From the NCBI GenBank assembly GCA_903895845.1, contig CAITVK010000019.1:1-51690 (forward strand): a DNA stretch of 51,690 bases, given 5' to 3'. The position numbers and the translations under genes were made by a program. Numbering within the stretch: position 1 is the stretch's first letter; each line of letters starts with the position of its first letter. Shown one piece after another: positions 1 to 51,690 of this stretch. The notes under the pieces are model-generated. The model was not told where the DNA came from and did no database searches. It saw only the letters and a program-made list of their open reading frames with translations. The stretch is from an uncultured Chitinophagaceae bacterium. Lineage in GTDB: Bacteria; Bacteroidota; Bacteroidia; Chitinophagales; Chitinophagaceae.

Positions 1-130
1 CGGATGACATTCCTGTGAAATGTTGCCAGTAAAAACTCTTTTGCATGGCATTCCTGTCACAAGTTGCCAATAAAAACTCTTTCGGATGACATTCCTGTGA
101 AATGTTGCCAGTAAAAACTTTTTTGTATCA
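1..130. repeat. 41-bp tandem repeat, three copies, cut by window edge
   Basis: Three direct copies start at 8, 49 and 90 with a period of exactly 41 bases. Each begins CATTCCTGT and contains GTTGCCA(G/A)TAAAAACT. Bases 1-7 match the end of a unit, so the array probably continues to the left of the window. Copies 1 and 3 are nearly identical and copy 2 differs at several positions. The period is not a multiple of three and no gene is evident here. From 131 to 244 I see only AT-rich sequence. Confidence 0.9.
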
Positions 131-241
131 CTAATTCTAAACTAAGAAGTAATCCTAAAACAAATGTAACCCTGTTCTCAAACGTGTCATTATATGTATA
201 AACCAGTTGATTGAAACGAATCAACCAATATTCCTTAACAT

Positions 242-276
242 AAAAACGCCTCGAAGTTCTTAGTCTTCGAGGCGTT
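242..276 (-). terminator. Intrinsic terminator of the giant surface-protein gene
   Basis: A perfect 12-bp stem (245-256 with 265-276, arm AACGCCTCGAAG) encloses an 8-base loop. Read on the minus strand it is followed by a run of T (complement of 242-246). It lies just downstream of the stop codon of the minus-strand gene ending at 297. Confidence 0.85.
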
Positions 277-296
277 AATTATTAAATCCACAATCA

Positions 297-3200
297 TTAT
301 TCCTTCACAAACTTCTGTTGTTGCTTATTTCCATGTTCATCTGTCAATTCCAACATATAAACCCCGCTTGCAAGGCTTGTTGCAGGTATAGACAGCTTAG
401 TTAAATTGGTAGAGGCTACTTGTTTGCTCATTACTTCCTTGCCAGCAACAGATAATACCCTCAATTTGTAGGTAACACTTGTTGCACTCATCCAACTAAT
501 ATTCAGGCTCTCTTTCACTGGATCAGGATAGATAGCAATTGTATTTACTGCTGAATTTTGAGTGATGAGAGACGCAATTGAACTATAACTAACCGCTCCA
601 TCAACACCAATAGATTTTATACGATAATACACCGTATTTACTCCAGCAGGGAGTTGATTGTCGGCTACCGAATAACTAGTTGCCTTAGTGGCTTGTGTGG
701 TAGCAATGCCTACGAATTTGTTGCCATCAATACTGCGTTCCACACTGTAAGAAGCAATAGTAGCAACATTGGCCACTTGCCATTTCACAATAGCACTGTT
801 ATTTACTTTACTAACTCCAATGTTTGTAAAGCTTACAGGCAATGGATTGCCAGCAGTAAAGATTACATCGAAACGATTGCTACCCTGACTAGCAGTATCA
901 TTTGTAATCTTGAAATCGTATTGCTGATTACTACGGATGTCCTGTGTTGTCTGTAAGAACTTATCTCTCAATACAATCGAAATTGAGTTATCCAAACCGG
1001 CATAATCACTAAATACCAAACGGTAAGAACCAATGGTTGAACTTGTTACAGCCAACTGAGCGGTATCGTTGGTGATAGTTTGTGGCAATGTGGCAATAGC
1101 AATTCTATTTTTACCCTTCAAAGCCGCCAATACCTGACTACCTGTATTAAGGGAAGTGGCGTCTATTGCTGCATTGTAAACAGGCGAACCATTAGCCCTG
1201 AACCGTACCACTATCTCATCCAGATTGGTATTGGTGGTTGTTTTCAATCCTACACGTAACATCTTTTCAATTGCGGCACCAAAGTATTGGGTATTTGGAG
1301 GAACAGACGAAATTTTATCGCTCTCCTGGAAGGTGACAGAAGCCGTACCGCTTGCCGCATTTGCAGCCTGAACAAAGAATGCCTGCCCGCTAGCTATCCA
1401 ATCGCCATTACCAGCTAGATTGGTATAACCACTTGCCGCATTCGCCAATGTTCCGCTGGAGTAGGTGGTATAGTTTCCGTTACCAAAAGGACTATAGCTC
1501 CACATATTATTGTTGATACTACCTTCATTATTCAGATATAGATTACCAAAACTGATGGTGGAAGGATAAGGATTGGCCACTAATGTAAATAAGTGCGTAG
1601 TTGGTGCGTTTAAATTAACGACTACATTACCAGTATCTACATTTCCGGTGGCACTAAGCGTAACTGCCGTTGGAGGCGCAGGGGTATTGCTAGCCAATTG
1701 ATTGTAGCAAGAACCCACTGTACGGTCACCCCTGATATTCATCAGATAACCAATCCCTGGAACAAGATTGCTGCTTGTATTAGGCACACTCACCCAACGA
1801 CTTCCATTTACCAGAGAAGCATTGTAATTGTACATACTAGGCGTATTGACAGACGTTACATCGAAGCCATTGCTATTGGCACTTCCACAAACACTGCCTC
1901 CGGTGCCAGCACCCGTAATATATACCTGCTGTTGCCATGCACTATGAATAGATTGAGTAACCGGGCTTCCGACCATCGTGTACTTACGGGCTGTTTTAGC
2001 AGAGATATATCGTTGTACAGTTACGCTACCAGAAAGTGTTCCGAGCAGCGGCGCAATGCTGGCAGTACCCAATGAATCGGATAAAAGTGTCAGGTTGCTA
2101 CCTGTTGTTAAAGTAGCACCACTACCAATAGTTACAGCACCTGCCCCAGTACCAGAAGCAATCTTCAATGCCGAACCTAGCGTAACTGTAGCCCCACTGT
2201 TCAAAGTCAGGTTTTGTAGTGTATTGTTTCCACTGGTAAAGTTGATAGTCCCAGTAATACCATTCAAAGCCAAACCAGAAGTAGCAGTAGCGGTTAACGT
2301 ACCGCCTCCAGATATCTCATTATTTACGGTAAGCGTATTTCCGCCAAGTCCCAAGGTTGTTCCACTAGCAAAGACAAGGCTACCCACAGTTACATCAGCA
2401 GAAAGAACCGGATTGTATGTTGCCCCTGCATTTACAATAATATCATCGCCAGCAGCCGGCACCGTATTATCAGCCCAGTTACTTGCCGTATTAAAGTCTG
2501 TATTGGTAATACCTACCCAAACTCCATGCGAACCTGTGTTGACAGTAAGCGTACCATTAACAAAAGTAATACTGTAGTTGGATGCGAGGAAGAAACTGCC
2601 AGTTCCAGCCAATGGACTAGAAGGTGTAATGTTATAAGTGGTAGCAGGTGCACTTGCTGCACCACCCCCATTGTAAGAGATAGTAACAGTACCGATAGTT
2701 TCCCCATTTACCAGACCACTGCTTGTAAATGCTGTAGACCCAGCACCTCCCAACAGTGTTGAGCCATAGTTTTTAGACACATCATTTGCTGTGATAGTTA
2801 ATGAAGCTGCTGTGATGGAGGCAGTTATGCTTGGCTGACTTAATGAATACGCTCCTGCATTAGCACCCGTTAATGTGTAGTTAGATACAATATTTACACC
2901 TGCACTTACATTTTTACTAGGGAATGCTGCTGATGCAGTAAACGAAACCGCATCTCCAGAGAGAACACCAGTTAATGTTCCGGCAGCCGAGATGGTAGCT
3001 GTAGTTGTGCCATCATACGTTTTATCACTTACAGCAGCACCAGTGATATAAACTGGAATGTTATTTTCGGCTAGGAATACATCATTAGAGGTATTGGTGG
3101 TTGAGAAAGTGCTTGAACTTGTGTAAACCTGATAAGGAGTACTGGTATAAGATGTAGCACTTGTGGCATAAGAACCAGCCCCTTCCCTTCTGGCTATTAC

Positions 3201-6200
3201 CACACTGCCACCACTTGTATTTGTAATTCCGCCATTGCCAATACCTATGATATAATTATAACCAGTTGCAGATTGAGCGATATTCCATGAGGCTGAACCA
3301 AATTGTACCGTACTTACATTGCCAGGCTTAGTACCAGGTATCGAAGTAGCAGGTGTAACAGTTACTGTTTCAGCAGATGAAGGCGTACTAGCATAAGCAA
3401 ACGTAATTGGCTGATAAACCCCACTGATACCTACTGGAAATGTATCTCTGGTCGTAGACGTTATCACTCTTGCCAAAGGTCCATTGATATATGAGGAACT
3501 AGACGATTTGAATGAAGCGGTAGCCGCTAACGTCAATAGATTACTGGCAGATGTAGTCAGAACCCCGCTTTGGAAGCTAACACCGTTGGTTATAGTCATA
3601 CTAGATTGAAGGGTTGTACCAGCAGCATTTGCAATAGAAATACTATAAACATTAGGTTGTGCCGCACCAATATTAATTGTTTGGGCAGCACTACCACTAA
3701 ACCACAAAGAAGCATTTGCCAGATTTAAACTGCCTCCACTGCTAGTGATGTTGCCATAAGCAGCCAAAAGGTTCAAAACTGTATAAGTGCCACTCGCTAA
3801 GTTCAGCGTGTTACCATTGTTAACATTCACCCTGTATGGAACGCCCGCACCTAAGGTTGCGCCTGCTGTCCACTCTGTACTAGGCGTAACGGTTGTACCT
3901 AAGTTATAAGCAATTATTGAGGAGGTTCCATAAGTAGGCGCATTACCCGTTACAGAAGAATTTGCATTCAATGTTAATGTACCATTAATAGTTGGACTCG
4001 TTGTGAAAGCAAGTGCACCGTTTATGATAAGGCTACTAAATGTTGCTGCATTAGCACCAGTTACAGTACCGGCACCACTAAATGTAACCGTATTTGTCTG
4101 TCCATTAAAAGTACCATTATTAGTAAGGACACCTCCAGTATTAAAAGTCATTCCTATGTTAGCTGTATTAATAGTCCCACCGGTATTTATCTTCAGACTG
4201 TTGATACTTATAACAGAGGATTTCAAAGTAACCGTATTGTTAATGGTAACCACTTTATTAGAACTAGGGGGCTGCGCACCACCCAACCAGATGGAGTTAG
4301 AACCACTAGGAGTAACCGACGCATTCCAGCTTCCATCATCCCAATAGCCGTCATATCTTGTTGTGTAGCCTAAGTTGAAGGAAGCTACAGCATTGCCATT
4401 GGCTGTAGAATATGTAGTAGTCCCTCCACTGTTAGTGATAATAAAAGTATTATTGTTTAAACCTGCATTACTGATTCCAGATGCACTTACCACAACCTTC
4501 ATAGAAGTAGAAGTAGGAGTACCTTGAATACTTGCAGCATAACCACCGATAGTTACCGTACTTGATACCTGAAAGTTTGCACCCGTAAGTGTAAGTGTAT
4601 CCATTGCAAAGAAGCTACTGGTATTTGTTACACAAGAAGTAACTGCAGAGATAGTAGGTGCACTTATACTAGCAACTGCTACCACAAAATAGTTATTGCC
4701 AGCAGCCAGAGAGATACTTGTTGCACCAATACTTGTACTGGTTATAAATCCTCCATCCGAAACATAAGTACCTGCTTGGGTGGTACTCTCACCAAGTACA
4801 CCAAATGAAGTAGTAGTCGTTGGCCTTGCTACCAAAGTAATGGTATTGGCTACGCTGGAATTAACTACCCAATATTCATTGCTACTGATGGAAGCAATAG
4901 TTGTTCCATCTGCTGAACCGCCACTTGCAGATGCAGTTGGCGTAATGGTAATATTACCCGCAGCGGTTGTAGAGGTAATGGTATCTGCCAGATAAACCCC
5001 TCCATTACCAACTGGGAATATATATACGTTTGAGGTGCTTGCTACCACCGCTCGCGTTAAAGCACCATTTATGTAACTGGAGCTACTTCCACCGACAACT
5101 GCGCCTGCAGCTGTACTAGTAACAGTCAGTGTAAAGGAGCTTGGATTCAATAAACCAGAGTTCATAGTCAGGATTCCTGCAACAGTCACATTACCTGTAA
5201 GCGTTACGCCAGAAGCATTGTTAATGGTCAGACTATTAAATGCAGTAGCAGGGATAGCTTGCGCAGATGCCCCGTTGAAATTGATGGTAGTATTTGTATT
5301 GGTGAATGTACCACTATTATTCCATGTACCACCTACACTAATAGTAACCGCAGTTGAAGCCTTTATTGTTCCAGTGCCGCTATTATTTAGATTGCCCAAT
5401 ATATCGGCAGAACTACCGAAAGACCAAGCACCTGTGCCACTAAAAGTTATGTTATTGAACGCACCATAACTGATACCCGAAGTGCCAGTCAGACTACCAG
5501 TAACCGTACAGAAAGAAGAAGCACCGTTAAAGTTTACAGTGCCTCCATTATTGATAAATATGCCTGCATTGGCATAACTACCACTAATAAAAATCGTTCC
5601 GCTCGTTGAGGTCAGTGAACCAGAACCCGTGATGGATAAGCCATTGAAGGTATAAGAACCAGAACCGCTGAATACAGTCGTTCCATTAAAATAAATAGTT
5701 GCGCTCAAGCCATTTAATGTCCCACTATTAACTACATTTCCTGAAATGAATGTAGTACTCGTTGTTGCATACTTGAAAGTGCTTCCCGAACTGATGGTAA
5801 GTGTATTTCCAAAAGTGATGTTACCAGTTGTACCAGTGGCGCCAACTGTAGTTGTACCAGCAGTTACATTTACAGTATTGAAGTTGACATTTCCTGTTCC
5901 ACTAACTGTTCCTGTACCTGCGAAAGTAACTGTACCTGTGCCTCCATTGAAGGTGCCGTTATTGGTGAGGTTATTTGCAATTGTAAGGGTATAAGAACCC
6001 CCATTAACAATATTCCCTGAATTTACAATCAGTGTTCCAACTGTTTCATTGGCATCCAATGCCAGTTGATTGGCTGTTGTAGTTGCAATGATAACAGAAT
6101 CACTAGACGCAGGCAAAACCCCTGCACTCCAGTTGCTGGCAGTTGTCCATTTGGTATCAGTAGCCCCTGTCCAGGTTGCGGCACCAAAATACCAGTTGGT

Positions 6201-9200
6201 ATTATTACCCAGATTACTTGAATTAGAAGGAGTCAGTGTGGTAAGTGAGTTATTGTCCTTCACCAATAAATAGCTGAGTGATACTGTAGTTGGAGGTGTA
6301 ATATATGAAGGTGTCCCTGAAATGCTTGCTAACAATGTAAGTTGACCCGTTGGTCCGTACCCATTTAATGTCAATGAATTAGTGATGGTTGTCCTTGCAG
6401 TTGTTCCAGATGGAAGTGTCAAGATAGCTGGTGTAGCAGAAGTGAGTACTTTACTTAAATTATAAAAAGTATTGGCTCCATAAATAGTTTGATTGCCCCC
6501 ATTTAAAGTTACAGTACCATTACGTGCGTTGAAAGTACCTTGACTGAAAGTAGTCAGGTTACCACCAAGATTAAGATTATAGTTAGAAGTTGTAGCATCG
6601 AAAATACCAGAATTAAGTATCAGATTCCCCGCAATAGTTGTGTTTCCAGATAACGATAAAGTATTACTACTTCCAACAGCTGCAGTCAGGTTTCCGATAG
6701 ATGTTCCGAATACCGAAGGAATGGTGATACTTGCTGATTGTATAAAATAAAGAGTTGCAGCGCTAGAACTGACATCAATACTGCCCGAACCTGTGTAAGA
6801 ACAGGAGGTACTACATAGTGTTAGTGAATCCTCTAGAACGACACCGCTTGCGTTTGTAATGGATATTGTAAAGGGATTGGAAGAAGAAGATGGTGTTGAA
6901 TTTCCTAGTATCATATTACCCCCACCATTAACGTATTGCGGAGTACTACCCTGAAAGTTCAAAACAGTTGCATTGGTTGTACTTCCCAATACCAGTCTGG
7001 CACCTGTTGCAATATAAACTCCTTTATTAAGATTGAAAGTAGTATAGCCAGTGCTATTGTTGAAATTACTACCAAACCCGCCTTGTAAAACCGCAATACT
7101 ATCAAAAGTTGTTGTTGATGCGGCTCCATTTGTTCCTATAGATGTGGACGGACTATTCCAAACAAATATACTAAAGGTGCGTGGCTGAGAAGTAATACTA
7201 AAAATACCCAATTGGTAGTTATTGGTACCAGCTTGCTGATGATAATAAATACTACCAGTCTGGAAGTTGGTTGACTGAACAGTACCGCCACCACCTAATG
7301 GTGAGTTTCCACCGTTGTTATAATATTTACTGCCGCTTTTAAAAACAACCCTTGCATTATCATTGATACTAATGTTGGTAAATGGATAATTGCTGCTACT
7401 ATTGGCAGCAGGGAAGTTTGCACCTGTCTGACAAGTAGAACCACTCTCGAAGTTGATAACAGCACCAGCATTATAAGTTGCATCCAATACCTGCACTGCA
7501 TTATCCAACCGCACGTTACCCAATATATCGGCTGTTGCATTGGTACCCAGTCTCACAACAAGCTCATTTGTACCTGTCAGATTCAAAGAATCAGTAGCCG
7601 CTACGTTGAGATCATAAGTACCCGTATTATTGTCACCAGCGATAGTCAAGACATTATTTGCAGCACCCGCCTGTAAATCAACAGTTGTATTTGCACCCGA
7701 AACATTTAATTGATAGATTGTTTGAGTAGGTATATTACTCACCGTATTGATTGCTCCGTTATTAAATGTAAGCACATCATTTGAGGATGTATGTAAACGA
7801 TTAGGGCTCCAGTTGGTAGCTACTGTATAATCAGTTGATGTAGTGCCTGTCCAAGTATAACTATTGAAAGTTATATTCGTATTCCCTCCACCATTAGTAG
7901 ATGCCGCGGCAAACATACTGGTCGCATTGCTATTGGTTATATTAGTGATAGAAGTATTGTAAATAGAAGCAGCACTTGGGCTGGCAGGTGCAATAGTGGA
8001 AGCAGAGGCAGCTGTTACTGTTAATAACTGCCCAGATGCACCATTCAATGTCAAGGTACCATTCACTGTCTGAGTTCCTCCTGCGGGCAGGGTTAATGTA
8101 GCTGCACTGACGACAGACTTAGTCAGGTTATAGAAAGTACTAGACCCAGTAATAGTTTGTGAACCTCCAGTAAGGCTGACTGTCCCGCCAGTTGCTGTGA
8201 AAGTTCCAGTATTAGTCCAGCTACCACTTGCATTGATGTTTCCAGTAACTGAAACAGTTCCTGCATTAGAGAAATTGCCACAAGCAACAGAAGCTGATGA
8301 ACCTACAGCAACAGAATATCCCGAATTAACGGTAAAACTACCTAAAAGTGTTTGACTACCTGTTACAGAAAGATTTGTTCCCGATGCGATAGTAGACCCT
8401 TGGTTCGCACCTACTGTTACATTCTGTGGTACACCCCCACCACTTGTTGCACCAGCAATCCACTCATTGGTTGGAGTAAATGCAGTAGCGCCTGTGTTGT
8501 AATACAGGTTAGCTAAATTACCGTAGGCTACTCCATTTCCGCTAATAGCCCCACCGCTATTTATCTGTAAGATTGTACTGTCGATGATGGATCCATTATT
8601 TGTTAATGCACCTCCTACTATCAAATTATTGTTTGTACTGCCTCTGTGAATGTTGATGGTTCCATTATTTGTAGCAGTACCATTGCTAGTGAAATAACTG
8701 TAATAGTTACCAGCCGTAGCAGGCACACCTACATTTAATTTACCATTATTAATAAATGCTCCACTAACAATAATTTGTGCACCCGCATTTGTAGTACCCA
8801 GAGAAAGAGAATCACCACTATTAATAGTCAGGTTTACTGGACTAGCCACATTTGCATTGATTGTTACTTGTGAATTTACAATTACTGTAGAGCCAGCAGA
8901 TGGAACAGCATTTGCACCCCAGGTAGAGGCCGTACCCCAGTCTGCATCAGCCACAGACAAATAGCCGTTATTATAAGTACCACTGGTATAAGCAGCACTT
9001 GCTCCACCAGTGGTAGTTGTAACCGTAATTGAATTGCCTGTGCAGGTACTAGGAACTGTAAAGTACAAACTAGAGCTACTGCCTGTTGCAGTTACTGTGA
9101 CAGCGCCTGAGGCTACAGATGCGCCACCAATCGTTACACTAGTTGTACCAACCAGATAGTTCGCTCCGGTAATTGTTAATACTGATCCACGGTAAAAGGT

Positions 9201-12200
9201 TGTTGACCCATTAGGATAGCTTGAAGATATACCTGTAATAGTAGGAGCTGGCTGTGCGCCTAAAGCAGGTACAATATATAATGGTGTAGATGAAAGACTA
9301 GTCGCATTAGACGGGCTTATTCCCCCGATAGAAGTATAAGTACCACTACCGGCAAGTGTTGTATTACTTGCCAAAAGTGTATTCAATCCTATATCAGCTG
9401 CATTTACAGATAAGGTAGAGGTAATAGTTGGCGTACTCACTACAGTCCAGTATTCATTGGTACTCAATGTACCAGTAGTGCCGTCGCCACTACCCCCTGT
9501 ACTTCCATTAGTTGCATAAACAGTTACAGAATCTGTACCCGAATTAGAAATTGTATTTAAAGTAAATGGATAATAATAATCAGTTCCACCAGTATACTGT
9601 CCTACTGGGAAAATCCAATTAGAATAAGTATTAGACACATATCGTTTCAAATTACCATTGATATACGCACTTGTGCCAGTTGTACCGGATAAAGCAGCAG
9701 TGGCGCTGGATACATTACTTAGTATCAATGTATTTGAGCCAGTCGTTACCCTACCTGCAGAAAGTGTGAGTACGCCTCCAACCCATACATTTCCAGTAAG
9801 GGTTACGCCCGCCGTGTTGTTGATAGTAACATTATTAAACACGGTAAGACCAATGTTTTGGTTAGCAGGGGTGGTATTGTTGAAGTTAACTGTGATACCC
9901 GTATTGGTAAATGTTCCTCCATTGCTCCAGTTACCAGTTACTGTAATGGTGCTTGCATAATAAGAAGTAATTATTCCATTTGCACCAATTGTTACGTCAC
10001 CTGTTGTAAGCGTACCTCCTGCTCCAGTTCTATTCAAGTCTAAGGTAGCACTTGAGGCATTGATCGTTGCTCCATTAATGGTAAATGAACCACCAACCTG
10101 AATATTCCCAATCGTTATAGCATTTGGCAATCTAAGCTGATAGGAACTACTCACCGTATTCAATACATATAAAGTACCAGCTATACCACCACTAAAGCAA
10201 CTATACGTGTAGTTTTGACTTAACCCTGAAGGATTAAAGATAACATTACCGAATAACTGTGAAGCACTAGTTATTGCTGGATTACTGGTTAGATTACCTG
10301 AAAGATATAAATAGCTATTCGCATCCCAACCAGTGCCAGTTGCTGTAGGCAAAGTGACCCCATTTGAAGCAGCTTCATAAACCCCATTTGATGCAACTGT
10401 AAAACCATAACCAGTATTCATAGTATAGGCAGTAGCAACACTATTATAGTAGTACCCTCCAATTGCCAATGTACCTGCTAAAGTAGTTGTACCACTAGTT
10501 AAATTAAATACTGCATTATTAGAGCTAGCGGTATTGGAAGCAAGTGTAGAAGTAGTTCCCGCAATGGAGAATGTTCCAGAATTAACAGTTAAGCCACCAC
10601 TAGCATTAATAGTCGTGTTAACAGGTTGTGTAAGTGTGTTGCCCGTAGCAGGATCAATGTATAACAACCCCGTAACGGTTAAAGTAGTTGGTATTACTAC
10701 ATTAGAGTTGGAAATTGTTAATTTGTTGAATGACTGACCAGAAGTAATGTTTTGAGTAGTGGTCCCATTGAAGTTGACAGTTGTATTGGTAGAAGTGAAT
10801 GTACCAGCATTAGACCAATCGCCAGTAAGTGATAGCGTTACTACATTGGCACTTGCTATGGTACCATTTGCTGAGATAGTTACACCACCAGTTACATTAA
10901 CAAGATTTGCAGCAGTTCCATATCCTGAAAGATTCAAATTGGCATAAGTGCCACCTCCTACAGTCAACCCCTTGCCAACACTCAAGGCAGTATTTGAGTT
11001 ATCTGTATTTGTTAATTGAAGATATTTGGCATTTGCCAACGTACCAGTATTCTTTACCGTCAATGCTCCAGTTGTACCAAAACCTGAAGCCAAGGCTAAA
11101 TTGTTCGTTTGAGCAGCAGCATCCCAGGTTACATTGGCAAAGATTTGTCCTGAATTAGCAGGTATTGTAGAAAAAGTAGAAGCAGAACCAGTAACCAAAA
11201 GCAATGAATTGGCATCCCAGGAAACCGAACCACTGTATTGCTTTGGCAAATACCCACTATTAAGAGCATGTTCATATACACTATATGCGCCAAATATGAT
11301 GCTGCTTACATTATTAGAAGGTGTAGTCGTATTAAAAGTGTTAGTAGCACCTGTATTTTGAAAGTATCCATTTACAATTAAGTTATCAAGACCATAAGCA
11401 TTGCTTTGATTATAGTCGTACCAACTAGTACCACAACTTAGTATGAAGGTGCCATTGTTGCTTCCCCCAACGGAAGCATAACCCGTACCCGAAGTAAGCG
11501 AACCATTTATTTGAAGTGTTGCACTGTAAGTATTTCCTTGTGTTTGGTTACCCAACCTAAATCCATTGGTTGCACTAACTGTAAGTGTAGCGCCATTATC
11601 AATAATAAATTTTGCATTAGAAGTTGCGGTACTATTGTAATAACCAATCTGGAAGAACGCATTTGAAGTATTCCCATTTACAAACAAAGAAGTTTGTTGG
11701 TCAGTAACACCTGCGGCATTCTTAGTTACCATTGCGAAAACACTGGTAGGGTTAAAAGTACCATTTGGTATTGTAATAGCAGAAGTACCTGCAAATGAAA
11801 TTTGTGAGCTTGTTGCAGAAGCATCTATTGCACCGCTAGTTCTTGCAAGCGAACCATTTATACTAAGTACAGCTCCATTTGCAGTTAGTATCCCAGCTGT
11901 AAGCGTTAATGCAGCATTTACTGTCACATTCCCTGCCATAGTATTTGTACCTCCCGAAACAGTAAGACCACTGTAAGTTTGGGCAAGTATTGATTGACCA
12001 GTTCCTGCATAGTTTACAGTATTCGCATTAGCAGATGTACCAAAGCTATTGAATGTGTAAGTTCCACCAAGTATTAAGGTACTATTAGTCCCTTGGGTCC
12101 AAACAGTACTGGTTCCAGAAGCTGTCAAAGCTGTATTTACTGTTATTGTTCCATTATTGGTTAGCGTCTTTCCGGTAGTAACTGTCAAACTAGGAATAGA

Positions 12201-15200
12201 CATTGTACCAGCCAATGCTGCACTATTTAAAAAAGTATAAACCCCAGAACCCGCAGTAAATTTAGCACTCGTACTATTATTTGTCAAGTTATTGCCAAAA
12301 GAAACGGCTCCATTGCCAGTGTTATTCCATGTACCTCCTGCTGTTATTGTAACTGCTCCTGTAAAAGTATATGTGCCAACATTGGAAGTTATGTTCAAAA
12401 TTCCCGTTGAACCACCACCTACAGTTGTGGCACCAGTAGCCGTAAAATTAAATCCAGCAATGTTCAGCGTTGTTCCATCACCGATAGATACCGTTCCACT
12501 TACTGCAATTCCAACGACGGTAGTTGTTGTTACAGAACCTGAAAGTGCAAGGTTTCCACTAATGGTAGTAGTTCCGGTTTGCAGCACATCCGTACCCGAG
12601 CCTGATAAGTTCAAGTGATAGTAATTTACGCTAGCAATCGTTTGCCCAGCCCCATTATAGTTGACTATATTTCCAGAAGCCGTAGCAGTAAAAGTACCCG
12701 TTAAGCCAATAGATGTGCCTCCATAATTAAGTGTTCCAGTTGTACCTTGTGTAAAGTTTCCTGCACCACTAAGTGCAGTACTCACCGTTAAAATAGCATT
12801 ATTCGTTAGCGTTACACCCGTACTGACAGATATGCTAGGTATAGATAAAGTTCCTCCAAGAGCTTGTGCAGCAGTTGTAATGAATGTATAAGTGCCAGAA
12901 CCAGCAGTAAAAGTTGCAGATGCATTACTGGTGATCCCACCTGAAATTGATATAGCAACATTTGCTGAATTATTCCAGGTACCACCTGCAGCTACGGTAA
13001 TCAATCCCGTAAATGTGGGTGTGCCCCCACTAATCACCAAGCTGCCGGAAGTTCCTCCACCTACAGTAGTTGTACCACTCACAGTGAAAGTACCTCCATT
13101 TACTGTAAAGGAAGTTCCATCGCCAATACTTAAGTTATTACTGATAGTTGTACTGATGTTTGTACTCACACTTGCACTACCAGTTGTAGCTACCTTGTAG
13201 AAGTTGGAATTGCTACCAGTTATCGTAGAACTACTTCCATTAAATGTAACCGTATTATTGCGAAGCGTAAGCGTTCCTCCATTATATTTCCAGTTTCCCT
13301 TTAGGTTAATATTAAAATTACCGCCACTCTTTGTATCCAATGTTCCAGAATTTACAACAATATCACCTGATATAGTCACTATATTTTGGAGAGTAACTGT
13401 ATTAGTGCCCGAAATGGTGACTGTACCAATCGTACCTGGTGAAGGAGAAGCAGGCAACTCATTGCCTGTATTGATCCCTGAAGTATTGGTGTAGATAACA
13501 TTCACCTGGTCAGTAGACGTAGTACCAAAGTTCGGCACAGCAGTCATTGTACCCGCTTTTACTGTAATGGTACTTCCGTTGGATAGCGTGATATTGTTCG
13601 TGCTGTTTGTAACTGCACCTGCGGTAAGAAAAAGGTTGTTTGCTATTGTTATTGCACTACCAAGTACCAACCCGCCACCGTTAACAGTAAGGCTATTGAC
13701 ATTGCCAGAAAAAAAGCTTGCTGGCAAGGTGATTGACGCTGTATTAGTGAACGAAACTGCCGCACTGCTATTGCTTGCATCCACACTACCTGATGTAAGC
13801 GTAGGGGCAACAGCTGTAGTACCAAAAGTAAGGGTATTGGCTCCCACTGTCAACTTATTGGATCCAAGTGCGAGTAAATTATTAATGGTAACTGCCCCAG
13901 CAAGTGTTGCCCCCGGAGTAGAATACGTATTGCTTAGTGTAAGACTATTAAACTTGGTTGTGCCTGTACCTCCGATACTCTGATTGGCAGTACTCCCACT
14001 CAAAGTAACATTTACAGCATTGCTGATACCAGAGCCTGTCATATCGAAAGTACCACTATTGGCAATAGCTCCTTTAATGGTTAGCGTATGTGTATCTGCA
14101 CTTGTTTGTGTACCACAAGTAAAAGAGCCACCTGTGTTGATGGTTACCCCATTATTCACAGTCAGGGAAGTAGTGGTGGTAGAATTGGGATAAGTTAATA
14201 TACCCGAAACACCTCCCCCAACAGTAATTGCATCTACGGTTAATGATGAACCAGCAAGCAATGTTGCTGTAATTCCATCGTTTACGGATAGGGTACCAAT
14301 GGCACCATTAGACCCAGTTGTCTCTACACCCGTTGTTACAGTGCCTGCATAAGTAATATTTACCCTATCACTACTGTTCGTTGCACCATATATAGGAGCC
14401 GAAGCCAATGTTCCCGCAGTCCGAATAATGGTACCACCATTAACGATTGTTATATTATTTGTAGTATTGCCAATTGCTCCGGCGGTGAGTACCAATGTGT
14501 TCACCGTCATTGCAAAGGAGGGTGTAAACGTATTGCCATTAGAATTGTACTGAAAATTATTAATGGTCGTGCTTGCCTTGAAAATCCTTCCTGCGGTACT
14601 GGCAACAGTGGCATTATTGCCCGAAATAATGAAGGTAGAACCCGAAGCACTTGCATCTACAACACCTCCACCAGCAGTACTCACAAAAGAACTTGAGCCA
14701 CCACTTGTGAGTGTAAACGTAACATTTGTACCCAATATTAGTTGTTCATTATTAGTATTACTCAATAATAGCCTTAAAGAATTGAGGTTATTACCAAGGG
14801 TAATCAGCCCTTTTGTTACAGAGAAACCACCAATGGTTGGTGTGGTTGTAGGATTGAAGTAAACAGTTTGTGCACTAGTCGTATTGTAGGAATAATAGGC
14901 ATTGCCGTTGCCATCAAAGTAATTGGTAGCGGAATTTCCTGTTAACGTGAACGCATTTCCATTTCCAAGGGTCAAGCCCTGACCGTTAGATCCTGCTTGG
15001 ATATTAATTATTGCAGTTGACGACAACGAAAGACTGCTGTTGACAGTGATATTATTTACAAATATGACAGTACTCGTAGTCAGGCTCATATTTGTAGTGG
15101 TAATTGCAAAGGCGCCCGCAAACGTAACATTGGAATTAGAAAAGTTGAGACTGTTAAGTGTGGCAATGGCATTGGCCAACGTTACGGTTGGATTCGCGTT

Positions 15201-15437
15201 TCCGGTACTGTTGTCAAAATAAACATCATCCCCACTAACAGGAAAAGAAGCACCGCTGGATCCACCTGAACTTGAAGCCCAACTACTTATGTTGTTCCAA
15301 CTACCACTTGTACCACCCACCCAATATCTGGAAGCGGCAAACAAAGTGCTGCCAAATAACATGAAAAGTGCAACCAGCAATGCCTTCCATTTGATTGTAC
15401 TATTTATTATCCCAACAAAATTTCTATTTCTTTTCAT
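297..15437 (-). CDS. Giant T9SS-secreted repetitive surface protein (adhesin-like)
   Basis: About 5,046 residues from the preferred ATG at 15437. The frame is open to 15524, but the ATG at 15437 places the signal peptide (basic MKRNRNF, then a hydrophobic stretch ending TLFAA) at the N-terminus. The body is dominated by Ser, Thr, Asn, Gly and Val with very few charged residues. Short beta-strand units of the LTLTGNVTVAGTLTL kind recur, which suggests a beta-solenoid stalk. A W-x(6-8)-W/A-x-N-W module followed by a P..GDDV-like motif recurs near 12,000-15,300, 7,800, 6,100 and 2,450. A YINGxLxR...FPVG module occurs three times. Two IPT/TIG-like domains lie near residues 2090 and 3620, and YDG/MBG-type domains near 4160-4330 (numbering from 15524). 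The C-terminus has a fibronectin-like domain and a T9SS type A sorting domain. It probably acts at the cell surface in adhesion or gliding. The ligand is unknown. Confidence 0.9.
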   Translation of the reverse strand: MKRNRNFVGIINSTIKWKALLVALFMLFGSTLFAASRYWVGGTSGSWNNISSWASSSGGSSGASFPVSGDDVYFDNSTGNANPTVTLANAIATLNSLNFSNSNVTFAGAFAITTTNMSLTTSTVIFVNNITVNSSLSLSSTAIINIQAGSNGQGLTLGNGNAFTLTGNSATNYFDGNGNAYYSYNTTSAQTVYFNPTTTPTIGGFSVTKGLITLGNNLNSLRLLLSNTNNEQLILGTNVTFTLTSGGSSSFVSTAGGGVVDASASGSTFIISGNNATVASTAGRIFKASTTINNFQYNSNGNTFTPSFAMTVNTLVLTAGAIGNTTNNITIVNGGTIIRTAGTLASAPIYGATNSSDRVNITYAGTVTTGVETTGSNGAIGTLSVNDGITATLLAGSSLTVDAITVGGGVSGILTYPNSTTTTSLTVNNGVTINTGGSFTCGTQTSADTHTLTIKGAIANSGTFDMTGSGISNAVNVTLSGSTANQSIGGTGTTKFNSLTLSNTYSTPGATLAGAVTINNLLALGSNKLTVGANTLTFGTTAVAPTLTSGSVDASNSSAAVSFTNTASITLPASFFSGNVNSLTVNGGGLVLGSAITIANNLFLTAGAVTNSTNNITLSNGSTITVKAGTMTAVPNFGTTSTDQVNVIYTNTSGINTGNELPASPSPGTIGTVTISGTNTVTLQNIVTISGDIVVNSGTLDTKSGGNFNINLKGNWKYNGGTLTLRNNTVTFNGSSSTITGSNSNFYKVATTGSASVSTNISTTISNNLSIGDGTSFTVNGGTFTVSGTTTVGGGTSGSLVISGGTPTFTGLITVAAGGTWNNSANVAISISGGITSNASATFTAGSGTYTFITTAAQALGGTLSIPSISVSTGVTLTNNAILTVSTALSGAGNFTQGTTGTLNYGGTSIGLTGTFTATASGNIVNYNGAGQTIASVNYYHLNLSGSGTDVLQTGTTTISGNLALSGSVTTTTVVGIAVSGTVSIGDGTTLNIAGFNFTATGATTVGGGSTGILNITSNVGTYTFTGAVTITAGGTWNNTGNGAVSFGNNLTNNSTSAKFTAGSGVYTFLNSAALAGTMSIPSLTVTTGKTLTNNGTITVNTALTASGTSTVWTQGTNSTLILGGTYTFNSFGTSANANTVNYAGTGQSILAQTYSGLTVSGGTNTMAGNVTVNAALTLTAGILTANGAVLSINGSLARTSGAIDASATSSQISFAGTSAITIPNGTFNPTSVFAMVTKNAAGVTDQQTSLFVNGNTSNAFFQIGYYNSTATSNAKFIIDNGATLTVSATNGFRLGNQTQGNTYSATLQINGSLTSGTGYASVGGSNNGTFILSCGTSWYDYNQSNAYGLDNLIVNGYFQNTGATNTFNTTTPSNNVSSIIFGAYSVYEHALNSGYLPKQYSGSVSWDANSLLLVTGSASTFSTIPANSGQIFANVTWDAAAQTNNLALASGFGTTGALTVKNTGTLANAKYLQLTNTDNSNTALSVGKGLTVGGGTYANLNLSGYGTAANLVNVTGGVTISANGTIASANVVTLSLTGDWSNAGTFTSTNTTVNFNGTTTQNITSGQSFNKLTISNSNVVIPTTLTVTGLLYIDPATGNTLTQPVNTTINASGGLTVNSGTFSIAGTTSTLASNTASSNNAVFNLTSGTTTLAGTLAIGGYYYNSVATAYTMNTGYGFTVASNGVYEAASNGVTLPTATGTGWDANSYLYLSGNLTSNPAITSASQLFGNVIFNPSGLSQNYTYSCFSGGIAGTLYVLNTVSSSYQLRLPNAITIGNIQVGGSFTINGATINASSATLDLNRTGAGGTLTTGDVTIGANGIITSYYASTITVTGNWSNGGTFTNTGITVNFNNTTPANQNIGLTVFNNVTINNTAGVTLTGNVWVGGVLTLSAGRVTTGSNTLILSNVSSATAALSGTTGTSAYINGNLKRYVSNTYSNWIFPVGQYTGGTDYYYPFTLNTISNSGTDSVTVYATNGSTGGSGDGTTGTLSTNEYWTVVSTPTITSTLSVNAADIGLNTLLASNTTLAGSGTYTSIGGISPSNATSLSSTPLYIVPALGAQPAPTITGISSSYPNGSTTFYRGSVLTITGANYLVGTTSVTIGGASVASGAVTVTATGSSSSLYFTVPSTCTGNSITVTTTTGGASAAYTSGTYNNGYLSVADADWGTASTWGANAVPSAGSTVIVNSQVTINANVASPVNLTINSGDSLSLGTTNAGAQIIVSGAFINNGKLNVGVPATAGNYYSYFTSNGTATNNGTINIHRGSTNNNLIVGGALTNNGSIIDSTILQINSGGAISGNGVAYGNLANLYYNTGATAFTPTNEWIAGATSGGGVPQNVTVGANQGSTIASGTNLSVTGSQTLLGSFTVNSGYSVAVGSSASVACGNFSNAGTVSVTGNINASGSWTNTGTFTATGGTVSLTGGSQTITGSSTFYNLTKSVVSAATLTLPAGGTQTVNGTLTLNGASGQLLTVTAASASTIAPASPSAASIYNTSITNITNSNATSMFAAASTNGGGNTNITFNSYTWTGTTSTDYTVATNWSPNRLHTSSNDVLTFNNGAINTVSNIPTQTIYQLNVSGANTTVDLQAGAANNVLTIAGDNNTGTYDLNVAATDSLNLTGTNELVVRLGTNATADILGNVRLDNAVQVLDATYNAGAVINFESGSTCQTGANFPAANSSSNYPFTNISINDNARVVFKSGSKYYNNGGNSPLGGGGTVQSTNFQTGSIYYHQQAGTNNYQLGIFSITSQPRTFSIFVWNSPSTSIGTNGAASTTTFDSIAVLQGGFGSNFNNSTGYTTFNLNKGVYIATGARLVLGSTTNATVLNFQGSTPQYVNGGGNMILGNSTPSSSSNPFTISITNASGVVLEDSLTLCSTSCSYTGSGSIDVSSSAATLYFIQSASITIPSVFGTSIGNLTAAVGSSNTLSLSGNTTIAGNLILNSGIFDATTSNYNLNLGGNLTTFSQGTFNARNGTVTLNGGNQTIYGANTFYNLSKVLTSATPAILTLPSGTTARTTITNSLTLNGYGPTGQLTLLASISGTPSYITPPTTVSLSYLLVKDNNSLTTLTPSNSSNLGNNTNWYFGAATWTGATDTKWTTASNWSAGVLPASSDSVIIATTTANQLALDANETVGTLIVNSGNIVNGGSYTLTIANNLTNNGTFNGGTGTVTFAGTGTVSGTGNVNFNTVNVTAGTTTVGATGTTGNITFGNTLTISSGSTFKYATTSTTFISGNVVNSGTLNGLSATIYFNGTTVFSGSGSYTFNGLSITGSGSLTSTSGTIFISGSYANAGIFINNGGTVNFNGASSFCTVTGSLTGTSGISYGAFNNITFSGTGAWSFGSSADILGNLNNSGTGTIKASTAVTISVGGTWNNSGTFTNTNTTINFNGASAQAIPATAFNSLTINNASGVTLTGNVTVAGILTMNSGLLNPSSFTLTVTSTAAGAVVGGSSSSYINGALTRAVVASTSNVYIFPVGNGGVYLADTITSTTAAGNITITPTASASGGSADGTTIASISSNEYWVVNSSVANTITLVARPTTTTSFGVLGESTTQAGTYVSDGGFITSTSIGATSISLAAGNNYFVVAVASISAPTISAVTSCVTNTSSFFAMDTLTLTGANFQVSSTVTIGGYAASIQGTPTSTSMKVVVSASGISNAGLNNNTFIITNSGGTTTYSTANGNAVASFNLGYTTRYDGYWDDGSWNASVTPSGSNSIWLGGAQPPSSNKVVTINNTVTLKSSVISINSLKINTGGTINTANIGMTFNTGGVLTNNGTFNGQTNTVTFSGAGTVTGANAATFSSLIINGALAFTTSPTINGTLTLNANSSVTGNAPTYGTSSIIAYNLGTTVTPSTEWTAGATLGAGVPYRVNVNNGNTLNLASGTYTVLNLLAAYGNITSSGGSLNLANASLWFSGSAAQTINIGAAQPNVYSISIANAAGTTLQSSMTITNGVSFQSGVLTTSASNLLTLAATASFKSSSSSYINGPLARVITSTTRDTFPVGISGVYQPITFAYASTPSSAETVTVTPATSIPGTKPGNVSTVQFGSASWNIAQSATGYNYIIGIGNGGITNTSGGSVVIARREGAGSYATSATSYTSTPYQVYTSSSTFSTTNTSNDVFLAENNIPVYITGAAVSDKTYDGTTTATISAAGTLTGVLSGDAVSFTASAAFPSKNVSAGVNIVSNYTLTGANAGAYSLSQPSITASITAASLTITANDVSKNYGSTLLGGAGSTAFTSSGLVNGETIGTVTISYNGGGAASAPATTYNITPSSPLAGTGSFFLASNYSITFVNGTLTVNTGSHGVWVGITNTDFNTASNWADNTVPAAGDDIIVNAGATYNPVLSADVTVGSLVFASGTTLGLGGNTLTVNNEISGGGTLTATATSGLALNGITGTINFTSGNNTLQNLTLNSGATVTLGSALKIASGTGAGAVTIGSGATLTTGSNLTLLSDSLGTASIAPLLGTLSGSVTVQRYISAKTARKYTMVGSPVTQSIHSAWQQQVYITGAGTGGSVCGSANSNGFDVTSVNTPSMYNYNASLVNGSRWVSVPNTSSNLVPGIGYLMNIRGDRTVGSCYNQLASNTPAPPTAVTLSATGNVDTGNVVVNLNAPTTHLFTLVANPYPSTISFGNLYLNNEGSINNNMWSYSPFGNGNYTTYSSGTLANAASGYTNLAGNGDWIASGQAFFVQAANAASGTASVTFQESDKISSVPPNTQYFGAAIEKMLRVGLKTTTNTNLDEIVVRFRANGSPVYNAAIDATSLNTGSQVLAALKGKNRIAIATLPQTITNDTAQLAVTSSTIGSYRLVFSDYAGLDNSISIVLRDKFLQTTQDIRSNQQYDFKITNDTASQGSNRFDVIFTAGNPLPVSFTNIGVSKVNNSAIVKWQVANVATIASYSVERSIDGNKFVGIATTQATKATSYSVADNQLPAGVNTVYYRIKSIGVDGAVSYSSIASLITQNSAVNTIAIYPDPVKESLNISWMSATSVTYKLRVLSVAGKEVMSKQVASTNLTKLSIPATSLASGVYMLELTDEHGNKQQQKFVKE

Positions 15438-15906
15438 ATCCCAATCGTTATTCATGGTTTGATTCGTTGATAAATTAACAGTGGTTGCTATGACAATTAC
15501 ATCGCTTTTTTCAGTAGCCAGCATGACAATTCGTTTTATTTTACAAAAGAAAATAAGTATCCTAACTTAATCATACAAAGTTCTAACAACTTATACAATG
15601 TAAATTGCCTGTATGTTGCAACACTTTGCTTCAATAGACCAAAGTGCCTCATTGACCGAAAACACGGTGACGAAGGATTCAGTGATGACCCTATTGACCA
15701 AAAAGATGAAAGCAGCAATTGCCCTGATTGAGATAAGAAAATATGTGATTATTGATGTGGTAGCATTCCCCCATCAGGCACCAAATTGAGAAAACCGAAG
15801 GCCCCTCCCTTTAGTAATCCAATTCTTTTGAGATAAGCCACTTTAAGGATACCGGGTGGCATTCCGAAAGATCAAACTATGTTCAAATAAGACTTTAACC
15901 TCTCCA

Positions 15907-16158
15907 CAAAAAAAATGGCAGGGCAAATAACGTTAATGATGATACCTTCAGAAAAAATGGTAGAGCAAATAACGTTAATGGTGGCACCTTCAGGAAAAAA
16001 GGTATAGCAAATAACGTAATTGGTGATACCTTCAGAAAAAAAGGTATGGCAAATAACGTTATTGGTGATTCCTTCAAAAAAAATGGTAGGACAAATAACG
16101 TTAATGGTGGCACCTTCAGGAAAAAAGGTATGGCAAATAACGTTATTGATGGCATTCA
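15907..16158. repeat. 42-bp tandem array, six units, palindromic core
   Basis: The word CAAATAACGT starts at 15924, 15966, 16008, 16050, 16092 and 16134, a spacing of exactly 42 bases. Units end in CCTTCAGGAAAAAA-like sequence and carry AACGTT, extended in some units to the 12-base palindrome AATAACGTTATT. Units 3 and 5 resemble each other less than alternating units do, so the array may have grown by block duplication. It fills most of the 710-base gap between the giant gene and the S9 peptidase. The rest of that gap (15525-15906, 16159-16234) shows no convincing gene. Because 42 is a multiple of three, long open frames cross the array on both strands; I treat them as by-products. Confidence 0.9.
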
Positions 16159-16234
16159 AAAAATCCGGAATAGTGCAACCAACGTTTTTAATACCTATTC
16201 TGCAATAATAGTCCACACTTTTGCCTATTCCCTC

Positions 16235-18649
16235 CTACCTGGCATTTTTCACATATTTATCCAGCCAGCTAGTCATCTCCCAAAGCATGTGTAGCACGTT
16301 CTCTTTAGCATCATAATGGTGTGCCTCATAGGGTAACATCACCAATCTTGCTGTACCACCATTGCCTTTGATGGCATTGTACAAACGCTCACTATTAATG
16401 GGAAATGTACCCGGATTGTCGTCGGCATCACCATGAATCAATAATATAGGGGTCTTTAATTTATCGGCATAACTAAAGGGACTCATCTCATAATACAATT
16501 GCGGCGCCTTCCAATAAGTACGCTCCTCATTCTGAAAACCAAAGGGTGTAAGGGTCCTGTTGTACGCACCACTCCTGGCAATACCCGCCTTAAACAAACT
16601 GGTATGTGCCAACAGGTTCGCCGTCATAAAAGCACCATAACTATGTCCGCCTACTGCCATCCTGTTGCGGTCGCCCACCCCCATCTCAACCAGTTTATTA
16701 ATGGCAGCTTCAGCATTCAGCCGCAGTTGCTCCACAAAGTTATCATTGGGACGTTGCCCTGGTTTAGCAACAATGGGCATCTCGGCATTATCCAAAACAG
16801 CATATCCCTGCGTAACCATATACACGGGCGAAGCCCAGCTAAGCATCGTAAATCTGTTTTGAGAACCCCTCACTTGTCCTGCATCGGCTGCTGCATTAAA
16901 CTCCCTTGGATAGGCCCAGATAAACACAGGCAAAGCACTATCTTTTTGTGGATTGAATCCTTTTGGAAGATATAAATCGCCGGTTAAGTCAATACTATCT
17001 GCTCTTTTATACGATATCTTTTGCTTGGTTACCCCTTCAAGACCCGGATATGGATTTGGAAAACTAACCAATTGCTTATCTGGTTCTTTTGTTGACAGGT
17101 TCTTCAGATAAAAGGCAGGAGGCATCTTTTGAGATTCCCGATGGGTAATAAATTCCATCTTATTGGCATCAATCACTTTTACCACATATTCAAACAAACT
17201 ATCGGGACTACGCCAAAGAATCTCATTTTCTTTGGTAGTCAGGTCGAACTTAGATAAGAAGGGCAGATCCCCTTTGGGAGAAGAACCCACTTCATTATTC
17301 ATCAGTATCTTGGTACCATTGTCTGTGGTCTGAATAACAGGCTGACCGAAACTGTTTTTAGTCAGCACAGGTGTACCCGGACTATTGTACGCATCGGTGG
17401 TATTGCGGGTGTACACTTCTACCAGTTCACCCGTTACCGAATTGTACCGACTTAAAGTAGTGGTTTGTTTTGCCTTAGAACTTTCCCTTACCAGTGCCAA
17501 TGTGGAATCGCCCCAGGTAGTTCCCTGATACCTTGCCTTTGTTTTAAACAACAACTTAGGCTCCCCAGTAAAAGGAGCTTCAAGGCTGTAGATACCATCC
17601 CTGTAAGTGCTTTTCTTTTTAATCAGCCCACTATCCAATGGCTTTGCCCACGTGATGGTTGCCGGCTCATCATTACGCCAGTCAAAAGCCCTTGGCACAT
17701 CCTGCGTATTGTCATAACCAGAAGGCGTACCTTCTTCAGAAGGTAAATCGTGCAATACTTTTAACTGCTGACCTTTCAGATCGTAGATACTGATAGTGGA
17801 AGGAAACCCACTAGCCGTAACCAAATAAGAGAATGGCTTGTGAATGTTGCGGGTAAGAAAATATTTTTTATTGGGCGATAAGATGAAAGAAGAGTAGATG
17901 CCCGCCTTGCTGATAGTTGTCTCGATGCCTCCTTTATTGATGGTGAGATTGCTGGTAGCATAAAATTCAAACAACTGCTCATCATAAGGCGTTTTTATCA
18001 GATCTTCATAAGTGGCACTAGGTGCCGCCTTTCCCGAACTCTGCTGAATGGCAGGACCAAAGGGCTTGATAGGTCGCGGAGGGGCTGCACCAGCAGGTTG
18101 ATTAATTGTTTTATATAATAAGGTGTTGCCATCTACCCACGCAAAGGCATTACCCAACACGGTATTCAATGGATGCTGATTGATGATGGTTGCTTTTTGG
18201 GTAGCCACATCAATCACATATAAATCAGCACCAGAGGCCGATGTATTTACAAAGGCAACTTTCGTTTCTGCACCGTTCCAGCTAATCTGACTAGCAGCGA
18301 GTTTTGCCGGGAGACCTGTAATGGGATATTCTTTGCCTGTCTTGGTGCTCTTGAGGGTGAAGTTGTTATAGAAATTCTGTCTGCTCAGAGAGAAGTTGTT
18401 GGGATTGATGCGCAGACCAGCCACCCGCACTTCGGGCTGACCAAGTTCTTCGACTGTTGTAAAGTTGGTATGGCCACATAGCAACAACCAATTGGCTTTA
18501 CCACTGATGCTAACCAGAGGCGTTGGGGTAGCAAGCAACAAATCGGAGATGGCTTTGGGAGGCACTTTATAACCAGACTCCTGCGCATAGGAACCCGAAA
18601 ATGAACACACCAATACAACAACCAGCAACAAGGACACAATTCTTTTCAT
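16235..18649 (-). CDS. S9 family prolyl oligopeptidase-like serine peptidase, exported
   Basis: 804 residues. An N-terminal signal peptide (MKRIVSLLLVVVLVCSF, cleavage near SYAQ) directs it out of the cytoplasm. The N-terminal two thirds look like a beta-propeller of WD/PD40-type strands. The C-terminal alpha/beta hydrolase domain has the nucleophile motif GGHSYG near residue 671, an acidic residue in HGDADDNPG near 740 and the histidine in YEAHHYD near 775, which together complete a Ser-Asp-His triad. The length and the GGHSYG box fit the bacterial relatives of plant glutamyl endopeptidase within family S9. It probably trims peptides in the periplasm. Both neighbours downstream of its promoter side are also on the minus strand but separated by a 333-base gap holding a large inverted repeat, so it is probably transcribed alone. 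Confidence 0.92.
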   Translation of the reverse strand: MKRIVSLLLVVVLVCSFSGSYAQESGYKVPPKAISDLLLATPTPLVSISGKANWLLLCGHTNFTTVEELGQPEVRVAGLRINPNNFSLSRQNFYNNFTLKSTKTGKEYPITGLPAKLAASQISWNGAETKVAFVNTSASGADLYVIDVATQKATIINQHPLNTVLGNAFAWVDGNTLLYKTINQPAGAAPPRPIKPFGPAIQQSSGKAAPSATYEDLIKTPYDEQLFEFYATSNLTINKGGIETTISKAGIYSSFILSPNKKYFLTRNIHKPFSYLVTASGFPSTISIYDLKGQQLKVLHDLPSEEGTPSGYDNTQDVPRAFDWRNDEPATITWAKPLDSGLIKKKSTYRDGIYSLEAPFTGEPKLLFKTKARYQGTTWGDSTLALVRESSKAKQTTTLSRYNSVTGELVEVYTRNTTDAYNSPGTPVLTKNSFGQPVIQTTDNGTKILMNNEVGSSPKGDLPFLSKFDLTTKENEILWRSPDSLFEYVVKVIDANKMEFITHRESQKMPPAFYLKNLSTKEPDKQLVSFPNPYPGLEGVTKQKISYKRADSIDLTGDLYLPKGFNPQKDSALPVFIWAYPREFNAAADAGQVRGSQNRFTMLSWASPVYMVTQGYAVLDNAEMPIVAKPGQRPNDNFVEQLRLNAEAAINKLVEMGVGDRNRMAVGGHSYGAFMTANLLAHTSLFKAGIARSGAYNRTLTPFGFQNEERTYWKAPQLYYEMSPFSYADKLKTPILLIHGDADDNPGTFPINSERLYNAIKGNGGTARLVMLPYEAHHYDAKENVLHMLWEMTSWLDKYVKNAR

Positions 18650-18671
18650 ACAATAGAAAGATATAAGAAGT

Positions 18672-18826
18672 TGTTTGAGTTAATTGTTTGATATTACTTA
18701 TGTGCGTTTATTTGATTGGAACAAGGCAAATTTTGCAGCCATAGTCCAACGCCTAAGGCGAAAATTTTAACGCAGTTGCAGTCAATATTAAACCGCATAA
18801 GTAATATCAAACAATTAACTCAAACA
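18672..18826. repeat. Long inverted repeat (31-bp perfect arms)
   Basis: Arms 18672-18702 and 18796-18826 are perfect reverse complements (TGTTTGAGTTAATTGTTTG... on the left). Pairing continues imperfectly on both sides, to about 18664 and 18835 outside. The 93-base spacer contains the palindrome CGCCTAAGGCG. The element fills the gap upstream of the S9 peptidase. No protein-coding gene is convincing in 18650-18982. It could be a MITE-like or REP-like element or a very stable hairpin. Confidence 0.85.
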
Positions 18827-18982
18827 GCTTCTAAGTTTTACAATGGAACCATACAGCCCAAGGGTATTATCTTGAGTGTTGAATGCGCTACAATTGTAAC
18901 ACTAGTTTTTATACAAGAATGGGGGAATTACAAGTAAAGGAAAGTAGTTGCCACTAGAATTCCATAAATAACAATAATGTCA

Positions 18983-19831
18983 TTACCATTCGCGCTTGTT
19001 GGGAGGAAAGTCTGCGCCAACTGTTGTATCAGCCCATGCATCGAAGTCTGTTTTTAATTGTTCCAGCTTTAGTCTTGCATTCTTTAACGCGGCTGCACCC
19101 AATAATAACCGTAATGGAGGAGTCTTACTTTCTACAGCTTTGATGATTGCCTTAGCTGCTCGCTCGGGATCACCGGGTTGATTGCCACTATATCCCCTGA
19201 TAGTATCCTTATTCTGGTGTGCAGAAGGTGCATAATCCTCAATTACTTTTGAACTATTCTTTGCCGAACGACCTGCCCAGTCCGTACGGAAACCACTAGG
19301 ACAAATGATTGTTACTTTAATACCTAAATGTGCAACTTCCTTGGACAACGACTCCGACAAACCATCAACTGCATATTTGGTTGCATTATAAAAACCAATT
19401 CCTGGAAAGGAAATTAATCCACCAATAGAAGCAACATTCAAAATATGTCCGCTCCTTTGTTTGCGCATGGTGGGCAATACCGCCATCGTAACATGTGCCA
19501 GACCGAAGACGTTAATCTCAAACATCTGTCTTACCTCCGCTTCTTCGCTTTCTTCAATGGCACCAAAGTATCCGATACCTGCATTATTCACCAATACATC
19601 AATGGTTCCAAAGTGGGCAACGGCCTCACTCACTGCGGCAGCTATTTCCTCGGGGTTAGTCACATCCAACTTGATTGCCAATGCCGTTTCTGGATATTTG
19701 GCAGTAATATCCAATACATCCTCTCTCTTTCTGGATGTAACAACTGCTTTGTACCCTTTCAGTAATACTTCTTTGGCCAGGTTCCTGCCAAAACCAGTGG
19801 AGCAACCTGTTATAAACCATACTTTGCTCAT
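18983..19831 (-). CDS. SDR family NAD(P)-dependent oxidoreductase
   Basis: 282 residues, a classical short-chain dehydrogenase. The nucleotide-binding glycine motif TGCSTGFG is at residues 9-16, the NNAG motif follows near residue 87, and the catalytic Ser and YxxxK appear as a serine before GFYNATKYA (Tyr and Lys near 150-155). No signal peptide, so it is cytoplasmic. The sequence after the catalytic lysine (VTIICPSGFRTDWAG) and the C-terminal region resemble the large group of bacterial SDRs annotated only as oxidoreductases; the substrate cannot be inferred. It is flanked on both sides by gaps and is probably monocistronic. Confidence 0.92.
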   Translation of the reverse strand: MSKVWFITGCSTGFGRNLAKEVLLKGYKAVVTSRKREDVLDITAKYPETALAIKLDVTNPEEIAAAVSEAVAHFGTIDVLVNNAGIGYFGAIEESEEAEVRQMFEINVFGLAHVTMAVLPTMRKQRSGHILNVASIGGLISFPGIGFYNATKYAVDGLSESLSKEVAHLGIKVTIICPSGFRTDWAGRSAKNSSKVIEDYAPSAHQNKDTIRGYSGNQPGDPERAAKAIIKAVESKTPPLRLLLGAAALKNARLKLEQLKTDFDAWADTTVGADFPPNKREW

Positions 19832-19979
19832 AATAATAAATTTAGTAAACGAATATAGATAATATACCCAGACTCAAAATTACTATATTGGATGTAACTG
19901 GCAATCAATTGGGTAACCAACAATGAGTACTCACTACAATAACTGATTTGAACCCTATTGTAGATTCAGCTTATCAAGT

Positions 19980-22900
19980 TTAATTCACTTTCAACATCTT
20001 TTTAGTCAATTTCTTATCAGAGTAAATCAATTGAATCACATATAGTCCTGATGGAAAGCTTGTAAGATTGATGGCCTCGGAAGTAGTGGCGTTTCCATTG
20101 TAGTTGACCACTTTTACACGTTGCCCAGTCTCATTATAGATGACTACACTCCTGAGATTGGTTGGGGGCAGATAGTGCTGAATAGCAATGGTGTTTTTGA
20201 ATGGGTTGGGATAAATGAGTAACCCCTTTTCTTGCAGTAAGTTAAATTTGTAATAGCAACGTACATTATCCAGATAGATATCATTGTTGTTATTATTGGT
20301 ATTCCTGAACCTGAAACGAACTAGATCGCCCTTATTAACGGTCTTGCTTAGGTTTAAACTATCAGTTCGCCATTGACCACGCGCAGGTACAAACTCAGTA
20401 GCCAAAGCCGAAGCGGTCTGAAGGGCAGCTCCCCACTTTTTATAGATTGTTTGCCAGGTAATACCACAGTCTTTGGTAATATCCACTTGCAATGTATCGT
20501 AGCCAGTGGTGTCGGGAAGGTAGGTTGCTGCTACATCGAACAACATAAACAGGCTATCAAATGGGCTATTGACAGTAATGGGCGGTGTTAACAAATCGTT
20601 TGTTTCGCCAAGATAATAATTACGAAAGTTCTGAACAAACACTGCTGTGTTTCCATTGCTGGCAGCAGTATCCGTGGTTAACCAACTGAACTCGTGTAGA
20701 TTGGTTTCTTGCCAACCCTTGGATAACAAACTACTATCCTCGAAGCTTTCTACGAAGGGTAATTTATCTGTTGGCAAGACGGTGATAGTACTTTGCAACG
20801 TGTCGTTGAGGGTATTGTTATCGACCGTATTGTTGGGCAGATACGTAAATACCTTGATGGCATGCACTCCTGCTTGCAAGTGTTGCGTAGGAAGACTGAT
20901 GAAAGCGGAGTCGTTGGTGTGTATATTTAATTTAAGATGTATTGTATTGATAATACCGCCATCTATCTGATAGCTTAGATTACAGGAAGTGATGGTATTG
21001 GTTCCGGGATTTTTGAGTAGTATCTGCGGACTGGTGCTGGCATTGCATTCTGCCCCAACAGGCTGACTGATACCTGCAACTGCGACATCGGTTTTATTGT
21101 AAACCGATACTTTTATATTATCCAGAAAGAAATTATTGCCCTCTCCATTGTATCCACGAAAGCCTATGAGAATTTTATCAGCGGATTTGAATGCTGCCAG
21201 ATTGATTGACTCTTGTTTCCATTTGTTTAATCCCCCAAAAGGATAAAATTCTTTGTTGGCAGTATCGGTTACCGTAGCCAACTCTTTACCACCTTTCTTC
21301 CATACCGAAGTAAATGTCTTGCCACAATCGGCACTTACCACTACTTCCAACGTATCGGAATAGGACTTATTTTTATTGATGAACTGATAGGCATGCCAAT
21401 AGCTTAGGGTGATACTATCGGCACCTTTTACTTGTACATAAGGCCCTGAAAGTGTATCGACCGCGCCTAATACTTTGTTGTATTTATAGTTGTACAAACA
21501 CATTGAATAGTCGTCACCAGCACCTGTGCTACTGGTATCGTTGGCTGTATGAATCCAACTACTAAAGTCGTAGCTAGTATCGGTTACACTCCATACTTTG
21601 GTAGGATATAATGGCGGGAAGTTGAAATTTTGTACCAATGCATTGGCACCAACTGTTGTAATAACAGGCTTTATAAAAGTTTCGGTTGTTTTACTGAAGG
21701 AATACTGGTTGTTGTTTGCAACACCCCATATCTTGAAATGATATTCGTTGACAGTATCAATGAAAGGGAGCATCAGATTGTTGCCATTTCCTTTGTAAAT
21801 TATCTTCCCCCCTCCTATCAATTCGTCCCCCGTATTGTAACTGGTACCGTCTGCCAGTACCCCAATGTTTTCATCGGTATTGTAGGCAATCAGCACAGTT
21901 CCACCAACAGTATCATTCCAGTTGAGGGTAATATTATCGCAGTTATTGGTAGCAGTAAATGTTTTGATGGGGCTACCACTTTTTGTAGTAAGCGCCTGTG
22001 CTTTCAGCACTGCGGAATACGCATTTAATCTGCCCGTTCCTATTAATCCAGTATAATTCTGGTTGAGCGGATAGTTGTTATCAGTTGTTGACAGAAGAAT
22101 TTCACGGACATCATTGGCAGAAGCCTTTCCTTTCAGGACAGAAGCCACCAACGCACCCACCCCAGCCACATGAGGGCAAGCAAAAGAGGTTCCTGAACTG
22201 TTGCTATAATAAACATTATCCGCAGCGAAAATACCTGCACCCACAAAACTTTCTCCTCCGGGGGCGCAGATGTCTACCCAAGTACCGTAATCGCTGTAAA
22301 AGGACTTTTTATCTTGGTTGTTTGTTGCTGCGACACAGATAACGGGACTGTAACCACCAGGATAAATCCGCCTGTTGGAGCTATCATTTCCAGCAGCAAA
22401 AACAACAATACCGCCATTCAACACTTTACCTCCGCCATTGGCAATAAAATAATCTATTGCATCCAAATCTTCTACCTGATACACATCTGCTATCCGTGCT
22501 TCGCCCCAACTATTGCTAGAAATGGCTGCTCCATTATCAGCGGCATAGACCATTGATTGCGGAAAGCCCCCGAAAGTTTCTTTAGGCCCGAATATCTCAC
22601 AACTCATCAACCTTGCACCAGAATTTATGGATCCATTACCACCTGCAATACCACTTAGTCCTTCATTATTGTTAGTTACTTCTGCAATAATTCCACCACA
22701 ATGAGAACCGTGACTATCATCGGAGGTAAGAGAATCGCTGTTATCGACAAAATTGAAACCTTTACCTTTTGCTATGTTCTGAGCAAGGTCGGGATGGTTG
22801 ACATTGATAGCATTGTCGTGAACAGAAACAATTACATCGGTATCTCCGGTCGTAATTCCCCAAGCATCCAATATGTCGATGTCTTTACCGGGAGTACCCC

Positions 22901-23567
22901 CTATTTGTCCTGTATTGTGAAGGTTCCATTGCAGACCAAAGAGCGGATCATTGGTAGTAGCAGGCGGTGGTGGACTGTTATGCGGCTGTTGCTTATCACA
23001 CCCAATAACCGAAGCTTTATACAGAGGCTCTACCACTTCGAAAGCATTGGTATGCTGATAGGCTTGAAGGACTTTCTTAACATCGACATCAGTAGGAAAA
23101 TCAAGCTCGAACCACAGATCGAATCCCCAAGACTGATGCTTTTTTAGTAATGCCTCACCTTGCAATGCCTTTGCTAGATCTATTGATTGCAGCAATTGTT
23201 TTGCATTTCTTTCAGACTGAATATTATTGTAACCAAGCCCTTCATGGAACAAGGTCTTTACGCTCTTAATCTGGTATAATTTGTTGAGAGAATCAACTGC
23301 AGGAATATTAAAAAGGGAATTACCGGATGGATTGCCAGCAACTTGCTTACAATTGTTACGGTACTGAGGTAGGAACTTGACATGGATTTCATTTGGACTA
23401 AATGCTGTGGATGGGACTTTATCTATATTGATTGGTGGACGTTCGCCTTTATGCATAACAGGCAAAACAGGCTGACCAAATAGGTGCATCATAGCAAACA
23501 AACAGGCAATAAATGATATTTGCTTTTTAAGATGAGACTCCAGAACCGAGTAGTAAATTGCTTGCAT
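19980..23567 (-). CDS. S8 family subtilisin-like serine peptidase with T9SS sorting domain
   Basis: 1195 residues. After a hydrophobic N-terminal segment (about residues 15-32, ending LFGQ) and a probable propeptide there is a subtilase domain. The catalytic residues are visible: Asp in VSVHDNAINVNHPDL near 248, His in DDSHGSHCGG near 287 and Ser in SGTSFACPHVAG near 461. The Asp motif is slightly unusual, having HDN where DTG is common. Downstream come fibronectin-like and jelly-roll-like beta domains containing repeated FxDNIKV/YLDNVR motifs, as in MAM-like or CUB-like adhesion modules. The last 80 residues (IYPNPF... to KKMLKVN) form a T9SS type A sorting domain. It is therefore an extracellular or surface-anchored protease. 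It is preceded by 269 bases without a gene. Confidence 0.93.
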   Translation of the reverse strand: MQAIYYSVLESHLKKQISFIACLFAMMHLFGQPVLPVMHKGERPPINIDKVPSTAFSPNEIHVKFLPQYRNNCKQVAGNPSGNSLFNIPAVDSLNKLYQIKSVKTLFHEGLGYNNIQSERNAKQLLQSIDLAKALQGEALLKKHQSWGFDLWFELDFPTDVDVKKVLQAYQHTNAFEVVEPLYKASVIGCDKQQPHNSPPPPATTNDPLFGLQWNLHNTGQIGGTPGKDIDILDAWGITTGDTDVIVSVHDNAINVNHPDLAQNIAKGKGFNFVDNSDSLTSDDSHGSHCGGIIAEVTNNNEGLSGIAGGNGSINSGARLMSCEIFGPKETFGGFPQSMVYAADNGAAISSNSWGEARIADVYQVEDLDAIDYFIANGGGKVLNGGIVVFAAGNDSSNRRIYPGGYSPVICVAATNNQDKKSFYSDYGTWVDICAPGGESFVGAGIFAADNVYYSNSSGTSFACPHVAGVGALVASVLKGKASANDVREILLSTTDNNYPLNQNYTGLIGTGRLNAYSAVLKAQALTTKSGSPIKTFTATNNCDNITLNWNDTVGGTVLIAYNTDENIGVLADGTSYNTGDELIGGGKIIYKGNGNNLMLPFIDTVNEYHFKIWGVANNNQYSFSKTTETFIKPVITTVGANALVQNFNFPPLYPTKVWSVTDTSYDFSSWIHTANDTSSTGAGDDYSMCLYNYKYNKVLGAVDTLSGPYVQVKGADSITLSYWHAYQFINKNKSYSDTLEVVVSADCGKTFTSVWKKGGKELATVTDTANKEFYPFGGLNKWKQESINLAAFKSADKILIGFRGYNGEGNNFFLDNIKVSVYNKTDVAVAGISQPVGAECNASTSPQILLKNPGTNTITSCNLSYQIDGGIINTIHLKLNIHTNDSAFISLPTQHLQAGVHAIKVFTYLPNNTVDNNTLNDTLQSTITVLPTDKLPFVESFEDSSLLSKGWQETNLHEFSWLTTDTAASNGNTAVFVQNFRNYYLGETNDLLTPPITVNSPFDSLFMLFDVAATYLPDTTGYDTLQVDITKDCGITWQTIYKKWGAALQTASALATEFVPARGQWRTDSLNLSKTVNKGDLVRFRFRNTNNNNNDIYLDNVRCYYKFNLLQEKGLLIYPNPFKNTIAIQHYLPPTNLRSVVIYNETGQRVKVVNYNGNATTSEAINLTSFPSGLYVIQLIYSDKKLTKKMLKVN

Positions 23568-23836
23568 CAGTACAGAAAAGAGATTAATCAGGTGCTAAGA
23601 TAGGCAGATGTTAGTTACGAAATATGATACATGAGTAATGAATAGTCAGGCTAAAGTTTAAAGTCAATCATTAACTACATTAAACCTTTAGTATTTACAT
23701 CAACACTATTGATACCTAAATTCAAATCAACAGAATACACACAGAACTTTCCCCATCATAAAATATTTCAACCTCTAAGTATATTACATCTTCCTAAAAA
23801 TATAGACTTATCATATCATCAACATCTTACTTAATT

Positions 23837-24973
23837 ATGACCGTAAAAATAGCAATCATCATTTTATTGATTGGCCCATGTTTACTTAAGGCACAAGAGA
23901 AGAAAAGGTTGAGGGACTATGGGGTAAAGATTGGTGTGATGCAACCAGGCAAACTAAACGCCATCACCGACGTTCCGGGTGTGAAAGTGGGGCATACGAC
24001 TCTGATTTCAGGAGATTCTGTTCGCACAGGTGTGACGGCGATATTACCTTATGATGGCAACATCTTTCAGCTAAAAGTACCTGCGGCCGCTTATGCAGGT
24101 AATGGCTTTGGCAAGTTGGCTGGTAGTACACAGATAAATGAATTGGGTAATATAGAAACACCTATCGTTCTTACCAATACACTAAATGTTTCTACGGGGA
24201 TAGACGCATTAATAGATTACACTTTAAACAAGGAGGGAAATGAGAAAGTACTATCAATCAATGCTGTAGTGGGCGAAACAAATGATGGTGTATTAAATGA
24301 TATCAGAGGAAGGCATGTGACCAAAGCAGATGTGTTGGCAGCGTTAAATAATGCCACAAGTGGCGTTGTAGAAGAAGGCTGTGTGGGTGCAGGCACTGGC
24401 ACAATATGTTTTGGTTTTAAAGGTGGCATCGGTACAGCATCCCGTAAACTACCCGCAAGCTTGGGAGGATATACAGTAGGCGTTTTGGCGCAAACCAACT
24501 TTGGTGGCGAATTAGAAGTTGATGGTGTTCCAATAGGAAAAGAACTGGAGAAGTTTAATTTTAGTAACGAGCTACTAAACAATGTGGATGGCTCCTGTAT
24601 GATAATAGTAGCTACCGATGCCCCTTTGGATGCAAGAAATCTGATGCGTATTGCTAAGCGTGCCATGCTTGGACTAGGCAAAACAGGTGGCATTGCATCT
24701 AATGGAAGTGGCGATTACGCCATCGCTTTTTCTACCAATGAGGAAGTACGCATACCCTATAAACCCACTAAGAAGGTCATGTATGTACCTGTGTTACAAA
24801 ATGATGATGCCTCTCCCTTATTTATGGCGACCATTGAAGCGACAGAAGAGGCAATACTCAACTCACTATTTGCGGCAAAGACAACAACAGGTTTTAATGG
24901 AAAGAAGGCAGAAGCATTGCCTTTGGATAAAGTAATCCCTCTTTTGAAAAAATATAATAGTATCAAACAATGA
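23837..24973 (+). CDS. P1 family (DmpA/S58-type) aminopeptidase
   Basis: 378 residues. A short hydrophobic N-terminus (AIIILLIGPCLLKAQ) looks like a signal peptide. The body shows the family features ITDVPGVKVGHTTL near the start, an asparagine-rich LTNTLNVST segment, GCVGAGTGTICFGFKGGIGTAS in the middle and DGSCMIIVATDAPL further on. In DmpA the precursor cleaves itself before a serine in the latter motif, and the Ser here (near residue 256) is the likely nucleophile and new N-terminus of the small subunit. Known family members release N-terminal D- or L-amino acids or beta-peptides. It overlaps the next gene by four bases (ATGA), so the two are co-transcribed and probably translationally coupled. 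Confidence 0.9.
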   Translation: MTVKIAIIILLIGPCLLKAQEKKRLRDYGVKIGVMQPGKLNAITDVPGVKVGHTTLISGDSVRTGVTAILPYDGNIFQLKVPAAAYAGNGFGKLAGSTQINELGNIETPIVLTNTLNVSTGIDALIDYTLNKEGNEKVLSINAVVGETNDGVLNDIRGRHVTKADVLAALNNATSGVVEEGCVGAGTGTICFGFKGGIGTASRKLPASLGGYTVGVLAQTNFGGELEVDGVPIGKELEKFNFSNELLNNVDGSCMIIVATDAPLDARNLMRIAKRAMLGLGKTGGIASNGSGDYAIAFSTNEEVRIPYKPTKKVMYVPVLQNDDASPLFMATIEATEEAILNSLFAAKTTTGFNGKKAEALPLDKVIPLLKKYNSIKQ

Positions 24974-25788
24974 CAGACAATTATTCAATCATCAATGGAC
25001 AATTCATCAAGAATAGTGAAGCTACAGTTTTAATCTCAGATCTTGCTCTGCAAAGGGGCTATGGCATTTTCGATTTCTTTGTTTCAGTTAAGGGCAAGCC
25101 TGTCTTTTTGGAAGATCATTTGGATCGGTTTTATAATTCAGTATCAATCATGCGCTTGGCTCCTATTCCAGATAGAGGAGAGTTGAAGAAGTTGGTTTAC
25201 AAATTGATAGAGCTAAACAACATGCCCGACTCCGGCATTAGAATCACAGTTACGGGAGGATATTCACCAGATGGCTATGGATTGGCAGCAGCGAATGTTT
25301 TGATTACTCAAAATGTCTTTGTTTACGACAGAGCTAGTTTTACAAAAGGCACTAGCCTGGTAACACAGCATTACCAGCGTCAACTATCACAAGTAAAAAC
25401 AATAGATTATCTGCAGGCTGTTTACTTGCAACCTTTCATCAAAGAGAACAACGCAGATGACGTATTGTATCACAATAATGGAGAATTGAGGGAGTGTCCG
25501 CGTGCCAATTTCTTCCTCATATCAAAAGATAATGAAATAGTGACACCAGACAGCGATGTATTGTGGGGTGTAAACAGAAAGAAAATATTATCATTTGGGG
25601 AGTTTGGTGCAAAAGCTACCTCTGTAAAACTTTCGGATGTAGAGACTGCAAAAGAGGCCTTCATTACAAGCACAACCAAGATTGTATTGCCGGTACTAGC
25701 TATTAATGGGAAACGAATTGGGAACGGGAAGCCCGGGGAGCTAACGACCAAACTATTCGAAAAACTATATGCGTTAAGAATGGGATAG
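24970..25788 (+). CDS. Aminotransferase class IV (PLP-dependent)
   Basis: 272 residues with no export signal. The fold-type IV hallmarks are present: LQRGYGIFDFF and DHLDRFYNS at the N-terminus, the likely PLP lysine in QVKTIDYLQAV (near residue 140), and the conserved GELRECPRANFFLI segment that in the family carries the cofactor-binding Glu. The family includes branched-chain aminotransferase, D-amino-acid aminotransferase and aminodeoxychorismate lyase, which cannot be separated with confidence here. The short length and the arrangement behind a P1 aminopeptidase favour an amino-acid aminotransferase that uses residues released by that peptidase; this link is inference. The start overlaps the preceding stop by four bases. 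Confidence 0.88.
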   Translation: MTDNYSIINGQFIKNSEATVLISDLALQRGYGIFDFFVSVKGKPVFLEDHLDRFYNSVSIMRLAPIPDRGELKKLVYKLIELNNMPDSGIRITVTGGYSPDGYGLAAANVLITQNVFVYDRASFTKGTSLVTQHYQRQLSQVKTIDYLQAVYLQPFIKENNADDVLYHNNGELRECPRANFFLISKDNEIVTPDSDVLWGVNRKKILSFGEFGAKATSVKLSDVETAKEAFITSTTKIVLPVLAINGKRIGNGKPGELTTKLFEKLYALRMG

Positions 25789-25790
25789 CA

Positions 25791-26405
25791 TTAACCAACT
25801 ACCCATAACAAACAAAGATTTCCAAATACTTTATATTGTGGATTGAAAGGAAAGGTAGAGCTATGCTTCAGTAATCTTGCGTCTATAGTACCGTCCTCTG
25901 AAAGAACAAACTTGTTGATGCGAATCATTTCACTAAAGTCCACATCGCCTAAGCCCCACCATTTAAAAATGGCTTCCTTGGCACACCAATAGATTGTTAG
26001 AGAAGTGATATCACTTAATAGTATCTCATCCATCTCTTCCGGGTGTAGAAACTTATGTGCAATTTTAGCAACAGTTGGTCTTTGCAATTCGATGTCAATA
26101 CCGATTCTATCCGTGCTACTTACTATTGCAGCAGCATAATCCCCAGAATGAGAAATGGAGAAATGGTAACGTTCATTTTCCAGATAGGGCTTCCTTGTAC
26201 TCGCAATTTGTATAGAGTGAATGGGGAAGTCGGGAAAGAGATATTGCAGCAGATACCTTCCTGCCAGATGTTGTAATCGTTTGTGTGGGTGCGATATTTC
26301 ACTAGATAAGGGTACATAACTAAGAAAGAAAGACTCGGGTTCGTCTATCTTCCAGATTGCAAGCTTTGTAGTGGACGATATTTCTTTAGTATAGAAGAGA
26401 GGCAT
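25791..26405 (-). CDS. 4'-phosphopantetheinyl transferase superfamily protein (Sfp type)
   Basis: 204 residues. It moves the phosphopantetheine arm of coenzyme A onto a carrier-protein serine. The magnesium-binding motifs are clear: FSISHSGDY, then IGIDIEL (two acidic residues) and WCAKEAIFKWWG. The HPEEMDEI segment between them is also typical. The stop codon lies only two bases from the convergent aminotransferase stop. Its size matches the small Sfp/HetI-type enzymes that serve secondary metabolism or fatty-acid carriers rather than AcpS, but no carrier-protein gene is nearby. It is separated from the upstream minus-strand gene by an AGTTATGAG inverted repeat. Confidence 0.9.
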   Translation of the reverse strand: MPLFYTKEISSTTKLAIWKIDEPESFFLSYVPLSSEISHPHKRLQHLAGRYLLQYLFPDFPIHSIQIASTRKPYLENERYHFSISHSGDYAAAIVSSTDRIGIDIELQRPTVAKIAHKFLHPEEMDEILLSDITSLTIYWCAKEAIFKWWGLGDVDFSEMIRINKFVLSEDGTIDARLLKHSSTFPFNPQYKVFGNLCLLWVVG

Positions 26406-26412
26406 AAGAATT

Positions 26413-26486
26413 TAGTTATGAGTTATGAGTTATGAGTTATGAATGAGCCACATAACTTATAACTCATAACTCAGCACTCATAACTA
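26413..26486. repeat. AGTTATGAG-type inverted repeat, copy 1
   Basis: The left part has four near-perfect AGTTATG heptamers (26413-26440). The right part (26452-26486) carries the complementary ATAACTCATAACT words. Transcribed, it would form a long hairpin with a short loop. It lies between two co-oriented minus-strand genes. The same family occurs at 39252-39327, 48193-48261 and, in truncated form, near 49212. Confidence 0.9.
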
Positions 26487-27359
26487 AGAGAGTATTTCCA
26501 CCAAGCGTAGTATTTCGCTTTGCTTGTCAAATTCGGATGGTTTGTTGTAACAATTGCTTAGCTCTTCCAGCAATACCTGAATAATCCGCTTGTTGGTAAG
26601 GGGCTTGAAATAACCAGGAATAGGGCTCGCATTCATCTTTTTCAGATAGTTTTCCACGTCCATGTGCGAATAGGCCTGTCCTGTAGTGCCGTCCACAAAG
26701 AAATGAATTTTATCCTGGGGGTTTCCAATAAAGGATGCAGGATTGTAATCTGAATGATAGTAAGCAATTATAAAATGCCTTGGTATATTAATAATTCTGG
26801 CATTGATGTCCAGCAAGTTACACAAAACCTGATAGATGATACCATTCGTAAGGGCGTTTCCTTTGCGGCGCGACAATACTTTATTCAGAAAGAAATCATC
26901 TTTAATAGAGTAGTCTACTTCATTGCCTTTGAGGCTATAATAGTTGTATAAAATGCTGCTCAACACATTGGCTTGTTCCAAAGGGGTAAGAAAGCTATTT
27001 AGTTCCAACCATACATTCTTTCTTATCTTCTCAATGTCCTGCAATACAAGTGATGATTGCAAATCGGGATAATGATATTTTGCTACCAACAATGCGCCCG
27101 ACAATAATTCGTGTTCATCACTTTCCCGCCACTCTGTTATGTCATTTACAAGGTCTGTATAATGCAATCTATGAATCAGGTTCTCAATCCGTTCTTGTAC
27201 ATCCTGACTAAATGTATTCTCCCATAAGTTTTCAAGGTTAGGGATAATTGCTTTACCAAATCCGGCAATCCTATCAGAAACGGTTATAAATACCTCTTGA
27301 TCGGGGTCATCAATCAAAGTAAACAAAGCATTTATTTCTTTGGTGTGATTCATAGCCAT
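26484..27359 (-). CDS. SirB1-like transglutaminase-family protein
   Basis: 291 residues, no signal peptide. It matches the SirB1/transglutaminase-core-2 pattern: an N-terminal helical region (ALFTLIDDPDQEVF, like a HEAT-type start), then FLTPLEQANVLSSILY, the block RRKGNALTNGIIYQ and the histidine in IPRHFIIAYYH. In this family the transglutaminase cysteine is usually absent, and the segment after RRKGN shows no Cys at the expected place, so catalysis is doubtful. The function is unknown in most bacteria. The end overlaps the AGTTATGAG repeat by a few bases, so the last residues come from repeat sequence. It is read divergently from ftsY across about 200 bases. Confidence 0.85.
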   Translation of the reverse strand: MAMNHTKEINALFTLIDDPDQEVFITVSDRIAGFGKAIIPNLENLWENTFSQDVQERIENLIHRLHYTDLVNDITEWRESDEHELLSGALLVAKYHYPDLQSSLVLQDIEKIRKNVWLELNSFLTPLEQANVLSSILYNYYSLKGNEVDYSIKDDFFLNKVLSRRKGNALTNGIIYQVLCNLLDINARIINIPRHFIIAYYHSDYNPASFIGNPQDKIHFFVDGTTGQAYSHMDVENYLKKMNASPIPGYFKPLTNKRIIQVLLEELSNCYNKPSEFDKQSEILRLVEILS

Positions 27360-27557
27360 GCAATTAATCCGGTTGAAACAATAGTCAATCTAACACTCAT
27401 ACTCATCATTCATAATAAAACGACAAAGCATCTATTTTATTATATTATCAGAAAAAGTAGTTATTAGACAATGGGGATATTTGTTTTTGCGTAGTAATTA
27501 CCTGAACATTGTATTACTTTTACCGCCAACTTTTACGGTTATAAAACAATAAACATT

Positions 27558-28514
27558 ATGAGTTTTTTCGGGAAACTATTTGGAAGAAAAGAAAAAGAAA
27601 CGCTAGACGAGGGTCTTAACAAAACCAAGGAAGGTTTCTTTGCCAAGATAACCAAGGCCATTGCAGGTAAAAGTACCGTTGATGCCGAAGTACTCGACAA
27701 TCTAGAAGAAGCTTTGGTGAACGCCGATGTGGGCATTAACACGACCATACAAATAATAGATCGCATAGAAAAAAGGGTGCAACAAGACAAGTACCTTGGC
27801 ACGAGCGAGCTAAACAGATTGTTGCAGGAAGAGATAGAAGCAATACTGATTGATTCTTCGGACAACCTGCACAAGAACTTCGAAGTTCCTGCAGATAAAA
27901 AGCCTTATATCATTTTGGTTGTGGGCGTGAATGGGGTGGGCAAAACAACTACTATAGGTAAACTCGCGCACAACTATAAGAAGGTAGGATATAATGTATT
28001 ACTGGGTGCTGCCGATACCTTTAGGGCAGCAGCGGTAGACCAATTGACAATATGGAGCGAGCGTGTGGGCGTACCTATTGTGAAACAGGCAATGGGCAGC
28101 GACCCTAGTGCAGTTGCGTTTGATACCGTGAAAAGTGCCTTGACAAGAGGAAGCGACATTGTGATAATAGATACTGCCGGGCGCTTGCACAACAAAGCGC
28201 ACCTGATGGATGAACTAACCAAGATAAAGCGTGTAATCAGCAAGATAATCCCCAATGCCCCTCATGAAGTGATGTTGGTATTGGATGGTTCTACGGGACA
28301 AAATGCACTGGAACAAGCCAAGCACTTTACAGTAGCTACAGATGTAAACAGCCTCACTATTACCAAACTAGATGGTACTGCCAAAGGCGGTGTGGTATTG
28401 GCTATAGCCCATCAGTTTAAGATTCCCGTTAAGTTTATTGGTGTAGGCGAAAAGATTGATGACCTATTGATTTTTGACAAACACGAGTTTGTGGATAGTC
28501 TGTTTAAGTTATAG
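27558..28514 (+). CDS. ftsY: Signal recognition particle receptor FtsY
   Basis: 318 residues. FtsY docks SRP-bound ribosomes at the inner membrane through paired GTPases. The NG domain is complete: an N-domain helix bundle (residues about 20-110), then G1 GVNGVGKTTT near 123, DTFRAAAVDQ near 154, DTAGR near 204 and TKLDGTAKGG near 270. The acidic A domain found in E. coli is almost absent, as is usual in Bacteroidota; only a basic N-terminus (FGKLFGRKEKE) could contact the membrane. The ATG is the only good start and lies 33 bases after a TACTTTTA box (27515-27522) that resembles a Bacteroidota -7 element. Confidence 0.97.
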   Translation: MSFFGKLFGRKEKETLDEGLNKTKEGFFAKITKAIAGKSTVDAEVLDNLEEALVNADVGINTTIQIIDRIEKRVQQDKYLGTSELNRLLQEEIEAILIDSSDNLHKNFEVPADKKPYIILVVGVNGVGKTTTIGKLAHNYKKVGYNVLLGAADTFRAAAVDQLTIWSERVGVPIVKQAMGSDPSAVAFDTVKSALTRGSDIVIIDTAGRLHNKAHLMDELTKIKRVISKIIPNAPHEVMLVLDGSTGQNALEQAKHFTVATDVNSLTITKLDGTAKGGVVLAIAHQFKIPVKFIGVGEKIDDLLIFDKHEFVDSLFKL

Positions 28515-28622
28515 TGACATTCTGCAGCCCCCCTAATTGCATCTTATTTCCCGTTCACAGTACCAACTACAGTTCCTTAATATGGTTGGTCACACTCCCT
28601 TTTAGAAAAATAAAAATGGACA

Positions 28623-29147
28623 ATGTCAAACATTTTCATCAAAAAAGCAACCCTAAGCGACGTTGAAAAGCTACAAGCAATCAGTAAACAAACATTCTAT
28701 GAAGCATTTGCGACAGTAAACACCGAGGAGAACATGTTGAAATATCTGGAAGAGAGTTTTTCAGTAGAAAAATTGACCACTGAGTTGAGCGATACTAATT
28801 CCGAATTTTATTTTGCCTCTTTATCTCATACCATTATTGGGTATTTAAAACTGAATACCGGCTCTTCGCAAACAGATATCAAAGATGAGAATGCGCTAGA
28901 AATAGAACGCATCTATGTTTTACAAGAATTTCTTGGGAAGAAAGTGGGGCAATTACTCTACCAAAAAGCTACAGAGGTGGCAAAAGAAAAAAAAGCCCAT
29001 TATGTTTGGCTAGGGGTTTGGGAGGAGAATGCACGAGCCATCAATTTTTATAGGAAAAATGGTTTTGCCAAATTTGATAACCACATTTTTATGTTGGGAG
29101 ACGATAAACAGAGAGATATACTGATGAGATTGAAGTTAAAAGATTGA
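28623..29147 (+). CDS. GNAT family N-acetyltransferase
   Basis: 174 residues with the GNAT fold. The N-terminus (IFIKKATLSDVEKLQAISKQTF) is the usual first strand and helix. The acetyl-CoA loop is seen in RIYVLQEFLGKKVGQLLYQKA (Q/RxxGxG/A), followed by YVWLGVWEENARAINFYRKNGF, the typical strand and C-terminal helix. It resembles the spermidine/spermine or ribosomal-protein type acetyltransferases, but the acceptor cannot be named. It starts 108 bases after ftsY and may share its transcript. Confidence 0.9.
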   Translation: MSNIFIKKATLSDVEKLQAISKQTFYEAFATVNTEENMLKYLEESFSVEKLTTELSDTNSEFYFASLSHTIIGYLKLNTGSSQTDIKDENALEIERIYVLQEFLGKKVGQLLYQKATEVAKEKKAHYVWLGVWEENARAINFYRKNGFAKFDNHIFMLGDDKQRDILMRLKLKD

Positions 29148-29250
29148 GGAGTATAAAAAAAGAAAAAGTAAATTATAGATAAAGTGTTTTATTAAAGGTA
29201 TAATATGTTTTTTATACTTACAGCTACATTTTGCAGGAAGGAAAAGGGAG

Positions 29251-29301
29251 TTTTAAATTGAATTTTAAACGTCTAAAAATCAATTTAAAACGTTTAAAAT
29301 T
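29251..29301. repeat. Two interleaved inverted repeats in a TTTAAA-rich gap
   Basis: Segment A (29251-29260, TTTTAAATTG) is the reverse complement of 29281-29290. Segment B (29261-29271, AATTTTAAACG) is the reverse complement of 29291-29301. The order A-B-A'-B' is that of a pseudoknot rather than a simple hairpin. The 251-base gap 29148-29398 shows no gene. Confidence 0.7.
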
Positions 29302-29398
29302 GGAATACAAACTTGAAAAAAGAAGTTAGTAGCATTTTTTATTGTGGAATTAAGGTAAAAATGACAGTACAATTTCCGTAGAGGGAGCATCTAATATT

Positions 29399-30052
29399 AT
29401 GAAGTACTTAACTTATTGTTTTCTTACTGTTTTAAATCTGACCTTACTAAAGGCCCAGAATAATAGTTACGCCCCACGAATTTTATCTCTCAATGAAACA
29501 AGGCAAATCTTTATTGACTCAATAAAAAGGGAAATGAAAATAACCTACCCAATTTTTAGAGTTTATAACTATTCAGATAAGTCAGGCAGTTTCCTTCTGG
29601 TATTTACAGAAAGTAATGACTCAATTGGTGACAAAGACACTTTTAATCATTCAATCAAAGCCATCAATATTAAAATTAACAAGGAGAAACTCGTTAAAGT
29701 TTGGGAAATTAATGATAACATCATAAAAAACGATAATAAAGAAAGCTCCATTTGGTTTTGGACAAGCTACTTTGATTTTAAAGATTTTGATAGTGATGGA
29801 TTAATTGAGCCAATCATTGTCTATGGAACAAGAGGATTAAACGGATATGATGACGGAAGAATCAAATTTATTATTTTCTACAACGGAAAGAAAATAGTAA
29901 TTCGACATCAAAACGGGATTTTAGATTACCAAAGACACACTCAAATTGACGATATATTTTATTTATTACCACCCAAACTAAAAGCTAGTATTAAATCCAA
30001 AATGGCTTTAATGAAAAAGCAAGGCAAAGCTATCTTCACCGATACTTGGTAA
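29399..30052 (+). CDS. Hypothetical exported protein
   Basis: 217 residues with a likely signal peptide (MKYLTYCFLTVLNLTLLKAQ). The mature part is rich in Lys, Ile and Asn. It contains SGSFLLVFTESNDS and the motif FDFKDFDSDGLIEPIIVYGT, which has the DxDxDG character of a calcium-binding or VCBS-like loop, then GYDDGRIKFIIFYNGKKIVIRHQNG. This outline resembles small secreted Bacteroidota proteins of the M949_RS01915 type, but I am not certain. The gene is richer in A+T than its neighbours. Function unknown. Confidence 0.75.
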   Translation: MKYLTYCFLTVLNLTLLKAQNNSYAPRILSLNETRQIFIDSIKREMKITYPIFRVYNYSDKSGSFLLVFTESNDSIGDKDTFNHSIKAINIKINKEKLVKVWEINDNIIKNDNKESSIWFWTSYFDFKDFDSDGLIEPIIVYGTRGLNGYDDGRIKFIIFYNGKKIVIRHQNGILDYQRHTQIDDIFYLLPPKLKASIKSKMALMKKQGKAIFTDTW

Positions 30053-30082
30053 TTTTCAACACCTCCTCTCTAAAAATTTTCC

Positions 30083-30112
30083 TTGCCATTTTATCCACTC
30101 CCCTTATCTTAG
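30083..30112 (+). promoter_or_regulatory. Bacteroidota-type promoter before the glycosyltransferase-like gene
   Basis: TTG at 30083-30085 and TATCTTAG at 30105-30112 are separated by 19 bases, close to the Bacteroidota TTG/TAnnTTTG pattern. A transcript would start near 30119, eight bases before the ATG at 30127. This supports the ATG rather than the upstream TTG at 30046 as start. Confidence 0.5.
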
Positions 30113-30126
30113 CCAATTTCATAGCT

Positions 30127-31656
30127 ATGAGAGAAAAACGCAGGGTGCTGAATTTTACAAAAAACATCGACTCATTGGTGGCAGCCATTGCTGGAAGTAT
30201 ATTTATTTTTATACTCACCCATTACCACGGCGTGGGCATCTCCCCCGATTCTGTTTCCTATTCTGGCGCTGCAAGAAACCTTTGTGCTGGCAAATGGTTG
30301 GTCGACTTCGACGAAAATTCCCTCATCATCTTTCCAGCAGGATACCCCGTTTTCCTTGGACTATTATCCATGCTTTTTAATGTGGATGTAATAGCATTGG
30401 CTCCTTTTATCAATGCGCTGTTGGTTGGGATTGTTATTTTTATTTACGGCTGTATCATCGAACGGTTTTATAAAAGCAACCGCTGGCATAAACTAGCTAC
30501 CCTGAGTATCATTCCCATCAGTTATACCATCCTCGATGTGTACACAATGCTGTGGAGCGAAACCTTTTTTATGGCTTTACTGGTCTTCTTCCTTGTATTC
30601 CTACAAAAATACCTCTCTGCCCCCACCCTTCCAAACCTGCTTCTGCCTTCCCTTTTTACGGCCATCGCTTGCGATACCCGCATTGCCGGCATCAGTATCT
30701 TAGGTACTGGCATCTTGCTGATTGTACTTCAATACCAGATTTCTTTCCTCAAAAAACTGTTACATCTTGCTTTATATGCTTGTATTAGCATCACATTATT
30801 GGCTGCAAACCTCTTGCACAACCAAGCCGAAACGGGGACCTTTACAGGAATCAGGCAGCCAAGTGTTACGCCCCTGCTCACCAACATTCAATATTTTGGA
30901 GATACCGTATTGCAATGGTTTCAGTTGCCAAATATGCCTGCTACCGTTTCAATAACCATTGGCATTACACTAATACTTACCTTAGGAATTGTATTTCTTA
31001 TCCGCTTCTTTTGGCTGGAGAAACAGTCCTCATTCGAGACTATCATCCTTGCATTTTGCCTTACCTACCTATTTTTTATCCTCATCACATCAACCATTTC
31101 CCGTTACGAAAAAATCAACAATCGCCTTCTTTCCCCTGCCTTTATCCCTTTATTAATAGGCATAAGTTTTTATATCCCACAGTTCATCAGTAAAATAAAA
31201 ACGAAGTCACTGAGGGTAATTTCGATTGGTGTTGTTACTTGCCTTTTCCTGTTGTTACAATACCGCCAGGCAAAAGTTGCTAAAGAATTGCAGGCGCAGT
31301 ATAAAGAAAGCGGCATTCCTGGTTATACTGAATCAGGATGGCAAGAAAGTGATATTGTACAGTTTATTAAGTTCAAGAAAGACTTTTTTAAATCGGATAA
31401 GCCCATTTATTCCAACGCTAATGATGCTGTATATTTTTATAACCCCGAACTATCAGCACAAGACTTACCAGAGCCTGCGCACACAGCAGATTTAATAGAT
31501 TACCACGAGTCAAACCCCAACTATATCATTTGGTTTACCAATGATTTTGATAACAAAAGCATCATAAGGCTAAAAGAAATTGCTAAATTCAGGCAATTAG
31601 ATACGCTTGTAAAACTAAATGACGGACTTATTTTGTGGAGTAGCCCAAAGAAATAA
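30127..31656 (+). CDS. Polytopic membrane protein, glycosyltransferase family 39-like
   Basis: 509 residues from the ATG at 30127. A TTG at 30046 would add 27 residues and overlap the previous gene by seven bases, but a promoter-like sequence lies between. About ten membrane-spanning segments are visible (for example FIFILTHYH, INALLVGIVIFIYGCII, ITIGITLILTLGIVFLI). The first periplasmic loop carries GISPDSVSYSGAARNL, like the Asp-containing loop of ArnT/PMT-type GT-C glycosyltransferases, and IIFPAGYPVFLGLL follows as is common there. The C-terminal 130 residues are soluble. It probably transfers a sugar from a lipid-linked donor outside the membrane. Donor and acceptor are unknown. Confidence 0.8.
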   Translation: MREKRRVLNFTKNIDSLVAAIAGSIFIFILTHYHGVGISPDSVSYSGAARNLCAGKWLVDFDENSLIIFPAGYPVFLGLLSMLFNVDVIALAPFINALLVGIVIFIYGCIIERFYKSNRWHKLATLSIIPISYTILDVYTMLWSETFFMALLVFFLVFLQKYLSAPTLPNLLLPSLFTAIACDTRIAGISILGTGILLIVLQYQISFLKKLLHLALYACISITLLAANLLHNQAETGTFTGIRQPSVTPLLTNIQYFGDTVLQWFQLPNMPATVSITIGITLILTLGIVFLIRFFWLEKQSSFETIILAFCLTYLFFILITSTISRYEKINNRLLSPAFIPLLIGISFYIPQFISKIKTKSLRVISIGVVTCLFLLLQYRQAKVAKELQAQYKESGIPGYTESGWQESDIVQFIKFKKDFFKSDKPIYSNANDAVYFYNPELSAQDLPEPAHTADLIDYHESNPNYIIWFTNDFDNKSIIRLKEIAKFRQLDTLVKLNDGLILWSSPKK

Positions 31657-31661
31657 CCAAA

Positions 31662-31700
31662 AGAAAAAGGGCAATCAACACTATGGTCGACCGCCCCTTT
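31662..31700 (-). terminator. Probable terminator of the fucosidase gene
   Basis: Arms AAAGGGC (31666-31672) and GCCCCTTT (31693-31700) pair with one bulge, and the loop contains the palindrome GGTCGACC. Read on the minus strand the stem is followed by a T-rich run. It sits between two convergent genes. Confidence 0.55.
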
Positions 31701-31719
31701 AACATTAAAAATGACCCAC

Positions 31720-33249
31720 CTATTTCTTGAATGATACTTTAAAAACCAATGTCTTCCAGTTGGGCAATATAGTTGGCTTATTAATTACCAATGCCTCATC
31801 ACCTTGTTTCCATACTAACTTTTCAGCACTTCCCAATAGCTTTACAGAAGCAACTGCTTTCGTTTCAAATTGTGCATTCTTACCCAAAGAAACAATATTA
31901 ATATCTGTTGTCGGTGGTTCCATCACAAACACATACACAGCTCCATTCTTAGTGGTGAAACGAATATCTGTTGGTTGATACTTACGCACATCTTTCAATC
32001 CACCAAAGTGTCCTTTCTCTTGTGTCTTAGCAGTAGAAGGGCCTTCGCCATAAACTTTCCACGGACGCGTCCCGTAAATGCCGTCTCCATTGGCAGTAGT
32101 CCACGTAGCTAAATCTTCCAAGGTATTTACCATATCCTGCTCAATATCTCCTTCAGGAGTCTGAACAATATTAATCAATAAATTACCATTCTTACTCACA
32201 ATGTCCACCAGCATCTGAATAATCTCAGAAGCACTCTTATACTTCTGGCCATTACTATAAAACCAGTCCCCAATACTCGTATCTGTCTGCCAAGGAAATG
32301 GAGAGATACTATCATTTACACCACGCTCAATGTCTTTTACATAAGTTCCATCCGCTGGCATCGACTTGTAATTATAAACCGCCTCCATCTTGCCATGATT
32401 TGCCTTCAGGTTTCCATTGTAGTAGTTGGCAAGCATCGCCAGACCTGTATCTCCAAACGGGAGTTTACTATCAGAATACAACAAATCGGGGTGATAATTA
32501 TCTACCAGTTCCTTCACATCATCAAACCATTCTTTAGGCCATTCATGACTCGTGGTTAACCAGGCTTTATCACCGGGAGCAGCTTTGGTATGGTACAAAT
32601 CTGCGTAAGCGGGGTCGTTGCCATCATAAGGAACGCCCTTAAATTCACCAGACGTATCCGCACCGTGCGCCGATTGGAACCAGGTATAACTTGCCGCCAG
32701 GTGCTCCGAAACACCAAATCGCAATCCTTCTTTCTTTGCCGCATGTTGCCAGATACCCACTACATCTTTATGTGGCCCCATTTCTACTGCATTCCAGCGA
32801 TGTATTTTAGATTTCCATAAAAAGAAATTATCGTGATGGCTGCCCATACTCACAAAGTATTTAGCCCCTGCCTTTTTATATAATTTCATTAAATATTCAG
32901 GATCCCATTTCTCTGCTTTCCACAAAGGAATAATGTCTTTATAACCAAATTTGGAAGGGTGACCATACGTTGCCACATGGTATTTGTTATCGCCACTTCC
33001 TTGTTGGTACAACTTCTTTGCATACCAATCGCCATGACGTGGCACTGCCTGTGGCCCCCAATGTGCCCAGATGCCAAACTTTGCATCCCTGAACCAATCG
33101 GGACATTTATATTGTTTGAAGGAAGAAGGATCATTTGGTTTATAAGGCCCATCCACTACTGGCAAAGAGGTTTGGGCATAACTGGTGACAATAGAACCCG
33201 CAAGTAAAGTAGTCGCAAGCAAGATTTTCTTCAAAAGCATTCGTTTCAT
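31720..33249 (-). CDS. Alpha-L-fucosidase, glycoside hydrolase family 29, exported
   Basis: 509 residues. The signal peptide (MLLKKILLATTLLAGSIVTSYAQ after MKR) predicts export. The GH29 barrel begins with PDWFRDAKFGIWAHWGPQAVP and GDWYA, and the KAGAKYFVSMGSHHDNF strand carries conserved histidines. The probable nucleophile Asp is in YHPDLLYSDSKLPFG near residue 258. KNGNLLINIVQTPEGDIE matches the LLLN-GP-DG block seen near the end of the catalytic domain. A small beta domain follows. The enzyme removes fucose from glycans outside the inner membrane. No SusC/SusD pair is adjacent, so this is not a complete polysaccharide-utilisation locus. Confidence 0.93.
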   Translation of the reverse strand: MKRMLLKKILLATTLLAGSIVTSYAQTSLPVVDGPYKPNDPSSFKQYKCPDWFRDAKFGIWAHWGPQAVPRHGDWYAKKLYQQGSGDNKYHVATYGHPSKFGYKDIIPLWKAEKWDPEYLMKLYKKAGAKYFVSMGSHHDNFFLWKSKIHRWNAVEMGPHKDVVGIWQHAAKKEGLRFGVSEHLAASYTWFQSAHGADTSGEFKGVPYDGNDPAYADLYHTKAAPGDKAWLTTSHEWPKEWFDDVKELVDNYHPDLLYSDSKLPFGDTGLAMLANYYNGNLKANHGKMEAVYNYKSMPADGTYVKDIERGVNDSISPFPWQTDTSIGDWFYSNGQKYKSASEIIQMLVDIVSKNGNLLINIVQTPEGDIEQDMVNTLEDLATWTTANGDGIYGTRPWKVYGEGPSTAKTQEKGHFGGLKDVRKYQPTDIRFTTKNGAVYVFVMEPPTTDINIVSLGKNAQFETKAVASVKLLGSAEKLVWKQGDEALVINKPTILPNWKTLVFKVSFKK

Positions 33250-33420
33250 ATCTGTTTTATTTTTTGTGGAGAAATGACCTTACTAAAACGAAATAGTTTA
33301 GTAGTCATTGAATTATTTCATCAAATAAATAAGAAAATAGAAATTAAACTAAGCGTATGGATTTAATAGTCGTCATTTGAATAGAAATAATTCTGTTTCA
33401 TTGGCTTAATACGACTCTAA

Positions 33421-33891
33421 ATGCAAAAAGATACCCGCCCCTCTCCTATTGTTTTTACTTTGAACAATGCAGACGATTTAAGTAATTTCGTAGGAATAGC
33501 TTTCTCATGGGTTAATTATTTATTTCACGAAGAGGAATCGAGTATCCATTGGTTTATCCAAGAAATGAATTACTTTACAAAAGAGCAGTTTATTTTACTT
33601 AATACCCGCATCTCAAATAAAAGAAATAAAAGCGTACCCATGAATGAGAAACACTTTATCATCATGTATGCAGTCCTCTTTTATTGTGGCAAGATGATAC
33701 AATGTAAAAAAGAAGTGGACTCAATATTGGAAGATACGAACCCAGAAGTAGCCATTAATTTTAAAAATATTAAAGATCCATTCATCAATTTCGCAAATAA
33801 CAACACTAAAGTACTTAACCACGATTATAAGAATAACCACACCCTTGCCGCTGCAATGGCCAGAATAAATACCTTCCAAATACCTGAATAA
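33421..33891 (+). CDS. Hypothetical cytoplasmic protein
   Basis: 156 residues, no signal peptide or membrane segment and no domain I recognise. The ATG at 33421 directly follows a TAA, and the sequence is free of repeats. The composition is mixed, with many aromatic residues (SWVNYLFHEEESSIHWFIQEMNYF) and a C-terminal helix (TLAAAMARINTF). It lies 52 bases before the DUF5009 gene. A protein of this kind could be lineage-specific; nothing around it indicates a role. Confidence 0.6.
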   Translation: MQKDTRPSPIVFTLNNADDLSNFVGIAFSWVNYLFHEEESSIHWFIQEMNYFTKEQFILLNTRISNKRNKSVPMNEKHFIIMYAVLFYCGKMIQCKKEVDSILEDTNPEVAINFKNIKDPFINFANNNTKVLNHDYKNNHTLAAAMARINTFQIPE

Positions 33892-33943
33892 ACTGATTAC
33901 TATTTACTGCTAACTGTTCACTGCAATCTATTATCTTCACAAA

Positions 33944-35095
33944 ATGAATCAGCGATATTATTCTTTGGACGTATTTAGAGGCGCAACGGTTGCTTTGATG
34001 ATTTTGGTTAATAATCCCGGCAGTTGGGATTACCTCTATTCCCCCCTCGATCATGCGCCTTGGCATGGTTGCACGCCTACCGATCTGGTCTTTCCTTTCT
34101 TCCTTTTTGCCGTTGGTAATGCCATGGCTTTTGTAATGCCGCGCTTCGAAAAGGAAGGAACAGCCTATATGCTCAATAAGGTTTGCAAGCGTACAATTCT
34201 CATCTTTTTAATCGGATTATTCCTCAACTGGTGCCCTTTTGTAAAGTGGGATAACGAGGTTTTGGTAGCCAAGCCTTGGGAGCTCGTGCGCATTATGGGG
34301 GTATTACAACGCATCGCCCTTTGCTATTTCAGTGCTTCACTACTAGTCTACTTTCTAAAAGCTCGTGGCGCTTATGTGGTGGGTTGCGTGTTGTTATTGT
34401 TATATTGGTTTGTGACTTTATATTTTGGAAATCCGCAAGACCCTTATAGCTTGAATGGCTTTTTTGGTACTGCCATAGATACCAAAATATTAGGTGTTAC
34501 CCACCTGTACAAAGGCGAAGGTGTTCCATTCGATCCAGAGGGATTAGCGAGTTTGCCTGCGGCTATTGTACAAGTAATATTTGGTTACCTGATTGGTCAA
34601 TACATCCAGATGAAAGGGAAAACATTTGATATGCTCACCAATCTTTTTGTAGCGGGCTGCATCCTTGTTTTTGCAGGTTATTGTTGGGATTATGTGTTTC
34701 CTATTACCAAGAAAACATGGACAAGTAGCTATACTGTTTATACAACCGGATTGGCTACACTCACACTTTCTATATTGATTTATTGGATTGAATTTAAAGA
34801 AGTACGAGCAGGCTGGAGTCGTTTCTTTGATGTATTTGGCAAAAACCCCTTATTCATCTTTGTATTGAGTGGCTTTCTGCCTAGGGTATTGGGACTACTA
34901 CGTTGGGTTGACCATCTGGATGAAGCAGGCAAAAAAGTTTATACCACTCCTTTCAACTGGTTTTACTTACACGTTTGCAAGAATATAGCGACAGATTTAC
35001 GCATTGGTTCTCTCGTTTATGCCTTGTGTATGATTGCTTTCTATTGGACGATTGTCTATTTTCTGGATAAGAAGAAGATTTATATAAAGGTGTAG
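33944..35095 (+). CDS. DUF5009 / heparan-alpha-glucosaminide N-acetyltransferase-like membrane protein
   Basis: 383 residues with about ten membrane segments. The N-terminus RYYSLDVFRGATVALMILVNNPG is the signature of the bacterial HGSNAT-like family, and TPTDLVFPFFLFAVGNAM follows as the second block. In the human homologue a membrane acetyl-CoA:sugar transfer is catalysed through a histidine; here HAPWHGC provides candidate His residues in the first loop. The family is thought to acetylate glycans or to act in cell-surface sugar metabolism in Bacteroidota. It neighbours a fucosidase, which fits a glycan theme without proving a link. Confidence 0.88.
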   Translation: MNQRYYSLDVFRGATVALMILVNNPGSWDYLYSPLDHAPWHGCTPTDLVFPFFLFAVGNAMAFVMPRFEKEGTAYMLNKVCKRTILIFLIGLFLNWCPFVKWDNEVLVAKPWELVRIMGVLQRIALCYFSASLLVYFLKARGAYVVGCVLLLLYWFVTLYFGNPQDPYSLNGFFGTAIDTKILGVTHLYKGEGVPFDPEGLASLPAAIVQVIFGYLIGQYIQMKGKTFDMLTNLFVAGCILVFAGYCWDYVFPITKKTWTSSYTVYTTGLATLTLSILIYWIEFKEVRAGWSRFFDVFGKNPLFIFVLSGFLPRVLGLLRWVDHLDEAGKKVYTTPFNWFYLHVCKNIATDLRIGSLVYALCMIAFYWTIVYFLDKKKIYIKV

Positions 35096-35204
35096 GGGAA
35101 GGTTTTATATTTCCATTCGCTAATTAATGTGTTAACAGTAAAACAACAACTAATAATCAGGACTATTTTTTCTCTTGGTAGACATTTATAGATCAAACTA
35201 ATCA

Positions 35205-35687
35205 CTATTTCCTGTTCCAAATTACATTATCCGAGGTCATAATTTCAGAACTAAATCTATCTATCGCTAACAATGAACCTTCAAGCCTAGAGCCTCCTTC
35301 TATAACCTTTAACAAAATCGAGCCCCTTCCTATGAATCTCCTATCATCTATTCTGTATTCAATATCAACATAATTATCAAAAATTTCTCCTTTAACAGAT
35401 AATATTGAAGTCTCATCTTCTCTATTGGGGATGTAATTTCTTGAGGTTACTAACCCTACAATCTTGTGCCCTTTTTGTTTCAATTCAATAAATTGCTCAA
35501 CCTTAACACCACCGCCAAAACTTAGTTTTGAAGTCCATTGACCAGATATATTAATACCCCTGTAAATAGAATTTTGATACCAAGGGATAAATACTTTATA
35601 TATCAGTTTCATAAAAACCCAAATAATCGTGCTTGTCAGTATCCCACTGAAAACTCCTGTTAAAATTGAGAATTGAATACTATCCAT
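35205..35687 (-). CDS. Small membrane-anchored beta-rich protein, Cap15-like outline
   Basis: 160 residues. The N-terminal 40 residues contain a hydrophobic segment (FSILTGVFSGILTSTIIWVFMKLIY), perhaps a helical hairpin. After a basic, aromatic linker come about eight predicted beta-strands beginning INISGQWTSKL and ending MTSDNVIWNRK. This order, a membrane helix then a small beta-barrel with a G-x-W entrance, recalls Cap15-type CBASS effectors and related 2TM-beta proteins. No CD-NTase or other defence gene lies next to it, so the assignment is by architecture only. It could equally be a lipocalin-like housekeeping protein. The gene is AT-rich. Confidence 0.65.
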   Translation of the reverse strand: MDSIQFSILTGVFSGILTSTIIWVFMKLIYKVFIPWYQNSIYRGINISGQWTSKLSFGGGVKVEQFIELKQKGHKIVGLVTSRNYIPNREDETSILSVKGEIFDNYVDIEYRIDDRRFIGRGSILLKVIEGGSRLEGSLLAIDRFSSEIMTSDNVIWNRK

Positions 35688-35888
35688 ATTTAAACATTTT
35701 ACATAATTCTACTTCCACAAATAAACATAATCCTTCCTATCCTTTCCCAAACTATTTTTCCTTTGGCAATTGAGTGGCTTTAAATAGACATTGCGATTGA
35801 ACTAATTTTAAAAGTTCACAAGAAATTTAACCCCTTACCTATCCTCCAAAATAGTGAAAATGATAATATTCGCTTGGTGTATGCAACA

Positions 35889-35918
35889 AAAAAAAAGGGA
35901 CTGAATTACTTCAGCCCC
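35889..35918 (-). terminator. Intrinsic terminator after the second T9SS gene
   Basis: On the minus strand a GGGGCTGAA/TTCAGTCCC stem (35910-35918 with 35897-35905, one G-U pair, four-base loop) is followed by at least eight T (complement of 35889-35896). It follows the stop codon of the minus-strand gene ending at 35947. Confidence 0.85.
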
Positions 35919-35946
35919 CACTTGTATGGTAAGTACAAAAAGTGTG

Positions 35947-37176
35947 TTATTGAACAGAAATAGCCTTCACTACTTTGGTTGAGCCATTAGTTAACTCTAA
36001 CTGATAAGTACCTGCTTTCACTGCACTTGGCAATACAACAGACTGGGATAATGAACCACCAGCTACATTGATAGAAGTAGTTGAAACTCTTTGTCCGCTG
36101 ATACTGTAGATATTAATGGCATATTTGCCTGCATCAATTCCTGCAATTTGAAGGTTTAATGTATGGTTGGTTACCGGATTAGGAAATACAGTAGCACCTA
36201 CTTTTGTTTGACCAAGAACTTTTACAACAGAACTGTAAGTAACAGAACCAGTTACATCTGTAGATTTAATTCTGTAGTAGCTGGTACCGCTAACAGTTTT
36301 ATCTATAAATGAATAGTTTACACTTTTAGTAGCTGGTGTTGTTCCTATTTCTTTAAAATCTGTTCCATCAGCAGATTTTTCGATAGAATAATTCAGAACA
36401 TTGATTTCAGATAAAGAAGTCCAACTGATTTTCGCTTGACTATTGATTAAGTTAGCACTGATGCTACCAAATTTAACTGGAAGCGGTGTTGGGTTTGCAT
36501 AGATAACAATATCTTCAAATCCTAAAAGTTTTCCTGTTACTGGTGTCTTGGAATTGTTAAATGGCAACAATCTCAAACTGAAAGTCTGTCCACTTGTAAG
36601 GGAAACAGTGCTAGGCAATTCTAGTGTAAAGGTGTGCATGGTATCTTTTGACAATTTTTGAACTGAACCAAGAACTAAAAGATTAGAAGTGGCCCAACCA
36701 TCGGTAGAATAGTAAAAGTCTGCCGTAACAGCGCCTCCACCAGAACTTACCAATGAAGCTTTTACACTAGTGATATATAATGCTGAATTTGCTTTTACAT
36801 TAAACTGAATATATCTGTCCGGTTTGCCAGTTGCTGCGGCATTTCCTTCCCATATTCCAGTTGGTGCAACTGCTACCCCCCCGGTATCTGTAGCTGCGTA
36901 TTCTCTCATTGAGTAAGTAAGATTATCGTAGGGAGAGGTTGCAACTTTAGGTTTCAATGTTTTAGCTAAGCCTATCTTAGCAAGCGTTAAAGTGTCGGTA
37001 GTTAAACCAGCAGTTGAAAATCCGGCAGAGTCGAAAGCACTTGTTGGATAGCCAAAGCCCGCAGGAACTTTAGTTGTATTTGTCCAAACGGCAGAATCGG
37101 TTTGTGCTGATGATTTAGCACTAATAAATATTGTTGCTAACACAACAAACAAGCGGCAAGTAGACATCAATTTCAT
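35947..37176 (-). CDS. T9SS type A sorting domain-containing secreted protein
   Basis: 409 residues. The signal peptide is MKLMSTCRLFVVLATIFISAKSSAQ. Residues about 30-225 form a beta-rich domain (YIQFNVKANSALYITSVKASLVSSGGGAVTADFYYS...) of a kind seen in secreted Bacteroidota proteins, with no enzyme motif. Then comes the linker-like LPVKFGSISANLINSQAKISWTSL and a fibronectin-like domain, and the last 80 residues (VFPNPVTN... to VVKAISVQ) are a T9SS type A sorting domain. It is probably attached to or released from the cell surface. It is flanked upstream by 254 bases without a gene and by a strong terminator downstream, so it is a single-gene unit. Confidence 0.88.
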   Translation of the reverse strand: MKLMSTCRLFVVLATIFISAKSSAQTDSAVWTNTTKVPAGFGYPTSAFDSAGFSTAGLTTDTLTLAKIGLAKTLKPKVATSPYDNLTYSMREYAATDTGGVAVAPTGIWEGNAAATGKPDRYIQFNVKANSALYITSVKASLVSSGGGAVTADFYYSTDGWATSNLLVLGSVQKLSKDTMHTFTLELPSTVSLTSGQTFSLRLLPFNNSKTPVTGKLLGFEDIVIYANPTPLPVKFGSISANLINSQAKISWTSLSEINVLNYSIEKSADGTDFKEIGTTPATKSVNYSFIDKTVSGTSYYRIKSTDVTGSVTYSSVVKVLGQTKVGATVFPNPVTNHTLNLQIAGIDAGKYAINIYSISGQRVSTTSINVAGGSLSQSVVLPSAVKAGTYQLELTNGSTKVVKAISVQ

Positions 37177-37430
37177 AATAGCATTTTTAAATCTTAATTA
37201 ATTTTTAAGGCGTAAAGGTATTTGTCCAAAATAGTCTGTCCATCCTGCCGCATCCTGTATTTATTGATTTTTAACTGTTAATGTATTTCTAAACAATAAT
37301 TTGACACTTAGCTTAGTATATACCATTAAGTGTGCTGATGGTTGGATTCAGGCTTCTAATAGAATTTTTAACATTTATCCCTGTTACATAAAAAGATAAA
37401 TTCGCCACAAGCTAGAAAGAAAATTATTGT

Positions 37431-38069
37431 ATGATAAAGAAACTCACCTTCTTACTTTTTACTTTCATCACCATCACTTCCTATGCACAGGAAGCAACCA
37501 CCGATTCGATAACAGCAAATGGACGCAAACTTTTGCAATTACTCGACTCCTCACGTGTGGAAGAACTATGGCAGAAAGGCTATCGCGTAAATTGGGAAAC
37601 TGGCGAACAAGAAACGGCATCTTCTAATCCTGCGTCCACCCATTGCAGTGCTTTTGCTGCTTCATTCTCAAAGAAAGTGGGCATATACCTGCTTCGCCCC
37701 CCTGAACACAAACAGGCATTGTTGGCAAATGCCCAGTTCGATTGGCTACAAACCTATAATGCTGCCAACGAAGGTTGGGTGAAAGTGAATAGTGGCTTGG
37801 AAGCACAGAACCTTGCCAACAAAGGATACTTGGTAGTGACGGTTTTTAAGAATGCCGATGAACACAAGCCAGGACATATTGCAGTGATTCGTCCAGCAAT
37901 AAAAACCTTGAAGAAACTAAATAGGGAAGGTCCTCAAACAACACAATCTGGTGCAACCAATGCATATTCTATTGCTTTGATAGATGGTTTTAGCCATCAT
38001 CCTGGTGCATGGCCAAACGGTGTTATCTTCTACGAGCATCCAATAGATTGGGCAAATATCAGTAAATAG
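37431..38069 (+). CDS. Exported putative cysteine hydrolase (NlpC/P60- or CHAP-like), copy 1
   Basis: 212 residues with a signal peptide (MIKKLTFLLFTFITITSYAQ). The mature part shows THCSAFAASFSKKVG (candidate nucleophile Cys near residue 72), LLANAQFDWL, GLEAQNLANKGYLVV and KPGHIAVIRP (candidate His near 148), then GPQTTQSG and HPGAWPNGVIFYEH. A Cys at the start of a helix followed by a His at the start of a strand is the order of papain-like NlpC/P60 and CHAP amidases, so peptidoglycan is a possible substrate. I do not recognise the exact family. It is a tandem duplicate of the next gene, 17 bases away; all the motifs listed are conserved in both. Confidence 0.85.
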   Translation: MIKKLTFLLFTFITITSYAQEATTDSITANGRKLLQLLDSSRVEELWQKGYRVNWETGEQETASSNPASTHCSAFAASFSKKVGIYLLRPPEHKQALLANAQFDWLQTYNAANEGWVKVNSGLEAQNLANKGYLVVTVFKNADEHKPGHIAVIRPAIKTLKKLNREGPQTTQSGATNAYSIALIDGFSHHPGAWPNGVIFYEHPIDWANISK

Positions 38070-38086
38070 AAAAACAACTTACAACG

Positions 38087-38719
38087 ATGAAAAGAATAGC
38101 ATTACTCCTCTTTAGTTTTATTTCAGTAGTATCCCATGCACAGCAAGCAACGACAGATTCCATAAATCAAGATGGACAGAGGCTGTTACGACTGCTTGAT
38201 GGCTCGAAAGTAGAAGAACTATGGCCGGCTGGTTATCAGGTAAACTGGGAATCAGGCGAGATAATCAAGGTTTCTAATAGCACGCATTCTACCCATTGTA
38301 GCGCCTTCGCAGCTTCTTTTTCCAAGAAAGTAGGAGCCTATTTGTTGCATCCTCCGGCACATGGTCAGAATCTGCTGGCTAATGCCCAGTTCGATTGGTT
38401 GCAATCTGAGGAAGCCGCCAAAGAAGGATGGCAAAAAGTAGCGAATGGCCTGGAGGCACAGAATCTTGCCAATAAAGGTTATCTGGTGGTAACAGCCATC
38501 AAAAACCCCGACGAAACAAAGCCCGGACATGTGGCTGTCATCAGGCCTATGGTAAAATCATTGGACTTACTGGCAGATGAAGGACCACAGGTAACACAAT
38601 CTGGTCGGGTCAATCATTACTCAATTCCGCTGATAAAAGGTTTTGCCAATCATCCTGGGGCATGGCCAAACGGTGTTATCTTCTATAAACACAATATAGA
38701 TTGGGCAAATATCAAATAA
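38087..38719 (+). CDS. Exported putative cysteine hydrolase, copy 2 (tandem paralogue)
   Basis: 210 residues, signal peptide MKRIALLLFSFISVVSHAQ. It repeats the preceding gene over its whole length. Cys in STHCSAFAASFSKKVG, LLANAQFDWLQ, GLEAQNLANKGYLVVT, His in KPGHVAVIRP and HPGAWPNGVIFYKH are kept. The first half and the segment after the His (VKSLDLLADEGPQVTQSG) have diverged. The two genes share a long near-identical 3' stretch around 38,000-38,034 and 38,653-38,687, a trace of recent duplication or gene conversion. The 17-base gap indicates one operon. Retention of the Cys and His in both copies suggests both are active. Confidence 0.85.
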   Translation: MKRIALLLFSFISVVSHAQQATTDSINQDGQRLLRLLDGSKVEELWPAGYQVNWESGEIIKVSNSTHSTHCSAFAASFSKKVGAYLLHPPAHGQNLLANAQFDWLQSEEAAKEGWQKVANGLEAQNLANKGYLVVTAIKNPDETKPGHVAVIRPMVKSLDLLADEGPQVTQSGRVNHYSIPLIKGFANHPGAWPNGVIFYKHNIDWANIK

Positions 38720-38740
38720 GTTGCGAAACGTTTCTGCGGT

Positions 38741-38774
38741 TTTGAAACAGGATAGGTCGGTTATATTACCTTTG
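38741..38774 (+). promoter_or_regulatory. Bacteroidota-type promoter, almost leaderless
   Basis: TTTG (38741-38744) and a perfect TAnnTTTG box, TACCTTTG (38767-38774), are 22 bases apart. A start site about seven bases further would be near 38780, only one or two bases before the ATG at 38782, so the transcript would have almost no leader. Confidence 0.6.
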
Positions 38775-38781
38775 CCGCCTT

Positions 38782-39255
38782 ATGCAGTTCAGTTTCAGCT
38801 ACGATAAAAATAAAACAATACAAGGACTACGCTACCATTTCTTTTCAAAGAAAGAAATAAAAGTGATGTTGATAGTGGTTAATGTATTTGCCATTATAGC
38901 AGCCATTTTATATTACAATCAAAAGATAAGACCCGAGCCGCTGATGCTTGGTAGTTGCATTTGGGTATGCATGATGATCAGTATCTGGTTTATCCTTCCC
39001 TATACAATCTATCGTAAATCTGCCACCTTCAAGGATAGTTACAATATCTTTATAACAGATGCGGGTATCCGACTAGAAAATGAACATGGTCATGTGATGT
39101 GGCCATGGGATACCTTTAGTAAATTTTACGAAAGCCCCCACTTCATTCACTTATATTTTGATGAGAAGTCCTTCTTTTTAGTCCCCAAGGAAACCCTCAC
39201 AGACGATATAAAACACGAGTTAAGGGGTATTTTAAAAGAAAGAATAGGCAGTTAG
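38782..39255 (+). CDS. YcxB-like membrane protein
   Basis: 157 residues. Two membrane segments (VMLIVVNVFAIIAAILYY and SCIWVCMMISIWFILPYTI) are followed by a soluble domain beginning YRKSATFKDSYNIFITDAGIRLENEHGHVMWPWDTFSKFYES, the YcxB pattern of strands around a conserved tryptophan. FDEKSFFLVPKETL and a C-terminal helix complete it. The family is widespread and its role is unknown. The gene has its own promoter and is followed by an AGTTATGAG inverted repeat before frr. Confidence 0.82.
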   Translation: MQFSFSYDKNKTIQGLRYHFFSKKEIKVMLIVVNVFAIIAAILYYNQKIRPEPLMLGSCIWVCMMISIWFILPYTIYRKSATFKDSYNIFITDAGIRLENEHGHVMWPWDTFSKFYESPHFIHLYFDEKSFFLVPKETLTDDIKHELRGILKERIGS

Positions 39256-39327
39256 TTATGAGTTATGAGTTATGAATTATGAGCGACTCTGACAACTCAT
39301 CACTCATAATTCATAACTCATAACTAA
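39252..39327. repeat. AGTTATGAG-type inverted repeat, copy 2
   Basis: The left arm (39252-39283) has three AGTTATG words and an AATTATGAG variant. The right arm (39303-39327) is complementary to 25 bases of it. The loop is about 20 bases. The left arm begins within the last codons of the YcxB-like gene, and the element separates it from frr. Confidence 0.9.
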
Positions 39328-39366
39328 TATCTTGCTTATTTTCGCGGCGATTTAAACAGAAAAACG

Positions 39367-39930
39367 ATGCAAGAAGATTTGGATTTTATTATAGAAGACA
39401 CCGAGGATAGTATGCAAAAAGCAATCAACCACCTCGAAAGCGAATTAGTGAAGATACGTGCCGGGAAGGTAAGCCCTACTATGTTGGACGGTATCACAGT
39501 TGAATATTACGATGCACCAACTCCTATCAATCAAGTAGCCAATGTTACCGTGCAAGATGCGCGTACCCTTACCATTCAACCTTGGGAGAAGAAGATGCTG
39601 GCACAGATAGATCGTGCGATCATGGGTGCAAATATTGGTGTGACGCCACAAAATGATGGCGTACAGATTCGTTTATTCATGCCACCACTCACCGAAGAAA
39701 GACGTAAGGAGCTATTTAAAAAGGCTAGTGCTGAAGGAGAACAAGCTAAAGTAGCTATCCGAAATATCCGTCGTGACGGTATTGAGCAAATCAAGAAGCT
39801 ACAGAAGGATGGTTTGAGTGAGGACATCGCCAAAGGCTCCGAAAAAACGGTGCAGGACATCACCGATAAATACATTGCACTAGTAGAAAAACACCTCGCC
39901 GCAAAGGAAAAGGAAATGATGACCATCTAG
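39367..39930 (+). CDS. frr: Ribosome recycling factor
   Basis: 187 residues, the usual length. Frr splits the post-termination ribosome together with EF-G. The sequence is collinear with known RRFs: helix I with SELVKIRAGKVSPTMLDGITVEYY, then TPINQVANVTVQDARTLTIQPW, IGVTPQNDGVQIRLFMPPLTEERRKEL, IRNIRRDGIEQIKKLQKDG and the final long helix DITDKYIALVEKHLAAKEKEMM. The start is the ATG after AAAAACG at 39367. It ends 93 bases from the convergent prfA gene, with a 22-bp inverted repeat between them. Finding frr and prfA end to end puts two termination and recycling genes in one neighbourhood. Confidence 0.97.
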   Translation: MQEDLDFIIEDTEDSMQKAINHLESELVKIRAGKVSPTMLDGITVEYYDAPTPINQVANVTVQDARTLTIQPWEKKMLAQIDRAIMGANIGVTPQNDGVQIRLFMPPLTEERRKELFKKASAEGEQAKVAIRNIRRDGIEQIKKLQKDGLSEDIAKGSEKTVQDITDKYIALVEKHLAAKEKEMMTI

Positions 39931-39940
39931 TATTGTTTTA

Positions 39941-40014
39941 AATTTTAAGTTTTGAATTTTAAATCAAGGTAGTCGAAAGGCTTCTTTTTAACTTAAAATT
40001 CAAAACTTAAAATT
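39941..40014. repeat. 22-bp perfect inverted repeat between frr and prfA
   Basis: Arms 39941-39962 (AATTTTAAGTTTTGAATTTTAA) and 39993-40014 are perfect reverse complements around a 30-base loop. The sequence is AT-only apart from a few G or C. It lies between two convergent genes and could act as a terminator for both, although it has no GC-rich stem. Confidence 0.7.
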
Positions 40015-40022
40015 CAAAATAA

Positions 40023-41087
40023 TTATTGCTCCGTCGCCATCTTCTCGGCGTTCTCTGCCAATTGGAGTGCTTCTATAAAATCATCAATATCTCCACCTAT
40101 CACCGCATCTAAATTATAAGAAGTAAGGTTAATCCGGTGGTCAGTCACACGACCTTGAGGCCAGTTGTAGGTTCTTATTTTAGCACTTCTGTCCCCCGTA
40201 CTCACCAATGTCTTACGGTGTCTCGAAATCTCATCTTCTATCTTTCGCACCTTTTCTTCGTATAGTTTAGTACGCATGATGCCAAAAGCTTTCTCTTTAT
40301 TTCCCAACTGATTACGTTCTGTCTGGCAAATTACCACCAAGCCGGTAGGAATGTGCGTCAACTGAACTTTGGTTTCTACCTTATTTACGTTTTGTCCACC
40401 AGCACCACCACTTCGCGAAGTTTCCATCTTCACATCTGCTGGGTTCAATTCAAAATCCACTTCTTCCGCTTCGGGCATCACTGCTACAGTCGCTGCCGAT
40501 GTGTGTACCCTTCCTTGCGTTTCAGTTGCAGGAACACGTTGAACACGGTGTACCCCACTTTCAAACTTCAAAGTACCATATACATCTTCGCCCGTTACTT
40601 CTATAATTACCTCCTTGTATCCTCCCGATGTTCCCTCATTTTCACTGGTAATGGCTGTCTTCCAACCTTTTTTAGAGCAATAGCGTAAGTACATCCCTAA
40701 CAAATCTCCCACAAACAAACTCGCTTCATCGCCACCAGTTCCTGCCCTCAATTCTATCATGGCATTCTTATCGTCCTGAGGATCTTTCGGTATCAATAGT
40801 TTAGTCAATAATTTCTCTAATGACGTCTTTTGTTCATCCAGTTCTGGTAGTTCCATTTTTGCCAGTTCCTTCAGTTCTTCATCGCCAGTATTCAGGTTCT
40901 CACGCAGAAAATCGTAGTCGGCAATCACTTTTTTATATTGGTTATAAGGTATCACAATCTTTTCAAGTGCGCGATATTCCTTGCTGTATTTGCCAAACTC
41001 TTGTTGGTTATTAATAATTTCTGGATTGGTCAATGCCACGCCCACTTGTTCAAATCTTGCTTGTATTGCGTCTAGTTTGTCTAACAT
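40023..41087 (-). CDS. prfA: Peptide chain release factor 1
   Basis: 354 residues. RF1 reads UAA and UAG and triggers peptide release. The catalytic GGQ is in [15 protein letters not shown] near residue 229, and the domain around it ([29 protein letters not shown]) is typical of RF1. [19 protein letters not shown] and [20 protein letters not shown] are also present, as is the [16 protein letters not shown] block near the C-terminus. The ATG at 41087 is preceded on the minus strand by a TACTTTTG box (41134-41127) matching TAnnTTTG, with no clear -33 element. It is convergent with frr. Confidence 0.97.
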
Positions 41088-41277
41088 TCCTTGTTGCTAT
41101 TTATCCTTTTTCTCTTTTAAAGGTTGCAAAAGTACAGTATTGAAGCTTAAGGAGCGTAGTTTTTGCCACTGAAGCATGGAAGAAGTCACGGGAATGAACG
41201 TATATACAAGCCAAATGTGACATCTTTCCCTCTCAAATATCTATTTCTAATTAAGTGGTAAGCCGAAAGCTGGTTTT

Positions 41278-41487
41278 ATCTTGGTCAGTACAAGTCTTAC
41301 TGAGGTCAGTAAAAGCTTTACTGACCAAGATACAAGACTTACTGGGTAAGATACAAGACTTACTGACGTCAGTAAGAGGTTTACTGAGGTCAGTAAAAGC
41401 TTTACTGACCAAGATACAAGACTTACTGGGTAAGATACAAGCTTTACTGACGTCAGTAAGAGGTTTACTGACGTCAGTTATAGCATC
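41278..41487. repeat. 21-bp tandem array with palindromic cores, about ten units
   Basis: Units start every 21 bases from 41299 to 41467, with one decayed unit before (41278). Four unit types occur in the order A-B-C-D, A-B-C-D, D'. A is ACTGAGGTCAGTAAAAGCTTT, B ACTGACCAAGATACAAGACTT, C ACTGGGTAAGATACAAGACTT and D ACTGACGTCAGTAAGAGGTTT. Units 1-4 and 5-8 are almost identical, giving an 84-bp super-repeat. D holds the 12-base palindrome ACTGACGTCAGT, and A holds AAAGCTTT across the junction. The array fills the middle of the 484-base gap 41088-41571; nothing else is seen there. Confidence 0.92.
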
Positions 41488-41571
41488 AAGAATAGTTGTA
41501 AATCTGAAAAGAGAGAACCGTTATTTGGATATAATATTTGTATTTGCACCTATGTAACGGGGTAAAGTATT

Positions 41572-42714
41572 TTATTTCACTTGCCTTCCCTTCCAGCTAT
41601 ACTTGCCAAACATGCCGAAACAACCTGCCAGACTAGTGTATAGGATGTGCGGTAATTGTAAGAACACATTTTTCCAATGTAGCTGTATAGAGAAGAAGGC
41701 GGCAATATGGACAGCAAAACTGGCTTCTATCCAAGTTTTCAGGAAGAGCAATAAGAGCCAGAAAACAAATATTGGTGGATGAAAGATTGCCGCAAAGGGG
41801 AGCAGTAGCAAGCCAATATTAAGTAATAACACCATCCACAATACTACCACTACACTGATGTCTTTGTACTTATTTGTTTTACTTGCCCAACGGATGCGCT
41901 GATTGATAAATCCATTAAGCGTGGGCATAGGCAATGTTTCGATGATGGCTTTGGGACTAAATACATATCCCATCCTGTTGGGATAAACGGATTTTATCTT
42001 GTTCATCAACAGCATATCATCGCCACTAGCAATATTGTCGATGCCTTTAAAGCCATTTACTTCATAGAAAACTTCCTTTTTATACGCCAGATTAGCGCCG
42101 TTGCACATAGCGTGTAACCCTGCAGAAACAGCCGCAGCCGTAATACCTTGCAACGCCATAAAGTCGAGACATTGAAAAGTTTGTAAGATACTGCCATCAT
42201 TGGTAAACGCTACTGGGCCACCAGCAAACACAGGGTTGTTCTCCTGAATATAGGCATCGTAAGTAGCCAACCAGTCTTTACCAGCAATACAATCCGCATC
42301 GGTAGTTAAAATCCATTCATTTTTAGATAAAGAAATACCTGTTTCTATTGCTTTCTTTTTGTATGAATTAAGCTGTTTGCCATCCAGTATCTTAGACAAT
42401 TCTGCGAGGCGGATGTTGGGGTATTGGTTGCTAAAGCCAGAAACGATGGCAGGAGTCGTATCGGTAGAGAAATCATCAATCACAATTACTTCCCATAAAT
42501 AACTTGGATAATTCTGTTGAATGATGGACTGTAATAATCCCCCAATATTCTCTTTCTCATTGCGTGCAGGAATCAGGATAGTAAAAGAAGTTTTGGGGGA
42601 ATGAGCGGGTTGCGGAACAAATGGGCGTAGTTTGATGAACCAATGCTTGTACAATAGCATGATAACTGCATAAAAAACAAACAATATACCAACCATACCA
42701 GCTATTACATACAT
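41572..42714 (-). CDS. Glycosyltransferase family 2, membrane-bound
   Basis: 380 residues. An N-terminal membrane helix (VIAGMVGILFVFYAVIMLLY) is followed by a GT-A domain. ILIPARNEKENIG near residue 53 is the nucleotide-sugar entry, WEVIVIDDFSTD the first Asp motif, TTDADCIAG the DxD-like metal site, and QRIRWASK matches the Q/RxxRW acceptor motif of processive family-2 enzymes. Four hydrophobic segments follow at the C-terminus (VVVLWMVLLLNIGLLLLPFAAIF and on). It probably builds or extends a surface polysaccharide at the membrane; the product is unknown. It is divergent from the sigma-factor gene, and its 3' end abuts the 21-bp array. Confidence 0.9.
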   Translation of the reverse strand: MYVIAGMVGILFVFYAVIMLLYKHWFIKLRPFVPQPAHSPKTSFTILIPARNEKENIGGLLQSIIQQNYPSYLWEVIVIDDFSTDTTPAIVSGFSNQYPNIRLAELSKILDGKQLNSYKKKAIETGISLSKNEWILTTDADCIAGKDWLATYDAYIQENNPVFAGGPVAFTNDGSILQTFQCLDFMALQGITAAAVSAGLHAMCNGANLAYKKEVFYEVNGFKGIDNIASGDDMLLMNKIKSVYPNRMGYVFSPKAIIETLPMPTLNGFINQRIRWASKTNKYKDISVVVVLWMVLLLNIGLLLLPFAAIFHPPIFVFWLLLLFLKTWIEASFAVHIAAFFSIQLHWKNVFLQLPHILYTSLAGCFGMFGKYSWKGRQVK

Positions 42715-42821
42715 AGGACAAAGAAACGACTTGGCGGTTAATAAATGTCAACACGGTGTAATTAGTTAGTTCAATTAAGTTTTAAAAGCAGTAATAGATT
42801 GCATTAAAACGGATTTAAACT

Positions 42822-42848
42822 TTTGAATAGTCAAAAAGTCTATCTTAG
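42822..42848 (+). promoter_or_regulatory. Possible promoter of the ECF sigma operon
   Basis: TTTG (42822-42825) and TATCTTAG (42841-42848) resemble the Bacteroidota boxes, but the spacer is only 15 bases, shorter than usual. The ATG follows 24 bases later. Confidence 0.35.
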
Positions 42849-42872
42849 CGACATTCCAAAAAATAAGGTTGC

Positions 42873-43418
42873 ATGCATTTAGAAGATAGGGAACTGCTTG
42901 ATCTTTTTAGAGACACCTCTACGAAAGAAGTGGCATTTACGGCCATTATCAAGAAGTTTCAGGAGAGACTTTATTGGCATGTGCGTAAGATGGTCATCAG
43001 CCACGAGGACAGTAATGATATTCTTCAAAATGTATTCATTAAGGTCTGGAAAGGGTTGGAGAATTTTAGGGAAGACAGTCAGTTGTACACTTGGTTATAC
43101 CGGGTTGCAACGAATGAATGCCTTACTTTTTTGGAACAACGCAAAAAGAAAGCAACCATCAGCCTGACAGATGATGAAAATGGCTTGAGTAACACGATCA
43201 AAGCAGATAAGAACTTTGACGCTAACAAACTAGAATGGAAGTTGCAACTCGCCATTCAGAGTTTACCCGAACGGCAGCGTTTGGTTTTTAACCTGAGATA
43301 TTACGATGCAATGCCTTACGAGAAGATGAGTAAGATATTGGAGACGAGTGAAGGGGCATTGAAAGCGAGTTATCACCATGCAGCAAAGAAAATTGAGCAA
43401 TATATTTTGAATAGTTAA
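42873..43418 (+). CDS. RNA polymerase sigma factor, ECF (sigma-70) family
   Basis: 181 residues. Region 2 is visible in HVRKMVISHEDSNDILQNVFIKVWKGLENF followed by LYTWLYRVATNECL. Region 4 is LQLAIQSLPERQRLVFNLRYYDAMPYEKMSKILETSEGALKASYHHA, with a helix-turn-helix. It directs RNA polymerase to a small regulon in response to an envelope signal. The next gene, 35 bases on, encodes a single-pass membrane protein that probably holds it inactive. The third gene encodes a periplasmic protein, which completes the common Bacteroidota sigma/membrane/periplasm triplet. Confidence 0.93.
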   Translation: MHLEDRELLDLFRDTSTKEVAFTAIIKKFQERLYWHVRKMVISHEDSNDILQNVFIKVWKGLENFREDSQLYTWLYRVATNECLTFLEQRKKKATISLTDDENGLSNTIKADKNFDANKLEWKLQLAIQSLPERQRLVFNLRYYDAMPYEKMSKILETSEGALKASYHHAAKKIEQYILNS

Positions 43419-43453
43419 ACATTTGGGAATTGACAAGGTCAATGTGAATAGAA

Positions 43454-44179
43454 ATGAAAAATAGTAAGACTATATTACACGAAAGTTTAGGAAAAAAGAT
43501 GCTGGAACAAAGCATCCAACTTCCCTATGCCGTGCCCGAAGGTTACTTCGATAGTTTGGCTACCACAGTGCTTCAACAACTACCAAAAGAAGAAGCGCAA
43601 CTCCCCATTGTTTCACAGCCGGTTTATGCTGTGCCCGAAGGTTATTTTGATGGATTATCCAACAGTATATTGTCAAGGGTTACCGCTTCATTACAAGAAT
43701 CTGCGGATGAATTAGCTACAATTGCCCCTGTTCTGCATACTATTTCCAGTCAGTTGCCTTATCAGGCTCCAGAGGGATATTTCGATAACCTATCGGTTAA
43801 TATGCAATCGACAGAACAACCGCAGGTTGCAAAAGTCATTTCTATCACGGGTAGGATACTTTGGTTGAGGAAGGCTGTAGCAGCTTCCATTGTAGGTGTT
43901 ATTTTGTTGGGAGCTACTGTCTTTTATCAAAGAGGAAATGGTGATACTTATGCCTCTTATAAGAATGTAGATTTAAATAAAAGTGTAAACAAATTGTCGG
44001 ATGATGATTTGATTAAGTATCTGGACAACGATTATATTGCATCAAATACAGAGACAATTATATTGGATGATGGTGCAGCACCTTCATTGGAACAGGATGC
44101 ACAAACTGTTCCAGACGATGACTTAACTCAGTATTTGCATGAGGCATCAACCCACAAGAGACGTAAAAAAGGAATTTAA
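43454..44179 (+). CDS. Single-pass membrane protein with three PEGYFD motifs (probable anti-sigma partner)
   Basis: 241 residues. The N-terminal cytoplasmic part has three copies of a short motif: YAVPEGYFDSLATTVL, YAVPEGYFDGLSNSIL and YQAPEGYFDNLSVNM, at about residues 25, 57 and 112. A membrane helix (AVAASIVGVILLGATVFY) at about residues 140-157 separates it from an acidic C-terminal part (DDDLIKYLDNDYI, DDDLTQYLHEA). Orientation and position fit an anti-sigma regulator whose N-terminus binds the sigma factor, but there is no zinc-finger (HxxxCxxC) anti-sigma domain. The repeated motif may be the sigma-binding element. That role is inference from gene order. Confidence 0.75.
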   Translation: MKNSKTILHESLGKKMLEQSIQLPYAVPEGYFDSLATTVLQQLPKEEAQLPIVSQPVYAVPEGYFDGLSNSILSRVTASLQESADELATIAPVLHTISSQLPYQAPEGYFDNLSVNMQSTEQPQVAKVISITGRILWLRKAVAASIVGVILLGATVFYQRGNGDTYASYKNVDLNKSVNKLSDDDLIKYLDNDYIASNTETIILDDGAAPSLEQDAQTVPDDDLTQYLHEASTHKRRKKGI

Positions 44180-44203
44180 CACACGAAGACACCTTTGATC
44201 AGA

Positions 44204-44647
44204 ATGAGAATACAGCGCTTTATCATATTAATTTCACTACTTGCCGTCAATGTTCTTGAAGCGCAAAGCCCCCCCAATAAACAATCTTCCATACAAGCAT
44301 TGAAGGTGGCTTTTATTACCAAGGACTTATACCTTACTTCTGAAGAGGCGCAAAAGTTCTGGCCTGTCTACAATGCCTACACCGAAGAACTCAAGAAAAT
44401 TAAGAATGATACAAAGAATGATGTGCTGATGGGAGAGGAAAAGTCTTTGACTGTTAAAAAAAAGTACAATATAGAGTTTAAAAAGATACTGGCATCCGAT
44501 GAAAGAGCCAATAAAGTGTTCCTCGCAGACCGTGATTTCGCCAATTTTATCAAGAAAGAACTGCAAGAACGTCAAAGAATGCGTGCCTTACGCTTCGGTG
44601 ATATTGATAAAAACAACAAGCCAGTTACTCCACAAACAGACTATTAA
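44204..44647 (+). CDS. Periplasmic protein of the ECF sigma operon (Spy/sensor-like)
   Basis: 147 residues from the ATG at 44204; a TTG three codons earlier is less likely. The signal peptide is MRIQRFIILISLLAVNVLEAQ. The mature part is almost all helix and highly charged: ALKVAFITKDLYLTSEEAQKFWPVYNAYTEELKKI, then KKYNIEFKKILASDERANKVF and FIKKELQERQRMRALR. This is the pattern of small helical periplasmic proteins that follow ECF sigma genes in Bacteroidota and resemble Spy/CpxP. It may sense envelope stress. It lies 24 bases after the membrane-protein gene, so the three form one operon. Confidence 0.8.
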   Translation: MRIQRFIILISLLAVNVLEAQSPPNKQSSIQALKVAFITKDLYLTSEEAQKFWPVYNAYTEELKKIKNDTKNDVLMGEEKSLTVKKKYNIEFKKILASDERANKVFLADRDFANFIKKELQERQRMRALRFGDIDKNNKPVTPQTDY

Positions 44648-44758
44648 CCCCTCTAAATAAGGCGTTAGTCCGCTTTTAACAAAACCTTGTGGCGCTGTTC
44701 TGCTGAGTTTGCATTTACTCATTATCTTTATTTTCAATTAATCAATTAAATTACAATT

Positions 44759-45454
44759 ATGGAAGGAAGAAAATATCGTGTGTTATTGTGTGAAGATGAT
44801 ACCAACTTAGGGATGGTATTGAAGAATTATTTAGAATTGAATGACTATGAAGTAGTGTTGGAACGTGATGGCAGGCTAGGCTTTGCAGCGTTTCAACGAG
44901 AAAAGTTCGACATCTGTTTGTTGGATGTAATGATGCCTCACGTGGATGGATTTACCTTGGCAAACGATATCAGGGATATTGATCCGGATGTGCCTTTGTT
45001 CTTTTTGAGCGCAAAGACAATGAAGGAAGATATTATCAGCGGGTATAAATTGGGTGCTGACGACTACATCACCAAACCATTTGATAGTGACGTGTTGTTG
45101 TTGAAGATAAAAGCGATTCTAAAACGTAACGAAGAAGAAACCCGAATCAGTGAAAACACTGAGTTTGATATGGGTGGGTATCATTTCAATCCAAAGTTAA
45201 GACAACTGATCATCAATGGTAACATACAAGTACTGTCTCCAAAAGAAAATGATTTGTTGAAGATGTTGGCTGAACATAAGAACGATTTGTTGTCTCGCGA
45301 AAAGGCTTTGAAACGCATCTGGGGAAGCGATACCTATTTCAATGGTCGTAGTATGGATGTTTACATTGCAAAACTTCGTAAATATCTGAAAGAAGATCCG
45401 AAGATTGAAATTGTAAACATTCATGGTAATGGATTTAGGTTGGTAGCACCTTAA
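44759..45454 (+). CDS. OmpR/RprY-type response regulator
   Basis: 231 residues. The receiver domain has the acidic pair in LLCEDD near residue 10, the phosphoacceptor Asp in CLLDVMMPHVDGF near 58, and the conserved Lys in TKPF near 107. The DNA-binding winged helix follows (LSPKENDLLKMLAEHKNDLLSREKALKRIWG, SMDVYIAKLRKYL, IVNIHGNGFRLVAP). The sequence resembles the RprY group of Bacteroidota. No histidine kinase lies next to it, so its partner is elsewhere. A TATCTTTA box (44723-44730) lies upstream, without a good -33 element. It is convergent with guaB. Confidence 0.92.
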   Translation: MEGRKYRVLLCEDDTNLGMVLKNYLELNDYEVVLERDGRLGFAAFQREKFDICLLDVMMPHVDGFTLANDIRDIDPDVPLFFLSAKTMKEDIISGYKLGADDYITKPFDSDVLLLKIKAILKRNEEETRISENTEFDMGGYHFNPKLRQLIINGNIQVLSPKENDLLKMLAEHKNDLLSREKALKRIWGSDTYFNGRSMDVYIAKLRKYLKEDPKIEIVNIHGNGFRLVAP

Positions 45455-45474
45455 AAAGAAATAGTTAATAAAAC

Positions 45475-45511
45475 AAAAGAGCCACTCCGTATTACACAGA
45501 GTGGCTCTTTT
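45475..45511. terminator. Bidirectional terminator between the response regulator and guaB
   Basis: A perfect 13-bp stem (45475-45487 with 45499-45511, AAAAGAGCCACTC) and an 11-base loop. The stem has A/T ends on both sides, so it ends in a T-run on either strand. It is 20 bases after one stop codon and just before the other. Confidence 0.9.
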
Positions 45512-45528
45512 GTTATTAGTAATAATCT

Positions 45529-47031
45529 TTATTTCCTGCTATAGTTCGGTGCTTCTTTGGTTACATCCACATCGTGCGCATGACTTTCTTTCATACCTGC
45601 ATTTGTTATCTGTACAAAGGTTGCTTGTTGAAGATCCGCAATTGTTCGGGCACCACAATAACCCATTCCCGCTCTTAGTCCACCTGCATATTGATACACT
45701 ATTTCACTAAGGCTTCCTTTGTAGGCTACACGTCCTTCAATTCCTTCAGGCACTAGTTTCTTTATGCCGTCTTCCACATCCTGAAAATATCGGTCGCCAC
45801 TTCCTTGCGACATAGCGCCTAGGCTTCCCATTCCCCTGTATTCTTTGTATTTACGTGCTTCAAATATGATGGTTTCTCCCGGGCTTTCCTCTACCCCTGC
45901 AAAAACACTACCCATCATCACTACATTAGCTCCGGCTGCTAGTGCTTTCACCATATCACCTGTATAGCGGATACCTCCATCAGCAATGACAGGTACTCCA
46001 GTAGATTTCAAAGCGTTTGATGTTTCCATGATGGCAGTGAGTTGTGGTACACCTGCTCCAGCCACAATACGTGTTGTACAGATAGAGCCTGGGCCAATAC
46101 CTACTTTCACTGCATCTGCCCCTGCATCTGCCAATGCTTTTGCACCTGCACCTGTACCCACATTGCCCGCAATTATCTGAAGGTTCTTAAACTCTTTCCG
46201 TAATGTTTTCAAGGCATCAATCACACCTTTGCTGTGCCCGTGTGCACTATCAAGCGTAACCACATCTACGCCCACATGCTGTAGTGCTGCTGCACGGTCT
46301 AGCATATCTTTAGTAATGCCCAATGCTGCACCTACCAACAAACGACCGAAGCCATCTTTTACGGCATTTGGATTGTTGTTTAGTTGAAGAATATCCCTGT
46401 AAGTAATCAACCCAATCAAATGCCCTTCAGCACTCACTACGGGTAGTTTCTCAATCTTATATTGTTGTAATATCTTCTCCGCTTTCTTAAGATCGGTCCC
46501 ATCGGGTGCTGTAATCAGATTGGTAGAAGTCATTACTTCACTGATTTTCTTGTGCTTATTGGCAATCTCAAAGCGCAAATCTCTATTGGTAAGGATGCCC
46601 ACCAACAAATTACCCGCATCAACAATAGGGATACCACCTATTTTGTTTTCCCTCATAATGCGCAAGGCATCTGCTACTGTAGCATCTGCTTGTAGGGTAA
46701 TAGGGTCAATTATCATCCCACTTTCACTACGCTTCACTTTGCGCACTTGCTCGGCTTGCTTTTCGATGGTCATATTCTTGTGTAGAATACCAATGCCACC
46801 TTCTCTTGCCAAAGCAATTGCCAGATTAGCTTCCGTAACCGTGTCCATTGCTGCGGACAGAATAGGAACATTCACTATTATTTCTTTGGTAAGGTGCGAC
46901 TTAATAATTACGTCGCGGGGAAGTACTTCGCTGTAAGCGGGCATCAATAGTACATCATCAAAGGTGAGACCTGTGCCGAATAGGCGTGAGTGGGATGAAT
47001 TGCTCTCTGGAGCAGGATTTATTATTGCCAT
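45529..47031 (-). CDS. guaB: Inosine-5'-monophosphate dehydrogenase
   Basis: 500 residues from the ATG at 47031; the frame also opens at a TTG two codons before. IMPDH oxidises IMP to XMP for guanine nucleotides. [23 protein letters not shown] near the start, [30 protein letters not shown], and the catalytic loop [18 protein letters not shown] with its Cys near residue 317 are all present, as are [12 protein letters not shown] and the C-terminal [22 protein letters not shown]. Two CBS domains are inserted near residues 90-205. It is convergent with the response regulator and divergent from moxR. Confidence 0.97.
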
Positions 47032-47034
47032 AGG

Positions 47035-47065
47035 CAAAGATATGTGTCTGGAATATTATGAACAA
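47035..47065 (-). promoter_or_regulatory. Bacteroidota-type promoter of guaB, leaderless or nearly so
   Basis: On the minus strand TTG (47065-47063) and a perfect TATCTTTG box (47042-47035) are 20 bases apart. The expected start site falls at or beside the guaB ATG (47031-47029). Confidence 0.6.
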
Positions 47066-47192
47066 CCTATTTCTTATTTTTAACGATGAATTAATGTAAT
47101 TAACTAAAACTTTTACTTACCCTTTCATTTTAAAGTATTTCTTTGTAACACTTCACCAGATAGTGGTTTGAAGTATTTTATACTATTCATAT

Positions 47193-48191
47193 ATGCATAA
47201 GCAAGAAGATATTCAACAGTTAACAGCAGAAATTCAAAAGCAATCTGCCATCGTAGATAGGCTGCAATCCGAGTTGCACAAGGTGATAGTAGGGCAGGAA
47301 TTGATGATTAGCCGCTTACTCATCGGGCTGTTAAGCGATGGGCACGTACTGTTGGAAGGGGTGCCAGGGTTAGCAAAGACCTTAACTATCAAGTCGCTTG
47401 CAAAAGCAATTGATGCACCGTTCAGCCGTATTCAGTTTACACCCGATTTGCTCCCTGCCGATATTGTTGGAACCATGATTTATAACCAGCAACGCAATGA
47501 GTTTGTAGTTCGCAAAGGACCCGTCTTCTCCAATTTCGTACTGGCAGATGAGGTAAACCGGGCCCCTGCCAAAGTGCAGAGTGCTTTGTTGGAAGCCATG
47601 CAAGAGAAGCAAGTAACCATTGGTGATCAGTCTTATCCTTTAAGTGAGCCATTTCTGGTGTTGGCAACACAGAATCCCTTGGAACAGGAAGGTACTTATC
47701 CATTGCCCGAAGCGCAGGCAGACCGATTTATGATGAAGGTGGTAGTGGGCTATCCCGATAAACAGCAAGAACAATTGATTATCCGTCAACAGGTGCAAAG
47801 TTTAGCGTCACCTAAGATTAATCCGGTTGCGAGTATCAATGATATTTTAGCGGCACGTACCTTGGTGAAGAAGATTTATCTCGACGAAAAGATTGAGCAA
47901 TACATCATTGATATTGTGTTTGCTACTCGTTTCCCACAACAATATGGTCTTGGTAGGTTGCAAAGCATGATTAGTTATGGGGTATCACCAAGGGCTAGTA
48001 TTCATTTGGCTTTTGCTGCAAAGGCCTATGCGTTTATGGAAAAGCGCGCTTACGTAATTCCAGAAGACATCAAGGCAATTGCTAAGGATGTGTTGCGGCA
48101 TCGTATCGGTCTCACCTACGAAGCAGAGGCAGAGAACATCACCTCAGAAAAGATAATAGACGACATTCTGAAGGCAGTAAAAGTACCTTAA
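47193..48191 (+). CDS. MoxR-family AAA ATPase
   Basis: 332 residues. MoxR ATPases act as chaperones that mature or insert metal ions into partner complexes. The Walker A motif is VLLEGVPGLAKT near residue 55, Walker B is FVLADEVNRAPAKVQSALLEAMQE near 113, the sensor region FLVLATQNPLEQEGTYPLPEAQADRF follows, and the lid helices end with the usual EDIKAIAKDVLRHRIGL block. It heads the Bat operon: DUF58, BatD-like and BatA-like genes follow in order. An AGTTATGAG inverted repeat separates it from the DUF58 gene. The ATG at 47193 follows an AT-rich stretch. Confidence 0.93.
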   Translation: MHKQEDIQQLTAEIQKQSAIVDRLQSELHKVIVGQELMISRLLIGLLSDGHVLLEGVPGLAKTLTIKSLAKAIDAPFSRIQFTPDLLPADIVGTMIYNQQRNEFVVRKGPVFSNFVLADEVNRAPAKVQSALLEAMQEKQVTIGDQSYPLSEPFLVLATQNPLEQEGTYPLPEAQADRFMMKVVVGYPDKQQEQLIIRQQVQSLASPKINPVASINDILAARTLVKKIYLDEKIEQYIIDIVFATRFPQQYGLGRLQSMISYGVSPRASIHLAFAAKAYAFMEKRAYVIPEDIKAIAKDVLRHRIGLTYEAEAENITSEKIIDDILKAVKVP

Positions 48192-48192
48192 C

Positions 48193-48261
48193 TAGTTATA
48201 AGTTATGAGTGATGAGTTATGAGTATCTTCCATAACTTATAACTTATAACTCATAACTCAT
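48193..48261. repeat. AGTTATGAG-type inverted repeat, copy 3
   Basis: The left part (48193-48223, AGTTATAAGTTATGAGTGATGAGTTATGAG, broken here only by base changes) pairs with the right part (48231-48261, ATAACTTATAACTCATAACTCAT type). It lies in the 80-base gap between the MoxR and DUF58 genes, where an operon would normally be tight. Confidence 0.88.
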
Positions 48262-48271
48262 ATCTATCCTC

Positions 48272-49204
48272 ATGGGTTTCTTCAAGCAACTATTTAATAA
48301 GAAAGAACTTACAAATCGCCCTCCTTTAGGGGTTGGGGGTGGGGATGTGGGTGCTACTGCGGCTGTCCGCCATCTCGAAATAAAAAGCAAGCGACTCACC
48401 AATCACCTGTTCACCGGCGAATACCATTCTGCTTTTAAAGGAGTGGGAATGGTGTTTAAGGAAGTAAAAGAATACAATGCCGGCGATGACATCCGGTTTA
48501 TCGACTGGAATGTGAGTGCCAGAATGGGAACTACCTATAGTAAAGTATTTGAGGAGGAAAGGGAATTGTCGGTGTATATTCTGGTAGATGCTAGTGCCAG
48601 CAACTTGTTTGGAACGGGCAATCAGAGTAAGAAAGAATTGATTACAGAGATTACGGCGGTGCTTGCTTTTAGTGCCGCAAACAACAACGACAAGGCAGGG
48701 CTGATGCTATGCACCGACACAGTAGAAAAGTATATTCCACCCAAGAAGGGGCGGCAGCATATCTTGTATATGATGAAGGTATTGTTGAGCTTTCAGCCGA
48801 AAGCACTGAAAACAGATTTATCAAAGGCATTGCAATATCTTAATAATAATAGTAAACACAAAAGCATTGTATTTATACTAGGTGACTTTGCTGACAAAAA
48901 CTACGAACACCTGCTTCGTGTGGCGTCTAGGAAGCACGATGTAATAGGTATTCAGGTGTATGATAAAGCCGAGACTGCTTTACCCACGATGGGGATGGTA
49001 GAAATGGCGGATGCAGAAACAGGTGCTGTCAGATGGCTGGATACAAATAATCCTGCTACAAGGGCAGCTTGGCAAGAGCAACATTTGTGGTTGATGAACG
49101 AAACAAAGGAGATCTTCAAGCGGGCAGGTGCCGATTTGTTACAGATAGCTACAGGTGCCGATTACGTAAAAGTATTACAACAGTTTTTTATCAAACGAGG
49201 ATGA
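48272..49204 (+). CDS. DUF58 domain-containing protein of the Bat operon
   Basis: 310 residues. The family signature YHSAFKGVGMVFKEVKEYNAGDDIRFIDWNVSARM lies at about residues 51-85, followed by a von Willebrand-like fold (VYILVDASASN near 105). Residues about 15-26 (NRPPLGVGGGDVG) are unusual: family members pass straight from a short N-terminal helix to the RxLEIKSKRL segment. This stretch is encoded by the CTTTAGGGGTTGGGG repeat found also in the next gene. The frame is kept, so the protein is probably still made. DUF58 proteins work with MoxR and VWA partners in the envelope. The stop overlaps the next ATG by four bases. Confidence 0.92.
   Translation: MGFFKQLFNKKELTNRPPLGVGGGDVGATAAVRHLEIKSKRLTNHLFTGEYHSAFKGVGMVFKEVKEYNAGDDIRFIDWNVSARMGTTYSKVFEEERELSVYILVDASASNLFGTGNQSKKELITEITAVLAFSAANNNDKAGLMLCTDTVEKYIPPKKGRQHILYMMKVLLSFQPKALKTDLSKALQYLNNNSKHKSIVFILGDFADKNYEHLLRVASRKHDVIGIQVYDKAETALPTMGMVEMADAETGAVRWLDTNNPATRAAWQEQHLWLMNETKEIFKRAGADLLQIATGADYVKVLQQFFIKRG
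48319..48345. repeat. CTTTAGGGG-type repeat inside the DUF58 coding sequence
   Basis: CCTCCTTTAGGGGTTGGGGG followed by TGGGG. The 15-base word CTTTAGGGGTTGGGG (48324-48338) recurs at 49280-49294 in the next gene and is read in the same frame, giving PLGVGG both times. Its GC-rich, G-run composition differs from the surrounding sequence. Confidence 0.8.
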
Positions 49205-50220
49205 GGATGAGTCGTAAGTGGTTAGTTATAAGTCATAAGTCATCCTCCCTTGGTCGTGGGGGCTTATTCTGCTTCCTCCCTTTAGGGGTTGGGGGGTTCT
49301 TTCCCCCCTTTAGGGGACAGGGTTGGGGTTTCCTTTTCCTTCTTCTCTCCTTTTCCTCTTCCGCCCAAAAAGTATCTGCCATTGTTAGTCGGGACAAAAT
49401 AAGGATAGGCGAACAATTTGAGCTGAAGCTAAAGGTAGAACCCACTAGTAATGCTCCGCTTGCCATTGATAACTGGTTTGCCATACCCGATACCTTTCAG
49501 CACTTTCAGGTTGCATTGAGGCAACCGATTGATACCATCAATATCTCATCCACCAAAACCTACACACAGGTAATAAGTATCACGTCCTTTGATACAGGCA
49601 AGTTCACCCTTCCTGCTTTTAACGTGGTGATTGGCGGCAAGGAGTTCAGTACACGTGAGATAGCTATTAGTGTTTCCCCCGTTGATGTACACATGCGCAA
49701 AGACTATAATGACATTAAGGACATCATAGAACCCGAACCCGAGCAGGAATATACCATCTGGATAGCAATGGGGATTGTAGTGGTGTTGGTAATAGCGTTG
49801 TTCTTTATAATCCGTTGGTTGATTGGAAGACGAAAGCTGAATGCGTACGCGCCTTCGCAACCACTTACCATTGAGGAAGCCCTCCAGAAACTGGATGCCT
49901 TAGTGCCTGTGTATCAGGACAAAGAATATCAGTTATTCTTTATCCAGTTGATAGCAATCTGCAAGGGCTATTCCGACAATCAGTTGCACATTACTACCTA
50001 CAGCAAAACGACGGCGGAATATATATCGGTCATCAAGCAAAGGATAACCGACGAGACCTTGTTGCAGCAGTATATACAGTTATTACATTGGGCAGATAGT
50101 GTGAAGTTTGCTAAGTCCATCCCAACCACCGAGGAGTGCCAACAAAGTTTGGCCGATGCAAGAGCCTTACTCACCAACCTCCATTCTTCACAAAATAAAA
50201 CGGCTGCTAATGCAATTTGA
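49201..50220 (+). CDS. BatD-like membrane protein, N-terminus altered by repeats
   Basis: 339 residues from the ATG at 49201, which overlaps the DUF58 stop (ATGA); the frame is also open upstream, but only as an overlap with that gene. The mature part (AIVSRDKIRIGEQFELKLKVEPT...) is the immunoglobulin-like strand pattern of BatD-type proteins. A membrane helix (IWIAMGIVVVLVIALFFII) lies near residue 187-205, and a cytoplasmic helical domain (TIEEALQKLDALVP... LLQQYIQLLHWADSVKFAK) follows. Residues about 7-43 are repeat-derived: LVISHKS from an AGTTATAAGTCATAAG repeat and LPLGVGGFFPPFRGQGWG from the TTTAGGGG repeat. Only then comes the signal-peptide core (FLFLLLSFSSSAQ). It works with BatA in envelope stress or aerotolerance. 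Confidence 0.88.
   Translation: MRMSRKWLVISHKSSSLGRGGLFCFLPLGVGGFFPPFRGQGWGFLFLLLSFSSSAQKVSAIVSRDKIRIGEQFELKLKVEPTSNAPLAIDNWFAIPDTFQHFQVALRQPIDTINISSTKTYTQVISITSFDTGKFTLPAFNVVIGGKEFSTREIAISVSPVDVHMRKDYNDIKDIIEPEPEQEYTIWIAMGIVVVLVIALFFIIRWLIGRRKLNAYAPSQPLTIEEALQKLDALVPVYQDKEYQLFFIQLIAICKGYSDNQLHITTYSKTTAEYISVIKQRITDETLLQQYIQLLHWADSVKFAKSIPTTEECQQSLADARALLTNLHSSQNKTAANAI
49211..49345. repeat. Composite repeat insertion at the 5' end of the BatD-like gene
   Basis: Two repeat families lie side by side within codons 4-48. 49211-49240 is a truncated AGTTATGAG-family element (TTAGTTATAAGTCATAAGTC). 49275-49340 has CTTTAGGGGTTGGGG, then a G6-TTCTTT-C6 hairpin (49291-49296 with 49303-49308) and a second CTTTAGGGG copy. 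Neither matches the usual gene start of this family. Confidence 0.8.
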
Positions 50221-51205
50221 TTCGTGGCAACATATAGCGTTCGCATACCCTTGGCTATTGCCATTGCTGCTCCTGATACCCTATCTCATCTATTGGCAAT
50301 GGGCAAGCAAGGACAAGAGTGGAGCGGCATTAAGGGTGAGTACCTTACAATTTTTGCTCCCTACCAATAGTTGGAAATTACGCTTACGTCCATTACCCTT
50401 CATCCTCAGGATACTGGCATTGACAAGTCTGATTATTGCACTTGCCAGACCACAGGAAAAGTTTACGGATGAGCAAACGTCGGGCGAAGGCATTGATGTA
50501 GTGCTTTGTTTCGACATCAGTGGGAGTATGACGAGTCAGGACTTTAAGCCCGACCGGCTCGAAGCTGCCAAAGAGATAGCCACCAACTTTGTGCAGAAGC
50601 GTCCCGGCGACCGGATAGGTATTGTGATATTCAGTAGTCAGAGTTTTACGCTTTGCCCTATTACCGTTGACCACAATGCCGTGTTGAATCAGATTAATAC
50701 CATTCAGAACGGGTACCTCACCGAAGATGGAACGGCCATCGGCTCAGGCCTCGCAACCAGTGTGGATCGGTTAAAAGACAGTAAAGCAAAGACCAAGATT
50801 GTGATATTGATGACCGATGGGGTTGACTTTGGTGGGGTGATCCCGCCCGATATTGCCGAGAACCTCGCTAAGCTTTACGGCGTAAAAGTATATTGTATTG
50901 GGATAGGCACCAATCAGGTGTCGGATGGCAACCCCAATGCAGCCGCGGCTACGGGTAAGTTGAGTTTTAACGATGGATTATTGAAGCATATAAGTAGTGC
51001 TACAGGTGGACAATACTTTACCGCTGCCAGCAAGGAAAGCCTCGAAAGCAGCTACGAAGCCATCGATAAACTAGAGAAAAGCAAGATAGAAACTACCACC
51101 TACCATCATTTCTCCGAACTCTTTTTGCCGTTTGTACTCTTTGGATTAGCCTGTGTGGTGCTGGAGTTACTGCTACGATTGACGGTGTTGAGGAAGTTCC
51201 CGTAG
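50210..51205 (+). CDS. BatA-like VWA-domain membrane protein
   Basis: 331 residues from the ATG at 50210, which overlaps the previous stop by 11 bases. Membrane helices near residues 13-30 and 60-75 precede a von Willebrand A domain. Its metal-ion site is complete: DISGSM near residue 104, a Thr later in the domain, and TDGVDFG. A C-terminal membrane helix (LFLPFVLFGLACVVLELLL) anchors it again, as in BatA. Together with MoxR, DUF58 and BatD-like proteins it forms the Bacteroides aerotolerance-type system. In related genomes batB and batC (VWA and TPR genes) usually follow; here they do not. Confidence 0.92.
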   Translation: MQFDSWQHIAFAYPWLLPLLLLIPYLIYWQWASKDKSGAALRVSTLQFLLPTNSWKLRLRPLPFILRILALTSLIIALARPQEKFTDEQTSGEGIDVVLCFDISGSMTSQDFKPDRLEAAKEIATNFVQKRPGDRIGIVIFSSQSFTLCPITVDHNAVLNQINTIQNGYLTEDGTAIGSGLATSVDRLKDSKAKTKIVILMTDGVDFGGVIPPDIAENLAKLYGVKVYCIGIGTNQVSDGNPNAAAATGKLSFNDGLLKHISSATGGQYFTAASKESLESSYEAIDKLEKSKIETTTYHHFSELFLPFVLFGLACVVLELLLRLTVLRKFP

Positions 51206-51450
51206 TAAGAATTAAAAAGTTATCTTTCAACTGCTTGTTGCAACCTGTCATTGATTGTTTTCCCAAGCCTGGTTATTGCAATTTTGCAACTATTTTATTC
51301 TATGCCAGATTTATAACGTCAACCGAAACTACTGCTAAAAGAAAGCACTATTTCTGAATTTCTTCCGTCCTTTAGATTTGCTTTTTAATTATTCACTTAA
51401 AATATTACTATTATTACTCTTTCTTTTTTTGCTACTTTTTTTCTTTAACA

Positions 51451-51608
51451 ATCCACACTTTTGTGTGGATAACACTTAACCAGCAGCAGTGGCACTTTCT
51501 ACTTCCGTCAGGGTTTGCAACCCATTTGCAGATAAAATCCACTGCTGCCTTTTCCCTTGGTGTCCATATAGCAATTAGGGTTAATTACCCATTATTAAGG
51601 ACTAGGAC
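51451..51608 (+). ncRNA. Candidate IS110 bridge RNA
   Basis: Three stem-loops lie in series. (1) 51451-51458 with 51463-51470, a perfect 8-bp stem with a TTTT loop. (2) 51483-51492 with 51539-51548, a perfect 10-bp stem (GCAGCAGTGG) that encloses an 18/15-base internal loop and a GGGTT-TGC-AACCC tip (51511-51523). (3) GTCC/GGAC (51562-51565 with 51599-51602) around an internal loop and a GGGT/ACCC tip (51578-51581 with 51587-51590). The order matches IS621-type bridge RNA: a 5' stem-loop, a target-binding loop and a donor-binding loop. The total of 158 bases is close to the known 177-base example. The third loop is the least certain. Confidence 0.55.
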
Positions 51609-51655
51609 GATGGGGCAAAATGGTTAAGCATTGATTACAAAATAAATATAAAAAG

Positions 51656-51690
51656 ATGGAAACAAGTATTAAATTTTATCTGGGTATCGA
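51656..51690 (+). CDS. N-terminus of an IS110-family transposase (partial)
   Basis: Eleven codons are visible before the window ends: METSIKFYLGI. The element (K/R)(F/Y)YLGI followed by D is the start of the DEDD RuvC-like domain in IS110 transposases, whose first catalytic Asp is the next residue in most members; the last two bases shown (GA) are compatible with Asp. The ATG is preceded by a short AT-rich stretch and the candidate bridge RNA. On eleven residues alone the call would be weak; the RNA structure upstream raises it. Confidence 0.6.
   Translation, partial: METSIKFYLGI

What the first reader, a model, noticed from the sequence alone, without database searches (positions are those of the whole stretch)
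51451..51690. Bridge-RNA-like structure upstream of a probable IS110 transposase
Three stem-loops, the second with a large internal loop closed by a perfect 10-bp stem, lie in order directly before a reading frame beginning METSIKFYLGI. Known IS110 (IS621) bridge RNAs have a 5' stem-loop, a target-binding loop and a donor-binding loop encoded in the left end. Perfect stems of 8 and 10 bp in a non-coding stretch are seen directly. Calling it a bridge RNA is inference from family knowledge. It would be a programmable recombinase of a Bacteroidota type.
Basis: partly seen in the sequence, partly recalled or inferred. Interest (0 to 1): 0.85.

Follow-up and report, generated by a model that had tools for sequence, protein, structure and literature searches.

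The report
Guide-RNA jumping gene aimed at integron-like cassettes
The window ends inside a small jumping gene of the IS110 family whose own guide ("bridge") RNA matches, and so probably aims it at, the repeated joining sites of an integron-like gene-capture system in the same bacterium.

Summary
The frame from 51656 runs off the contig, but another contig of the same genome overlaps its last 141 bases and completes it: an IS110-family recombinase (Pfam DEDD plus Transposase_20; solved relatives IS621, ISCro4). The hairpins at 51451-51627 are its bridge RNA. A covariance model from 12 relatives, this sequence left out, finds 51474-51629 at 149 bits; the next place in the window has 17. The target-loop stem covaries, target guides match each element's own flanks (0 of 20,000 permutations as good), and donor-loop variants match the element ends in 13 of 13. 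The core is TC; the element is 1337 bp from 51370.

It occurs in 9 of 13 genomes of the genus; in the four looked at it lies in gene-cassette arrays, each site's end complementary to the next site's start (95 of 102 bases; permuted mean 53). Seven loci of a tyrosine recombinase short in the integron-specific insertion follow SSB; five have a candidate attI 129 bases on. This copy may be inactive: its right flank pairs poorly with its guide and its stop codon is lost. Nothing was tested by experiment.

The parts
51323..51369 (-). Piece of the attC-like target repeat (the repeat's own sense is the minus strand); left flank of the insertion
   Evidence: 94% match to the genus repeat; empty copies aligned
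51362..51367 (+). Left target LT, CTTCCG
   Evidence: 6 of 7 scored positions equal the LTG guide
51368..51369 (+). Core dinucleotide TC shared by left junction, right junction and empty site
51370..51655 (+). Left end (LE) of the IS110 element, non-coding, 286 bp, starts CTTTAGATTTGC
   Evidence: Start CTTTAG in own plus 12 relatives
51451..51470 (+). 5' stem-loop of the bridge RNA (8-bp stem)
   Evidence: 83% of cells paired in 13 sequences, 2 of 8 pairs with change on both sides, innermost pair absent in 9 of 13
51476..51481 (+). 5' strand of the enclosing helix TTAACC
   Evidence: 96% of cells paired, but covariation no better than shuffles (82/500)
51483..51548 (+). Target-binding loop: 10-bp stem, internal loop, apical hairpin
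   Evidence: 99% of cells paired; 7 of the 9 stem pairs counted have compensatory change
51501..51509 (+). Left target guide (LTG) ACTTCCG plus core TC
51525..51532 (+). Right target guide (RTG) TTTGCA plus core-pairing GA; fits TC-TGCAA(G) of the empty repeat
51550..51620 (+). Donor-binding loop with apical hairpin GGGT/ACCC and inner stem GTCC/GGAC
   Evidence: inner stem 90% paired, 2 of 4 pairs with change on both sides
51568..51575 (+). Left donor guide ATAGCAAT, as in the right end of the element (CATAGCAATC)
   Evidence: variant positions agree with the right end in 13 of 13 elements
51597..51602 (+). Right donor guide AAGGAC, complementary to core plus left end (TCCTT)
51622..51627 (+). 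3' strand of the enclosing helix GGTTAA
51656..51690 (+). Start of the IS110 recombinase gene; the whole gene is on contig C134 (L003:6475 down to 5384), 363 codons there

Best explanation
This is the left end of an IS110-group insertion sequence (1337 bp between cores, core TC) in a genome of the family Chitinophagaceae. The non-coding left end encodes a bridge RNA with a 5' stem-loop, a target-binding loop and a donor-binding loop. By the mechanism established for IS621, the recombinase would bind this RNA; the donor loop would pair with the joined ends of the excised element (ATAGCAA-TC-CTT) and the target loop with ACTTCCG-TC-TGCAA, and recombination would occur at the TC core without target duplication. 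The matching target in this host is a repeated attC-like recombination site of gene-cassette arrays, so the element is programmed to live in those sites. Shown by sequence: family of the protein, structure conservation, boundaries, core, empty sites, guide matches, attC-like behaviour of the target. Inferred: that the RNA is made, is bound, and guides recombination; that this copy is or was active.
For: Recombinase: PF02371 E 2.2e-23 and PF01548 E 2.6e-19; NF033542 'IS110 family RNA-guided transposase' 191 bits, cut-off 140; PDB IS621 E 4e-25, ISCro4 E 7e-22. D12, E68, D108, D111 and S257-G258 align with IS621 D11, E60, D102, D105, S241-G242 (roles of those residues from passages of PMC11208158); E, D, D and SG are in 13 of 13, the first D in the 11 whose N-terminal piece was aligned. 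RNA: fold z -3.8; 13 of 30 RNAalifold pairs with change on both sides; covariation score of a hand-drawn structure 0.282 against 0.148 +/- 0.014 in shuffles (0 of 500) and at most 0.125 when slid; held-out model 149.1 bits, E 3e-34, and the same model finds an RNA not in its training set 27 bases before a 35%-identical transposase (46.9 bits). Guides: LT 55 of 77 and RT 59 of 78 Watson-Crick positions, permuted means 31 and 31, 0 of 20,000; with two near-duplicates dropped 0 of 50,000; flanks displaced by 1-4 nt match at 0.16-0.38 per position instead of 0.71 and 0.76. Donor: three right-end variants, 13 of 13 concordant. Target: 10 of 10 places in the genome within one mismatch of CTTCCGTCTGCAAG lie in the repeat; two remnants of the same element type (C53 of this genome and G595:C210) end at the same base of other repeat copies.
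Against: This copy's own right flank (TC-CTTTAT) pairs with its RTG at only 1 Watson-Crick and 1 wobble of 6 positions. Its recombinase has lost the family stop (TAA reads TCA) and runs past the right end into the flank. The element is split over two contigs that meet in an exact 141-base overlap, so the halves could come from two copies. The enclosing helix alone is not supported by covariation (82 of 500 shuffles as good); the 5' stem-loop is weakly supported, and the count of further pair types is no higher than in shuffles (459 of 500 as high). Relatedness among the 13 elements weakens the permutation tests. No expression data.
Confidence: 0.9

Rival explanations
1. The hairpins are ordinary 5' leader structures (a terminator or attenuator shielding the transposase gene from read-through), and target choice is made by the protein alone.
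For: They lie directly before the gene, and the second hairpin is followed by TTTT at 51550-51553.
Against: Loop sequences, not only stems, track each element's own flanks and ends; the layout is that described for IS621 (5' stem-loop, variable first loop, conserved second loop; section 6 of PMC11208160). A leader would have no reason to match the insertion site.
Confidence: 0.04
2. It is a bridge RNA, but this copy is a dead relic that no longer moves.
For: Stop codon lost, poor RTG match at its own right flank, one full copy and one 47-residue remnant in the genome.
Against: Frame open over the whole conserved protein with the catalytic residues present; RNA structure and donor guides intact.
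Confidence: 0.35
3. The target repeat is a plain dispersed repeat (MITE or REP type) that happens to be spaced between genes, not an attC site.
For: Some copies are single or partly degenerate, including the one in the window; no gene in 13 genus genomes passes the integron integrase cut-off; three of the nine repeat-bearing genomes (G199, G595, G596) lack the recombinase at E 1e-40.
Against: Arrays of gene then repeat, nearly all in one direction; each site's end complements the start of the next site, 95 of 102 bases, permuted mean 53, 0 of 20,000, the mark of cassette exchange at GTT (general knowledge of integrons); five bottom strands fold at z -2.1 to -4.8; candidate attI at the same distance after the recombinase in 5 of 7 loci.
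Confidence: 0.1

Closest known systems
IS621 / ISCro4 bridge recombinases (IS110 group)
   Same: DEDD plus Tnp domains with the catalytic residues, bridge RNA in the long left end, 5' stem-loop then target loop then donor loop, 5' arm of each loop reading as the top strand and 3' arm as its complement, dinucleotide core, insertion into repeated sites (REP elements for IS621, passage).
   Different: Distant protein (phmmer E 4e-25); core TC instead of CT; a predicted helix CTAACC/GGTTAG encloses both loops, which the passages I read do not mention for IS621; target is an attC-like site.
IS1111-group elements that target attC, such as ISKpn4 and ISPst6 (passages of PMC11187229; the original papers seen only as citations)
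   Same: RNA-guided DEDD transposase that targets one end of integron attC sites.
   Different: Those have the RNA downstream of the gene; this one has it upstream, and its attC-like sites belong to a different platform in Chitinophagaceae.
Integrons (IntI, attI, attC cassettes)
   Same: Arrays of gene-attC cassettes mostly in one direction, crossover at GTT, foldable sites, candidate attI next to a tyrosine recombinase.
   Different: The recombinase scores 163 bits against a TIGR02249 cut-off of 265 and has 26 residues where IntI4 has 66 between the two aligned stretches, taken here as the place of the integron-specific insertion; in the window's genus it follows an SSB gene and points the same way as the cassettes; the five sites measured are 204 nt.

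Membership tests
IS110 family (DEDD recombinase) | DEDD_Tnp_IS110 and Transposase_20 domains | tested here: met
   both over the gathering score; NF033542 over its cut-off
IS110 family (DEDD recombinase) | Catalytic D, E, D, D and S | tested here: met
IS110 group (not IS1111) | Bridge RNA in a left end longer than the right end | tested here: met
   LE 286 bp; this copy ends about 28 bp after the family stop position; RNA at 51474-51629 upstream of the gene
IS110 group (not IS1111) | No sub-terminal inverted repeats of 7-17 bp | not tested
   No systematic search was made
IS110 bridge RNA | 5' stem-loop, target loop and donor loop conserved by covariation | tested here: met
   target stem and inner donor stem covary; the 5' stem-loop is only weakly supported
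IS110 bridge RNA | Target loop complementary to both sides of the insertion site, over the set of elements | tested here: met
IS110 bridge RNA | Target loop complementary to the right side in this very copy | tested here: not met
   1 Watson-Crick and 1 wobble of 6; remnants C53 and G595:C210 have 5 and 1 of 6
IS110 bridge RNA | Donor loop complementary to the element's joined ends | tested here: met
   13 of 13 for the left donor guide
IS110 bridge RNA | RNA expressed and bound by the recombinase; circular intermediate | not testable with these tools
   needs wet experiments
Integron (for the target platform) | attC sites with R' of one site complementary to R'' of the next | tested here: met
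   95 of 102 over 17 of 21 neighbouring pairs; 4 pairs dropped because an end was not recognised
Integron (for the target platform) | attI beside the recombinase gene | tested here: met
   Candidate site at +129 in 5 of 7 loci; first-cassette nonamer exact at +129 in two of them. Of the other two, the G285:C199 contig ends 194 nt after the gene, and G047:C41 has its nonamer at +749
Integron (for the target platform) | IntI integrase with the integron-specific insertion | tested here: not met
   0 of 13 genus genomes over the TIGR02249 cut-off; insertion region shortened

The most novel reading that the evidence does not exclude
A branch of left-end (IS110-group) bridge-RNA elements has its guides programmed to attC-type sites of an integron-like platform in Chitinophagaceae (SSB, a Xer-like tyrosine recombinase short in the integron-specific insertion, attI, arrays of cassettes with sites of about 204 nt) that my searches did not find described. 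The same left guide ACTTCCG recurs in two elements of another genus (G058), one of which sits in a site with GCCTAAC...GTTAGGG ends, so targeting of such sites would be older than the genus.
Probability: 0.6. Interest if true: 0.78.

Novelty: new variant of a known kind. Interest (0 to 1): 0.62.

Why it matters
It gives a naturally programmed bridge RNA whose target can be read and checked in its own genome, with many empty target copies. Words beginning 'Bacteroid' do not occur in the main text of PMC11208160, nor 'Bacteroidetes' in PMC11187229, though their large data sets may well include the phylum. It shows an RNA-guided element using a gene-capture system's recombination sites as a home, arrived at from the IS110 side as well as the known IS1111 side. 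And it leads to what looks like an integron-type cassette system run by a recombinase short in the insertion that a passage of PMC8138268 calls essential for integron function, though not fully conserved in its subgroup; that would make testable how little an integron needs.

Tried and rejected
Rfam scan of the window: nothing at gathering thresholds. The second-best hit of the bridge model in the window (35816-35927 minus, 16.9 bits, E 0.026, 36% GC) looks like chance: the transposase search of the genome found no match elsewhere on this contig. RNAalifold's consensus of the donor loop differs from the single-sequence folds; I used a hand-drawn structure, chosen after seeing the alignment, so it leans on these sequences. 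Relatives left out of the 13-row alignment: L007 and L008 (same loci as L011 and L012), L001-L004 (the own element), and the partial matches L005, L020, L021, L022. Two of 13 elements (L010, L017) lack enough left flank and were left out of the LT test. In the order, at E 1e-95, one further full relative was new (L019). Eight plasmid records carry relatives below 40% identity, in genera I know as Bacteroidota; not pursued. In four more distant recombinase loci (L158, L160, L161, L162) no SSB match was found and a strict 8-mer search gave no clean attC series, although repeats lie after the gene in the two of them searched for repeats. On C134 the nonamer expected from the site that holds this element was not found. 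In the 17 cassette neighbour pairs two score only 4 and 3 of 6. Literature: no paper holds both 'bridge RNA' and 'Bacteroidota'; searches for integrons with Chitinophagaceae, Bacteroidetes or Bacteroidota, for IS110 with attC, and for integron-like tyrosine recombinases listed no paper that I recognised as describing this; most were seen only as titles and abstract starts, so this is weak evidence of absence.

Full report
WHERE IT LIES. The window is contig C19 of a 4.01-Mb, 138-contig genome. The last 141 bases of the window equal the end of contig C134, which carries the whole frame. An exact overlap of 141 bases looks like an assembly k-mer (inference), so the join is likely but not proven.

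THE PROTEIN. The frame has 363 codons. It matches both IS110 Pfam domains, passes the NCBIfam model for IS110 RNA-guided transposases, and by phmmer its only solved relatives at E 0.01 are IS621 and ISCro4. Residues that align with IS621's D11, E60, D102, D105 and S241-G242 are present (their roles from passages of PMC11208158). Twelve distinct relatives of 46-62% identity were collected, eleven from Chitinophagaceae and one from another family of the order. The own protein is 23 residues longer than the family length because TAA is replaced by TCA; it reads through the right end into the flank.

BOUNDARIES AND CORE. All 13 elements start CTTTAG after TC and end ATA[G/A][C/A]AATC. Empty copies of the target in the own genome read CTTCCG-TC-TGCAAG. 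Left junction, right junction and empty site share TC and no more, so the core is TC without further duplication. The element is 1337 bp, with 286 bp of left end and about 28 bp after the family stop position, the shape described for the IS110 group (section 12 of PMC11208160).

THE RNA. In 13 aligned left ends the target-loop stem is 99% paired with compensatory change at 7 of 9 counted pairs; over the whole hand-drawn structure the covariation score is 0.282 against 0.148 +/- 0.014 in shuffles and at most 0.125 in slid versions. The number of further pair types does not exceed shuffles (459 of 500 as high), and the enclosing helix alone is no better than shuffles (82 of 500). A model from 12 relatives, this sequence left out, gives 149.1 bits at 51474-51629, the next place 16.9. 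The same model finds an RNA not in its training set just before a 35%-identical transposase in G058.

GUIDES. [quoted passage not shown] Read that way, target guides match each element's own flanks at 55 of 77 positions (LT, 11 of 13 elements) and 59 of 78 (RT, 13 elements); 20,000 permutations never reach either. Dropping two near-duplicates leaves 0 of 50,000, and shifting the flanks by 1-4 bases drops the match to 0.16-0.38 per position from 0.71 and 0.76. Left donor guides follow the three right-end variants in 13 of 13. For this copy LT matches 6 of 7, but RT only 1 of 6 with one wobble; two remnants elsewhere have RT TGCAAG, which pairs at 5 plus 1 wobble, and an empty copy has LT matching 7 of 7. 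So the guide fits the repeat family, while this insertion sits in a variant copy, or its right half belongs to another insertion.

THE TARGET. The repeat has 23 matches in this genome and occurs in 9 of 13 genomes of the genus. In six loci from four of those genomes (G285, G135, G047, own) it lies in arrays, gene then repeat; three short frames, two of them across a repeat, and one gene at an array end run the other way. The bases after the closing GTT of one site complement those before the opening AAC of the next: 95 of 102 positions in 17 of 21 neighbour pairs, permuted mean 53.1, 0 of 20,000. That is what crossover between G and TT of integron cassettes produces (general knowledge of integrons). 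Five of the 27 sites extracted were folded; each is 204 nt and its bottom strand has z -2.1 to -4.8. All 10 genome places within one mismatch of the 14-base target lie in this repeat. The insertion point is about 30 bases inside one end of the site.

THE PLATFORM. Seven recombinase genes of at least 59% identity over nearly the whole length occur in six of 13 genus genomes, all six carrying the repeat; three repeat-bearing genomes (G199, G595 and the 67%-complete G596) have none at E 1e-40. SSB precedes the gene in 7 of 7, once cut by the contig end. A conserved site ending in GTT lies at exactly +129 after the gene in five of the seven loci, beyond which sequences diverge; in G135:C126 and G135:C176 the bases there match the first attC. 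The protein is nearest XerC-like, IntI4 and XerA chains, falls below the integron cut-offs and has 26 residues where IntI4 has 66. Relatives at E 1e-70 or better occur in 94 of 294 family genomes; whether those also run cassettes was looked at in four loci, where SSB was not found. Integrons are reported from Bacteroidota, for example Salinibacter (passages of PMC9024848, and PMC8618304).

SECOND GENUS. In G058 two elements (L016, L018) carry the same left guide ACTTCCG and match both flanks well. The joined flanks of L016 show GCCTAAC...GTTAGGG ends; L018's site shows no such clean ends by eye. L018 lies about 7 kb after a relative of the recombinase on the same contig, among intergenic repeats. 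The other relatives have other flanks and guides.

PAPERS. PMC11208160: abstract and outline, sections 6 and 12, passages. Passages only: PMC11208158, PMC11187229, PMC9024848, PMC8618304, PMC9668308, PMC12444791 (one reference-list entry), PMC8138268. Others were seen in search listings.

VERDICT. As a bridge RNA alone it is a new member of a known kind; its attC-type target, reached from the IS110 side, makes it a variant worth attention, and the integron-like platform may be the larger find. All function is inferred from sequence.

Noticed in passing
L129:297-7832 (G135:C126); L143 and L077 (own contig C98); L127, L128, L144, L145, L146, L147, L120: Integron-like platform: SSB gene, 411-443-aa tyrosine recombinase short in the integron-specific insertion, candidate attI at +129, arrays of gene cassettes with attC-type sites of about 204 nt. 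Of seven cassette proteins tested six had no Pfam match and one a sub-threshold HEPN hit.
   Followed up: partly
L003:2727-2834 (own contig C134): Remnant of the C-terminus of the same recombinase (81% identical over 36 residues) near an MBOAT gene and the repeat that holds the IS110 element: perhaps a decayed second platform.
   Followed up: partly
window 51550-51690 and L003:6441-6581: Contigs C19 and C134 overlap by exactly 141 bases and both stop there, inside the element; C134 begins just after the target-loop stem. A graph fork or a second copy with a different left half is possible.
   Followed up: no
L005:1480-1690 (G000:C53) and L021:1480-1690 (G595:C210): Remnants of the 3' end of the same element type, each ending at the same base of an attC-like site.
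   Followed up: yes
L028 (G000:C96:1773-1791 minus) and L003:5399-5425: A variant target with CTTTATATTTAC after the TC core resembles the element's own left end CTTTAGATTTGC; it could be a scar of a lost element or chance.
   Followed up: no
L158:15967-17155 (G058:C3): Another IS110 element, 35% identical, with its own bridge RNA recognised by the model, about 3.5 kb from L018.
   Followed up: partly
window 47193-51205: MoxR-type AAA gene, DUF58 gene and a BatA-type VWA gene just before the element.
   Followed up: no
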